Shown: piece after piece, positions 1-64,000 of the stretch
Layout: each line of letters opens with the position of its first letter
Position numbering within the stretch: the stretch's first letter is position 1
Assembly (NCBI GenBank): GCA_026874595.1
Contig: CM049322.1
Location: forward strand, 29,885,340 to 29,949,339
Direction: 5' to 3'
Length of the DNA: 64,000 nt
Source: Sipunculus nudus
Lineage: Eukaryota; Annelida; Sipuncula; Golfingiida; Sipunculidae
Notes under the pieces: generated by a model
Seen by the model: the letters and a program-made list of their open reading frames with translations, nothing else
What the model was told of the DNA's origin: nothing
The model's database searches: none
Made by a program: the position numbers and the translations under genes

Positions 1-299
1 TAAAACTATGCCGGGTTTTGGAAAGATCGGTTTAACGGTCTAAGAGGAGTTCTTCGGAAACGAAAGTTGCGGCGGACCCGCGTGAAAAAAGAGTTTCCGC
101 AGTACAGACAATAATTTTAACATGATATCCTTTGATATGATATAGAACTAGTCATATCCTCAAAATAAACGGTAAACAGTTTAATTGATCATTAGTAACA
201 CTTTACTGGTACATCCTGCTCAACCATATATATATATATATATATATATATTCTTAGAAAAAAAGTAGCTCTATAGTGTTTGGTCAATTTCTTGATCAA
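1..299. other. no gene seen; short (TA)n
   Basis: No coding signal or recognisable repeat unit was found here, apart from an alternating TA run at about 226-251. Confidence 0.5.
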
Positions 300-813
300 A
301 TCGTTCAAAATGTTGAATTAAAAAAATGTGCCATAAAATGTCACGCTAGGTTAAAATTTAAATCAATGTCTGAAAGAGGCTAAAGTTTCAATAGCTTTTC
401 CTCCTTTAATAAACAAGTTGATGCAAGTGATGCCACAAAATAAAAACTCAGTTATGAGTCATATGAGCAACATTTGTATAAAATTTGGTGATGCTAGCTC
501 CTGTCATTTCTGAGATTACAATGTAAGATTGCATACTAAATTGAAGCCAAATGACGAGTGCATGCATCGTGACAGGTCACACTGTGTGTTTAACCGATAT
601 CTGTATGTGTAAAACCCAAAAAGGGCAAATTCACGGGTTCGTTTCAATACACTGTAAATCCTGGAAAGTGATAAGTGCAAATTTCTGTAACTCGGCAAAT
701 AATCCTCAAACTGGAACCATCTCAACAAACTTGATAGAGTTGTGGAATCATTTCTGTGAAATATTACACAATTTTGCTTGACAGTTTCCGATTTTTTAGC
801 TTTTCTCTGTAAC
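300..813 (+). mobile_element. family C element, internal fragment
   Basis: This stretch matches the interior of family C copies near 33.6-34.0, 40.3-40.8 and 45.5-46.3 kb. Shared phrases are a 'gatgccac' relic of GGTGGCGCCACC, 'aaatttggtgatgctagctcctg', and 'ctcaaactggaaccat' followed by 'ttctgtgaaata'. About 90 bp near 570-660 does not match the other copies and may be a small insertion. It ends where a second family C copy begins. Non-coding; the short open frames inside it have no support. Confidence 0.6.
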
Positions 814-1880
814 ATGGCCTATAGACCTGATGCAAACCTGTGCAATGGAATATACATCAGGTATAATGCTTTAATGTAAACATGCCTAGCCTTACTTTTC
901 AAGTAGATGTGTGACAAGTATATGTATTATGCAAGTATTTGACATTTTGAAACCATGTATAAGCACCAAGCACACAAACGTCACACTTAAAATACTGGTA
1001 TGGATGTACACAACACAAAACTGATTGTAAGTGGTGCCACCAGTCCCTTTGTGTGAATGCCATCGAAGATGTATGGACATGAAAAATTCAGGCAGATACT
1101 TCAAATCACTCTTGAATCATGTGCACAGATGCATAAAAACAACTGATATATCAAATCCCTCCTAAGATATAAGCAGGTACATACCATTTGCAAAAATTAT
1201 TGTAGTGTGTACGAAAAAGCCTTTAAAGATGCAAGGACATACTAAATGTTTAGGCAGATACATCAAACTTCTCTTGAGTCAGGTGCACTGGGCCAATCAA
1301 AGTCCGCTGAGTAAGGCAGATGCCCCTCAAGTCAAGTGAAACTTATTGCAAGGTGCAGCAACTGCCCTTAGCGAACATACTGAAAGACCTTGGCTACAAT
1401 GCTTATTCATAATTGTTTTATCAAAATGTTTAGAAAAACAACATATGCCTATAAAATAAAGAAGAATACATATGTATTTTATTCATTTATTTATCTTACA
1501 CATGATCTGGATATGGACACCAATTATTTATGTTGCCTGTACAGGTCTGCTTATACACTAGCAGAGCTCATTCTGTTAATACAATCAATCTACTGGCTTT
1601 GTTTACCAAAGTATCTTACAGTCTTTTCACGATCAAAGGTTCATTAAATCAGCCAAAATTCATTTAACTTATCTTAAACAAAGGCTACCTAGGAAACGGT
1701 TTTGTGCAATTTTACAGAATTTGAAAAGCAGTTTTGCAGAAGACTACTGCAGCCTTCCGTTTGATATAGGCTTACTTGGCTACAAGACCCAAATCCAGCT
1801 TCTATAACTCTACCAAAATTCGATTAACCCGATCCATTCTTACACGAATGAGAGAACCCTAAAATATAAACAATTCAGCT
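814..1880 (+). mobile_element. family C element, 5'-end-bearing partial copy
   Basis: The 5' end is a degenerate form of the family C start: 'ggcctatagacctgatgcaaacctgtgcaatgg' is spread over 816-848 and parallels 44700-44730. Downstream text follows the 44.7-kb copy (the 'gaagatg...tggacatgaaaaat' block near 1065-1090, a GTGGTGCCACC palindrome relic near 1033, and the 'cgtttgatataggcttact' block near 1758). The copy seems interrupted at about 1345-1690 by unrelated AT-rich sequence. No 3' end is visible. Non-coding. Confidence 0.6.
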
Positions 1881-2339
1881 TGTATGAATTCAGACCTTAT
1901 GTATTGTGATCTTGGCCATTTGTTTTCTAATTTTGTAACTGAAACATATGACAGTTTGTTAACATAATTTTATACATTTGCGATACGACAAATATATCTG
2001 GGTGACATGGGAATAACTAAAACACCTGTGATACAAGGCATAGCTGTATTGATTAAGTGACGAGAAGACACTGGGCCGCCTGGAACTTAAAAATACCACG
2101 TAATATAATATGATCTCGAAAACAACTTCAATGACTGACCAAGTTTTAGAACTTTAAATTTTAAAATGTAGTATAAAAAGCATAATCAATATGTTTGCAT
2201 TACATGAAACTTTAATCAACAGTGTTGATAGACAGGAATAAAATGTGCTCTTGGCAAAGATGGGCAAAAGTTTAGGTTGTAATTTACATTTCTGCAAATA
2301 ACTAAATATTATTAAAAATTCTTATATAATTTCAGCTTA
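1881..2339. other. no gene seen
   Basis: AT-rich sequence with no long open frame, RNA gene or clear repeat match. Confidence 0.4.
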
Positions 2340-2745
2340 AATCTAAATTGAATATTATTATATGTTTGAGAAGGAGAATAATCTAGCTTCAACAATCACC
2401 ATGATAAGTGAGTAAAAATACTTAAAGCTGTTCTATCAAAATACACAATGTTCTGGTCCGTTCATTTTACAAAAACGGCTTAATGTATAGCATGTACATG
2501 TACATAGTAAATATATTGAGGAACATTTATGCCAAATATGAACAAAGTAACAGCGGTGGTTTTGATATTATATGGTAATGAAGTATAACAATACTTTTCC
2601 AACAGAAAATGGAAGTTTTCCCTAAATTTACAGAAAGAACGACGTCACAGTAACCTAGTTTCAGGTTTGGCAGAACAACGTAAAATACATCTAACAGTAT
2701 GTAAATTTTCGGAACGGTAGGTCCAACAGTTTTTAAACATGCCAG
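2340..2745 (+). mobile_element. degenerate F1-family 3' portion
   Basis: It matches the F1 interior seen at 30.1-30.4, 31.7-32.0 and 49.85-50.2 kb: a 'ctagcttcaacaat...gtgagtaaa' block, a 'gaagtataacaatac' block and 'aaaatggaagttttccct...gacgtcacagtaacc'. It lacks the terminal ACGG microsatellite and hairpin. Old and decayed. Confidence 0.5.
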
Positions 2746-3481
2746 TCTATCAAAAAAACAATTGACATAGGATTACACAGTTATCTGTGCTAAAACAGAA
2801 TATGAAATATCATCAGGACATATATAATCATCATATATATAGGGCAACATCTCACTAACATGACCAAATCCTGCGGGACCAGCCAAAGTGCTTGTATAAG
2901 CAAGGTCGTCGTGCTTGTGGATGGTCTTATAAGGATTTACATTAGTCCTGGTCCAAAAATGTGGTCGTCTTAGCAGGGGTGGTCATGATAGTGAGGTGGT
3001 TGTCAGGTGAGTTTTCATATGAAAAAGAGAATAGCCCTGCCTTTATTATAGAAATATCGACTATACTGTATTAATATTACTGAAAATAACCAATTGCACA
3101 GACATTTCTTGAAGAATTTTATGATCCAGTGGAAAATACTTATTCAGCATTGTTGAACACATCAAGGGTTTGAGTTTCTAAGTGCTTACATGCATTTCCT
3201 AGAATATGGGTCTCTATCGCATACTTCCGAGATTTCACCAAGATCTGAATAAATGCTTAGGTTTAAGCTCTGTCACATAATGTTGCCTAGCTGCTAATTA
3301 TAATGCACAGATGGCCGGCCGGGAATATAGAAGGATGGATGAAGACCAGTTGTTATATCTCAGCCAGACTGAAAAATCAGCTGTGCAAATAGTTTAAAAT
3401 CACAAGAATGCCGTTTTAATTTATGTATTTGTATTCAGCGTTTCCAGTCTAAAATTAAAGAAAATAGTATAAAGGACTTAC

Positions 3482-3778
3482 AATGCACAACAAGACTAAT
3501 CTGTTTTTCTCCGGCCAATGTTGTTGACTCTGGATGGGTAATTGGCACAGCCACCTCACACGTGTAGGTACTGGCTGTTTCCTTTTTGACAGGCCCCAGT
3601 ACCAATGTCTTCTGGCCTGGCCGCTGCCCAACTGTTGATCCTCCCCTCTGTTGTATCCATCTATAATGTTGGTCCGGTGCAACCGGGTTTGATTCAGATG
3701 AACACTCCAGTCTCAGTGGCTCGTCTTTCTTCTTTGTGATTACTTCCTGGTCGGGGGTTAATCTTACACTGGGGGCCA
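3482..3778 (-). CDS. immunoglobulin-like domain exon (internal exon of a host gene)
   Basis: This is one internal exon of 297 bp (99 codons) on the minus strand. The acceptor AG lies at 3780-3779 behind a short pyrimidine run, and the donor GTAAGT starts at 3481. Both introns split a codon after its first base, so the exon is symmetric phase 1-1, as is usual for exons encoding one Ig domain. The translation has the Ig hallmarks in order: a first cysteine in 'LRLEC', a core tryptophan in 'YRWIQ', and a second cysteine in the 'YTCEV' strand-F motif. The Cys-Cys spacing is about 50 residues. No signal peptide or membrane segment lies in this exon, and I found no neighbouring exon, so the introns must be long or the other exons too short to see. 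The parent is probably a cell-surface or secreted Ig-superfamily protein; the family cannot be named from one domain. Confidence 0.75.
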
Positions 3779-3781
3779 CTG

Positions 3782-5200
3782 GAGGAACACATTGAAATAA
3801 TAGTTACTGATGATTAATGAATATATGAACTTGACTGGTTTATACTGTGAAAATGTGTTGTAATGTTACATAATTAACACAGTCTGATAAATCTTACACA
3901 AGGAGCATCTGGGAGTAAAGTTTCCTACGACAATTTCTGATTACTCAATAAAATTACAAGCCTGAGCGAGGATTTGCAGTAATTCTCCTTCACATAGGTT
4001 GACCTTTCATCTGAGAGTGTACATTTTTTCAATCCATTTCTTACAGTTGGTGTTGGTCAATACACAATACACGGTGAGGAACATACACAACAGTCCCTTA
4101 TAGTATGTTCAAACTGGGAAGAGTACTGTTAGGTGTAGAATTAATATTCCTAACTGATAATCCAGATTTATAAAATACAGCTACACTTTCCAACGGATGC
4201 ATAGCACATCTTGAAATTCATAAAGTAACAAGTACTTGTTTATCCATCGAGATCCTAAGCCATTATCTCGTCAATGCCAGCACATCAATATCATGTGCTA
4301 TTGCAAAATCTGACACGGACTCTGCTTTATTCGTTTCTGACCTAACACTGTGTGAGCAAAGATGTAAAAGTCTTTGTATATTCTGACAAGTTTATACATT
4401 CCTAAGCCTGATAACACGGATATTGTTCACATTAACATTAACTCCTCCTCTCACTTTGGGGCGGCGACACGGTAGCTACTGAAAGTAAAATCACTGTTTT
4501 TTTTAATACATTTAGTTTAGACATTAGCTATGGTAAACTTGCCAAATATACCATTCGTGTTTCATCCATATGTGAGCCATTCGTGCACTTTTGATAACCA
4601 ATACGCACTAGATTTTCTTTCTTTACTCCACATGCGTCTAAACTTACGATGTTTACCCATCTTTAATCCTCGTTTGTTAAGTCTGTTTTTTCTTATATTT
4701 ACCAGTCTCTATATAAAATATATATAAAAAAATCATGTTTGTTCTCTCACCTATCCTCCTCAGTTATTATGAGGTATATTCAGAAAATTCCTCCAGTACG
4801 TGGTCCGTGCATCTTAGTCCATACTTAAGTGCATCGTCAATGTCACCAGCAGACGATAATGAAGCTATATGAGCGTGATGAAATAATTTGATGATAAATT
4901 AATTACAGCACATGAGTCAGACAGTACAAAATATCAAAAGAATAAACTATATTTGACTATAACATTAATATTTCATGATTTACATTATTATTTTGAAATA
5001 TGTAAAGTGAAAGTATGTTTCAACAATGAAGGACGGAGTGAAGGCTGAATAAGGAAACTTGACTTTGACGACATCTGGCGGAAGAACTGGCCACACGCCA
5101 TGCACTTCGGTTCCCGGTATAATTTGATGTTTTTACTTAAAACAAAGACGTAAGGTGAGCTTGTTCGTAAAACAAGGAACTAGACCGTATTGATAAGAAT
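3782..5200. other. probable intron or intergenic DNA, no gene seen
   Basis: This is the upstream side of the minus-strand Ig exon. No further exon with convincing splice sites and codon structure was found. The final few hundred bases may include the 5' UTR of LINE-A, whose exact start I cannot fix. Confidence 0.4.
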
Positions 5201-5251
5201 GGGTGTGAGTAAACAAGTCTGGAGGGCCTGTATAGATTTTTACAACTAAAA

Positions 5252-6092
5252 ATGAAGGAAAAGTTTCAGCCAGGGGCAATAGTTGTGACAGGTACGTCCT
5301 TGACCTTGCGTCTGGTAGTGGTCATGGCAACTCTGCTAACGCTATGTGGTGATGTTGAACTGAACACAGGCCCGCCAAAGCAAACTAGCAGTAGCAAAAG
5401 TAAAAACAGTAATGCTACGAGCATTAGGGGTACCATGTTAGAGCATGCAACAGTGAAGCAACAGTGGTACAGGTTGAAATGACATGGAACCACAAGCTTC
5501 GTGTGTGGAGTCGCAAGTCCAGGTTGATGTGGACACGGCTAAGTGCACATATATTCCATATACTCAAGGTTCTCTTGACAAACGTATTGAGGCACTAGAA
5601 CGACGAAGACAGGTGGACGTGACTGAGAGGGCGAGAAACTTGAACAGGAGAATCAGCAGCTGAGGAAGCAGTGCGGCAAGCTGGAGGACCAGTCAAGGAG
5701 ACAAAATGTCATCTTTCATGGTATACCTTTGGACAATGAGGGGAAAGAATCCTGGAAGGAGTGTGAACAGAAAATCAGGAAAGTAGTAATGGAAAAGATT
5801 GGGATAGACTGTGAGACTGATGATGAGTTAGAAATTGAAAGAGCACATAGAATGCCAGTAAAAAAGTACAGGCAAACCAAAACCTATCATTCTTAAGTTT
5901 GGTAAATATAAACAAAAAGAATTGGTCATAGAACAGGCTAGAGTAAAGTTAAAAAATCCAGATATAACGGTTGTTTATAACTATAGTTAAGCAGTGAGGA
6001 AAGTCAGAGGGTATCTAATTCCTTACATGATTGAAGCCAGGAAAGAAAGTTATGCATACCTGTCTTGTGAAAAGTTGATAATTGATAATTAA
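5252..6092 (+). pseudogene. LINE-A ORF1 (2A leader, coiled coil, L1-ORF1p-like RNA-binding region)
   Basis: The first frame (5252-5482, 76 codons) starts with ATG, has a hydrophobic leader and the 2A-like motif, then a Ser/Lys-rich linker before a stop. A second frame from about 5485 resumes with 'KRIEALERRRQ', a short heptad-like coiled coil, and stops near 5660. From about 5700 a third segment reads 'NVIFHGIP' and 'EIERAHRMP', the signature of the RRM-like domain of L1-type ORF1 proteins, which bind nucleic acid and chaperone the retrotransposon RNA. A last segment 'PIILKFGKYKQKE' to about 6090 is the following C-terminal domain, with one in-frame stop near 5988. At least four disabling changes are visible. 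The intact protein would be about 270-280 residues. Confidence 0.7.
5300..5377 (+). other. 2A-like ribosome-skipping motif with an N-T-G-P core
   Basis: Residues 17-42 of the first LINE-A frame run from a Leu/Val-rich stretch into 'LCGDVELNTGPP'. The known 2A consensus is D-(V/I)-E-x-N-P-G-P, where translation skips the last Gly-Pro bond. Here the first proline of NPGP is threonine (codon ACA, one base from CCA). 2A sequences at the N-terminus of LINE proteins are established in several invertebrate CR1/L2-type elements. Whether this variant still skips is unknown; the change may be decay in a dead copy. Confidence 0.75.
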
Positions 6093-6194
6093 ACATATAT
6101 CTGGGATTATTCAACAAATGATAAGAAACTTATACAAGGAAAGGAATAGGGAATAGGCCAGGGTCAATGTCAGTTTAAAGCATATGTTAATAAT

Positions 6195-9100
6195 TTGATG
6201 ACATGTGATGTTTATATTGCAGATAATGAGGAACAGAATGGTCAGCTAACAGAAAGTAACCCCACAACTCCAACTGCACTTTCTAACATAGAGGATAAGA
6301 CAGCACATAATGTACAGATAAGAAGGGAATATAATACATATACTAATTGTATTAATATTCCTGAGGATGATGGAAACTGTCAAATAGATGTAAAAACACT
6401 AACAACATTGAGTGCACATGGGCTTAAGAACAAAATTAAATCAGTAGAAGTTAAAGAATTGATAAATAATCACAGTATTGTATGTATCACTGAGACATCG
6501 GCAACCACGGATGATGGATTTTCTGATGCATTCTACGGATACTAGGGTTATGGAATAGTCAGTAAGAGTATAGGGAGAGGAGGGGTCTTAGTTAACGTGC
6601 AACAGAAATTAAGGGGTATGACAAAGAATGTTATATAGTATGCAGATATCATCATATTGATTACGGATGGTACTTTAATTAATGAAGATAAAGATTTGGC
6701 CATAGTTTGCTGCTACATTGCGCCAGCAGGTTCATCATTCTCTGTAGATGAAGATGAAATAAATGGTATGAACAGGCTGGAAAATGTATTGGTAGATACT
6801 ATGGCAGAATTTGATGATCTGAACTTAATTCTCCATGGTGATTTGAATGCTATAGAACTGCAAGTATAACAGATTTGATTGAAGATGACAATACGAATAG
6901 TATTGGATATGTATACTTTAACCCAAACACATCAGTAGAAATACCACGCAGGTCAAAAGATAGTGTTGTTAATGCTTTCGGAAGGAGTCTGATTCAGCTA
7001 TGTTATTCTTTTTAAGTACTGATTATCAATGGGAGAATTGAACCAGATATATCAGGAGACTTAAGTGTTTAACATCTTCTGTTAGCAGTTTAGTTGATTA
7101 TATAATTGTCAGTAGTTAGATGATCACTATCCTTTAAGCTGTTCACTTAACATTATTAGACCGAGTAAAGAGTTTTCGAATGAACATATATGCGAACTGA
7201 CAAAATGGGTAAAATTTTGTCAGACTGACGAAAAAAAACAAATATTTCAAAATCATTAGAAAAAATAGAATGTGCATTATTTTTCAACACATTTAATGAA
7301 ACCTTAGAAACATATCCGGGCAAAACAAGTGAGGCACTGGTTACTATTTTTCAAAATATATCCTCCAGAACTAAACAAATATTCCGAGACAGCATGAAAC
7401 TAAAGCAACCAAAATGGTGGGAAAAAGAGTGTGAATTTTGGAAAAATGAAAAATATATATCTCTGAATAAGTATAGATGTACATTATCAGATGCCGACTT
7501 AGTTATTAATCAACAAACAAAACAGAGGTTTAAAAAGTTATGTGAAGAAAAGAAGGCAATCATCCTAGCCTTAGAGGTGCAAAAGGTGATAGGTGCAAAA
7601 AGACACTGATTCCATGTGGAAAAACATGAGATTTTTAAATAAAAAAATTCTTACAACTGTAGAACCGGTACTTTGGTACAAACATTTTAAGGAACTTTTG
7701 AATTCATCAAAGCATGGAATTAACCAAGAGTTTAAGAATCATACCCTGGAATATTTAAAAAATGTATCAGAAATTGAAAATGATACAGAGCTTCATGGAC
7801 TCATTACACTATGTAAGGCACAGAAAGCCATAAATGAAATGGAAAGAGGAAAGGCCCCAGGGCCTGGCAGGATAACGGTAGATATAATGAAAGATACATA
7901 TAGTAACAGGTCGACTCCTATATTACAATTATTTAATAGTATATTAGGAAATGGAGTTTTCCCAGCTTTTGGGGCAAAGCAATAATTGTAACAATTCACA
8001 AAAAGGGTTCCACCATTGATCCTAAAAAACTAAGAGGTATTTCCTTACTTAATACCGTGGGTAAACTATTTATAAAAAAATATTGGCAAACAGAATTAAA
8101 AATTATGTTGATCAAGCTGGATTATTATGTGAAGCACAAGCTGACTATAGGAAAGGTTATTCAACAGTAGACCATGCATTTTCTTTTATGGGGTGTGTGC
8201 TGAAATATTAAACAATAAAGAAAAGAAGGTTTTATTGCACTTTTATTGATTTTTCGACTGCCTTTGATAGTGTACAACATGATTTATTGTGGCATGTATA
8301 AGTTAAATCTGGGATAAAAGGGAAACTCTTACAGATACTTCAGTCAATGTATAGTCAAATGAAAGCCTTGTGTTCTTACAGAGGAAGGATTAACAGATTA
8401 TTTTGAATATACTAACGGCACTACACAAGGGTGCATGGTGAGCCCTCTTCTGTTTTCTTTATTTATAAATGAATTTTATGAACAAATTTATGAAACAGAT
8501 TGTCATGATATTAATATTGATGAATATTTGCCAAACTTAATGACATTAATGTACGCTGATGATTTAGTGTGCTTCAGTGATACAATAGGACGTCTCCAAG
8601 AACATATCAACCAATTGCAAGTTTTTTTCTGTCAATTATTGCTTAAAAGTTAATTTAGGAAAGACAAAATTATGGTTTTTAGACAAGAGAGTTCATTAAA
8701 AAGAATAGAGAAATGGCATTATAAAAATACTCAAATTGAAACGGTAAATGACTATAGATACAAGTACATGGTCATGGTATAAAACAAAGAAAACGCAGGT
8801 AATGCAGGCTGAAAAAGCAGTGACTTTTATAAATTTTTTTATAGGAAATATACTTGTATAACAGTAAGCCAGCTATTTTATCTATTTGATTGTATGGTCA
8901 CACCGGTATTATTTTATGGTTCAGAACTGTGGGGCTATGAAAGATGTGAAATAATTGAAAAGATGCAATTTAAATTCTGCAAGTACATTCTAAAAATTAG
9001 CTCTTCAGCTCCGAACGCAGCATCATTGGGAGAGCTTTGAAGGCATCAATGTATGTCGGTCAATTATTAAGATTTATAAAATATTGGACAAAACAAGTAC

Positions 9101-9715
9101 CTTATGGGAATAATAGATGTCAAAAACGTATATATAATATGCTGTTTAATCTAGACATGAATGAAAAACAAACATGGGTACTCATATAAGAAGCATAATA
9201 TGCAGCGCTGGTTTTGGGTATGTGTGGATGAATCAAGAAGTATGAGACATTCGAATATTTTTGGCTAAAATAAAGGAAAGAATTATTGGTCTTGTGATGT
9301 AGAATTAAATACTTAATTAAATTTTTATGGTACTTTTGAATCTATGCTCTCAATGGAGAAATGTTTACTGTGTATGACTAATTCCAAGCATAAACAAGCG
9401 CTAGCCAGATTGAGATGTTCATGTCATGATTTGATGATTGAAAAGAGAAGGTATACGAAAATGGATAGGGAAGAAAGAATATGCAAGTTTTGTGTTAACT
9501 ATGGTTTTAATTTAATAGAGGATGAGTACCATTTTGTACACGAATGTTTGTTATAAAATGATTTGAGGAAAAAATATTTGAGAAAGGGCCTACATGCACC
9601 AAACAAGGAAAATTTTATTGTGGTTTTTAACTTGAGTGAAGAGAAAGAAAAAAATAAGATTTGCAGCATATGTATACCATGGTTTTGAATTAAGAGAAAA
9701 TTATATTAAATGACT
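6195..9715 (+). pseudogene. LINE-A ORF2 (endonuclease, reverse transcriptase, Cys/His tail)
   Basis: The frame opening at 6195 leads into the endonuclease with 'HGLKNKIK' and 'VCITET' (catalytic Glu), then after shifts 'LILHGDLNA' (GDFN-type catalytic Asp/Asn motif near 6830-6855). A linker is open at 7394-7609 and RT begins in the frame at 7593-7985 with 'GKAPGPGRI'. RT continues as 'GISLLNTVGKLF' (about 8035-8070), 'FIDFSTAFDSVQHDLLW' (about 8243-8292) and 'GCMVSPLLFSLFINE', with the catalytic 'YADD' box near 8552. The tail at 9344-9556 has the 'LRCSCHDL...CKFC...EDEYHFVHEC' Cys/His pattern common at the end of many LINE polyproteins. Stops and frameshifts separate nearly every block. Confidence 0.75.
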
Positions 9716-10255
9716 GTTTTTTAGCAAACATGGCAATATTAGAGTTTATCTTTAATAGATCGTTTATCTTTTGAATGACGACTGGATTGTAGTGTCTATT
9801 AATGTTCTAAAAAATAGTAATTGTGATGGACATTCAGGTATTTTACAATTATTATTGTAACCTCCTGTAATGTTTTCGTTTACAGAATATCCACTTCCAA
9901 TATACCATGAAAATACACCGGATGTTGCAAGTATAAGGGAAATGAGAAACAAAACTGTTTCATGTTTTCATTTAGTTAATTTATTTATTTTATTTTGCTT
10001 TTTGTGTTATATACTTTAGTAACTTTCAATTACAGTTTAGGGTTATTAAAAGAAATTGCAAGGAATTCGATGTAAAAACAATGAAGTTTAATTGTGTGAA
10101 AAACGCCGCCAGTACACATACAAATATGTTTATTATGTAACATTATGTTATAGCTGTTTAAATGTAAAAAGATTTGTATACTCTTAATTGGATCTTTAGG
10201 CCCAGGCCTCCTGTTTCCTGAATAAACTTGTTGTTGATAAAGAAAATAAATAAAG
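9716..10255 (+). other. LINE-A 3' UTR and polyadenylation region
   Basis: Non-coding AT-rich tail. It ends with AATAAA at 10221-10226 and a simple A-rich AATAAATAAAG stretch, where the retrotransposon homology appears to stop. Confidence 0.5.
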
Positions 10256-10617
10256 AAATTTTACTTTAACATACTTAAGAAGTGGCTTCTTGGCGAAATT
10301 GTGAGACAGACAGGGAACGTGTCATATAAACCGATGATGAAATAACGGATTTGAAGGCGACATGTAGACCATATTATGCTACGTTTAAATGCTACATGAT
10401 TGGAACCATCAGTTAATAATTCGAATTATATTCATTAATTTTCATGGAAAAAGATGAAACAAAGTGTAGATTGCATATTACGATTAACGTTTTTGCCATT
10501 TATTAATGCAACCACCGTCTTATTGCCAGGATTAATCAAGACGATAAATATGTAAAGGTTATTTATAAAATGTTTCATAGATGCTTCTATGTGTTAAATT
10601 ATCATTAATTAATATAA

Positions 10618-10648
<31 letters not shown>

Positions 10649-11440
10649 TAGGCAACCTGTTTTATAAAGCAGAAGTACAAAATTCTGCTCTAGGCGTATC
10701 GTTTAACTGATATGCTTTAAAATAGATTTTTAAAAATTTTCCCCTTGTTGGTATATGTGCCTTAAGATGCTGATTTTCAACAGTTCAAGAACGATTTGAT
10801 AAAGCCTGCTTTGCAACAGAATAAACTAAGGGCAATCACTATTTGGATTTTGGTAACTCATAGTTCCCTCTTAAAATATCCAGCTTCTTGTGTTTATCTA
10901 AACCGAATAGAAAAACAATAAAAGTAATGTCTTATAATTGACGTGATTGTTTATGTAAGACCGTATTGAAGCTAAATTTGTATGAATCCACAATTGACTC
11001 TTCATTGTACAAGTTGTTGATTTTCTCTTACTGCAATAAGTAAATAAACATCCGTTATGACAGGATAAATTGAATGGTGTTTTAATCATACTTAGAATAT
11101 TATATTGGAAAGATCAAAGTAATATTTCTTTTTTTTTTGTAAGGTGATATGGGGATATCTCGTTAAATATGCAACAGGAAATCAACAGTTTTTTGTATTT
11201 ACAGCTAGTAAGGTATATATTGTAATTAGAGTGTCATTTATTTGATGATGATTAGGATGAATTAGATCAAATTACTTATAGTGCCCTAGGGCCAGATGAA
11301 GATAACTTTATCCTTGATAATAAAAATATATGTGTAGTACAGGTTGCTAGGTACCAGATGTGGATTAAGTGTAATATTACAGCTTGCATGTGTATAATAG
11401 ATCTGTTAACTGAAATTTAAAAAAAAAACAGTGCAGCCAC
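10256..11440. other. no gene seen; (TA)n microsatellite
   Basis: AT-rich spacer containing an alternating TA run at about 10614-10643. No open frame with recognisable content. Confidence 0.4.
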
Positions 11441-11446
11441 CAATGC

Positions 11447-11754
11447 TTATGGACTCACTGTCAGTCGTCCTTGGAAGGGGTTGGTTCTGACAGGAATAAC
11501 TTCAGTCTTGTCGGTATTCTTTTTAAGTTTGTTGCTGGTCATCAGTGATAGTACATCCGCAATACAAGCCTGGACAGAGCTGAATTTACCTGGTTGACTA
11601 CTTTTTGACAGTCCCGTGTCATCAGCATACTTATGAGAAGAACAATCATGTGCAGATTTTATGTGAGATAGGGGATGTGAATATAAAGTGAACAATATAG
11701 GTCCTAACACGGATCCCTGGGGAACCCCGTACAAGAAAGTACATTGAACTTAAC
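11447..11754 (-). pseudogene. LINE reverse transcriptase fragment
   Basis: The minus strand encodes RT palm blocks in one open frame: 'YGVPQGSVLGPILFTLY' followed about 20 residues later by 'HKYADDTGLSKS', the catalytic aspartate box, and 'SNKLKKNTDKTEV'. These are the classic B-C-D motifs of Jockey/CR1/Rex-type LINEs and clearly differ from both larger LINEs in this window. Homology stops abruptly at about 11755 on the 5' side and 11450 on the 3' side, so this is a truncated relic of about 100 codons. Its frame is still open, which suggests it is younger than LINE-A. Confidence 0.75.
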
Positions 11755-12300
11755 GCATTGCGCTTTGTTGTTCTCCATGTCGTTCACCTGTTTCCAGCAG
11801 TGGTTCATGCGACGAGTAGACTTCACGCATGGGCGATCTGGGTGTTCCGAATGGCGACCACTGGTCAGTTGAGACGGCAAGCATTGGAGTAAAGGCTATA
11901 CAAAATGTGAGAAACCTGAAACAGGGTCGGCATATAATGCCCACAGAGAGAGGGTTTCCCACATCACGGCACGCTTTACCAAAGTTCACAAGCATACAGC
12001 CACTAAATCCATTTGAAAATCAAGAAAACATGCAGAGCTCAAGTTAACTCCAGAAAACTCCATGTTACCAGAAATAAAATCTACCTCTTCTTTAAATACA
12101 CGTCTTTATTCACCGAGAAAGGGCTAAATATGTCTCCAGCTGATACTGAACTAGAAACATGATTCACCTGAAGAGTTCAATCTGGTACCTTTTATGTACT
12201 ATTTGTCTGCACGCGTTAACATTTAGGATTTCATATGCTTTTTTATTTTTATTGATTTCGGTAGGTTCTTATATCGCTTCAAGGTCTAGATATGAATTCA
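11755..12300. other. unassigned
   Basis: Two overlapping open frames of 70-80 codons exist on opposite strands (11750-11995 and 11829-12047). Neither has a recognisable domain, so I do not call a gene. Confidence 0.3.
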
Positions 12301-12390
12301 TTTTTAGCTCAGCTGACTGAAAGTCATCTGAGCTATAGCGATCACTCTTTGTCCGTCGTCCGTCTGTCCGTCTGTCCGTCCGTTAACCAG

Positions 12391-14358
12391 GCACAAATCG
12401 TAACCGCTGGACCTAGAACCTTGTAACTTGGGATTCTGAGAGGTCCATAAAAAATCTCCTTGGAAACCAGAAATTATGTCTCTGTTACCCATATCCTTCG
12501 AGCTATGTGGCCCCAAAGTACCCCCCAGAAAAGTCAAAAATTTCATACAAAACTTCAATATCTCATTAACTACTTGACTGATGGTCATGATTTTTGGCAT
12601 ACATATTGATCATGAGATGTTACATCACTTCCTGCAGACTGGTGGCGCCACGTGTATTTTTCGATTTTTTACGAATTTTTTTCTCTATTTTTGAGACCTT
12701 TAAAAATGTGAAAATCTGTTAACAAGGCACAAATCATGAAGACTGGACTTAGAATCTTAATTCTTGACACACTGAGAGGTCCATGAAAAATCTCCTTGGA
12801 AACCAGAAATTAGGTCTCTGTTACCCATATCCTTTGAGCTATGGGGCCCCAAAGTACCCCCCAGAATAGTAAAAAATTTCATACAAAAACTTCAATATCT
12901 CAATAACTACATCACTGATGGTCTTCATTTTTGGCATATATATTGATCATGAGATGTTCGATCAGTTCCTGCAGACTGGTGGCGCCACCTGTACTGTTTG
13001 ATTTTTTACGATTTTTTCCTCTATTTTTGAGACCTTTGAGGATGCTGTCATCTGTTAGCGTGGCACAAATCGTAACGACTAGACCTAGAATCTTCATTTT
13101 CGACACACTGAGAGACCTATGAAAAGTCTCCATGGAAACCAGAAATTAGGTCTCTGTTACCCATATCCTTCGAGCTATGGGGCCCAAAATTACCCCCCAG
13201 AATAGTCAAAAAATTTCATACAAAAACTTCAATATCTCATTAACTACATCACTGATGGTCATGATTTTCGACATACATATTGATCATGAGATGTTTCATC
13301 AGTTTGTGCAGACTGGTGGCGCCACCTGTATTTTTCAATGTTCATGAATTGTGTTCTCCATTTTTGAGACCTTTAAGGATGTAGTTATCTGTCAACAGGG
13401 TACAAATCGTAACGACTGGACCTAGAATCTTCGTTCTTGACACACAGGGAGACCCATAATAAGTCTCCATGGAAACCTGAAATTTGGTCTCTGTTACCCA
13501 TATCCTTTGAGCTATGGCACTCCAAAGTACAGATCAGAATAATGGAAAATTTGATACAAAAGCTAAAGTATCTGAACAACTAATGCAGAGATAACCATAA
13601 TTGTTTGCATGGATATTGATCATGGAGTGTTTCATAAGTTTCTGCAGACTGGTGGCACCACCTGTATTTGTTCGTTTTTTTTTACGAAATTTTTCTGTAT
13701 TTTTGAGACCTTTAAAGATATGAACATCTGTTAACAGGGCACAAATCATAAAAACTGGACCAAGAATCTTTATTCTTGACACACAGGGAGACCCATGAAA
13801 AGTCTCCATGGAAACTTGAAATTAGGTCTCTGTTACCCATATTCTTTAAGCTGTATGGGTCCAAAATACCCCCCCCCCCCCAGAATAATGGAAAATTTGA
13901 TACAAAAACTGCAGTATTTCAATAACTACAACACTGATGGTCATGATTTTCGGCATACATATTGATCATGAGCTGTTCCATCAGTTTCTGCAGACTGGGT
14001 GTGCCCCCTCTATTTATTTTTTAAATTTTTACGAATTTTTTTCTTTTTTTTGAGACCTTTAAAGATGTGGTTATCTGTCAACAGGGTACAAATCGCAACA
14101 ACTGGACCTAGAATCTTCATTCTTGTCATGCAAGGAGGCCCATGAAAGGTGCCTGTGGAAACTTGAAATTAGGTCTCTGTTACCCATATCCTTCAAGCTA
14201 TAGGACTCCGAAGTATCCCTCAGAATAATGGACAATTTGATACAAAAACTGAAGTATCTGAACAACTAATGCAGAGATCACCATGATTTTTTGCATGGAT
14301 ATTGACCATTAAGTGTTTTTATTAGTTTCTGCAGACTGGTGGAGCCACCTGTATTTTT
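12391..14358. repeat. tandem array, about six units of about 337 bp
   Basis: The phrase g(c/t)acaaatc starts at 12391, 12727, 13063, 13400, 13739 and 14086, giving periods of 336, 336, 337, 339 and 347 bp. Each unit runs through 'ttaggtctctgttacccatatcct', 'tattgatcatgagatgt' and a GGTGGCGCCACC palindrome, which is exact or decayed depending on the unit. A poly-C expansion at 13869-13881 explains part of the last length change. The array is internal to the F1 element. Confidence 0.8.
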
Positions 14359-15531
14359 GTATCCGCCAAAACGAAGTTTTGCGGATACTATGTTTTTGAC
14401 CGAGTTCCTCCGCCGCGGCGGCGTTCGTTTCCAGAGAGCTCCTCGGAGACTAATGGACCGATTTTTCCCAAACTTACACCTATCATCGAGTCACATGTGA
14501 ACTTGTGCCTAACCAATTTGCATTGACCTCTGACCTTTCCTCTCTATCCAGTGTCCATTTGTGGGTTTGTATCCACTCATAAACCCTCATATCTCGGGAA
14601 CCGTTTGACCGATCAGGAAATAAAATTGATACAAATGTAGCCCTTGGATTGCTTTATAACATACACAAAAAATGGTGGCGCCACCTGTAACCATGTTTGC
14701 ACAGTGTCCATCTGTTCATCTGCCTTGGGTTAAAATCACTCATATCTCTGCAGTGAATTGACTAATTCACCTGAAATTCGTCATGTGTATACATCCAGGA
14801 TAGCTTTCTTGATTTTATGACAGGTGGCGCCACCTACGTTCACGTTCAGGCTGATGACATCCAAGCTTATATCTCGGGAACCGTTTGACCGATCAGGAAA
14901 TAAAATTTATTCAAATGTAGCCCTTTGATAGCTCTGTAACATACACAAAAAATGGTGGCGCCACCTGTAACAATGTTTGCACAGCGTCTGTCTGTTAGTC
15001 TGCCGTGGCCTAAAATTACTCATTTCTCTGTAGTGGTTCGACATAACTGCCTAAAATTTTGCAGGTTTATACATCGTGGACAGCTTTCTTGATTTTATGA
15101 CAGGTGGCGCCACCTACATTCTAGTTAACGCTGGACACATCCAAGCTCATATCTCAGGAACCATTTGACCGATTGGGCCAAAATTGTGCATGTGTTTAGA
15201 TCTCACATAGGTCTTTATCATACACAAAACTGGAGGGGTTACCTGCAAAGATTTTTGCACAGTGTTTGTCTGTTTGTCTGCCATGGGCAAAAATCGCTCA
15301 TACACATGTAGTGGTTTGACTTTTCTGCCTAAAATTTTGCAGGTGTATACAACTTGGACAGCTTTCTGGATTTGTGGTAGGTGGCACAACCTACATACAC
15401 ATTTAGGCTGCAGACATCCATGCTAATATGCAACATACCTCACTTTATTTCCCCTTGCCACTCAATCCATGCCTCACTATTCGATTTTGGCAGATACATG
15501 TAGTCACTTGTCGGTTACCCGTATTCTAGTT
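14359..15531 (-). mobile_element. family D element, both ends present, nested in the 337-bp array
   Basis: Read on the minus strand it starts near 15531 with AACTAGAATACGGGT and a weak GTAGTC-type hairpin. It ends at 14359 in the hairpin GTATCCGC-AAAAC...GTTTTG-GCGGATAC. The flanking repeat text joins up across it: 'cacctgtattttt' on the left and a '...ttttctctatttttgagat' block on the right are consecutive in intact 337-bp units. Inside are GGTGGCGCCACC palindromes at 14674, 14823, 14954 and 15103, spaced 149, 131 and 149 bp. Homologous D copies lie at 38715 and 58649. Confidence 0.75.
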
Positions 15532-15712
15532 TTAAAAGTTTACACATTTTTCTCTATTTTTGAGATATATAAATACAGACTAAATCTTGGCCTGTTGGTT
15601 AATCTGTTTGATGCTTCAGTTGAATGGGTATATACTACCATTCTGGTGATAAAATTTCCTTTTGCGAATCTCTTCCCAGTCAGCTGAGCGTCATGACCCA
15701 TGGGTCACTTGT

Positions 15713-17170
15713 TAGTATTATTGTTAGTGTATGAACACTCACTTAATTGAAAATCCAATGTATATTTTACTTTTCTCTTTGTGAATTAATGATAACATTT
15801 TAATCGGAGTGGTTGGACAAAGATTGTGAAACAGTTTAACAAATCAAGTTTATATGACTTAATTTCAGGAAGTCAAATCGAGGCAAAACAAAACACACAA
15901 GCATTTATAGGAAAGAGGTAATGGAGAATAATATTCTGATAAATGTGCAAAAGGCCACAAGTGGATATAAAATAAATGTGTTGTGCACAGGCTTACATCT
16001 TCGTCTATGATAAAAATGATTGATGTAATTTATCCGAAGGTATGGTATATATACTTTGCAGACTTTCTGATGATTTCTAAGACACCATTAGAAAATATAA
16101 CAGCTTTTAAACGTCTTTTCAGTCTCTGTAGATACATTAAGCAATAACATATGACAAAGTACTACAAGTTCTCAGTCAAATGACGAATAACGAGGCCTGA
16201 TAGAATCACAATAGATACATTAAAATATGCATCCCCTTTCTTGTCTAATTATACATTTCATCTGAGATGAGTATCTTATGATCAGTGTATTTGATAATGG
16301 TGACTTTCCAATAGGCGGAATTAAAGCAATTATATTTCCAATTCATATTCAATTTATATTCAAAAGAAGAACGTCGAACCCTTATTTACGAACGTTTGGA
16401 CGTATTTTATGGACCAAGAATGCATCTTTGAATTTCAATGGATTATCAGATAAAGTAGTAATTTTTACTTCATTAAAATTGGAGGTTGGACGTAATGGAA
16501 GGTCAAAGACAATGGCACATCAATAACCTCTCTTTGTGTGGTGATTTGGGGATCGACACATGACGAAGTAGCTGTTTGCCGGCAAGGTGTAAATCCTCAG
16601 CCACTCATTATATTCACCATGAGTCAATAAGACCCTCTCCTCCCAAAGTGTTTATCATTTACTAAAGAGCTGAATAAAAGAACTTGATACACAATATGCC
16701 ACTTAAATAATAACAACGTATACTTTTTCACCTGGTTGAGGATGGCCGAACGAATGTCACAGGCGCCACAGTATTTTTCTCCATGAAAAAAAAAAGGTGA
16801 AAAAAAGATAATACTCAACCAATTAAAAAAATTTTATTCACACAATTCCCAGGTTTTTAGTTTGTGTGGGTCGGATATTATTGACTGAAACATTTCAAAT
16901 CGTAAAAACAATGAGTAACGAGTTAACAATGAGTTCTAATCTGGGAGTTGGTGAAATGGTAAAATCACAATTATGACATATGACGTTGAAAGTCAAAATT
17001 TCCAATCAAATAATTGCATTAATCACCTGAGACACTCTGTATATGCTCGTAATTTTTTAATGATGGCGGCCCATAGCCGTATAAATGTAGCCTATAAAAA
17101 TATTGGATGTCTTCCTTATAAATATATCTCAGGAATAAAGGGCTTTCATTCAGGAACTTTTATTTTAATA
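15713..17170. other. no gene seen
   Basis: Open frames up to 82 codons occur (for example 16278-16526) but show no recognisable domain or splice context. Confidence 0.4.
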
Positions 17171-17174
17171 TACG

Positions 17175-17181
<7 letters not shown>

Positions 17182-17211
<30 letters not shown>
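17182..17211. repeat. (TA)n microsatellite
   Basis: Uninterrupted alternating TA. It sits just before a Tigger-like terminal region, and TA is the expected target of that superfamily. Confidence 0.9.
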
Positions 17212-17215
<4 letters not shown>

Positions 17216-17245
17216 ATTATATAATCAATCAATATATATGTATAT

Positions 17246-17680
17246 AAAGTAAAACAACACCAACACGACCAGCTTCGGAACCAGGCGAAGTGGTCGTGTT
17301 TGCCGGGTGGTTGTGTTAGCGGGATGCTTTTACATTAGTCTGCCAATATTAACGCAGGCAATAATATGGGTATTTCAAGTAAATGTCAAGGTATTGTCTC
17401 TTCTTAATTTAAAATTTAAAATACAAAGGAAAATAAATAACAAACATCAATATGATCCAAAATTTTCATTCAAATAGAAATAAAACACACAAGTGAAACA
17501 ACTAGACAACCTTCGGGACCAGGCAAAGTGGTCGTGTTAGCGGGATGGTCGTGTTAGCGGGACGCTTGTATATTAGTCTGCCAATGTTAAAGCAGGCGAT
17601 AATATGGGTATTTCAAGTAAATGTTAAGGTGTTTTCCCTTTTTAATTTAAAATTTAAAATACAAAGGAAAATAAATAGCA
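17246..17680. mobile_element. two diverged direct repeats with pogo/Tigger-like terminal motifs
   Basis: Two units of about 250 bp (from about 17262 and from about 17513) share 'ttcgg(a/g)accaggc(g/a)aagtggtcgtgtt', 'gttagcgggat' and a 'gggtatttcaagtaaatg' block. CGACCA/TGGTCG-rich ends next to TA tracts are typical of pogo/Tigger-like terminal repeats. They lie next to a transposase-like pseudogene. Boundaries are uncertain. Confidence 0.45.
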
Positions 17681-17685
17681 AATAT

Positions 17686-17883
17686 GAATATGATCCAAAA
17701 GTTTTATTCACATAGAAATAAAACACAAATGAAACAACTAGATTGACTAAGCCATTATACATGTCAATGGGCATTGTAAAAAATGAATATGATCCAAAAG
17801 TTTTATTCACATAGAAATAAAACACAAATGAAACAACTAGATTGACTAAGCCATTATACATGTCAATGGGCATTGTAAAAAAT
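17686..17883. repeat. exact 99-bp tandem duplication
   Basis: The unit starting 'gaatatgatccaaaag' at 17686 is repeated from 17785 with no difference that I can see. It is exactly 33 codons long, so the minus-strand frame reads through both copies by chance. The identity implies a recent duplication. Confidence 0.85.
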
Positions 17884-17890
17884 GTACTAT

Positions 17891-18203
17891 CTACACTCGT
17901 CCCAAATATGCATCCAGAGGTGACTGTATTTGTAACTTGACAGTTTCTTTCAGTGCTTCAGTTTGCACCTTTTCCTCAAGTTGACTCATGTACTGCAAGA
18001 CAGGACTCCTGGCAGAATGCTTTCAGTTTATCAGCCCATATCAAGGCTTCCTTGAAGGTAGCGCCAGATCGGCCCTATGATATTACGGCCAGATCCCTGA
18101 GTGCCTGAACAACTATGTCTGAGGAACGCATTATAAGGCCGCATGAGGATCCAAATATTTTCGTCATTTTTGACAACGCCTCTTTGCTTACAGGTATCGT
18201 GTC
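17891..18203 (-). pseudogene. C-terminal piece of a pogo/Tigger-like transposase (broken)
   Basis: On the minus strand a coding-like frame from 18203 reads 'TIPVSKEALSKMTKIFGSS', then 'IVVQALRDLAVIS', a TAG stop, then 'FKEALIWADKLKAFCQES'. After a frameshift, 'SQLEEKVQTEALKETVKLQ' runs to a stop at 17891. Amphipathic helices ending in 'QIQSPLDAYL' resemble the tail of Tigger/jerky-like transposases, which often end in a Q...LD(S/A)(F/Y) motif. This is family resemblance by eye, without the DDE core, so other transposases remain possible. The neighbouring CGACCA-type terminal repeats support the reading. Confidence 0.4.
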
Positions 18204-19060
18204 ACATCATTAACCCGCCAGACCTTTTAATAAGTTTCTTATCTCTCCAACGACACGTACCATGCGTGTAAAATATTCCGTAATAACCCAATATATTCGT
18301 ATATTGTCCTGCATGTATGGGAGATTTCTGCCTGCCGTCCGAGGACAAGCAGTATGTCTGCGAGGCATCTCTGATTGGCCGATTATGAGGGTAGCCGAAA
18401 CACTTGGTAGTGTTCACCTTCGTCACTACAGAGTCTCACTGTTTATAAGCAAAAACACGCTTGCTCTTGGCTTAGTTCATGTTAAATATGGCGAAGTCTT
18501 GCACATGTCAGCGGAGAAGCAGATCTTGTTGTATTTGATAGTTCCTCGGTGTGAACAGTCAATGACGCTCGTCCAGGTGTATGAGCAAAACCAGTGTGTG
18601 TGTACCTCAAGCATCACTCCAAGCGGAAAATCCGTGAGAGCGCTAGAGAATTCACGGAGATTTTTTAAGGATTTTTATGCGTTAATTAATAAATGAATTA
18701 ACTTTAATACTACTTGGAAAATTCTACCATATTACTATTCACATTTTTTCAATTTTTTTTGTTAAAATACCGATTTAATCAATAATACCAGCAAAATTAT
18801 TTAAGAACTATCAGTGTAGACTCTCTGCTGAATATCAGATAACATGACAATTAATTGTGAATTCTCAAATTGGATGTCAGGATGATATTTATAACTGTAA
18901 AATCATATTCACGATACGTGTATAATTAAAACAATATTTATGAATTTTATAATTACTTAATTTGAATTATAATTCTATCTGTCACTGTGCAAATAGCCCT
19001 ATAACAATGTGTTTATTTTAAGATGATAAAACTGCAAATATTGATACTAATAATAACAAC
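18204..19060. other. unassigned; one 144-codon open frame of unknown status
   Basis: A plus-strand frame at 18262-18696 is long for this AT-rich DNA but shows no domain I recognise. The opposite strand is also partly open (18202-18426) and continues from the transposase relic, so this may be more of the same dead transposon. The segment after 18700 is plain AT-rich DNA. Confidence 0.3.
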
Positions 19061-19267
19061 CTAAGATAAAATATATGATTTTAAAACGAAAATCAATAAA
19101 CAGTTTTCCCCCTCATATTCTTTTTGTCTCTCTTCTGTCAGATCACTCAAGAGTCGCTCCTCCCAATCTGCTTGCACGTTGTCTTGTGATGCGAGATCCT
19201 TGTCGATGGCAACGTAGTTTTTTGGCCGCGGTCGCCACAGGTCAGTGGTCGTGACACGGTTAATTAC
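19061..19267 (-). pseudogene. possible transposase C-terminal fragment
   Basis: An open minus-strand frame without a start reads 'NYVAIDKDLASQDNVQADW' then 'EERLLSDLTEERQKEYEGE'. The acidic 'aDWEerLL' pattern and position in a transposon-rich zone suggest another Tigger-like tail, comparable to 'GADWMSC' in the element at 24.9 kb. It could also be an exon of an unknown host gene. No clear splice sites decide the matter. Confidence 0.25.
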
Positions 19268-19273
19268 TTACGG

Positions 19274-21257
19274 GCTTTAAACCTGGAGTTGCGACCATGT
19301 CCTATATACAACACGTTTTATGTCGCCCAAGTGCAGATGCCATAAATTAGACAGTTATGAGGTTTAACGGTGGAGACTAAATAAATGAAACAAAGAGTCT
19401 GCAGTGGAAAGCAGTAAGTGAAAGAAACGTGTTTTTCGAAGAAGGTTTCGAAATCGCGTCAGAAACAAAGCTCATGCGCCTATAGCAGATGATATCATCT
19501 CGGCGTTAACCAAGCTGCACCGCGTTTCAACATCACGTCAGATGCCACTTAACGGGATAAGAACAAAAACACAAGCTGGTAGAAATAAGATCTGAAGGTA
19601 ATGCTGCCTCAACACGTACGCTGAAAATGGCGGTCCAGCAGGATCTGCTGGATTTGGACCGAACAGTCACTTAACATCGGCATTTAATCGGATCCCACAT
19701 CAGGCACTACTAGGGCCTGAGTAGACTACCCTTTACTCGACATACCAGCACAAGACCGAAAAAAACTACTGATTAAGTAGTTAATTGACCCGATAGCTCC
19801 AGTCTAAATAATCTGGTTATCAGCCAGGCCCGAGCAAAGCCCGCGAGCTGAAAAGCGACCCAGCTCATCTCTGTTTACAAGTCGGAAGTTATATGATTGA
19901 GGACTGTCAGAGTAGGATTCTCACAGCAACCAAGCAGGGTATTCTGTACCAGAAAACGCGAGAACTACAGAGAAGGTTACCAACTTTCAAGAGTGGCGGA
20001 TGTTACATAACGCATCTTTAATGTACTGAAGAATACCTAATACTCATAAGGTTACGTTGGTATATTTGTATTCCTTGTGCCGAATGACATTCAAGATGAT
20101 GTTTTGAAGGACGTTATCATAGGTGGAGGTGTGTCGGTATTCAATGTCCACAATACGTCAAAATATGAAAAATCCGTTAAGATTACAATACCGTTTTCTG
20201 AGCTGGATAAAGTTACAAAAGGATCCTATTGGCCTCATTGAACTGGATGCTGGTTATTTATAGGCAGGCTGCGGAAACCGTGACTCTTTTTGTTTTATTC
20301 TTTAATTCTCGGTTTAGAATGCAACTTTTAACTTACAATCCAGCTGGTATGGAAACGCAGTTTCCTTCGATCTCTTACTGAGTTAAGATTATATTGTTTT
20401 CTTCAAGAGACGTGATTTCCACAGTGTAGATCCCAGGTACTGAGTAAAATTAGTGCTGAGGATATGAGTACAAAGAGTGGTATGGAGAATAGGCTGGTCA
20501 TATGGCGTAGTAGCTATTATGTAGAGGCTGTGAGATCTTTTACGGTCGGCTGTGCCCAATGGACGTGTTTCATTCACAAACGAGTGGACCTTTCTGCAGT
20601 TTCTCGGTAATATAACACAGCAACGAGGGGGATTGCGCATCCAGAACGTGCAGGTACGGGAGTCACGAAGACTGTAAACACCAGGATTTTAAATCAGAGG
20701 AAGCCTGTTATGCTGAGCTGTCACGGAGTCCGAAACCGGAATGGAATTCTACAGATGTACAAATACTTAGTTAAATTAGCATTAAAATGATGAAGGCTGT
20801 AGCATTAACCCCCATAAAATGAGAAAAACTCCCGTAAAAAGGCAGAGCTCTTTTTCTGCCATGCCATATGGGCCCATAAAACACGAAAGTAGCAGATTCT
20901 CATAAGGCAACGAGGACGCGATACCATACCGCAAAAAAATATTTGAAAACAAATGAAAACATATTATGAAAAAGAAGTATGTTAGGATTCGCTTGACTTC
21001 AGAGAGACTTCTAGGGTGAACTTTAGCAGATGAAGTATCAAATAAAATTATTCGAGTTGTTATTGACAATCAGTGATAAGATGATGATATTGTCCAGTGT
21101 TTTGAGACTAAATATCATAACCTGTGTAACAGTGTCGTGACAGATAATGAAGAAATTGCCTGAATTAGACAACAGAAATCCAGAATGAATCACATTGCAA
21201 TGAAACGTGCTATATACATAGTTGAGGTAAAAGAGGCAGCCAACAATTAAAGCAAAA
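19274..21257. other. no gene seen
   Basis: Moderately GC-richer sequence than the neighbours. Open frames on the minus strand (20389-20640 and 20782-21069) have no recognisable domain, and I saw no repeat match. Confidence 0.35.
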
Positions 21258-23400
21258 GTCAAGGAAATCCATTGAGAAACGGGTGCTTCTGTATGAATGT
21301 TTATTCAATACAAGCCAACTGTACTGAACTTTTATAATTGATGGTAATATTTTTTTTTAAATATTTGACCCAATCCATTGCAAGATTACATTAATATACA
21401 TCCCACTGCATTCACTTAAACAGTTCTTGAGATAATATGATCAAAAAGAATTTAAAAATGGTTGCCTGGAGGCCATATTGGACTTCTGACAGGTCTGAAG
21501 TCAGACAACAAACATTCTCTAAATCGGACCAAACATTGAAGAAAAATCACTGAAACTGCACTGACAAAAGGATTTCTAAGGTGGCTAACTGGCAGACATA
21601 ATGTATTTCTGACAGTTATAACATTTGATATCACACATCCTCCAAAAAGAGACCAAACTTGTGGCAAATTCTCCAAATGATGTTACAGTAATGAATGTCC
21701 AAAACGATTCACAAGGCATGTTCAGGCCCTCATATCAGATTTTTAGATATGCAAATTTAAAAAGTGTAAGTCCAATATTTTATTACTATCACTCTGCTTT
21801 TCAATTGGGTCAGCAGGGTAGGAAAACTGCAAAACCTGAAAGAAAAGAAATGCAAAAAGCATGACTAAGAGTCTTGTTATAAAATAAACTATACTAAATC
21901 CAGGCACACATCCACATATAATGAGAACAAACAGTTGCTTTTATATCTGGTGATTTATATAAAAATATTCCGATATCTAGGAAACTAAGTTTATTACTAT
22001 GGTTCCATAAAATAAACTGCAAAATGTTCCCATCATCTTATAAATCAGTAGCTAAACCTTAATACAACACTCTCATAGTCTTAATGCCTGGCTGAAGCAT
22101 TCCGGCAACAGTGTTTTTGATATGCAGTAACGAGGTACTTATCACTCAGCCTTATCACTTAATAGGCTGATACAAAAGGGAGTCAAATGTCACCAGCGTC
22201 ACTCACAATTACAGCCACACAGTGAGATGTACCAGTTGGAGTGTAATGGTTATATGTACAAGAAAAATAGAGATGGTCTAAAAAATAAGTAATTGTGAAT
22301 ATCCCTGACCTATGACCTTGGTCTTTTGCCCAAATATCAACTGTATTCTTTCTAAATTATGGGTAACTACTAACCCCATAAATCTGGTGTAATTACTTGG
22401 CAACCAATGAGTGAATACTTTTAACCTGCAACCTTTAACCTCCTGACCAGCTGACCCTAAAATCAATAAGTTATTTCTTCAAGCAAAAAGACCCATAAAT
22501 ATGAAGTTTGAACCATATTGAGTGATGCAGAGATGTGGCATGTGTGAAAGACTGAAGGTTTGGGTTGAACAGTTTCACTTGAAATATGTTCACAAGCATT
22601 TTGAACAATTTAATAATGTGACCTTGACCATTGACCTTTTGAACTCAACATCAATAGGCATCTTCCCCTATTGGTAGGTAAGCCATTTATGACAGATGGA
22701 AGGTATAGATTGAAAAGTTTGCCTGAAAATGACTCCACGCAAGAAGTGGGTGCTGTGAACTTGACCTTTGACTTAAAATCAACAGGTAAATTCCCCTGTT
22801 GGCAGAGAAGTGATATCAGTGCTGGCAGGTTTGGAATGAATAGTCTAGCTTGAAATGTGTCCACAACCTATTCAAAGAGGTTGATCCTGTGACCCTGACC
22901 TTTGACCTCAAAATCTATAGGATTCTTCTCCTACTTAGTAGGTGAGCTATATGTGAAAGATAAAAGAATTGGGATGAAAGGGTTGGCTTGAAATACTTCC
23001 AAAGGCTTTTCAAAGAAGTGGGTCCTGTGACCTTGACCTTTGATCTTCGGACCTCAAAAAGGTTATGGTTCTTCCCCTTTTGGTAAGTGAGCTGTATGTG
23101 GAAGATGGAAGGTTTGGGATAAAAATTTTGGCTAAAAGAATTATTTCTGGGGAGGGGGGTTACAAACACACCCCGTAACTTCGAGAATATAGGTCGCAGT
23201 GACCTAATTTCAGGTTTGCAAGGAAATCTTTTTAGAACCTCTAAGACTGTATAGAGTTCATGACCCTAGTCCCTACAGTTACGATTTGTGCCAGGCTAAC
23301 GGACGGACGGCTGGCCAGACATCCTGACTGACAGGAAGGATGACGGACAAAGACCCATCGCTATAGCCCAGCATGACTGAAAGTCAGGTGAGCTAAAAAA
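21258..23400 (+). mobile_element. family E element with F1-type 3' end
   Basis: This copy aligns along its whole length with 59986-62092 (first shared phrase 'ttgagaaac(g/a)ggtgctt(c/t)tgtatgaat', last the terminal hairpin). From about 22618 it consists of about 140-bp units each opening with a TGACC(T/C)TGACC(T/A)TTGACC-type block. It ends with a GGACGG-rich microsatellite (about 23300) and the hairpin TAGCCCAGCATGACT/AGTCAGGTGAGCTA plus AAAAA at 23364-23400. No coding capacity. Unlike the 60-kb copy, it has no D insertion at its 5' end. Confidence 0.75.
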
Positions 23401-23429
23401 CGGAGAAGGGAAAAAGGATCTGTTTCTGA

Positions 23430-24460
23430 TAATATCATTCATAATTCTCATTAGCTATTTGTTTTATTGTCTCTTCTGTTTAATTCAATGTTTACAGATG
23501 GATTTACGCCCGATTGTCTATTCGAACCAGTCCTTATTCGATACCAAACGATGCCAATGGAAACCTTTCAAATAGTGAAAAAAATAGGTGTCTCGTTTTT
23601 CAGTAGTATTTGTAAACTATTAGAACTTGTTATCCTTGAACAATGCCTGAAAACTTGAGACGTCAAATCTGGAGATGGCTTTCAGAACACATAACTCCAC
23701 AATTACGTGTTTGACTGCGTGAAAGGATATTGCTATACAAACTAAGTGTCTCGTGGTTCTGAGGTGTACTGTTGTTTACTAGACCCGTCTAAAGCTTTTG
23801 ACAACATTGATTTTGGTAAATTGTTTAACCTGATATATCGTAGAGATGCACCTGCTATTATCATTCTTCAATTCTTTGACGTTTATATTTGACAAAAAGT
23901 ATGTGTGAATAGTAGTATAAGAATACAAAGTTACATATGTATATCATCAAAAAGACTACTTGTATAAAATACAACAGGAAATCATGTACATGTCCAAAAA
24001 TCGAGTTAAATAATATCAAAATTAAATGGAAAGAAAATGATTATCATTTGAATATATTTGAATTTTGATTCAACCGATATGATGAGAAAAATAGGTGATT
24101 ATTCACTTTTACTTCGTTGATAGCAAATTGTCTTATATGTTTCGTTTAATGTACTCTCTCACAATGATTGTTCTTTTAAGGGATGTCTTAATAACAAGTC
24201 AATAGAACGTTTGTCTGCATGTACAGAAGGGCTATGCGTAGAGTAAGAGGGCCTCCTAGAAATTCAGAGTTTTTGTACAAGATTAATTGCTTTGAACCAT
24301 TAGCTGAACCAATAACGGGTTTTAAACATGTTTGCAAATGTGTCATGTGTGAACATTTCTGTCGTACATTTTAATGGACAGAGTGCCCATTACGACTGCA
24401 CTGGCTCTATTGGGGCTAATATTAAGCATGTGGTTTCGCATCACTTGCAAAATTAAAGTT
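23430..24460 (+). pseudogene. LINE reverse transcriptase relic, third type
   Basis: The frame at 23467-23658 reads 'LFNSMFTDGFTPDCL', then with a shift a GNLSNS-type RT entry motif, then 'SSICKLLELVIL'. After more breaks 'YCCLLDPSKAFDNIDFGKL' (about 23769-23825) is the RT motif A carrying the first catalytic aspartate. Near 24215-24250 'VCMYRRAMRRV' resembles the post-RT thumb region. The YADD box is not found, so this is a decayed partial copy of about 1 kb. It lies immediately 3' of the family E element. Confidence 0.6.
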
Positions 24461-24916
24461 ATGTGTGAATAATAACATTCCGTTTTTGAAAGGACAGATA
24501 AACTATAGTTATACTCCATTATGTTTTTGCAAACAACATATTTTACTTTATTTTTATGTTATTTTCTATTTGTAGGATGATCATTTGAGTCTGAAAGGGA
24601 TATTACTTTGTTCATTGTTATGTTTTAGTGTTTGCAAAATATGATTCAAAAGGGGCGTGGATCATAAATGCATTGTCTAAAGTCACAAAGAGAATCAGCA
24701 AGAAGTTGGGCAGCTGGCGCAATTTCTCCATCACATTTGGAGCAAATTAATAGTTCGTTACCAGAGCAAGAGATAAAGAGTTTGAAAAAGGAGGCATTGT
24801 TGGATTCACTCAAGTTGCAGATGCACTGGACAAAACAAGTTCCTACTAAACGTTTACTAATACTTGATGTAATACCAGTGCTGCAGAGCACGAAAAAATC
24901 ACCGGCCTGACACAAA
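24461..24916. other. unassigned; unknown open frames on both strands
   Basis: An 80-codon plus-strand frame (24668-24910) and an 89-codon minus-strand frame (24646-24915) overlap. The plus frame has a helical, charged composition ('EQEIKSLKKEALLDSLKLQ') and is the likelier relic, but no family is recognised. It is cut off by the transposon starting at 24919. Confidence 0.25.
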
Positions 24917-24918
24917 TA

Positions 24919-25630
24919 CAGTAAAAACCTTGGAATTACGACCTTCTTGAAGGTAGGAAATTGTTGGCCTGGCTGGTCGCGGCTACAGACTCGTCGGGCA
25001 GCTCAGAGTCCGCCTGTGCAGCATCGACACTAGTATTGTCACCACGCAACTCGGCAAAGGTGCAAGACATCCAGTCAGCACCATAACAGGAGTCTAAAGC
25101 AGCGCCAGTGGCGTCGAGACCTTTGTAGGCATCAGCATCTATCACTTTTTCGGAGACGTTGCGCTCCTTGGTTAGAATCAGCAGCTGCGGCAGGGGAAGG
25201 TCATCCTCATCTCTTCACTGTTCGTATCTTCAGCTGGTCTATGTATCACGCGTATAATAACCGGCAATCCTCATAAAGTTATAAACCGTGACGCAAACAT
25301 TCCTTGTCTGTTGTGAACAACCGTGAACACCCTTTGATCTATGCCCTGCGCTTATTTCGTCTACTGCCCTTACATATTAGGGATGTAATGCATTAGTTTG
25401 CGACCACCCCACCGCTACGCCTGGCCGGGTAATGTTTACTCTGTACTAAGTGGTCGCATAATTGACGTATAGGTCGCTCATTGGGGCCCAAGTAAGTGGT
25501 CGAAAAAAACCCAGAAAAACGAGGAGCCCGCAATTCCGAGTTTTAAATATATGATATAAAGAGCAACAAATATTGGGACCACGAAAAAATGGCTGTAATT
25601 CCGAGGTGGTCGTAAGGCGAGGTTTTACTG
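24919..25630. mobile_element. pogo/Tigger-like DNA transposon, deleted copy, TA target duplication
   Basis: The left end at 24919 reads CAGTAAAAACCTTGGAATTACGACC across 25 bp, with imperfect inverted identity to the right end (GGTCGTAAGGCGAGG then TTTTACTG, ending 25630). Both ends are flanked by TA (24917-24918 and 25631-25632), the target duplication of Tc1/mariner and pogo elements. CAGT(A/R)...ACCT termini are typical of Tigger/pogo. At 712 bp it is far shorter than an autonomous element and keeps only a transposase tail. Confidence 0.75.
24936..25214 (-). pseudogene. Tigger-like transposase C-terminal remnant
   Basis: An open minus-strand frame of 93 codons lies inside the TA-flanked element and ends just before its terminal repeat. 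It starts after a stop with 'RDEDDLPLPQLLILTKERN', continues 'VIDADAYKGLDATGAAL' and 'GADWMSCTFAEL', and ends in a Ser/Arg tail. An acidic stretch followed by (D/E)DLPL-x-x-L is a usual feature after the DDE domain of Tigger transposases. The catalytic core is missing, so it is non-functional. The identification rests on position within the terminal repeats plus this motif. Confidence 0.5.
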
Positions 25631-25632
25631 TA

Positions 25633-28600
25633 TCACCTCTAATGGTCACCTTGGCTCTCTCACTTTGTCAGACCCTAGGGCAAGATACAGAGAAATAGAT
25701 GTACGACCATGTGTGCAGGTAATTTTTCGGAGCAAGGCATAGAGGTTTATAGACTACATAACTTCTCCCTAGTTAGTTTGGGTGGGAAGTTGATTGAAAT
25801 TTGAAGAAGAGCTTGGCGAACGCGTATCTTCCCTTGATATGGACGATCCCATAATCGAATGTTTCCGGAACCTGATAAAGGAACAATGTCATCTTCAGAG
25901 CTAGTGAGTGTAGAACTCCCACAAGAAGTAAAAGCACTGGAAACATTTGTCTGCAAAGCGTATTCATCAAACGGTCCAAAAACATTGCCTGCTCTCTGGT
26001 CAGACCTCTTTCGATAAAAAAACCTTGAGGCTGAGATGCTCCCTCCAACTCGCACCACTCTAATGCCCCATGTTGTTTGCACTATCTTCATATGCATTGG
26101 AAACAAATCCTACGTCTCTCCAAATCCATGTCTTCCTCCTTTGGAGGACACGGATGGTTGCTTCATAAGGGAGTTTACATTCCACTAAAATGTCTCCCAC
26201 TGCTCCCCTTCTTTAGCTGGAAAATATGGATGCCGAACATTATGCAAAAGAAATTCCTCCTGCACTTGGCTTTGCAAATTTTTTTCATCTAGTTGTAATA
26301 TTTTTCTGATCGACAAGACCGTGAGGGTGAGGATGACACAGAGCTTTTAGGCTGTATAACCATACAGTCTGTGTATCATGCGAAATCTAACATGTGAAGA
26401 TTTACAAAACCTAATTTAAAGCTATCTTGTTTATATGCATGTATATTGTTTTCTCATCATAGAACTTGCTTTTATTACATATAGTATTCAATATTTGGTA
26501 TATGTTTAGTATTCAATGGTTTTTAGAGTCCAGTTGCTTCAAATAAGGTCTAAACCGTAGTTTGTGTTTAGTTTGTATTACGGTTATAGCCTTGACCTTA
26601 ACTTTATGACCACTATCTATGAATCCAATATGTGTAAACTCCTTATTTTGGATTCAGTACCGTGGGAAGCCTAGTCACAAAAACCAACCGATGTGGTTCC
26701 AGACATATGCCCCTTAGCAAGTTCGGTTGCGGCAATTACAAAAATAACAACCCAGATAAAGGGGTCCTGTGGCCAGTAAAATTTGGACCCTAAGATTTTC
26801 TTTTACTTTAATCCCTAATGATATCAAATCTGAAAAATAAAAATCATTTTCGGCACAAAAATTGTAGAAAGCAGCCATTAAACACACAAATGAAATAATA
26901 ACTGCAGGCTTAGAAGATTAGAATTGTTACTCAGCCCTTGATGTTTAGGACAAAGGGTGTGGTTGTTGTTTGATTTTTTAGCGAGATCGACGATATTTAT
27001 ATTAATTGGTACCGATATTGTCCTCAATGACAATTGTAATAAAATTAATTCACAACCCAACAAAAGGGCACCATGACCTCAGGGGTGAAGAACTCCTTAG
27101 GGCATGAAAACCCAATTTCAAAATGTAAGCGTTTATGCAAATAGCGTGAAATGACTGTGGCTTGACAGTCTAATAAAATAAGGTTATATAAATTATAGAT
27201 GATAAAAATTCTTGCGTTTTGTGATGTCATGCATTGTTCTAATCAAATGGGTCCCTAACATATTATAACGTTTCATACTCCCTAATATATGGCTACAAAT
27301 AATATATTCTGAAATATTTAAATAAACATTATAAAGGGAAACGGGCCTTATGTTTGTAGTAGCCTGTCAGTCTCTAAATCTGTGGTAACGTGAAAGAATA
27401 AAGTGAGCAGGAGTACCCACATGCAAAGGAATATGACCGCTCTGTATGTTATTCAGGGGACCTTTCAAAGTTTATTTTCCTTTATAATCAAATATATCAA
27501 ATTATATGAATACCGATAGAGATTCTACCAACAAAGGCAGATTCTGACCCACGGGATGCACGATTAGAACATAACCATCAGAAACTAAACAGGCTCCGAT
27601 TAGCCTGGTTCATCTTCGCCAGTCTTTACCCTGGGATAAACAACAGCGTTTGCAATCAGCCCTTTTCCTGCGGTGAAAACTTTCCACCGCTGCCCGTCAA
27701 ATCCAGAGCTAACGGAGGAGGGTGGGGGGGGGGAGGGTATTTTAAACACCCCTACGCCCAGTCCATCATTTATGTCACCCGCTTGTATGAAAGGGCATGC
27801 AGGGCTGAAAGTAAGAGCCGTCAGCCACAATATTTTGGGCATGTCTCTTATGCTGCACGTTTACCAAAACTGTTAAAGTAATTTGAATCATTACACTCAC
27901 GTACATACAAAAAGCAATACCCCTTTTCACTTTATCTTTTCGAGTCATGTGATGTTTCCTAGGAGCAGACGATACCCTTTTATCCATCCTGAAGATAAAC
28001 AAGAAATTTGGGAGTTTTTCCTAAACATGAATTATCGCATACTCAACTGGAAACCCGTTCGAGCAAATGTAAGATCTAATTAACCACGTAGATTGTATCT
28101 TCGTTTACATTTTGGTCCCCCAGGCAACGGGTAAGATGCGTTTAACTTAGGAACATGATAAACGTTTGTGCCGTTCGGACAAGAACATGTCGCTCAGCTG
28201 TAGCATCATCTATACATATATTTTTCTACCAAGAAGTTAAAAATATAATTAAACTTAGGCGGCTTTTATACTTAGATGTATTTTAAAAAATTCAAAAAAA
28301 TATTCTTGCATTTCAGATAAGTGATTTGAAAAATTATGGTTCTAATCATAAGCATATGGACAATATACCATATGCAGGAACGTCTACATCATTTCTTGAA
28401 TTAGAATACTGTCCCTGTAGTGTCAATTAGATGTTTCCTTTCCTGTACCACAGTCTCTCGTATGTTGTTAACTGTTCTCCTAAAAGGTTTTATTAAATAT
28501 TAAAATTGTAATTTATATCACACATATAAATTATTATAGGGAAATTATAAATAAATCATTACGAAAATGTTGTGTGTCTCATAGTAAAAAAAGCATATAG

Positions 28601-29740
28601 CACATTTCTATACACATGTTATTGTTTTACTATTGCTACAGTTTATAGCTTTATCTATCTGTTATAAGTGATTAAGGAATCTGATATTTTACTGGGGCTC
28701 ACTTGAGTGTCTGTTTTTTTTAATATTTGATAATTTTTCATACGTCTGTTCTGAAAACGGAAGAGCAGAGCGTCAAATTTATACAATCAATTAGGTAATA
28801 TTACTAATTTACTGTACACCGTCTGGTTAGTAAAGATTATGAAAATAAAAGAATTTTTTATTTCATTAACAGTGAACTGTGCTGATTAATACAAAGCAAC
28901 GTTAACATTCATCTTATCATTAGAAAGGCAATATATGTATTGATAAAAAGTCAATTTCTTTTTTCATTGATGAAAATCACGTGGAATATATGACCGGCAT
29001 TTTACTAGTGACCACCTGAAATATGTGTTTTTGTGGACCACTAAAGCAGTCCCTCAACCTGGAGTGATGCCCCTCGTTCAGACCCCCCCCCCCCCCTGTA
29101 GTTTGGACGTCTTCACAATTCTGGTTTGTCTTTGTGGTGAGCGAGCAAAGACGCACAAACAATCTCGTTCTTCGGGACCAAGGGCACCACACGGAGTCAA
29201 TATGCGGACGTTTGCACAGAACTGGCCAAGCGACCTTTACCGCCGGACACTTTGATATGAACAGGGCTGCTGGCGTAACTCGCTTGTTTTCAACCCAAGG
29301 TCCTGGTTTCTGTGGTACGTTATGTTCCTCCCCACTGCTAAAATGCGGACTTAATGAATTTGTTCGCAAGCGGACCTGCCATGGATTGTTGTAAGCCGCT
29401 GTGAACTTTAATGTACGCCAGTTTCTAGAACTTTTTGTGATCGTCAAATAGAACTGGACTTCAGTTATGTATATCTTTTAGTTTACAGGGCATTCCAGAG
29501 ACTTTGTTTAGCTTTTATTATGTGATAATCCTATAGTTTGGTTTTGTTGTCGTACATATTGTATGAATTTCAGAAAGTATGATTAATAGAGCGCCATTAT
29601 AGCACCTATAACGTCCTCGTGTTTACCTGTGAATTATGCTTTCTGATGGGTTTAATAATATTTAAATTTGTTAAATTAAAGGAAATTATTTTTTTTTAAT
29701 ATTACATTACCACAACATGACATTATGGATTACTCCTCAG
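25633..29740. other. unassigned 4.1 kb; no gene supported
   Basis: Open frames without recognised domains include 25747-26106 (-, 119 codons), 27600-27842 (-) and 28977-29447 (-, 156 codons). The last is inflated by a poly-C tract at 29083-29097 that reads as poly-Gly. A poly-G run lies near 27726-27733. I see no splice-site-supported exons, tRNA or repeat family match. Confidence 0.35.
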
Positions 29741-29744
29741 TTTA

Positions 29745-30531
29745 GAAAAGTAAGCAGAGAAAGCTGCACTGAATGACCTCCAGTGACCAAAGTGGGCTGC
29801 TTGAAAAAGCAAGTGAACACAATAAGAGCCTAAAAATTCAATAACTAATCTATCTTTCGAGCTTTTATTTTCAAATTTCAAATTTTAACAGATTGTTTCC
29901 TTATGTGAACATGCTGTGATAATTAATTCCACAGTACTTATAGGAAAAATGTGCCAAGCTCGAAATTGGCTCAAATATCAGGTACTGTTATAATTATGTT
30001 AATAACTTAAAATTTACAAAATTCTTATTCGATTTCTAGAATATAATTGGATCTTTGATTTAATAAAGTTATACCTTGGGGGGGGGGAAGTCTTTAGCTT
30101 CAGCAATTATCTTGTTAGGTGAGTAAATATATTTTCTGATTTTTTACAAAGTGCATTTTTTGAGCCCATAACTTCATTAATTTACGCAAAATTGGCCTAA
30201 TTTATGGTTTGTCTAAAGTAAATATATGCAGGAATGGTTATATAAAACATGGATACAGTAACACCAGTGGTTTTCATAGTGGGCAGTTTTAAAGTGTAAC
30301 ACTAGGTTTACTAGAAAACGGAGGTTTTCGCTTACTTGAAGGAACGAAGTCACAATGACCCATTTTTTGGTTTGGTAGGAGAATTTGGGGACGTCGAACT
30401 CTTTGAATATTTTGGATTTGTAGGTCCAATGGTTTCAAAACGTGCCCTGTTAACGGACGGCCGGCCTGCCTGCCGGCGGACAATGGGCCATCACTATATC
30501 TCTGATGACTTATATTCAGCTGAGCTGAAAA
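29745..30531 (+). mobile_element. F1-family element, 3' portion
   Basis: It shares with 31.36-32.14, 49.4-50.28 and 56.3-57.07 kb the order: 'gggctgc(t/c)tg' block, 'aagctcgaaattgg'-type block, 'cagcaatt...gtgagtaaatat', 'gggcccataactt', 'gtagg..aatggtt', then GGACGG microsatellite (about 30449-30480) and terminal hairpin (30496-30531). A poly-G run lies at 30078-30088. The F1 palindromic 5' end is absent. Confidence 0.65.
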
Positions 30532-31129
30532 TATCTTTCATATATCATCGGAACTAACAGAAATAAGCCAGTTTATATAAGGAATTATTCCTATTTTGTG
30601 TTCAGCAAATACATCTTTTTTATCTAAATAATGAGACAAAACAAAAGATTCACATAGAATTCCAACTTATACATTGAATAAAAACATAATTATAACTTCT
30701 CAAGAAAATTTTGAAGATTAACACGATGTAAATGAGTAACTTTTTTACTAGAATTTCATCAGAAAGTAGTTTAAAATGAAAAGGGAATTAAAGATATTTA
30801 TTTATATTTAATAAATCAAAATATACTTGCTGTCCTGTCATCTTAAAAAATGACGTGTGCATCCAACATGGGCATATTTTAAACGTACTCTGTTTAAATT
30901 ATCGATCCGAAATGTCATGATAGTGGCACTTACCATTTCATTGTATTATGTCCATCAAATGTTATGTAATTTTTAATATTAAACCTTATTTTATCACCCT
31001 CTTTTCGCAATATAGCTCGAAAAATTACCCATACATTACTATGCTATTGCCTTCAATTTAAAGAAAACTAGCGAGTGAATATAAAGGGATTCAGAGACTT
31101 TTAGTTAAATTAAGAAAAGCTTTAATGCA
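30532..31129. other. no gene seen
   Basis: AT-rich spacer between two F1 3' portions; no coding or repeat signal noted. Confidence 0.4.
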
Positions 31130-32143
31130 CTATATTTAGGCTAAACACAACATGGCATCTTCTAGATAACTCAAGAAATGCATTGTACATTGGAGTGGAA
31201 AAAGCTTCATACTTAAAGAAATACATTTCGAACAATAACAATTATTGCAATACACTTGGCGGTGGGGGGGGGGGGGGGGGGGGGTAGGGGAGGGGGTGAC
31301 ATTAGAATATCTATTCACCTGTGACAGCAGATTACCAGTGTTGCATCTCTTATAATGTTACCCAGGCAGGGCTGTAGTGACCAGAAGTGGGCTGCCTGGA
31401 TATGCAAATGAATACAATAGATCCTTCAATAACTAGACTAATTGTTTAGTTTTATTTACAATTTCAGAATTTAACAGAATAATTACTTATGTGTATCTGC
31501 TGTGAAATTAAATCAAAAGTACCCACAGGAAAAAACGTGCCCAGTTAGGCAAAATTTGAGGTATTGATTTTATATTTATGCCAATAACCCTAAAAATTTG
31601 CAAATTTCAGATCTAATTTTGGTTTTACAATTGAATCTTATATAAATTATGTTATATTCTTGAAGAAAATTCTCTAGCTACAACAATTATCATGTTAAAT
31701 GAGCAAATATCTTTCCTGTTTTTCTTTACAGAGTGCATTATGTTTGAACCCGTAACTTCAACAATTTACACAATATTGAAATAATTTCAGGTATGTACAT
31801 ATATAGAGGAAATATATAGAGGAATGGTTGTATTAAATATGATCAATATCAGGTCAGTGGTTATTTTATTATGCAGTCTTGAAGTATGACAATGGGTTTT
31901 TAAAAGAAAATTGAAGTTTTTCCTTAAAATCTCCAGGGAAGTCGTAGTGACCCAAATTTTGGTATGGTAGTAGATTTTGGGGACATCTTACTGTATGCCG
32001 AATTTCAGATTCGCAGGTCAAACGGTTTTAAACGTGCCAGTTTAACGGACGGACAGACTGACATACGGATAGACGGCACGACAGCCGACGGACAAAGGGC
32101 CATTGCTATAGCTCAGCTGACTTATAGTCAGCCGAGCAAAAAA
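31130..32143 (+). mobile_element. F1-family element, 3' portion
   Basis: It begins at or before 'acaacatggcatcttc' (31149), a phrase also present inside the complete F1 copy at about 48997. It runs to a GGACGG-type stretch (about 32046-32095) and the hairpin TAGCTCAGCTGACT/AGTCAGCCGAGCA at 32109-32143. A pure guanine tract of about 21 bases lies at 31264-31284. No palindromic 5' end. Confidence 0.65.
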
Positions 32144-32224
32144 ATGAAAATGAATCTACTCCAAATCGTTTCAGTTGAATGTACCCAACAAAATTTTGTT
32201 GTGACTACGCTCTAAACGCTAATT

Positions 32225-32690
32225 AATACTCCAAAATAAAAGAAACGTTTATTAAATGTTGATTTCAGGCCCTTTTTTGCCGATTTCACCATGACCTAAT
32301 TTCAGGTTTCTGAGGAGATTTGCCAAGGACCTCTCTGGATGTACAGTTAGAAGTTTCTAGGCCCAATGGATACAATTTGTGCCCATTCTAAATGTCAGGG
32401 TGCTCATTTCATGTTTTTCCCTATACCTCGCAGAACATAAGTCACGGTGACATAATTACTGTTCTCAAGGACATTTGTTCAGGACCACCTTCAAATTGAA
32501 GCCCAATGGATTTGTGCCCTGTCTGTCTCTCTGGGTGTTCAAAATCGTGGTTTTTAGCTTGCAAAACATAGGTCACGATTTCTAATATCAGGTTTTCGAA
32601 AAATACGACCACCCTGGGTGTACAATTAAAAAAATTTACATCTAAGGGGTTCCGTTTGTGTCCTGTTATCGTCCAGGCTGCTTTATTTGA
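32225..32690 (+). mobile_element. decayed F1-related about-150-bp repeats
   Basis: Three diverged units each carry 'gtcac(g)(g)tga...taat...cagg' and 'gcccaatgga....tttgtgcc'. These phrases precede the 3' hairpin in the E copies and the 35.2-kb fragment. The 3' hairpin itself is missing. Confidence 0.4.
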
Positions 32691-32730
32691 AGGTAAATAA
32701 AATAGAGAAAAAAACCCAAAAAATTTAAAA

Positions 32731-33215
32731 CAAGGCCTACAGGCCTAATGTGAACCTGTGCAAAGTTTGGGAGTATGAATGGAGGTTTATTTTTAAAATT
32801 TAATATTGATCCTGTTGCGTCCTGCACATCTACCTTCGTCATTACGATTTCAGCAAAATGGACATTTCGGACCTTCACGTTTCGCACTAGGACATTTTAA
32901 AACGAGGTGTATCAGTCAGGATATTTCGGATGTTCTTTTTGGCAGGGAGGATTACTGGGACAGATGAATGAACAATTTGGCGGCATGGTTTCTGAGAAGA
33001 ACAACTTTATATGTTTTTTGCCATTTTCCCTACAAAAATCTAAGAAAATGCAGTTAGCCAAGAAATAAGCAAAATCCGAAAGAATTTTTTTAACGATTTT
33101 TTTTGCAAAAAAAAAAAAAACATTTGGTGATGCTAGTTCCTGCGCTTTTTGAGATAGCTATGACGCAGAACGGACGACGCCAAACAATCGCATAAGCTCA
33201 CAGATTCGCTAAAAA
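32731..33215 (+). mobile_element. family C element, short copy with both ends
   Basis: The 5' end has the hairpin AGGCCTACAGGCCT (32733-32746) followed by AATGTGAACCTGTG. The 3' end is CATAAGCTCACAGATTCGCTAAAAA (33191-33215). The inverted pair is therefore G(C/T)GAACCTGTG inset at the 5' end and CACAG(G/A)TTCGC at the 3' end. At 485 bp it is an internally deleted copy of the 1.78-kb type at 44.7 kb. Non-coding. Confidence 0.75.
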
Positions 33216-34113
33216 TGCAAACCAAGTTTTTTCAAACAGTTGAAAGATATAGTTCCACTAGTTCTAATCTGGGCATTCTGCGTCTAGAAAATGTGTCTAG
33301 ACGTCTAGTCACATTGTTTAGACACCGGACAGAGCCAGGTCAGTTGCCATGGTGATGTCTGGACCTCACCTGGTTGAACTGAGTGACCTCTTGACTCGGC
33401 ATGTTGAAACTTGGCATGTTGCCAAATCTGTTTTCAAAAACTGAAAGCCTTTTTATATTGGCTACACTGCTTTTTTAAAGCTGCATTTACCCAATCTATT
33501 CTTATAAAACTGACAGGACAATACCAAAGGACAATTCTTGTTTAAACCAAACAGCTTAACAGTTTCTTAAAAATACAGTTTATATGCTAGAAGAGTTTTT
33601 GCTTGTAAAAAACAGATCAATGTAGGTGGCGCCACCAACACCTCAATTTCAGATATGACTCATGTGACAAACATTGGCATATAATTTGGTGATGACAGCT
33701 CCAGCTGTTTCTGAGATTTTAAGTTTAGTATGCTTGCAAAGATGACTAAGTTAAACCTCCTTTAACTCGGCCACAAATCACCGAACTGGAGCAATTCAAA
33801 TAAATTTGCGAGAAATTGTTCTAGTGATCATTTCTGTGAAATACTGGACAATTTGGCTTAACAGCTTCAGAGAAAAAGATTTTTAAACTCTTATTTAGAA
33901 TTTTTCACTATAGAATCTAAATTAATGCAGATACCCAATAACAAGCTCTAGTGCACCAAGTTTCACATGTTATTAATTCTTACATGTAATTTGGAGCTGC
34001 TAGCTCCGACAGTTTCTGACTTACAGCCATGGACAGCGGACGGCAAGCCATGGACGGCGGACAGCGGACGAACGACGCCGCGCCATCGAATAAGCTCACA
34101 GGTTCGCTAAAAA
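33216..34113 (+). mobile_element. second family C unit joined head-to-tail
   Basis: It starts directly after the previous 3' end with 'tgcaaaccaagttttttc' and ends with AAGCTCACAGGTTCGCTAAAAA at 34113. It includes the GTCTAGAC-rich segment (about 33285-33330) and GGTGGCGCCACC at 33625. A near-identical junction and unit occur at about 39866-40811. Confidence 0.7.
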
Positions 34114-34490
34114 TATACAGGTGGCGCCACCAGTCCTCAGGAATTGATGAACACTTGTAGATCAATATGCATAGAAAGAATCATAGCACATAATATGCAT
34201 TAGTTATTGTGATAATGGATTTTTTGTATCAAATGTTTAATTATTCTTGGGGTGATTATTCTGCGGAGCCCCAAAGCTCGGAGGATATAGGTCACGGTGA
34301 CCTTATTTCACATTTTCAGATTTTTCAGACGGACAGACGAACGGACAAAAGTGATCGCTAAAGCTCAGATGACTCAGTCAGCTGGGCTAAAAAATGTAGG
34401 AAAAAAATACTGGTGGCGCCACCAGTCTTCAGGATCTGATTAAACACTCCATGATCAATAGGTATGGAAAGAATCATGCAATCTCTCACA
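34114..34490 (+). mobile_element. 337-bp-family fragments ending in an F1 hairpin
   Basis: 34114-34394 is the reverse of one 337-bp unit (GGTGGCGCCACC at 34120, then 'cagtcctcagga' and 'gatcaatatg'). It reaches an F1-type hairpin at about 34362-34394. A second partial unit starts right after it (GGTGGCGCCACC at 34412) and fades near 34490. Confidence 0.6.
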
Positions 34491-35160
34491 CCACACACGC
34501 AGCGGAAATATATTTCCCGGCATATTTCAAGCAAAATTCCAGAAAATCACTCGTCGTCTAGGGTATAACAAAACAGGTTTATTCTTATCACGTCCCAGAA
34601 ATGGCCTTCACCGCCGTAGACTGGCTCCAATTTCACACAAACAACTCTTCAACATGGCTTTCCGAGCCGTTAACTGGCTCTAACTTCACAAATGAAAAGT
34701 AAAAAAAAATTCTAACGCCCTCCTTGGCTAAATTAACGCCTTGGCCCTTAATCGTCCTTAAGTTGTACTTCATATAAGACATCGCTGATGCGAATCTTCA
34801 ACACATCTTGTTGTAAAAGACACTTCTTGGCTAAAAGGCTCCTTTCCTCGGCCTTGGAGTCGGTTTTTATATATACTTGCCACATAGTTCTAGTTAACGA
34901 AGGTTTTACAGACTTCTGTACATGGAAATTACCAGCTTGGCCTCCCAGAAGCATCTATACCTCAAGAATCTCCTGTCAGCTAATCATAACAAACAGAAGT
35001 CTAGTAAGTTTCATTACTTGATACATAAACAAACCGATCTACTGATCAACAAACAAATGATAAACACAATCTTTTTTAGTATAATGAACTAAGTTTCCCT
35101 GGCTGTATCTTATTTTCCTATGAGGCTCTCAATTAACATAACATGACTTGGTAAATTCAT
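34491..35160. other. unassigned
   Basis: A slightly GC-richer, possibly repetitive block with two similar phrases ('gccttcaccgccgtagactggctcc' and 'gctttccgagccgttaactggctc', about 70 bp apart). I could not assign it to a family. An LTR-like origin is conceivable but unsupported. Confidence 0.3.
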
Positions 35161-35164
35161 TCGT

Positions 35165-35388
35165 GTCAAAATCAATGGAGCTTTTGTATCAAAATTTTAA
35201 AGATTCTGATGGGTTTATTCTAGTGACCTAATATCAGGTTTCCAAGGAGACTTTTTTATGTGTTCAGTTTAAAGTTTCTAGGTCCAGCGGCTACGATTTG
35301 TGCCCTGTTAACGGAAGAAGAATAGTCGGACGACGGACAAAGAGTGATCACGATAGCTCAGATACCTTTCAGTCAGCTGAGCTAAAAT
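35165..35388 (+). mobile_element. F1/E-type 3' end fragment
   Basis: 'gtgacctaatatcaggtttcc', 'ggtccagcggctacgatttgtgccctgtta' and the hairpin TAGCTCAGATACCT/AGTCAGCTGAGCTA plus AAAT (35354-35388) match the last 220 bp of the E copies. The rest of the element is absent. Confidence 0.6.
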
Positions 35389-36575
35389 GACCTTTGCTCA
35401 TGTTTACTTAAATCAAGTTTTGTCTTTATGAATGGACCTTGAATAATGAAAACACTGAGATATTATGGTAAACAAAGCTAGTATATTTATAGTAATAACA
35501 TACTGAGCTGTGTGATATATAAGAAGAGCTGTACAGGCAATACCAATAATTTGTGTCTATATCCAGCTCATGTGTACGATAAATCAATGAATAAAATATA
35601 TCTGTATTCTGAATTTGCCTTCAATTATTATTATAGACATTTAGAAAAAAATCATAAATATATCAGTTTGAAAAAGTATTGTAGCTTTCCGTTTGTATAA
35701 ACAGATTTGGAACAGGCCAAGATTTCGTCCGTATCTATAAATAGCTATGCTGACTGACAACTATTTCAGATATGGCAGCAGGTAAAGTTTCAGTATGTAT
35801 CTATTTATATCTCTGGCACACTAGCACACCGTCAGACCCCCGGAGGAATGGAAGTCCAGGTTCATTTAAACCGGCTGAGACCCGCACATACATTTAAAAA
35901 GACGAACGGAGTATTTCACAAAACAACAAAAGTGTATTAATAGTACACTTACATTTATTTGGAGAGGCGTTCCACGCTCACGGCTAAATAATAACAACTA
36001 TGAGCACAGATTAAAACACACGGAGTCCTCCCAATGTAAGTTCAGTACACAGAAAGTTTGCCCTAGGCCGGTTTGCCGCTGGCCATGTGATCGTCACGCA
36101 CGATCGAGATAACTCCATTTATCACAGTACATATCACAGTTACAAAGCCTCTGTCTCGCTGTATACATTTTCTTAAATTATTAAATTTTATGCTATTGCC
36201 ATAGAACTTTTGTTCATGGTGCCAAGGAACAAGAACTCAGTAGGGTGAAGAAGGGGATGGTGGGAGTTACAACACCCTTGCAAAAAAAAAAAAAAAACAG
36301 ACAGAAAGATGGAGAAACAAATCAAATTATTTTCCCCCATTCTTTTGAGCCAGGAAAAAATTAACAATATTTGAATTAATTCCTTTTTTTATTACATCAT
36401 GTTTTTTTCAGGCTGACAAATGTTACTATACATTTACAGTATAACATATACATGTGATTGTGAATATTTCAGTTGGTTCACATTTCTAAATTGCATCAAC
36501 ATTTATAGCTAATGTATCTAGTTTATAGTACCTGTCAACAGAATTGGATGGAGGGAGGAAGGGAGGCAATTAGGG
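35389..36575. other. unassigned; weak promoter-like context at 35735
   Basis: 'tctataaatagct' at about 35733-35746 looks like a TATA box. About 30 bp further an ATG (35772) opens a short frame of about 40 codons, with GGTAAAG just inside it that could serve as a splice donor. No downstream exon was recognised, so this is suggestive only. The rest shows nothing I can name. Confidence 0.2.
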
Positions 36576-36580
36576 TAAGC

Positions 36581-36581
<1 letters not shown>

Positions 36582-36640
<59 letters not shown>

Positions 36641-36676
36641 GTGCTAAACTGCCAGAGAGAGAGAGAGAGAGAGAGA
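36582..36676. repeat. (GA)n microsatellite, two tracts
   Basis: Alternating GA runs at 36582-36634 and about 36653-36676 with a short break between. Confidence 0.9.
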
Positions 36677-38714
36677 AAGAGAGGCTCTCTGGTAATTACT
36701 GCCTGACCCAGACACTCACAAAGGCAGTAGGTCAGACTTGGAGGTGTTATGTAACAGCCTAGTACACTGCATTTATATTGATCCGATCTTAACAATCAAG
36801 ACATGGTGCTATAAAACTTGACTGTAATCTACAGTTTTTGATCAAATGATTTCAAATTTCAGATTTTAACAGATGAAATGCTTATGTGTACGTGCTGTAA
36901 AAATTAAATCCACAGCACTAACAGAAATAATTTGAATATTTTAATTTATTTTAATCGTATCAGAAAAAAAAGAAAAGTATTCTCAGCTATGAAACTAATA
37001 CATGTGTTAAAAATAATCCAAATATCAAAACACCCAATATATTATAACAGGAGCAAACTGGAGTTGGGAATGTTTCATTTTATTAACTGAAATAAAGAAA
37101 TCAGTGATATAAATTTTGATTATTTAGCCAGTAACATGTAACAACTGATACAACCATGTTTCTTACTGTCATTAGTCAAACATATTAACATCTTTAATGA
37201 GCACTTGTCTGAGTAATATTTTAAATTTTGACATATTTATTTATTTTTGAACTTTGTAATAAATATAACCAACAAGTTAAACACATGGAAAAGACCTGGA
37301 AATTTAATATAATCAACTGCATCATTGTCTATCATAATCTTACTTCATATAAAACCTAATAGTTAACAATTGTATTTAATTATTTATTTTTCATTTTTAT
37401 GGTTGAAATGAAAAATACCCAATGGTGACTGAATGATGTCATTTGAAATACATTTTTGGCCATCCATGGAAGATCCATAAATGATCAGTAATTGCAAGGT
37501 AATTACCTGTAACTCATTAACTGTAAAATTCCTTTTCCATTTATTTTTCTTGATGTTCTTATCATAAACCTATAGTTTGGAAAAAAGTTTAGAGGAGGGG
37601 GTTGGACAGTTAGATCCAGCTGTAGCCACCAAAGAGCTGGCTGGCTGCAGAGTTCCTCGCTTCAAGCATGCATAATTGGCCTGAAAGTCAATGTGGGGAC
37701 ATATAGAGAGACTTCAGTACAGCCTAGGTGTGACATGGTCTCATAAAAACTTTAATAAAAGCTATTTTTTTATCAATTCCTTTTAAATCTTCAGAATTTA
37801 GACGCTAAAATCCTTACGTGTGCAAGAAATGAAAATGAAATCGACAGTGCTTACAGGGAAAAAAACATGCCATGGCCAAAATTAAAGGTACTGATTTTAT
37901 ATTTATGCTAATAACTTATAAAATTTGAAAAATTCTGAATTAATTTTGGGAATACAATTGAATCTTGAATAAATAATGTTATATCCCTGGCAAAAAAGCT
38001 CTACCTTCAACAATTCTCATGTTAAGGGAGTAAATATATTTCTTAATTTTTTACGAAGTGCATTATGTTTGGGCCCATAACTTAAAACAATAACATAATA
38101 CTGACATAATGTCTAGCCATGTGCATATAGTGTGTATAGAAGAACATGTATATTAAATATGGTCAAAGTCAGAGGTATGGTAGGGGATTTCGGGGACATC
38201 TAACTGTATGCCAAATTTTGGGAGCTGAGAGCTTGCCTAGGAAGCTGGGGAGCTGAGCTGTAGCTAACTGCATAAAATCTAATACTTGAATACTTGAATA
38301 AAATCTACAGTTTTTGATCAACTGGTTTCAAATTTCAGATGTTAACAGATGAAATGCAAATGAAAACATGCTGTGAAAATTGAACCCTCAGCAGTTACAG
38401 AAAAAAAATGTGCCATGGTCAAATCAGGGCAAAATTTAAGGTAATGATTTCATATTTATGCTAATAACTTATAAAATTTGAAAAATTCAGATCTAATTTT
38501 GGGTATAAAATTGAATCTTGATTACAAATAGTTACATACCTGAACAAGGCCTTCAGGCCTAATGCGAACCTGTGCAAAGTTTGGGAGTATGAATTGAGGT
38601 ATATTTTTAAGATTTGATATTGATCCTCTTAAGTCCTGCATATCTACCTTAGTCATTATGATTACAGCAAAACGGACTTTTCGGACCTGCAAGTTTCAGA
38701 CTAGGACATTTTAA

Positions 38715-39865
38715 AACTAGAATATGGATAGTCGACTAGCAACTTTGTGTATCTGAAGAAATCAGAGTGGGATGGGTGAAGTGAGGCATGGATTAAGTGA
38801 CAAGGGGAATAGAGTGAGGTAGGTTGTATATTAGCATGAATGTCTGCAGAGTAACCCTGAATGTAGGTGGTGCCACCTGTCATAAAATCGAGAAAATTGT
38901 CCAGGATGTATAAACCTGCAATATTTCAGGTGGATAAGTCAAACCACTGCTGAGATATGAGTGATTTTATCCCAATGCAGATGAACAGATGGACGCTGTG
39001 CATGTGTGGTTGCAGATGGCGCCACCAGTTTTGCCTATGATGAAGAGCTATGGGAGATCTATACACAAGCAAAATGTTGGCCCAATCAGTCAAACGGTTC
39101 CCGAGATATGAGCTTGGATGTCTGCAGAGTAAACGCGAATGCAGGTGGCGTCACCTGTCATAAAATCGAGAAAGCTGTCCAGGATGTATAAACCTGCAAA
39201 ATTTCAGGTGGAAAAGTCAAACCGCTGCTGAGATATGAGTGATTTTATCCCAACGCAAATGAACAGGTGGACGCTGTGCATAAGTGGTTGCGGGTGGCGC
39301 CACCAGTTTTGCCTATGACGAAGAACTATGTTCCCGAGATATGAGCTTGGTTGTCTGCATAGTAAACGTGAATGTAGGTGGTGCCACCTGTCATAAGATC
39401 GAGAAAGCTGTCCAGGATGTATAAACCTGCAAAATTTCAGGTGGATAAGTCAAACCACTTCTGAGATATGAGTAATTTTATCCCAAGGCAGATGAACAGA
39501 TGGACGATGTGCATACGTGGTTGCAGGGGGCTTCACCAGTTTTCCCTATGATGAAGGGTTATGTGAGATCTATACACATGCAAAATTTTTGCTTAATCGG
39601 TCATACGGTTCCTGAGATGAACAGATGGACGCTGTGCAAAAATGGTTTCAGGTGGCGCCACCATTTTTAGTATATGGTATAAAGCTATCAAAGGGCTACA
39701 TTTGTGCAACATTTTTAGCGTGATCGGTCAAACGGTTCCCGAGATATGTGGGTTTATGTGTGGAAACAGAGGCACAAATGGACGCTCGGCAGCGAGGAAA
39801 GGTCAGAGGTCAACCAAAAATGAGGGCGCAGTAGTTCACATGTGACCTGATGATAAACCAGATGC
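38715..39865 (+). mobile_element. family D element, 3' end lost
   Basis: It starts AACTAGAATATGGATAGTCGAC like the copies at 15531 (-) and 58649. It contains alternating units around GGTGGCGCCACC (exact at 39293 and 39651, variants near 38867, 39014, 39142, 39375). Text such as 'tcaaacggttcccgagatatg' matches 59.0-59.8 kb. The terminal GTATCCGC hairpin is missing; homology fades after 'cacatgtgacctga' near 39850. Confidence 0.7.
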
Positions 39866-39964
39866 GCTTAAAATGCAAACCAAGTTTTTTCAAACAGTTG
39901 AAAGATATAGTTCCAATAATCTGGGAATTCTGCATCTAGACATTGCGTCTAGACGTCTAAACGC

Positions 39965-39986
39965 TGTGTCTAGACGTCTAGACACA
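39965..39986. repeat. 22-bp perfect palindrome in a GTCTAGAC cluster
   Basis: The core GTCTAGACGTCTAGAC is flanked by TGT and ACA on the matching sides, giving 22 bp of perfect dyad symmetry. At least four further TCTAGAC half-repeats lie within about 60 bp. A decayed version is in the homologous unit near 33285-33330. Confidence 0.85.
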
Positions 39987-41473
39987 TTGTCTAGACACCC
40001 GCCAGAGCCAGGTCAGTTGCAATGGTGATGTCTGGACCCCACCTGTTTGTACTGGGTGACCTCTTTACTTGGCTGCGAAACTCAGCATGTTGTCAAATCT
40101 GTTTCCAAACACAGAAAGCCTTTTTCAATTGGCTACAATGCTTTTTTTAATGCTGGATTTACCCAATCTATTCTTATAAAAATGGCAGAACCCTACCATA
40201 GAATAATTCTTGTAAAGTTTAAACCAATCAGCTTAACAGTTTCATCATAAATCAGCGTATAAGCTAGAAGAGTTTAAAATTACATTTTCGCTTGTAAAAA
40301 ACAAATCAATGTAGGTGGCGCCACCAATACCTCAATTTCAGATATGACATATGTGACAAACATTGGTATAAAATTTGGTGATTATGGCGCTAGCAGTTTC
40401 TGAGATTTTAATTTAAGTGTGCTTTTTTTGGACAGATGACTAAGTTCAACCTCCTGTAACTCGGTCAAAAATCTCCAAACTGGAACCATTCGAACAAACT
40501 TGAGAAAGATTGTTCCAGGGATCATTTCTGTGAAATATTGGACAATTTGGCTGGACAGTTTCGGAGAAGAAGTTTTTTTATAGCTATTTTAGCTTTTTCC
40601 CTATAAAATCTAAGAAAATGCAGTTAGAAAAAAATAAACAAAATCCGATAGAGTTTTTCAGATAACTGATTATTTGCAAAAAATTTGGTGATGCTAGCTA
40701 CTGCAGTTTTTGAGATAGCTATGGTTAACGTACAGACGACGCACGACGCACGACAGACGACGCACGACGGACTACGCCGCACCAGCCCATAAGCTCACAA
40801 GTTCGCTAAAACAGTCTCTAGCTTCAGCAATTCTCAAGACATGGGAGTAAATATATTTCCTAAACTTTTACAAAGTGCATTATGTTCGGGCCCATAACTT
40901 CAAAATTTTATAAAATATTCACGTAATTTCTTGTATGTACAATATATAGAGGAATTAATATATAAAAAATGATCAGGTCAGTGGTTTTGATATTAGGCAG
41001 TCCTGAAGTGTAACAATGGGTTTTTAATGGAAAACAGATGGACAGGTGGAAAACAGAGGTTTTTTCAAATATTTTGAAGGAACAAAGTCTGATTGACCCA
41101 ATTTTCGGTATGGTAGGAGATTTTGGGGACATCTAATGGTATGTCGATTTTCAGACTCGTAGGTCCAACGTTTTTTAAAACGTGCCAGTTTAACGGACGG
41201 ACGGACAGAGAGACGGACGGACAGCCGACGAACAAAGGACCACGACTATAGCTGAGATGACTTATAGTCAGCTGAGCTAAAAATTTGGACACGCATCCAG
41301 AGACAAAAGTGTGAAAAATCAAGCATACTGATGCGTTGACTTTGAAATCTACAGCATTAATGTAACCACAGAAACCGGTCACAGCTCTCTGGTGAAAAAT
41401 AACAATATGAAATAAGGCAACAGGTCTAGAGTTTACTCAGTGCAGTAGCTTCACCTCGCATTTTATCATGCTT

Positions 41474-42195
41474 GGGGGGGGGGGGGGGGGGCAATTGCCT
41501 ACCTCAGCTGAGCTCTGTAAGCCGAGTAAACTTAACTGAATAGAGGTTTCATGTATTGGCCTAAAGTTTTGCCGTGTCCATGCGTCTTGCAGGTTTCTCG
41601 TACACAAGACTGGTGTCGCCTCCAAAAAAAAGTTTTTGTACAGTGTATGTCCATGCTTATTTCTCAGGAGGGATTGGATATATCTGCCTGAAATTGTGTA
41701 TATCTGTACATCACAATACTGGTGGCGCCACCTACAATTGTTTCGGGGTTTCGTGCATCTGTGCAAAATACTCAAATTTTGTTAAAAGCATCTGCCTGAA
41801 ATTTTGCATAACTGTAACATCACATGACTGGTGGCGCCACCTAAAGTTGTTTTGGGGTTTTGTGCATCTGTGCAAAAAACTCAAATTTGGTTTGAAGTAT
41901 CTGCCTAAAATTTAGCATATCCATACAACTTCGATGGCTTTCTCAAACACAAGACTGGTGGTGCCACCTATAATCATTCTTATGTTGTGTACATCCATGC
42001 TAATATTTGTGTAATTGTGCTTGTACTCGGATCTAAAATGTTAAGTACTAGCTGTGTACCTGTACATGTAACACTTGTATCTGAAAAGTAATAAAAGTAC
42101 TTTTCAAATAATAGTCAAGCGTTTTATCACGGTTCCAGGCATTATACCGTAAGTATATCCAACTGCACAGGTTCGCATTAGGCCTGTAGGCATTT
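41474..42195 (-). mobile_element. family C element, 5'-end-bearing, truncated
   Basis: The reversed C start (GCACAGGTTCGCATT then AGGCCTGTAGGC) lies at about 42165-42192. Leftwards are about 110-bp repeats around the palindrome (GGTGGCGCCACC at 41721 and 41830, GGTGGTGCCACC near 41957). No 3' end is present. A poly-G tract of about 18 bases at 41474-41491 marks the left edge. Confidence 0.6.
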
Positions 42196-44697
42196 TTTTT
42201 TAATAACATCAGTCGTTATTAAGACCAGGTACTGATACTGATATTTATATTTCTGGGTAAAGCAGACCTTGAGCAGGTAAACACTTTTCGAAATCCAACA
42301 ACTAGTGGTTGTAGCCTAACCCTTGCTAGTGAAGTTCTGTCAGTAACTGCAAAACCACATTTAAAGCTTGAGCATATGGACTCTATTTATTTTGCTACAA
42401 ATTAAATACATTTATTATGCAAGCGTATTGTCTCTCAGTTCCTGTGCGCAAAGAGTGCATAATAATTTGTGGTCTTTCCAAAAATTACCTGGCCTTGGCG
42501 GCATTTCCAGACAGACGCCAAGGTCCCGGTCTCATTAGGTCCCATTAGCCAATGTATCATATAAAGACTTCAGAAATCAGCTGTTAATTCTAATGTTTAT
42601 ATATTTCTCTGTTTCATGGCTGCCATTGCACCGCATTGTAGTGGAGCAGCAGTTTCGGGCACATGTGCTGAGGGCTTCTTCTAAATATACAGCTTAACCG
42701 CTTGACTAAAGGACGTATTGAATGTTGTACAAATCTTTCCACAGAGGGGACCCCTTCTTGGTTAAGTTAATGCAAGAGTCAAAATCGACCGATATATATC
42801 CGGTTTGAATGCTGCACTGCTGATGAACTTTCCGTGTGAAGCACTCCATATCACAGGCGTCATTCCCTTCTTTGAACTAGCTGCTCTGTATTACAAAATG
42901 AACTATAGTACGCATGTATTAACCCCATTTATGTGGTAAGGACGGCTGTCGGATTGTCAAGTCACTAAAGATGACATATATTCACCGGTGCCATTCCATA
43001 TACTGTAGCCCTGCTTTCACCCCAATCTCCCTCGGGCTTCTCTGACAGTTACTGGTATAGGAGGATCACCTTTTCCCTCATATTCGTTGTCGCTGTCCCC
43101 TCTTCTGTATTATTGTCCAATGACAATATGATCATCAGCATTGCTTCCGTGGGCTCATTGTTGTCGCATGCGGGGTATTCCTCCGCGAACAGGGGGGTAA
43201 GCGCTAAAGAGTCACCGACCTCGTTCTCCAACTCCACCTTGTCGGACGTATTATCAGCGAGTTTGTCATTACAGCCTGATAATATCCCTGTAAACAGCCT
43301 AGGGTTTGCGATGATTAATTATTTCACATCCTCCAATGCGGATAAAGTAGATTACATCTCTCATACTACTGCGCTAAACTCTGCCCTTCGCATTGAATTC
43401 CCTCCGATGTCAATACATGCCACATTGATTCATCAAAGATCTTCAAAGAACAAAACCTATCCCTACCTAGGTTCCCGCATTGAGTTATTTGCCAAATAAA
43501 TTATACAAAATGACCTAATTTGTGGGACAAACTGAGTCACGCCTACTTAGTCTGTGTGCTATGCGCACGGGCCCAACGGCTGACATCAAAGGATAATAAA
43601 CTGGTCCGATTGTTGAGCCAAAAATAAATACATTCGATATCCATATTTGTCATAATATGTCATGTCGCATCCAAAGCTGTCGGCTTACAAGGGTTTTGGA
43701 TTGTTAGGGGCCGGAATGTAAAGTCACGACTGTTTATATCCTAACACTGGAACCTTTATGTTAAAAAATATGGCCTTGGGTGTTTTCGGACCTTCAGATC
43801 TTATATGCTGGAGAAACGAATACGCGACCAGAGCCTCATTTCTCTATTTCTGTTGGAACGCTTCTTTCTTGCAAAGATATCTACATGTGAATGAGGACCC
43901 GATGTGAAAGAAATAACACCTTTTTCCCCAAAAACTGAACCGTCACAGCTCCTTTGGTTGAGGGAGATGTTAGTTGACCAAATATAATGTTCCTTTATTC
44001 AAAGGCATCTGGAAATCGTGTTCATGAAGTCAATCAGTACAGGTGATAGATACAAAGGAGAGCAGATCAATATATTAATATATGCTTGTGATTCCCAGAA
44101 TGATTCATTGCCAGAATGATTCCTCAATTGCTGCTCAGTTTTCTCATTGTCTTTTTAGGTTTTACTCGATTATCCGTATCTTCTCCCAAAGATCATCACG
44201 CTAGTATTACTAGCGACAGCTTGTCACCCCAAACGTCGATTTTAGATGAGCTGAAGACGATGGGCAGGCCCTATCAGTTTTTTACGAAGGCCTGAGTGTC
44301 ATGTTGTCATGGCTATAGTATTACCAACTGACTCTTAAGCGATGGGCAGAAACTTTGTACGATATGTGGTGCTATACCAGATTAGGTGGAATTTTCTTTC
44401 GAGTGGAGGTGGGATGTTCAAGACCTAAAGGTACTGTGCGATTAAGACTGGGTCCTTGACGTTTTCGGATTGGAGTGGGAGTTAGACAAGAAAAGAAAAA
44501 ATAGTACTACTGTCATATTTGATGCATTAGACCAACCACATGACACGTTTATCAGAGTTAACCATATACTGCTAGAGACATCCATTCACTTTCAGTAAAT
44601 AAATAAATAAACGGTGATTGCGGAAATATATTAACGTAATTTTAACATATATAGTTCGACACAAGATTTACATTTGTACCAGTCTTCTTTTATAAAC
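42196..44697. other. unassigned; one 128-codon open frame
   Basis: 43113-43499 (+) is open for 128 codons and the opposite strand is open at 43049-43237 with an acidic reading. Neither shows a recognisable domain. The base composition is less AT-rich here than around it, so an undetected exon is possible. The rest shows no gene or repeat I can name. Confidence 0.3.
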
Positions 44698-46481
44698 AAG
44701 GGCTAAATGTCTAATGCGAACCTGTGCAATGGGATATACATCAGGTTATATGCTTCCATGATAACATACTTGACCATTATTTGAAAAGTATTACTTTTCA
44801 AGTGCATATGTGGCATGTAAATGTACAATGCGAGTATTAAGTATTTTGGACCCGTGCACAAGCACCATCTTCGAAGATGCATGGACATGAAAAATATCAG
44901 GCAGATACTTCAAACCACTCATTAGCTATGTGTACAGATGGATGTAACCCAAACAACTGTTATTGGTCCCACAAAGTATTGTATACAACGAGACTTTTCA
45001 AGATGCCAGGACATGCACAATTTGAGGTTGGCCGGTCAAATCTCTCCTTACAAATAAGCAGGGACATACGCTCTGCAAAAACAATCATTGTAGGTGCCGC
45101 CGCCAGTCTTGCACCTGACGTAGCTATCTGAGATATATTGACATGTACAAATTCAGGTTACTATATAAAATCCCTCCCGAGAAATAAACAGGGACAAAAA
45201 CTATTTACAAATCATTGTAGGCGCAGCACCATTCCTGTGTACCAGAAAACCATCTTTCAAGTAAACTTGAGGGCCACGCATGAACAGTTTTAGTGCAATA
45301 TTACAGAATTTAGAAACAGCAGTTTGGCAAAAGAAGTCTTTCCAAGCCCCCCGTTTGATATAGGCTTACTAGGCCACGATACAAACTTCAGTTTTCCATG
45401 ACTCCGCCAAAAATTTATAAACTCGATCTATTCTTGTAAAATTAAGAGAACCCTACCCTAGGATAACTTTTGTGAAAATTAAACGATTCAGCTTGACAGT
45501 TTCATCATGAAACATATTTCATGCAGAAGCTGAAAGGGGCTAAAATTACAAAGTTTTTGCCCGTAAAAACAGGTATATGTAGGTGGCACCACTATAACTG
45601 CAATTTCAAATATGAGCCACGTGACCAACGTTTGCACGAAACAAGATGATTATAGCTCCTGTTGTTTCTGAAATTGTTATGTGAGTATGCTTGTTTAGCC
45701 AAATGACTAAGTTCGAATTCCTGTTACTCCGCTAGATTACATCCAACCAAAACCATATGAAAAAACTTGAGAGCTTCTCTCTGGAATCATTTCTGTGCAA
45801 TATTGAACTCTTTGTCTGAATGATTTCGGAGATTTTTTAGCTTTCCCCCGTAAAATGTAAGTTGGTGCAGGTGGCGCCACAATAGCTCAATTCCACAACA
45901 TTTGACAAATGTATGATTTTTAGATAAATTTTGGAAATGTTAGCTTCTGCTGTTCTTGAGAAATTCTGGTTTAATGAACTGATAACTGATGAACCCCGTA
46001 CAAGAAAGGTCGATGCAAGTGGCGCCATAAATACCTCAATTTTCAAAAATGTCTTGCATCAAATTTGGTATAAGTAGCTCCAGCCATTTCTGAGATTGTA
46101 ACTTTAGTATGTTTTTTTGGCCAGATGACAAAGACCAGCTTTCCGCAAGCTGGCCAAAAATCACCGAACAGAAACCATTCGAACAAACTTGAGGTAGGTT
46201 TTTTTTTCTGGGATTATTTCTGTGAAAACTTGAACAATTTGGCTGGACAGTTTCGTCGGAGTTTTTTTTTAGAGGATTGTTAGCTTTTTTTCACTGTAAA
46301 ATCTATGTCAATGCAGATAGCCAAAAAATAGGCTCAATCCGATAGAGTTTGACATGTGCTGGACTCTTCCATAAAATTTGGCGCTGCCAGCTCTGATGGA
46401 TTTTCAGATTGCATGGTTTAACGTAAGGACGACGGATGGACGACACTGCAGCATCGCATAAACTCACAGGTTCACTAAAAA
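44698..46481 (+). mobile_element. family C element, full-length reference copy
   Basis: The start (a decayed AGGCCT-type hairpin, 'ctaatgcgaacctgtgcaat' at about 44711-44730) and the end (CATAAACTCACAGGTTCACTAAAAA, 46457-46481) bracket about 1.78 kb without interruption. Palindrome variants sit near 45083, 45577, 45870 and 46018. An ACGG-type stretch (GTAAGGACGACGGATGGACG) precedes the 3' end. Non-coding. Confidence 0.7.
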
Positions 46482-48423
46482 TGTACAAGATTCGATCCAT
46501 TAACTATACGCTAGAAAAAAAGAATTGCGATTCTTAAATTTAGATGCCTGAACGGATGTGCTTGTGGAACGTAAAGGGTACAGCAGAGAGTTTAAAATAA
46601 TATAGAGCACAGTAAAATAATATATTTGACAAATTCAATATCATTAGATACGAAAGGGGAAGCAACAACCCAAAGATCCATTTCATTTGGCCAATAAAAC
46701 AGATGGCTAAAGATGGTGCCCGGCTAATTTGCATGACCTCTGACTCTGTGGCCTAACATCAACTTCTCGTAATAAATCTGCCCTTAAACACCTTGTAGTG
46801 GCATTTTGTAAACAAACAGTTTTGCCCGTTATGTCCCAAACTTAGACGGATGACTCAGATACATATCTAACTGCAGATCAATACATCCATCTTCTATTCA
46901 AACTGTTCGAAAAATAGTCTAAAAATTACCTTTACACTTACGTATAGATGACACAAGTTGTATGAACTGATACTTCTTAGTTACACTGAAGAAAAAGCTC
47001 TCCGACATCAACAACAAGTTCAGAGCAACCTTTTAATCTTTCTGAAACTTGGGTTTACATGAATTTATAGTCAAGCCTGCCAAACTGGACAGAAGTATAA
47101 AAATAGTTTAGATAGAACTTTAACATTACAGCTAGTTGCACATATATATGCATATCTAAATCAAATATGATTTCAACATACTTTATGCATTGATATGCCA
47201 GACACTGATGCTTCGAATGAATATTTAAGTCGGACCCATTGTAGTGCTAAAGTATTTGCTGAATACATGATTGCAAATATAAATCTGTAGCATGACTGCT
47301 TTTTGTCATCTTTAATATACCCATCCAACTTGCATCAACATGAATCCATTTTAGATTACTGGAAATTAAAATGCAATCCATCACTTATACAATGGAAATT
47401 TCGCTTTTTTTCTCTCAAAACTGCATTTTCCCTGTTAAAATGTCACCAAAGATACCCATCAGAAGAGTTGGTTGAGCGTTTTATGTTCAAACTGTTCATG
47501 ATAACAGGGATGTATGTGGGATCAAGGCACATCATTTTGTGAGAGAAATGCAAAATGGCTATTAACAAACTTGAAATTTGAAAAAAAAAAGGTCTGACTT
47601 TCAGGTATTCATAGTCGAAGTTTCCCATGTACCTCACAGAATGCAGGTCTACATAGCCTATATTTACTTACAGCAGAAGGCGGGCACACATACACGGCAA
47701 TATGCTGCATTTATGATGATGTAACAAACATGAAACATATATGTGATGTTAACAGTGCTTTCAACATACAAATGTTATGTTTAACAAAATTCCCCTTTCC
47801 ACTGGCTTGCAGCTGCCTTGTCGGTGTATTTACCTGAGGTACACAAATAAGTCTTTGTGGGCCAAAAACATCTGGTGCTCAATGCCAGTTGCTCAGTAAA
47901 TCAAAAATGACATTTCATATGTATATCAAACCAATGAACAAAGCCAAACAACAATTTACAAATGCATGGTGTATATTAAAGGCTGTGCATGAAGATATGC
48001 GATAAAAACAATATTTAACTACAATATGTGTATAGTATATTCCACATCAGTGGTCTGAAATATAGTTTTAAGAAATATCTTTACGAATAACTTCACATGA
48101 TATACTGATCTTAAAAGCAAATCGTGATATATGCATATGCTGCAGATATTTACACTGCTAATACCAGCCACGTAAGATTAGATTCCAAAAGTGTGAAAGG
48201 GTACTGCGATTATTCCAATCTGCATGGCACACACTAACCCGTGAATTAACTCGGCAACCTGTCTCTCCTGTCATTTTCTGGTAAATGTGAACTGTACATA
48301 CATACATATAAACATAAAGAACCTTGATAGAATTACCTTATTGTCAAATTAAAGGAAAAAGGAATATTCTTTATCACATGAACCGGGTCTGAAGCGCCTC
48401 GAATGGTTTTAACTTTAGTCATA
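46482..48423. other. no gene seen
   Basis: AT-rich spacer; open frames up to 79 codons have no recognisable content. Confidence 0.4.
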
Positions 48424-50276
48424 ACAAGGGACCCATGGGTCACGTCACTCAACTGAAGTTTGAAATTTTAGCAAATGCAAAATATGCTGATTTCTATTGT
48501 AATTTTCATATATATAAGCATATGAGAAGCTAAGAGGAAATGGCCCTCCTACTTGGTTATAGTAAAGTTCTAAATATATATGATTGCAAAACTAATACTC
48601 TGACAAGACTGTCAAGAAGAAAAACAGTAAAAATTTTGAGATACTGTGATCCATATGAAAAATTTACAGATGGACAGGCAAGTGGACAGAATGGACTGAT
48701 ACCTTTATTTCACTTTCAGGGGAATAATGCATTTAAATTTATATTAAACGCTTATTTTTTTAGAATATCCACCATTTCCATTAATGGTTTTTATCAGATT
48801 ATTTTTTGTTAATTTACAAGTTTAATAAATTTGTAATAAACAAATCTGAAAATATAAGTTAAAATATCAGCACTGTAAGTTGCAATCATTATTCATCCAG
48901 AGTGTAGCTCACATCAGGTCATATTATGCATACACATATATTTTATTATTTTTAAATCATAAATGTTTAAACAGAATTTAAAAGAAAAAAATGCAACAAC
49001 ATGGCATCTTCAAGATTATTCTTTGAATTACTATTAAAAAGTTTTGTACATTGGAGTTTTCAGTACATACTTAATTTTATTCAGCGAAATAAAAGATTCA
49101 GTAAATTTGATAAAATAAAAACATCTTTGTGTATACACACTGTCGGTTGGATGAGGGACAAAAAATATCATTATGCTAATTACTATCTCAGCTATAATTT
49201 ATTACTAGAATTAATATTCAATTTCACACCTGGTGAAGTTTTTACTCTTCTGAAGTAAGGAATCCCTTATCTGATGAACATCCACAGTTTCATAGCAATA
49301 CACCACTTTGCTGACACTATTATATGTGCACTTCATGTTCCCTGATGGTATAATACAAAATCTAAAATGAAGCAAAAGCCTAGAATAATAATGAATAATG
49401 AATCAGAAAATTTTAACATTCTTGTAGGTAAGGCACCACCAGGGTGGGGGGGGGGGGGGGGTTGGATGCAGGGCAGAGGGGGAGCCTGCCAGTAATGGCC
49501 AAGCTGAGCCAAGGCAAGCTGCCTGGAGTGGGTTACATAATACAGGTGAAGGCTGTACTAGGTGGGCTTGATGTAAACAACACTTAACAGAGTGTATGAA
49601 AACTTGAATAAAAGCTACTCTTTTCAATCAATTCCTTTGAAATTTAAGATTTTAAAAGATTAAATCCTTATGTATATATATATGATGTGAAAATTAAATC
49701 AAGTGCTTACAGGGAAAAACGTGCCTTGGCCAAATTTGGACAAAATTTATGGTATTGATTTTTTATTTATGCTAATAACTTAAAACATTGGCAAAATTCA
49801 GATCTTATTTGGGTAAACAATTGAATCTTGATTAAATAAAGTTATATCCCTGAAAAAAAGTCTCTTGCTGCAGCAATTCTTATGTTAGGTGAGTAAATAT
49901 ATTTCTTGATTTTTTTTTCAAGGTGCATTATATTTGGGCCCATAACTTCAACACTTTACGCAATACTGAAATGTATGGAAGAATATGCATACTAAATATG
50001 ATCAAAAAACAGATCAGTGGTTTTGATATTAGGCGGTCTTGAAGTGTAACAATGGGTTTTTAATGGAAAACGGAGGTTTTCCTTAATATCTCGAAGGAAC
50101 AAAGTCCTAGTGACCAAATTTTTCTGTATGGTGGGAGATTTTGGGGACATCTAACTGTATGCAAAATTTTGAATTTGTAGGTCCAACGGTTTCAAAATGT
50201 GCCCTATTAACGGACGGACGACGGACAAAGGACCACGACTATAGCTCAGATGACTTGTAGTCAGCTGAGCTAAAAA
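48424..50276 (+). mobile_element. F1-family element with both ends
   Basis: It starts ACAAG then GGACCCATGGGTCA (palindrome at 48430-48441) and GTCACTCAACTGA. It ends with ACGGACGGACGACGG (from about 50210) and the hairpin TAGCTCAGATGACT/AGTCAGCTGAGCTA plus AAAA (50242-50276). Flanks are A (5') and T (3'). It is 1.85 kb, non-coding, and includes a poly-G tract at 49446-49461. Confidence 0.75.
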
Positions 50277-50734
50277 TACTAAGACCGTAGTATTAACTGC
50301 TGGGAAATGCTTCAAGGGAGGTGATCATGAGCAGAAGACCAGGGAGATATGGGTAAATGGAGAATGCTATGGCTAAGTTTACAGTCGATTAACCCTAACC
50401 CTTTTAATATATGTAAATATATATTTTTCAAATAAAGCTATGAAACGTTTTTCCTGTATGAATGGCCATAGCATTTATTTGTGGTACATCTTATCAAACC
50501 CTGAAAAAAATAATCAAAAGTCTACATTTATTTGATTTTAATAGTGTATATAGCACATGCAGCTGGTTATCTAATACACAGAGGCCTGCTTCACATCTAA
50601 TATTTAAGTTTATGTTCATTTAATTAAATATATATATTTTTATTAGGCCCCAAATATTTTTAAATTTTCAAAGTCTAAATATACAACTAATTTCTGCACT
50701 AACATGCACATTTGTTCTAATTTAACAACTATAG

Positions 50735-50782
<48 letters not shown>

Positions 50783-51509
50783 AACACTTGGACCAGCCAA
50801 AGTGCTAATTAATGGCACAAAAATTAGAATATCGGGAAAATTCTAATAGGTGTGATAGCTAGGTATTGTTCACTATTCATCAGTATACTTTCTGAAATAT
50901 CTTCATTAGCAAGTGGAGCATTTAGCCTAACAAAAAACTTAAAACTTTAACCAGACTTGTTAATGAAGAACCGGGGCTTGTTAACTTGACCATTTAACCC
51001 CTAAATCATAGTGGGAATTCGAAACCATCTATACAATCATATGTGAAATATGAATCGATCGGTAAGTGCTTGCCGAGTTATAAAAAGTTAATGAAAAACT
51101 TTAACCTAGGGTCCCCACGGCCGATGCCGGGGGTATGGTAAAGCACTTCTGAACTTTGTTCCAGCGAGCTGAAAAAAGGTCCCTTGATACTTACATTTTC
51201 AGGAATGATTTAAGCCTAGGAATGCATTGGCTTTTGCCTATTACAGACTTTATACAAAAATATCATAATGTTAAAGAGTCTGCTATCACAGAACCATGTA
51301 AAGTTGCAATGGTGTTCGACAGATCAGATCATTCTTTATCTGTTTCGCTTGGTGCAGCCTTTCTTTTATAATCAATTGCAGCATATTCACTTGTCTCAAA
51401 TGCTGGTTCACTTTCCTTCTTCACACTCTTCTTATTCTTACTTGGGATAAACTCCACAGCAGCATACGTCAATCCATCAGAGCCAGGGGGCTACAATCAT
51501 TAAAAATTT
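50277..51509. other. no gene seen; (TA)n at 50737-50779
   Basis: A 43-bp TA run is followed directly by 'ggaccagccaaagtgct', a phrase also after a TA-rich stretch at about 2877. This hints at a small TA-targeting element. Nothing else was recognised. Confidence 0.4.
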
Positions 51510-51661
51510 AAGAATATATATATATATATATATATAGTAATAAGTGGTATAGCCGTGTTAGTCTGTAGTTGAGGCGAAAGTTAAGACAAACAGTGACGCC
51601 TTTTAGATAGACTGAACTAGTTAGTCTATCTAAAAGGCATCACAGTTTATCTTAACTTTCG

Positions 51662-51733
<72 letters not shown>
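51510..51733. repeat. (TA)n tract enclosing an 89-bp palindrome
   Basis: TA runs at about 51513-51536 and 51663-51733 flank a unique segment. In it, 51574-51613 and 51623-51662 are 40-bp inverted arms with three mismatches around a 9-base centre (GAACTAGTT). The phrase 'tatagccgtgttagtctgt' just left of it resembles a motif I associate with terminal repeats of Penelope-like elements in other animals, but that is from memory and unverified. Confidence 0.8.
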
Positions 51734-51736
<3 letters not shown>

Positions 51737-51839
51737 GCAACACAAATATAAAAGAAAGCTAGCTTTTCACCTACCATTTCTGTAGAATTTATGTTATTAC
51801 TGACTCAATCTGCATTCATATTAAAGAATTCAAGTTACT

Positions 51840-51967
51840 AGTATTTCCTGCTAAGAAAGGTTCTATAGGCTGCTATTCATCATGGTCAGCAGAAAAATAT
51901 TGAGATAGTTAACATACAGATGACGGTGGATGGATGAAGCTGCATAAGCTCACAGGTTCGCTAAAAA
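51840..51967 (+). mobile_element. family C 3' end fragment
   Basis: The 3' terminus 'gcataagctcacaggttcgctaaaaa' ends at about 51967, with 'gatagttaacatacagatgacgg' before it as in other C copies. Upstream C sequence is mostly lost. Confidence 0.6.
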
Positions 51968-52459
51968 TAAGGATCTAATGTAAAGATTTCTTCATTATAT
52001 TCTGCCTTCGCAGAATGTGAAATAAAGTGATTTGTTTGTCCATCTCTCTCTTTATTATTAAATATCTAATAATCATGAATCATTTTTTCCCTTTAAGCAT
52101 TTTTTAATTAAATTTCATATCCTGTATGTATATGCAGAGGTTTTGCAACTCCCACCATCTTCCCCCCTCCTACAATTGATCCCTTGCACCTGTGCAGTGG
52201 GGATGTTAGTTGTATTGCAATTGTTTAAATTGTAACAAATTGAAAATAACAGACGGGGTGCTCGTGTGCTCGTTGTGAGTGGACGTGTGCTCTGAGAGAC
52301 TCTCTTTCTATGGCAAATAACACCTGTATTACCAGCTGAATATTGATGAAAATTTGCCGAGAGACCCATGAGGGACAGTTTCGAATGATGTGGAAATATA
52401 AGGTAAATTTTGCAAAGAATTCTTTGTAAAACTGACAGATATATTATTGAATTGTATTA
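51968..52459. other. unassigned, possible LINE-B 5' UTR at the right edge
   Basis: No repeat or domain recognised. The start of LINE-B lies somewhere between here and 52588. Confidence 0.3.
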
Positions 52460-52587
52460 TTGGATCCTGTGATTGTCTACTCAGTGAACCATTCAGTCAA
52501 AGCCCTGCGGTTAGGGCACGGATTTGTGTGGCGCGTTTTCAGGTACCCTGTTCATCGAAGAGCTGAATACACGATAGCATTGTCAGA

Positions 52588-53916
52588 ATGGAACACGACT
52601 CTGTGTTGCCCGTGTTCTTTAAAAATGACACTGTGCTTTCCAATACAAACATTAAAAACTCTATGAGACCTTATGAAGTTTGTTCTGCTGCAGCTCAGGT
52701 TGTTGGCTCGGACAATATTGATGGTGCACAAAAAATAAAAAAATCTGTGGAGAATATATGTGAAATCAATTGATGCAAGAATAAAACATTTGACAGAGGG
52801 ACTGTCTCTACGGAATAAGTTTGTACAACTTTCCGACACAAACCCTTATAGTGCAAGAAATTCAGACAATTTCCCAGCACCCATCAAAGTCACAATTGCA
52901 GATGTCCCCCTCTCATTTGACAATCAATCTACTGTTGAACACTTACAGTCAGAATATAAGCTTGAGCTACGTTCTGAAATAAAATATCAATATGAAAGGA
53001 CAAAAGAAGGACTCCTGACCCATTACAAAAATGGAAACAGATTTGTTTTTGTGAAATCGCCATTGGCAAACCCACTACCACGAAATGGACAAATTGGACC
53101 ATTTCAGTGCAGATTTTTTCATAATGATCAGTTCAAGGACCTGACCTGTATAGTATGTCACAAGAAAGGTCACAAACAGGTAGCAAATACTGTGAGCATT
53201 ACATACCTGATCAATCAATGGAAATTGTGTCTGGCCATGATGATATTCTCTCCAACTCCTTCCCTTGTTCTTTGGAAATGTACGGGAAAACTTTTAAAAG
53301 CGCTGAACATGCGTTTCAGTATAGATGCGCATATGAATTGGACCAAGATGCGTTGGCCAATGAAATTGAAACGCAAAACATGCAGGAGTTGCCAAGAGAA
53401 TTGGCCAGATCTTGCACTCCTGATGAATCTGTGGACAGACATGAAATTGAAATTTTGGAAAATTTCCTGTTAGAGAAAGCAAAACAGATCCCTGAATTCA
53501 AAGAAGCTCTAATGAAATCAGGTACAGCACCGATTGCCCACACAGTTCAAGATAAACAGTGGGGAACAGGGCTGTCCGAATTTCTGTCCAGAGTCACCAA
53601 GGTGGATGCATGGCCTGGTAGGAACTTGTATGGTGCCACACTTGAGAAAATAAGATCCTTTTATAGTGCGGAAAATCATGACAGAGAAAAAGCAACTAGC
53701 AATATAGCCTCAGTACAAGACCAAGAGTCCAACCAGGTTTTTCAAGGCATGGGAACACCGAAACGAAAACTATCTGAACAGTCACCAAATCAGCAAAATC
53801 ATACAAGCTTAAGAGTTTCACTGAAATCTCGCAGATTTGACTTTAGCCCACAGTCTGAACAAAGAGGTGTCGTCGAAGATCGTGTTTTTGAAGAAAGTGA
53901 TGGAGAATATTATTAA
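52588..53916 (+). pseudogene. LINE-B ORF1: N-terminal region, CCHC-like knuckle, NADAR domain
   Basis: The ATG at 52588 opens a 61-codon frame. In a run of A's near 52735 the reading shifts to the frame containing 52760-53190 ('IKHLTEGLSLRNKFVQL', 'FPAPIKVTIADVPLSF', 'NGNRFVFVKSPLANPLP'). This resembles an ORF1 nucleic-acid-binding region and ends in 'CIVCHKKGHKQ', the front of a retroelement zinc knuckle. A one-base shift near 53180 joins it to the third frame, where 'SKYC' supplies the last Cys and the NADAR domain follows. Two frameshifts are therefore visible; the intact protein would be about 440 residues. ORF2 begins within about 100 bp downstream, as usual for two-ORF LINEs. Confidence 0.7.
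53155..53916 (+). CDS. NADAR (YbiA-like) domain, intact 253-codon frame within LINE-B ORF1
   Basis: This frame is unbroken from 53155 to the stop at 53914-53916. Residues 27-170 match the NADAR/DUF1768 fold in order: 'ILSNSFP' (31-37), 'SAEHAFQ' (49-55), 'WGTGL' (136-140), 'WPGRN' (153-157), then Gly160 and Arg167. NADAR proteins are N-glycosidases: bacterial YbiA acts on riboflavin intermediates, and other members are reported to remove ADP-ribose from guanine bases. The usual 'KA' after the SAEH-Q motif is 'CA' here, so one family lysine may be missing. The C-terminal 80 residues are polar with a basic 'PKRKLSEQSP' patch that could be a nuclear signal. The true protein probably starts upstream in ORF1, since the residues before 'SKYC' are out-of-frame knuckle sequence. 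Confidence 0.8.
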   Translation: MSQERSQTGSKYCEHYIPDQSMEIVSGHDDILSNSFPCSLEMYGKTFKSAEHAFQYRCAYELDQDALANEIETQNMQELPRELARSCTPDESVDRHEIEILENFLLEKAKQIPEFKEALMKSGTAPIAHTVQDKQWGTGLSEFLSRVTKVDAWPGRNLYGATLEKIRSFYSAENHDREKATSNIASVQDQESNQVFQGMGTPKRKLSEQSPNQQNHTSLRVSLKSRRFDFSPQSEQRGVVEDRVFEESDGEYY

Positions 53917-53974
53917 CAAAGTAAAAAAAAAATAAATAAATAAGTGATATAAATATGAAAGACAATTGAAAACC

Positions 53975-54925
53975 ACATGACAGATTTGAATAGACAATTA
54001 AATATGTTCATTAAATATAAGAGGTCTCAATAATTATGATAAAAGGAAGAAATTATATACATGGTTAACATATAGAAATATTCATATTACTTTTTTACAA
54101 GAAACCTATTGCACTATAATGTCATCGAATAATTTATTGGTTCATGGAAAGGTCAAATATTTCATAGTCATGCATCGTCACCACATAGCAGAGGTGTTGC
54201 AATGCTATTATCAGATAAAATAAATATAAAAATTTTAAATATTCATTGCTGCAAAAATGGTAGAAAAATACTGTTGAATACGGAATACAAAGGTAAAAAA
54301 TTATGCTTAGTATGTGTTTATGCACCGAACAAAGAAGGGGAACGGAAACTTTTCTTTGAGGAATTAGAGAAATGGTTAATGGAAAAAAGTGATTCTTTAA
54401 GGTATATCATTATGGCAGGTGATTTTAATTGTTGTCTGCAAGATGATGATAGGAGCATGATGTCACATATGGCAGACCAAAGTAGAATACTATTGAAAAA
54501 TATGTTAAATACTTTAAAGCTAACTGATATATGGAGTTGTTATGGCAGGTTAAATAACCGATTTACATGGTCAGAAAGGAATGTAAGCAGTAGACTTGAC
54601 TTTTTCTTTATCTCTAAATAAAGAACTCTGGAACTGCTTAAATTATGACTGTGAATACGTACTGTCAGAGCAAAAAGAACATTGGCTGTCAGATCACAAA
54701 GCTATAAAGTTATGTCTGGATTTTAAAGTAAGCATTAGAGGGCCGGGATATTGGAAACTAAACGTCAGCCTATTAAATGATCCAATTTATATTGGGCTGA
54801 TGAAAGACTGTATTGCCTCTAGTTACACTCGTTATAAACACAATTCTGCGAGGCTAGCTTGGGAATGATAAAAATTAACATAAAAGAAGCAAGTATTAAC
54901 TACTCTAAATCGAAAAGAAAAGAAA
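53975..54925 (+). pseudogene. LINE-B ORF2, endonuclease half
   Basis: From about 54016 the frame reads 'NIRGLNNYDKRKKLYTWL' and 'ITFLQETYC' (catalytic Glu), then shifts near 54150 into the 139-codon frame at 54202-54621: 'RGVAMLLS', 'LVCVYAPN', 'MAGDFNCCL' (catalytic Asp/Asn) and 'SRLDFFFIS'. After another shift near 54625, the frame to 54868 has 'LSDHKAIKL' (the SDH motif) and 'RGPGYWKLNVSLLND'. This is a complete AP-endonuclease domain of L1/Tx1 type. The following 'INYSKSKRKEN' spacer stops at the insertion starting 54926. Three or more frameshifts show the copy is dead. Confidence 0.8.
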
Positions 54926-57072
54926 ACAAGTGACCCACGGGTCATGACGCTCAGCTGCCATGCATGACCTGTGACATCATGGACTGAGATTCACAACTTC
55001 CAGTCAAATTTTGAAGAACCAATTTGCCAATTTGTTGAAAATTTTATATGAAAACAGAAATATATATCACCTATGTCTGATTATCATAAGTACCTGGTTT
55101 TATGGCTTTTATTTATATTAAAAAATAACTGTAAAAAATTCATTTTGGACTAATTTCACATCAATGTACACACTAGACACAGTAGGAATCTAGATTAATA
55201 TTATCAACTGCATCTTTGTCTATCATTAATTTCCTTCATATGATCCCTAATGATTAGTAATGAATAATATGATTTACTTCTTTATCATTAAAATTGAACT
55301 GAAAAATGCCATAGGTGACTGCATGGTGTTATTTGGAATATGTGACATTCTACCCATCGATACAAGATTCTTATATCATCAGTAACTGCAAGTTAATTTC
55401 CTGTTATTATAAACTAACAAATTCCTTTTCTATTTTTCTTTAATTTGTTATTAAAAACCAATAAAAATTTATTAATTTGTTGTTTATTGTTATGTTGTTG
55501 GTTAAAACTACTAGATGAGTTGGGTTGGACACCTGGATCAACTGTGGCTGGCCATAAGCTGCCTGGATTCCTGTATGCCTCGCCTCAAGCGTGCATAATT
55601 TGATGAAAGGTCAACAAGGTCAACATACAGGTGACTCACGAGGGGCTGGAGAGAGCCAAAGTCTGACAGGGTCTCATAAAAAACATTAATAAAAGCTACA
55701 ATTTTTGGCCAATTTCTTTCAGCTTTCTAAACTAAAAAGCTGAAATCCTTATGTGTGCATTATATGAAAATGATATCAACAGTGCTCACGGGAAACAAAC
55801 GTGCCATGGTCACAGTTGGGCAAAATTTAAGGTTCTAATTTTATATTTATACTAATAACTTATAAAATTTGAAAAATTCAGAACTAATTTTGGGTATTCA
55901 ATTGAATCTTGATTAAATAATGTTACATCCCTGACAAAAAAATCTCTAGCAATGCCCTTGTTAAGGGAGTAAATATATTTCTTGATTTTTTACAAAGTGC
56001 ATTATGTTTGGGCCCATAACTTAAAACAATTACGCAATACTGACATCATTCTGGGATGTGCATAGAGAATGAAAAGTATATATATTTGATTATGATTAAA
56101 GTCAGATCAGTGGTTCTGATATTAGGCAGTCTTGAAGTGTAACAATGGGTTTTTAATGGAAAAATGAAGTTTTTCATTAATATCTCGAAGGTATTAAGTC
56201 CTAGTGACCAAATTCTTGGCATGGTAGGGGATTTTGGAGACATCTAACTGTATGCTGAATTTAAGGAACTTAGAGCTGAAGCTGGGGAGCTGAGCTTTTG
56301 CAAACTGCATAACACTAGCTTGATGTAAACAATATGTTACAAGGTGCTTGAAAACTTGATTAAAATCTTCAGTTTTTGATCAACTGGTTTCAAATTTTTG
56401 GTGTTAACAGATGAAATGCTGACAAAAACATGCTGTGAAAATTAAATCCACAGTACTTACAGGAAAAAAACGTGCCATGGTCAAAGTTGGGCAAAATTTA
56501 AGGTACCAATTTTTTATTTTTATTAATATTTTAAAAAATTTAAAAGATTTTCATCTAATTTTGGGTATACAATTTAATTTTGATAAATTAAAGTTATATT
56601 ACTGGAAAAAAGGTCCACAGCTTTAACCTTTTTTGTGTTAAGTGATCAAATATCTTTCCTTATTTTTTTCAAAATGCATTATGTTTGGGCCCAGAACTTT
56701 TTAAAATTAAATAATACAGACATAATTTCTGGCATGTACATAGGAACTATATAGAGGAATATTTATGGTAAATATGAGGAAAAACAGATGAGTGGTTTTG
56801 ACATTAGGCAGTCCTAAAGTGGGAAAATAGGTTTTTAATAAAAAATTAAGGTTTTTCCTTAATTTCTCAAAGGAACGAAGTTGCAAAGACCCAGTTTTCG
56901 GCTTGGTAGGAGATCTTGGGGACATCTAACAGTATGCCGAATTTTGGATTCCTAGGTCTTACGGTTTCAAAACATGCCACATCTACGGACGGACGGACGG
57001 ACAGACGGACGGACGACGGACAATGGACCACGACTATAGCTCAGATGACTTATAGTCAGCTGAGCTAAAAAA
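54926..57072 (+). mobile_element. F1-family element with both ends, inserted in LINE-B
   Basis: It starts ACAAG plus TGACCCACGGGTCA (54931-54944, one mismatch from a perfect palindrome) and GACGCTCAGCTG. It ends with GGACGGACGGACGGACAGACGG (from about 56985) and the hairpin TAGCTCAGATGACT/AGTCAGCTGAGCTA plus AAAA (57037-57072). Inside, two related 800-bp halves (about 55.5-56.27 and 56.28-57.07 kb) repeat the 'gtgccatggtcaaa..tgggcaaaatttaaggt' block. It is 2.15 kb and non-coding. Confidence 0.75.
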
Positions 57073-58629
57073 TAGAGATGGTCTATAAAATAAGTAATTG
57101 TGAACATCCCTGACCTATGACCTTGGCCTTTTGCCCATATATCAACTGGATTCTTTCTAAATGATGGGTAACTACTGACCACTTTAATCTGGTGTAATTA
57201 CTTGGCAACCAATGGGTGAATAACTTTGACCTGCAACATTTAACCTGCTGACCAGCTGACCCCAAAATCAATAAGTTATTTATTCAAGCAAAAAGACCCA
57301 TAAATATGAAATTTGAGTCAAACTGAGTTATGCATAGATGTGGCATATGTGAAAGACTGAAGGTTTGGGTTGAACAGTTACACTTTAAATATGCTCACAA
57401 GCATTTAGAACAATTAAATATTGTGACCTTGACCTTTGACTTTTTGACCTCAACATCTATAGGCTTCTTCCCTTATTGGTAGGTAAGCCATATATGACAG
57501 ATGGAAGGTACAGATTGAAAAGTTTGCCTGAAAATGACTCCATGCAAGAAGTGGGTGCTGTGAACTTGACCTTTGACCTCAAAATCAACAGGTCTTTTCC
57601 CCTGTTGGCAGAGAAGCGATATCAGTGCTGGAAGGTTTGGAATGAAAAGTCTAGCTTGAAATGTGTCCACTACCTTTTCAAAGAAGTGGATCCTGTGACC
57701 CTGACCTTTGACCTTGTGACCTCAAAATCTATAGGATTCTTCTCCAACTTAGTAGGTGAGCTATATGTGAAAGATCAAAGAATTGGGATGAAAGGGTTGG
57801 CTTAAAATATATCCACAGGATTTTCAAAGAAGAGGCTCCTGTGACCTTGACCTTTGACCTTTTGACCTAAAAAAAATTATGGTTCTTCCCGTGTTGGTAG
57901 GTGAGCTGTATGTGAAAGATTGAAGGTTTGGGATGAAAATTTTGTCTCAAAGAGTTATTTCTGGGGGGTGCAAACACCCCCCATAACCCCATGAACTTGA
58001 CCTTTGACCTCAAAATCAACAGGTCTTTTCCCCTGTTGGCAGAGAAGCGATATCAGTGCTGGAAGGTTTGGAGTAAAAAGTTTATCTTGAAATGTGTCCA
58101 CTACCTTTTCAAAGAAGTGGATCCTGTGACCCTGACCTTTGACCTTGTGACCTCAAAATCTATAGGATTCTTCTCCAACTTAGTAGGTGAGCTATATGTG
58201 AAAGATCAAAGAATTGGGATTAAAGGGTTGGCTTAAAATGCATCCACAGGCTTTTCAAAGAAGAGGCTCCTGTGACCTTGACCTTTGACCTTTTGACCTA
58301 AAAAAAATTATGGTTCTTCCCGTGTTGGAAGGTGAGCTGTATGTGAAAGATGGAAGGTTTGGGATGAAAATTTGGTCTCAAAGAGTTATTTCTGGGGGGT
58401 GCAAACAGACCCCATAACTTCGAGAATATAGGTCGCAGTGACCTAATTTCAGGTTTGCAAGGAGATCTTTTCATAACCTCTTAGACTGCATAGGGTTCAT
58501 GGCCCTAGCCCCTACAGTTACGATTTGTGCCCTGCTAACGGCCGGACGGCCGGACGGACAGACGGAAGGACGCCGGACAAAGACCCATCGCTATAGCCCA
58601 GCATGACTGAAAGTCAGCTGAGCTAAAAA
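57073..58629 (+). mobile_element. family E, 5'-truncated copy with an internal 431-bp duplication
   Basis: It joins the preceding F1 end at 'aaaaatagagatggtct', which in full E copies is internal (about 22264 and 60966), so about 1 kb of E is missing. A segment from about 57561 is repeated from about 57992 (shift 431 bp). It ends in the hairpin TAGCCCAGCATGACT/AGTCAGCTGAGCTA plus AAAAA (58594-58629). Confidence 0.7.
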
Positions 58630-61600
58630 TCAAGGAAATACATGCCAGAACTAGAATACGGGTAGTCGACAAGTGACTACGTGTATCCGCCTAAATCAGA
58701 GTGGAACTGGTGAAGTGAGGCATGGATTGAGTGGCAAGGGGAAATAGAGTGAAGTGTTGCATATTAGCATGGATGTCTGCAGCCCCATTGTGTATGTAGG
58801 TTGCGCCACCTACAACAAAATCCAGAAAGCTGTCCAAGTTGTATACATATGCAAAATTTAAGGCAGATTAGACAAACCACTACATGTATATGAGTGCTTT
58901 CTGCCCTTGGCAGACAAACAGACGGACGCTGTGCAAAAATGGCTGCATGTGGCGCCACCAGTTTTGCGTATGATAAAGAGCTATGTGAGAACTATACACA
59001 TAGAAAACTTTGGCAAAATCGGTCAAACGGTTCCCAAGATATGAGCTTGGATATCTGCTGCATAAATGTAAAATGTAGGTGGCGCCACCTGTCATAAAAT
59101 CAAGGGAGCTGTCCGGGATGTATAAACCTGCAAAATTTTAGGCAGATATGTCAAACCACTGCAGAGATATGAGTGATTTTATCCCATGGCAGAGAAATAG
59201 AGGGGAGCTGTGCAAAAAAGGCTGCAGGTGGCGCCACCAGTTTTGCGTATGATACAGAGCTATGTGAGATCTATACACATGCAAAATTTTGGCTCAATCG
59301 GTCAAACGGTTCCCGAGATATGAGCTTGGATGTCTTCAGCGTAAACATTAATGTAGGTGGCGCCACCTGTCATAAAATCAGAAATGTTGTCTAGGATGTA
59401 TAGGCATGCCGAATTTTAGGTGAATTAGTCAAACAACTGCAGAGATATGAGTGATTTTAACCCCAGGCAGATGAACAAATGGACACTGTGCAAACATGGT
59501 TGCAGGTGGCGCCACCTTTTGTTGTGTATGTTATAAAGCTATCCCAGGGCTATATTTGTATACGCATGCTGAATTTCAGGTGAATTAGTCAAACCACTGC
59601 AGAGATATGAGTGATTTTAACCCAAGGCATACAAACAGATGGACACTTTGCAAACACAGTTGCAGGTGGCGCCACCATTTTTTTGTATGTTATACAGCTC
59701 TCCAAGGGCTACATTTGTGCAAAAAAGTTTTCCTGATCGGTCAAACGGTTCCCGAGATATGTGGGTTTATGTGTGGAAACAGACGCACAAACTGACGCAG
59801 AGCGCAGAGGAAAGGTCAGAGGTCAAAACAAAATCAGGGTGCAGCAGTTCACATGTGACCTGAACATAATCCCGGGTTTCTTAAAATTCCGCCGAGCTGT
59901 TATGGAGGAGTTCTCCGGACACCTGCGCGGCGGCGGCGGCGTGCAGCTGAAAACAGTATCCGCAAAACTCTGTTTTGGTGGATACAATTATTGAGAAACA
60001 GGTGCTTTTGTATGAATTTTTATTCAATACAAGCCAACTGTACTGCACTTTTATAAATGATGGTAATATTTATTCAGAAATTTTTGACCCAATCCTTTAC
60101 AAGATTACATAAATATACATCCAACTGCATTCACTTTAACTGTTCTTGCGATAATATGATCAAAAGGAATTAAAAGATGGTTGCCTGGTGGCCATACTGG
60201 ACTTCTGACAAGTCTGAAATCAAACAACAAACATTCTCTAAATCAGACCAAACATTTAAGAAAAATTACTGAAACTGCACTGAAGAAATAATTTCTAAGG
60301 TGGCTAACTGGCAGACATAATGGATTTCTGACAAGTACGACATTTGATATCCCACATTCTCCAATAAGAGACCAAACTTGGGGCAAATTATCCAGTAATG
60401 AATGCCCAAAATAATTCAAAAGGCATGTCCAGGCACTCATATCAGATTTATAGATATGCAATTGTAAAAAGTGTAAGTCCAATATTTTTTATTATCACTC
60501 TGCTTTTCAATGGGGTCAGCAGGGTAGGTAAACTGCCAAACCTGAAAGAAAAGAAAAGCAGAAAGCATGACTAAGAGTCTTGAACAAAACAAAAAGCCAT
60601 CCTAAATCAAGGTACACATCCACATATTATGAGAACAAACACTTGCTTTTATATGTGGTGATATATATTAAAATATTTAGATATCTAGGAAACTACGTTT
60701 ATTGCTAGGATTCCATAAAATAAACTGCAAAATGTTCCCATCATCTTATAAATCAGTAGCTAAACCTTAATACTATACTCTCATAGTCTTAATGCCTGGC
60801 TGAAGCATTCAGACAACAGTGTTTTTGTTATGAAGTAACGAGGTACTTATCACTGAGCCTTATCACTTAATAGGCTGATACAAAAGGGAGTCATATGTCA
60901 CCAGTGTCACTCCCAATTACAGCCACACAGGGAGATGTACCAGCTGGAGTGGTTATATATACAAGAAAAATAGAGATGGTCTATAAAATAAGTAATTGTA
61001 AACATCCCTGACCTATGATCTTGGCCTTTTGCCCACATATCAACTGGATTTTTTCTAAATGATGGGTAACTACTAACCACTTAAATCTGGTGTAATTACT
61101 TGGCAACCAATAACTTTGACCTGCAACCTTTAACCTGCTGGCCAGGTGAACCCAAAATCAATAAGTTATTTATTCAAGCAAAAAGACCCATAAATATGAA
61201 GTTTGAGTCAAACTGAGTGATGCATAGATGTGGCATATGTAAAAGACTAAAGGTTTGGGTTGAACAGTTACACTTGAAATATACTAACAAGCATTTAGAA
61301 CAATTAAATATTGTGACCTTGACCTTTGACTTTTTGACCTCAACATCAATAGGCTTCTTCCCTTATTGGTAGGTAAGCCATATATGACAGATGGAAGGTA
61401 CAGATTGAAAAGTTTGCCTGAAAATGACTCCATGCAAAAAGTGGGTGCTGTGAACTTGACCTTTGACCTCAAAAACAACAGGTCTTTTCCCCTGTTGGCA
61501 GAGAAGCGATATCAGTGCTGAAAGGTTTGGAATGAAAAGTCTAGCTTGAAATGTGTCCACAACCTTTTCAAAGAAGTGGATCCTGTGACCCTGACCTTTG

Positions 61601-62092
61601 ACCTTGTGACCTCAAAATCTATACGATTCTTCTCCAACTTAGTAGGTGAGCTATATGTGAAAGATCAAAGAATTGGGATGAAAGGGTTGGCTTAAAATGC
61701 ATCCACAGGCTTTTCAAAGAAGAGGCTCCTGTGACCTTGACCTTTGACCTTTTGACCTAAAAAAAATTATGGTTCTTCCCCTGTTGGTAAGTGAGCTGTA
61801 TGTGAAAGATGGAAGGTTTGGGATGAAAATTTTGTCTCAAAGAGTTATTTCTGGGGGGTGTAAACACACCCCATAACTTCGAGAATATAGGCCACAGTGA
61901 CCTAATTTCAGGTTTGCAAGGAGATCTTTTTATAACCTCTAAGACTGCATAGGGTTCATGGCCCTAGCCCCTACAGTTACGATTTGTGCCCTGCTAATGG
62001 ACGGACGGCCAGCCGGACGGACAGACGGAAGGACAACGGACAAAGACCCATCGCTATAGCCCAGCATGACTGAAAGTCAGCTGAGCTAAAAA
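58630..62092 (+). mobile_element. family E element split near its start by a D element
   Basis: A short left piece (58630-58648, 'tcaaggaaatacatgccag') and the right piece from 59986 ('...ttgagaaacaggtgctt') correspond to contiguous 'tcaaggaaatccattgagaaac' at 21260. It runs through about 140-bp half-site repeats (61.3-61.8 kb) and an ACGG microsatellite to the hairpin at 62057-62092. LINE-B coding sequence resumes immediately after. Confidence 0.65.
58649..59985 (+). mobile_element. family D element, full-length reference copy
   Basis: It starts AACTAGAATACGGGTAGTC, pairs with GACTACGTGTAT to form a 5' hairpin, and continues into GTATCCGCC. It ends with GTATCCGCAAAAC then CTCT then GGTGGATAC inside a hairpin at about 59956-59985. 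Exact GGTGGCGCCACC palindromes occur at 59078, 59227, 59356, 59505 and 59665 (spacings 149, 129, 149, 160). A (CGG)n-rich patch lies near 59920-59940. It is 1.34 kb and non-coding. Confidence 0.75.
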
Positions 62093-64000
62093 TAGTAGAT
62101 TAGCTATGATAGACAAAAGGATTAAACAAATTTCACAGCTTATTAGTGTAAATTCAAAAGCTAAGGATATAGAAAGATTAAAAGAAGAAAAGCATTTACT
62201 TGAAATAGAAAAAAATGAAATATTTGATAACATAACAAAAGGTGCTCAAATACGTAGTAGAGCTCATTGGATTGAACAAGGGGAAAAGAGTACGAAATAC
62301 TTTTTCAAGCTGGAGAATAAAAACCAGTCAGATAACACTATTTATAAAATCAGAGAAAACAATAATATAATAGAAGATGATGAAGAAATACTAAATCATA
62401 TAAATAATTATTACAAAAACTTATATACATCACACAATCCATGTGTGAAAGAGATACAGAAATACTTAAATAATATAAAATCTTTAAATGTTTTAAGTGA
62501 TGAAGATAAAGATATATGTGATGCAGAAATGACAATGGATGAAATTAAAATGGCTGTAACTCAAATGAAGAAAAACAAGTCCCTAGGATTAGATGGCATC
62601 CCTATTGAATTCTACGTGACTTTTTGGGACGACCTAAAAGAGTTTTTATATAATGCTTTTATAGAATCGTATCGTCACAATAAATTATGTACTACAATGC
62701 GTACAGCTGTAATAGCAATATTATTTAAGAAAGGAGACAAATATAATTCAAATAATTATAGACCTATAAGCCTCTGTAACACTGATTATAAAATATTAGC
62801 ACAAGTATTAGCAAATAGATTGCAAAATATTTTACCAAAAATAATTGACACAGATCAGACCGGACACATTAAAGGTAGAAACATCGGAAATAATTTACGC
62901 CTAATCATGGACATATTTGAATTTGCTAATAATATAATAAAGAAGGGGGGGTTAATTTTTCTCGATTTTACAAAGGCTTTTGATAGCTTAGAATGAAATT
63001 TTATGTTTGAAACTTTTAAAAAATTTAATTTTGGTCAGAACTTTATCAACTGGATTAAAACTATTTACAATAACCCACTTTTTACCACAAAAAACAACGG
63101 ATGGTTATCTTAAAAAAATGTAATGAAAAGAGGTATGCGACAGGGCTGTCCAGTATCTGCATTACTTTTTATTATTTCAGTTGAAATATTGGCACAAAAA
63201 ATACGAACAAATTATAATATTAACGGCGTTATTTTTTTGGCAGTAAAGAAATAAAACTTAGCCAATATGCAGATGATACTACTTTGACTCTGAGAAATGA
63301 TAATTCAGTTTCAACTGCCTTGAAGGAAATTTATGAATTTGGAAACCTAGCTGATTTAAAACTAAATCTGGAAAAAACTACCGCTTTAGATCTGGGAAAT
63401 AATAAGCGGCATAAAGATCCAATAGGAGTAAAATGGACAAAACAGCCAGTAAAATGCTTAGGAATTTGGTTTGGATATGATGAGAAATGTATAGAAAAAC
63501 TAAACTGGGAAGATAAAATTGATAAAATAGAAAATAACATAAAAATTTGGAAGTTGAGGAATCTAAGTTTAATTGGAAAAATATTAATTGTTAAGACAAT
63601 ACTTTTATCCAAAATAGCATTATAAGCTTCGGTACTACCAATTCCGGACGGATTCGAAAAAAGAATAAACAAAGTTATTTATAACTATATTTGGAATAAA
63701 ACAGAAAAAATTAAAAGGTCAGTTTTAATAAGAGATATAGAGGAAGGCGGTCTTAAAATGATCGATATCAATAGTTGGTTACTTTCATTTAAAGCTGCAT
63801 GGGTACCAAGAATACTTTATGAAGAAAATAAATGGAAACATATCTTTAAATATTATTTACACAACTGTGGGCTCCATACAGACTGGGTATTTAACACAAA
63901 CTGTGTATCAATAAAGCAGTTTTGCATATTGAAACATATACCCCAATTTTATAGAGAAGTGATATTAGCTTTTAATAAATGTAAGGTTAAAAGAGAGATT
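62093..64000 (+). pseudogene. LINE-B ORF2, reverse transcriptase half (continues past the window)
   Basis: The frame at 62106-62996 (296 codons, the longest in the window) reads 'RSRAHWIEQGEKSTKYFF', 'LGLDGIPIEFY' (RT entry), 'NYRPISLCNTDYKILAQVL', 'DQTGHIKGRNIGNN' and 'LIFLDFTKAFDSLE' (motif A, first catalytic Asp). A TGA and shifts follow; 'RGMRQGCPVSALLF' (about 63130-63170) is motif B. 'YADDTTL' near 63267-63287 is the catalytic box, in the frame leading into 63284-63625 with 'CLGIWFG' and 'LSLIGKILIVKT'. One TAA (63623) then 'GGLKMIDINSW' and 'SFKAAWVPRILYEE' to the window edge. At least three disabling changes, fewer per kb than LINE-A. Confidence 0.85.

Follow-up and report, generated by a model that had tools for sequence, protein, structure and literature searches.

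The window analysed here, a 64,000-nucleotide stretch of the Sipunculus nudus genome (GenBank assembly GCA_026874595.1, contig CM049322.1, forward-strand positions 29,885,340 to 29,949,339), holds a LINE copy that is read on the forward strand and divided in two by other DNA. The 5' part of the element (52241..54929, +), which comprises the 5' region, ORF1, and the start of ORF2, is 96-97% identical by blastn to its relatives L046-L050; position 52241 marks the start of the longest blastn match (to L049), and the true 5' end may differ. ORF1 (52588..53916, +), delimited by comparison with relatives, consists of an N-terminal part, one CCHC knuckle, a NADAR domain, and a tail, with its first Met at 52588. 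Its frame slips in the window copy; in L046 and L049, the ORF1 frame spans 449 amino acids, with knuckle and NADAR inside one frame. The N-terminal part, as represented by L046, gave no Pfam match at E ≤ 5. The zinc knuckle, recognized by its CX2CX4HX6C pattern at 53147..53193 (+), reads CIVCHKKGHKPGSKYC in L046 and L049, and the NADAR domain follows at 53254..53658 (+). Downstream lies the ORF2 endonuclease, whose domain is partly in one frame at 54133..54621 (+; Exo_endo_phos, E = 8.8e-8). The succession of knuckle, NADAR, and LINE endonuclease along one strand, which an earlier note on this DNA had described from the letters alone, is thus borne out.

An insertion of approximately 7.2 kb (54930..62087), visible as a break in the blastn matches, splits ORF2. 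The remainder of ORF2, with its reverse transcriptase (RVT_1, E = 4.1e-14), occupies 62088..64000 (+), runs off the window, and is 96-97% identical to L046, L047, L049, and L050. At the break, the blastn coordinates overlap by five bases (L046, L047, and L049) or four bases (L050), which fits a short target duplication caused by the insertion. The idea that the window holds two LINEs, the second ("LINE-B") at 62 kb, was rejected because 52241-54929 and 62088-64000 match successive parts of the same four relatives. Likewise, the ATG at 53155 was discarded as a protein start, since it lies in knuckle DNA but in a different reading frame. Relative to L046, the frame of the window copy slips by one base between the knuckle and NADAR and then twice more, as a compensating pair, inside NADAR, leaving approximately 17 residues foreign. 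With these compensating slips in an element that is itself split, the 253 open codons from 53155 to 53916 are no evidence of constraint on this copy, contrary to what had been argued.

The identification of the domain itself proved sound. Pfam places NADAR (PF08719) at residues 34-168 of the 53155-53916 frame (E = 3.2e-16), and its score of 60.4 bits lies well above the cut-off of 35.1, as do those of the relatives L046 (64.3 bits), L036 (93.1 bits), and L041 (91.1 bits). A phmmer search of the window protein against the PDB returned no match. When the NADAR residues of the window were modelled with AlphaFold2 (mean pLDDT 73.9) and compared with the PDB by Foldseek, the sole matches at E ≤ 0.001 were 8bau (TM 0.66), an oomycete NADAR with ADP-ribose, and 2b3w (TM 0.65), E. 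coli YbiA. The profile match and the YbiA fold predicted by the model thus agree, confirming the YbiA-like assignment made in the earlier note.

The genome examined comprises 1.43 Gb in 153 contigs, with the window on a contig of 61 Mb, and contains at least 141 NADAR profile matches (150 of 204 candidates scored). Among the loci read, 22 are of the LINE ORF1 type and fall into six families: R (the window, L046, L047, L048, L049, and L050; six loci), K (L031, L032, L033, L036, and L037; five loci), Q (L039, L040, L041, L043, and L044; five loci), G (L051, L052, and L056; three loci), H (L053 and L057; two loci), and F (L058; one locus). In families G, H, and F, for which the pieces read were short, endonuclease matches lie directly downstream at all six places; no knuckle was seen in the piece of family F.

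Linkage was also counted from the opposite direction, by searching the genome with the start of the L046 endonuclease. The best 150 of 2552 candidates, once pieces had been merged, gave 144 loci, which were crossed with 141 and 88 NADAR places from two genome searches; a NADAR was counted if it had the same orientation and lay no more than 2 kb upstream. Among these loci, a NADAR precedes 20 of the 28 endonucleases that are 75-100% identical to the query, neither of the two at 50-74%, 21 of 25 at 40-49%, one of five at 38-39%, and one of 84 at 31-37%, the last being family F. Taken together, 41 of the 55 endonuclease loci of at least 40% identity have a NADAR just upstream, with gaps of 2-370 bases, as against 1/84 at 31-37%, still among the best 150 of 2552 candidates. 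Three of the 18 loci of at least 38% identity that lack a NADAR match were inspected: L059 holds a broken NADAR, L060 its last 16 residues or so, and L061 an ORF1 tail only. These counts indicate that NADAR marks one group of LINEs. The domain is therefore an integral part of ORF1 in this LINE and its relatives rather than a host gene, as the earlier note had maintained; the absence of NADAR from related copies, which that note had named as evidence to the contrary, was looked for in the same genome, and the relatives were found to carry the domain.

Pfam recognizes Exo_endo_phos and RVT_1 in L046, and RVT_1 and zf-RVT in L039. The best PDB match to the L039 ORF2 is human LINE-1 ORF2 (E = 2.9e-69), followed by R2 proteins (7.8e-18), which assigns the element to the L1 group. 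It is probably of the Tx1 type, a label carried over from its oyster relatives (PMC12477816). NADAR in a LINE ORF1 has been published before: in the Pacific oyster, several Tx1 LINE families are described as having ORF1 proteins that appear to contain NADAR domains of the YbiA family, with a role called unclear (PMC12477816). Those oyster assignments are Repbase search matches, and the likeness to them is drawn from the published description; by contrast, linkage, selection, loss of the acid, and a TRIM-like module were here examined within one genome. The same report describes an LTR retrotransposon that has captured a NADAR, although this domain lies in Pol and retrieves almost only bacterial NADARs (PMC12477816). 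RNA viruses of invertebrates, including picornaviruses of annelids and bivalves, provide a further case of an RNA-copying element with a NADAR (PMC9503650); they are likened to the present element by description only, and they are viruses with an RNA-dependent RNA polymerase rather than LINEs. What NADARs do in animals is described as unclear (PMC11125620). Among the literature matches listed, no account of the catalytic state, selection, or TRIM relation of LINE NADARs was found.

Comparison between families indicates that the NADAR domain has been retained by purifying selection, a point that the earlier note had raised as worth examining. For knuckle and NADAR together, pN/pS is 0.23 between G and H (bootstrap 0.17-0.30), 0.39 between R and G, 0.46 between R and H, and 0.49 between K and Q. 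In these four pairs, where pS reaches 0.80-0.89, saturation affects silent sites and has not extended to protein sites, hence the conclusion that the domain is selected. In the most distant pairs, NADAR alone gives 0.74 (R-K) and 0.63 (R-Q), values at which both site classes are near saturation. K and Q share 48.9% identity in NADAR, 44.9% in the endonuclease, and 57.8% in part of the reverse transcriptase. In family R, NADAR is the most diverged part compared, at 31.4% identity to K and Q, with the endonuclease at 43.5-44.9%. Within families, where the pairs are few and non-independent, pN/pS of NADAR is 0.41 in R, 0.60 in K, and 0.51 in Q, that of the endonuclease 0.70, 0.38, and 0.55, respectively, and that of the reverse transcriptase 0.81 in R and 0.82 in Q. 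NADAR is thus below the endonuclease in R and Q and above it in K; such values are too weak to be used alone.

The catalytic site presents a different picture. Two residues of the oomycete NADAR, E43 and E125, hold the distal ribose, and five others (K50, R79, W89, R93, and W133) the pyrophosphate (PMC11543638). Substitutions in the E. coli C7 NADAR at D171, which corresponds to E125, or at K95, which corresponds to K50, are reported to cost efficient hydrolysis, which is lost in D171A/N, and K95R works in vitro (PMC11543638). An offset of 2 was applied to transfer these residue numbers to the 8bau chain, by which E43, K50, E125, D130, and W133 land on the right letters. On this basis, the LINE domains share fold and family with YbiA, the DarT1-linked NADARs, and the oomycete enzyme, yet the acid of those enzymes (E125/D171) is replaced: Glu or Asp occurs at the E125 site in 0/22 LINE loci read. 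Within family R, the residue is Leu in L046, L047, and L049 and His in the window, L048, and L050. It is Asn in all five loci of K, Tyr in all five of Q, Leu in G (three loci) and H (two loci), and His in F (one locus); four of these last six loci were aligned, and the alignment of F here is unsure because of the divergence of that family. Of 18 further NADAR loci compared from the same genome (10 host-like and 8 SGNH-linked), 17 have Glu or Asp, the remaining one, L022, having Phe. The sharing of Leu by R, G, and H, between which silent sites are saturated, points to an old fixed state rather than recent decay.

The rest of the ADP-ribose pocket has been lost in part. The K50 site is Cys in R, Arg in K, and Lys in Q, and the R79 site is Gln in R, Ala in K, and Arg, as in the oomycete enzyme, in Q. 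Across the six LINE families, E43 is kept in five, D130 in all six, and W133 in three; R and K keep E43, D130, and W133, and Q keeps E43, K50, R79, and D130. The W133 site is Leu in Q, G, and H. Phage NADARs are described as having His at the E125 site, and one phage NADAR as active (PMC11125620); the window's own His variant is consequently not certainly dead.

L1-type ORF1 proteins coat the RNA of their own element. The C-terminal half of ORF1 in this L1-group LINE comprises a CCHC knuckle and, behind it, a NADAR with its fold selected, its catalytic acid gone, and part of its ADP-ribose pocket kept, which would make it a pseudoenzyme. Beside the knuckle, the NADAR would give the LINE ribonucleoprotein a binding module and not an ADP-ribose remover, with RNA, ADP-ribose-bearing nucleic acid, or a host or partner protein as candidate ligands. 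Judged from sequence comparison, a degenerate binding domain is the reading toward which we incline, by a modest degree, in preference to an eraser. His at the acid site in phage NADARs as well as in the window, L048, L050, and L058, and the retention of K50 and R79 in family Q, count against it, as do the high pN/pS of the most distant pairs, the mixed values within families, the strong divergence of NADAR in family R, the unsure alignment of F, and Leu at the W133 site in Q, G, and H. The earlier note had proposed that the retrotransposon carries its own eraser of ADP-ribose marks; its view of NADAR as an integral ORF1 domain stands, with selection between families in its favor, the eraser activity is not supported, and the argument from the open frame fails. 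An active LINE NADAR would strip ADP-ribose from guanine of the element's own RNA or cDNA, with another residue replacing the acid. NADARs are reported to reverse guanine ADP-ribosylation in both DNA and RNA (PMC11543638, PMC11833690), and guanine-specific DNA ADP-ribosylating activity is described in six edible clams, with CARP-1 in one (PMC11209040), making a host mark for the LINE to erase conceivable. E43 is kept in R, K, and Q, and His at the E125 site of the window copy matches the phage enzymes. Nevertheless, the acid is missing throughout the 22 LINE loci, the replacement is Leu in the long-frame copies L046 and L049 (R) and L053 (H), K50 has become Cys in the window's own family, and the only three DarT matches lie on contigs C83, C84, and C110, with none on the large contigs C1-C17. 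Such activity is accordingly regarded as improbable.

A part of the ORF1 protein that is purely structural or RNA-binding, its link to ADP-ribose gone, would also account for a fold under purifying selection without the catalytic acid, and the pairs found at K50 and R79 (Cys and Gln in R, Arg and Ala in K) are consistent with it. It fits less readily with the persistence of E43, D130, and W133 in R and K and of four pocket residues in Q, where the W133 site is Leu, and it is held to be a real but minority possibility. An accidental transfer of a host NADAR gene into a single LINE copy, with no function there, as the broken and split state of the window copy might suggest, is scarcely credible: six LINE families have the same domain order, on which ground this explanation was rejected, and selection is seen between them. 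The retention of the fold without the acid across a clade of LINEs suggests that a mobile element can make use of NADAR with no removal of ADP-ribose.

The NADARs nearest to those of the LINEs are held by TRIM-like host genes. Single-frame genes of this kind were observed at C5:28.2-28.9 Mb (L034, L035, L038, and L042) and at C3:12.3 Mb (L045), with open frames of 541-676 codons in which a knuckle is followed by NADAR. In L034, zf-RING_2 (E = 4.8e-7) and zf-B_box (E = 7.8e-6), both above the Pfam cut-off, lie upstream of the knuckle; L038 and L042 resemble L034 by eye, and L035 does so by its knuckles. Pfam gave no RING or B-box match in L045. A simple pattern check of the frames in 9-kb pieces of the five TRIM-like loci found no endonuclease motif. 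The CX2CX4HX6C spacing is common to 5/5 TRIM-like loci and to 5/5 LINE families tested (one copy each), and the E125 site is Gln in 5/5 TRIM-like loci. Three pairs of TRIM NADARs give pN/pS values of 0.20-0.25.

In two trees calculated without the long row L055, one of them also without L058, LINE and TRIM NADARs together were separated from host, SGNH-linked, oomycete, and bacterial NADARs with support of 100/97 and 99/97; five rows that are near-copies, cut, or broken (L047, L013, L056, L022, and L014) were left out of all trees. With L055 included, LINE and TRIM NADARs do not fall on one side of a branch, and the AU test gives p = 0.355 for their holding together. For the LINE NADARs alone as one clade, the AU test with L055 included gives p = 0.374, and in the two analyses without L055 this grouping appears in 34% and 4%, respectively, of the 200 bootstrap trees, values that neither establish nor reject it. 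The nearness of LINE and TRIM NADARs and their shared knuckle suggest a transfer of the knuckle-NADAR module between LINE and host, in one direction or the other. By analogy with TRIM5-cyclophilin, the host may have grafted a knuckle-NADAR piece of LINE ORF1, lacking the catalytic acid, onto a TRIM protein, which would use it to join or detect the LINE ribonucleoprotein and target it for degradation; we consider this scenario doubtful at present. If true, NADAR would be an interaction surface in a conflict between LINE and host, and not an enzyme. The occurrence of the same module in host TRIM-like genes makes such a contest testable.

Several other NADAR arrangements were encountered. A repeated type (L009-L013, L015, L016, and L020) has frames in which a NADAR with its catalytic Glu kept is followed by a GDSL/SGNH hydrolase, recognized by Pfam in L011 and by eye in the other NADAR-SGNH loci. 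L011 and L012, on two contigs, share 99.7% identity along 3.1 kb, and a frame upstream in L011 resembles a Ulp1-type protease by eye; this type is perhaps a DNA transposon with NADAR. Another repeated type (L054 and L055; 96% identical over 1.5 kb) shows the reverse order, SGNH-like and then NADAR, and its NADARs are without the catalytic acid. The DarT matches (C110:5307-5846, C83:752794-753354, and C84:9647-10207) occur only on these lesser contigs, and a 355-aa NADAR frame lies on C133; all four possibly represent bacterial contaminants or symbionts rather than the host. A search of genome_contigs with an animal NADAR as query gave no confirmed match. Clusters of partial NADAR matches at C15:13.10-13.22 Mb, C2:44.62-44.65 Mb, and C5:80.05-80.17 Mb look like tandem host gene families.
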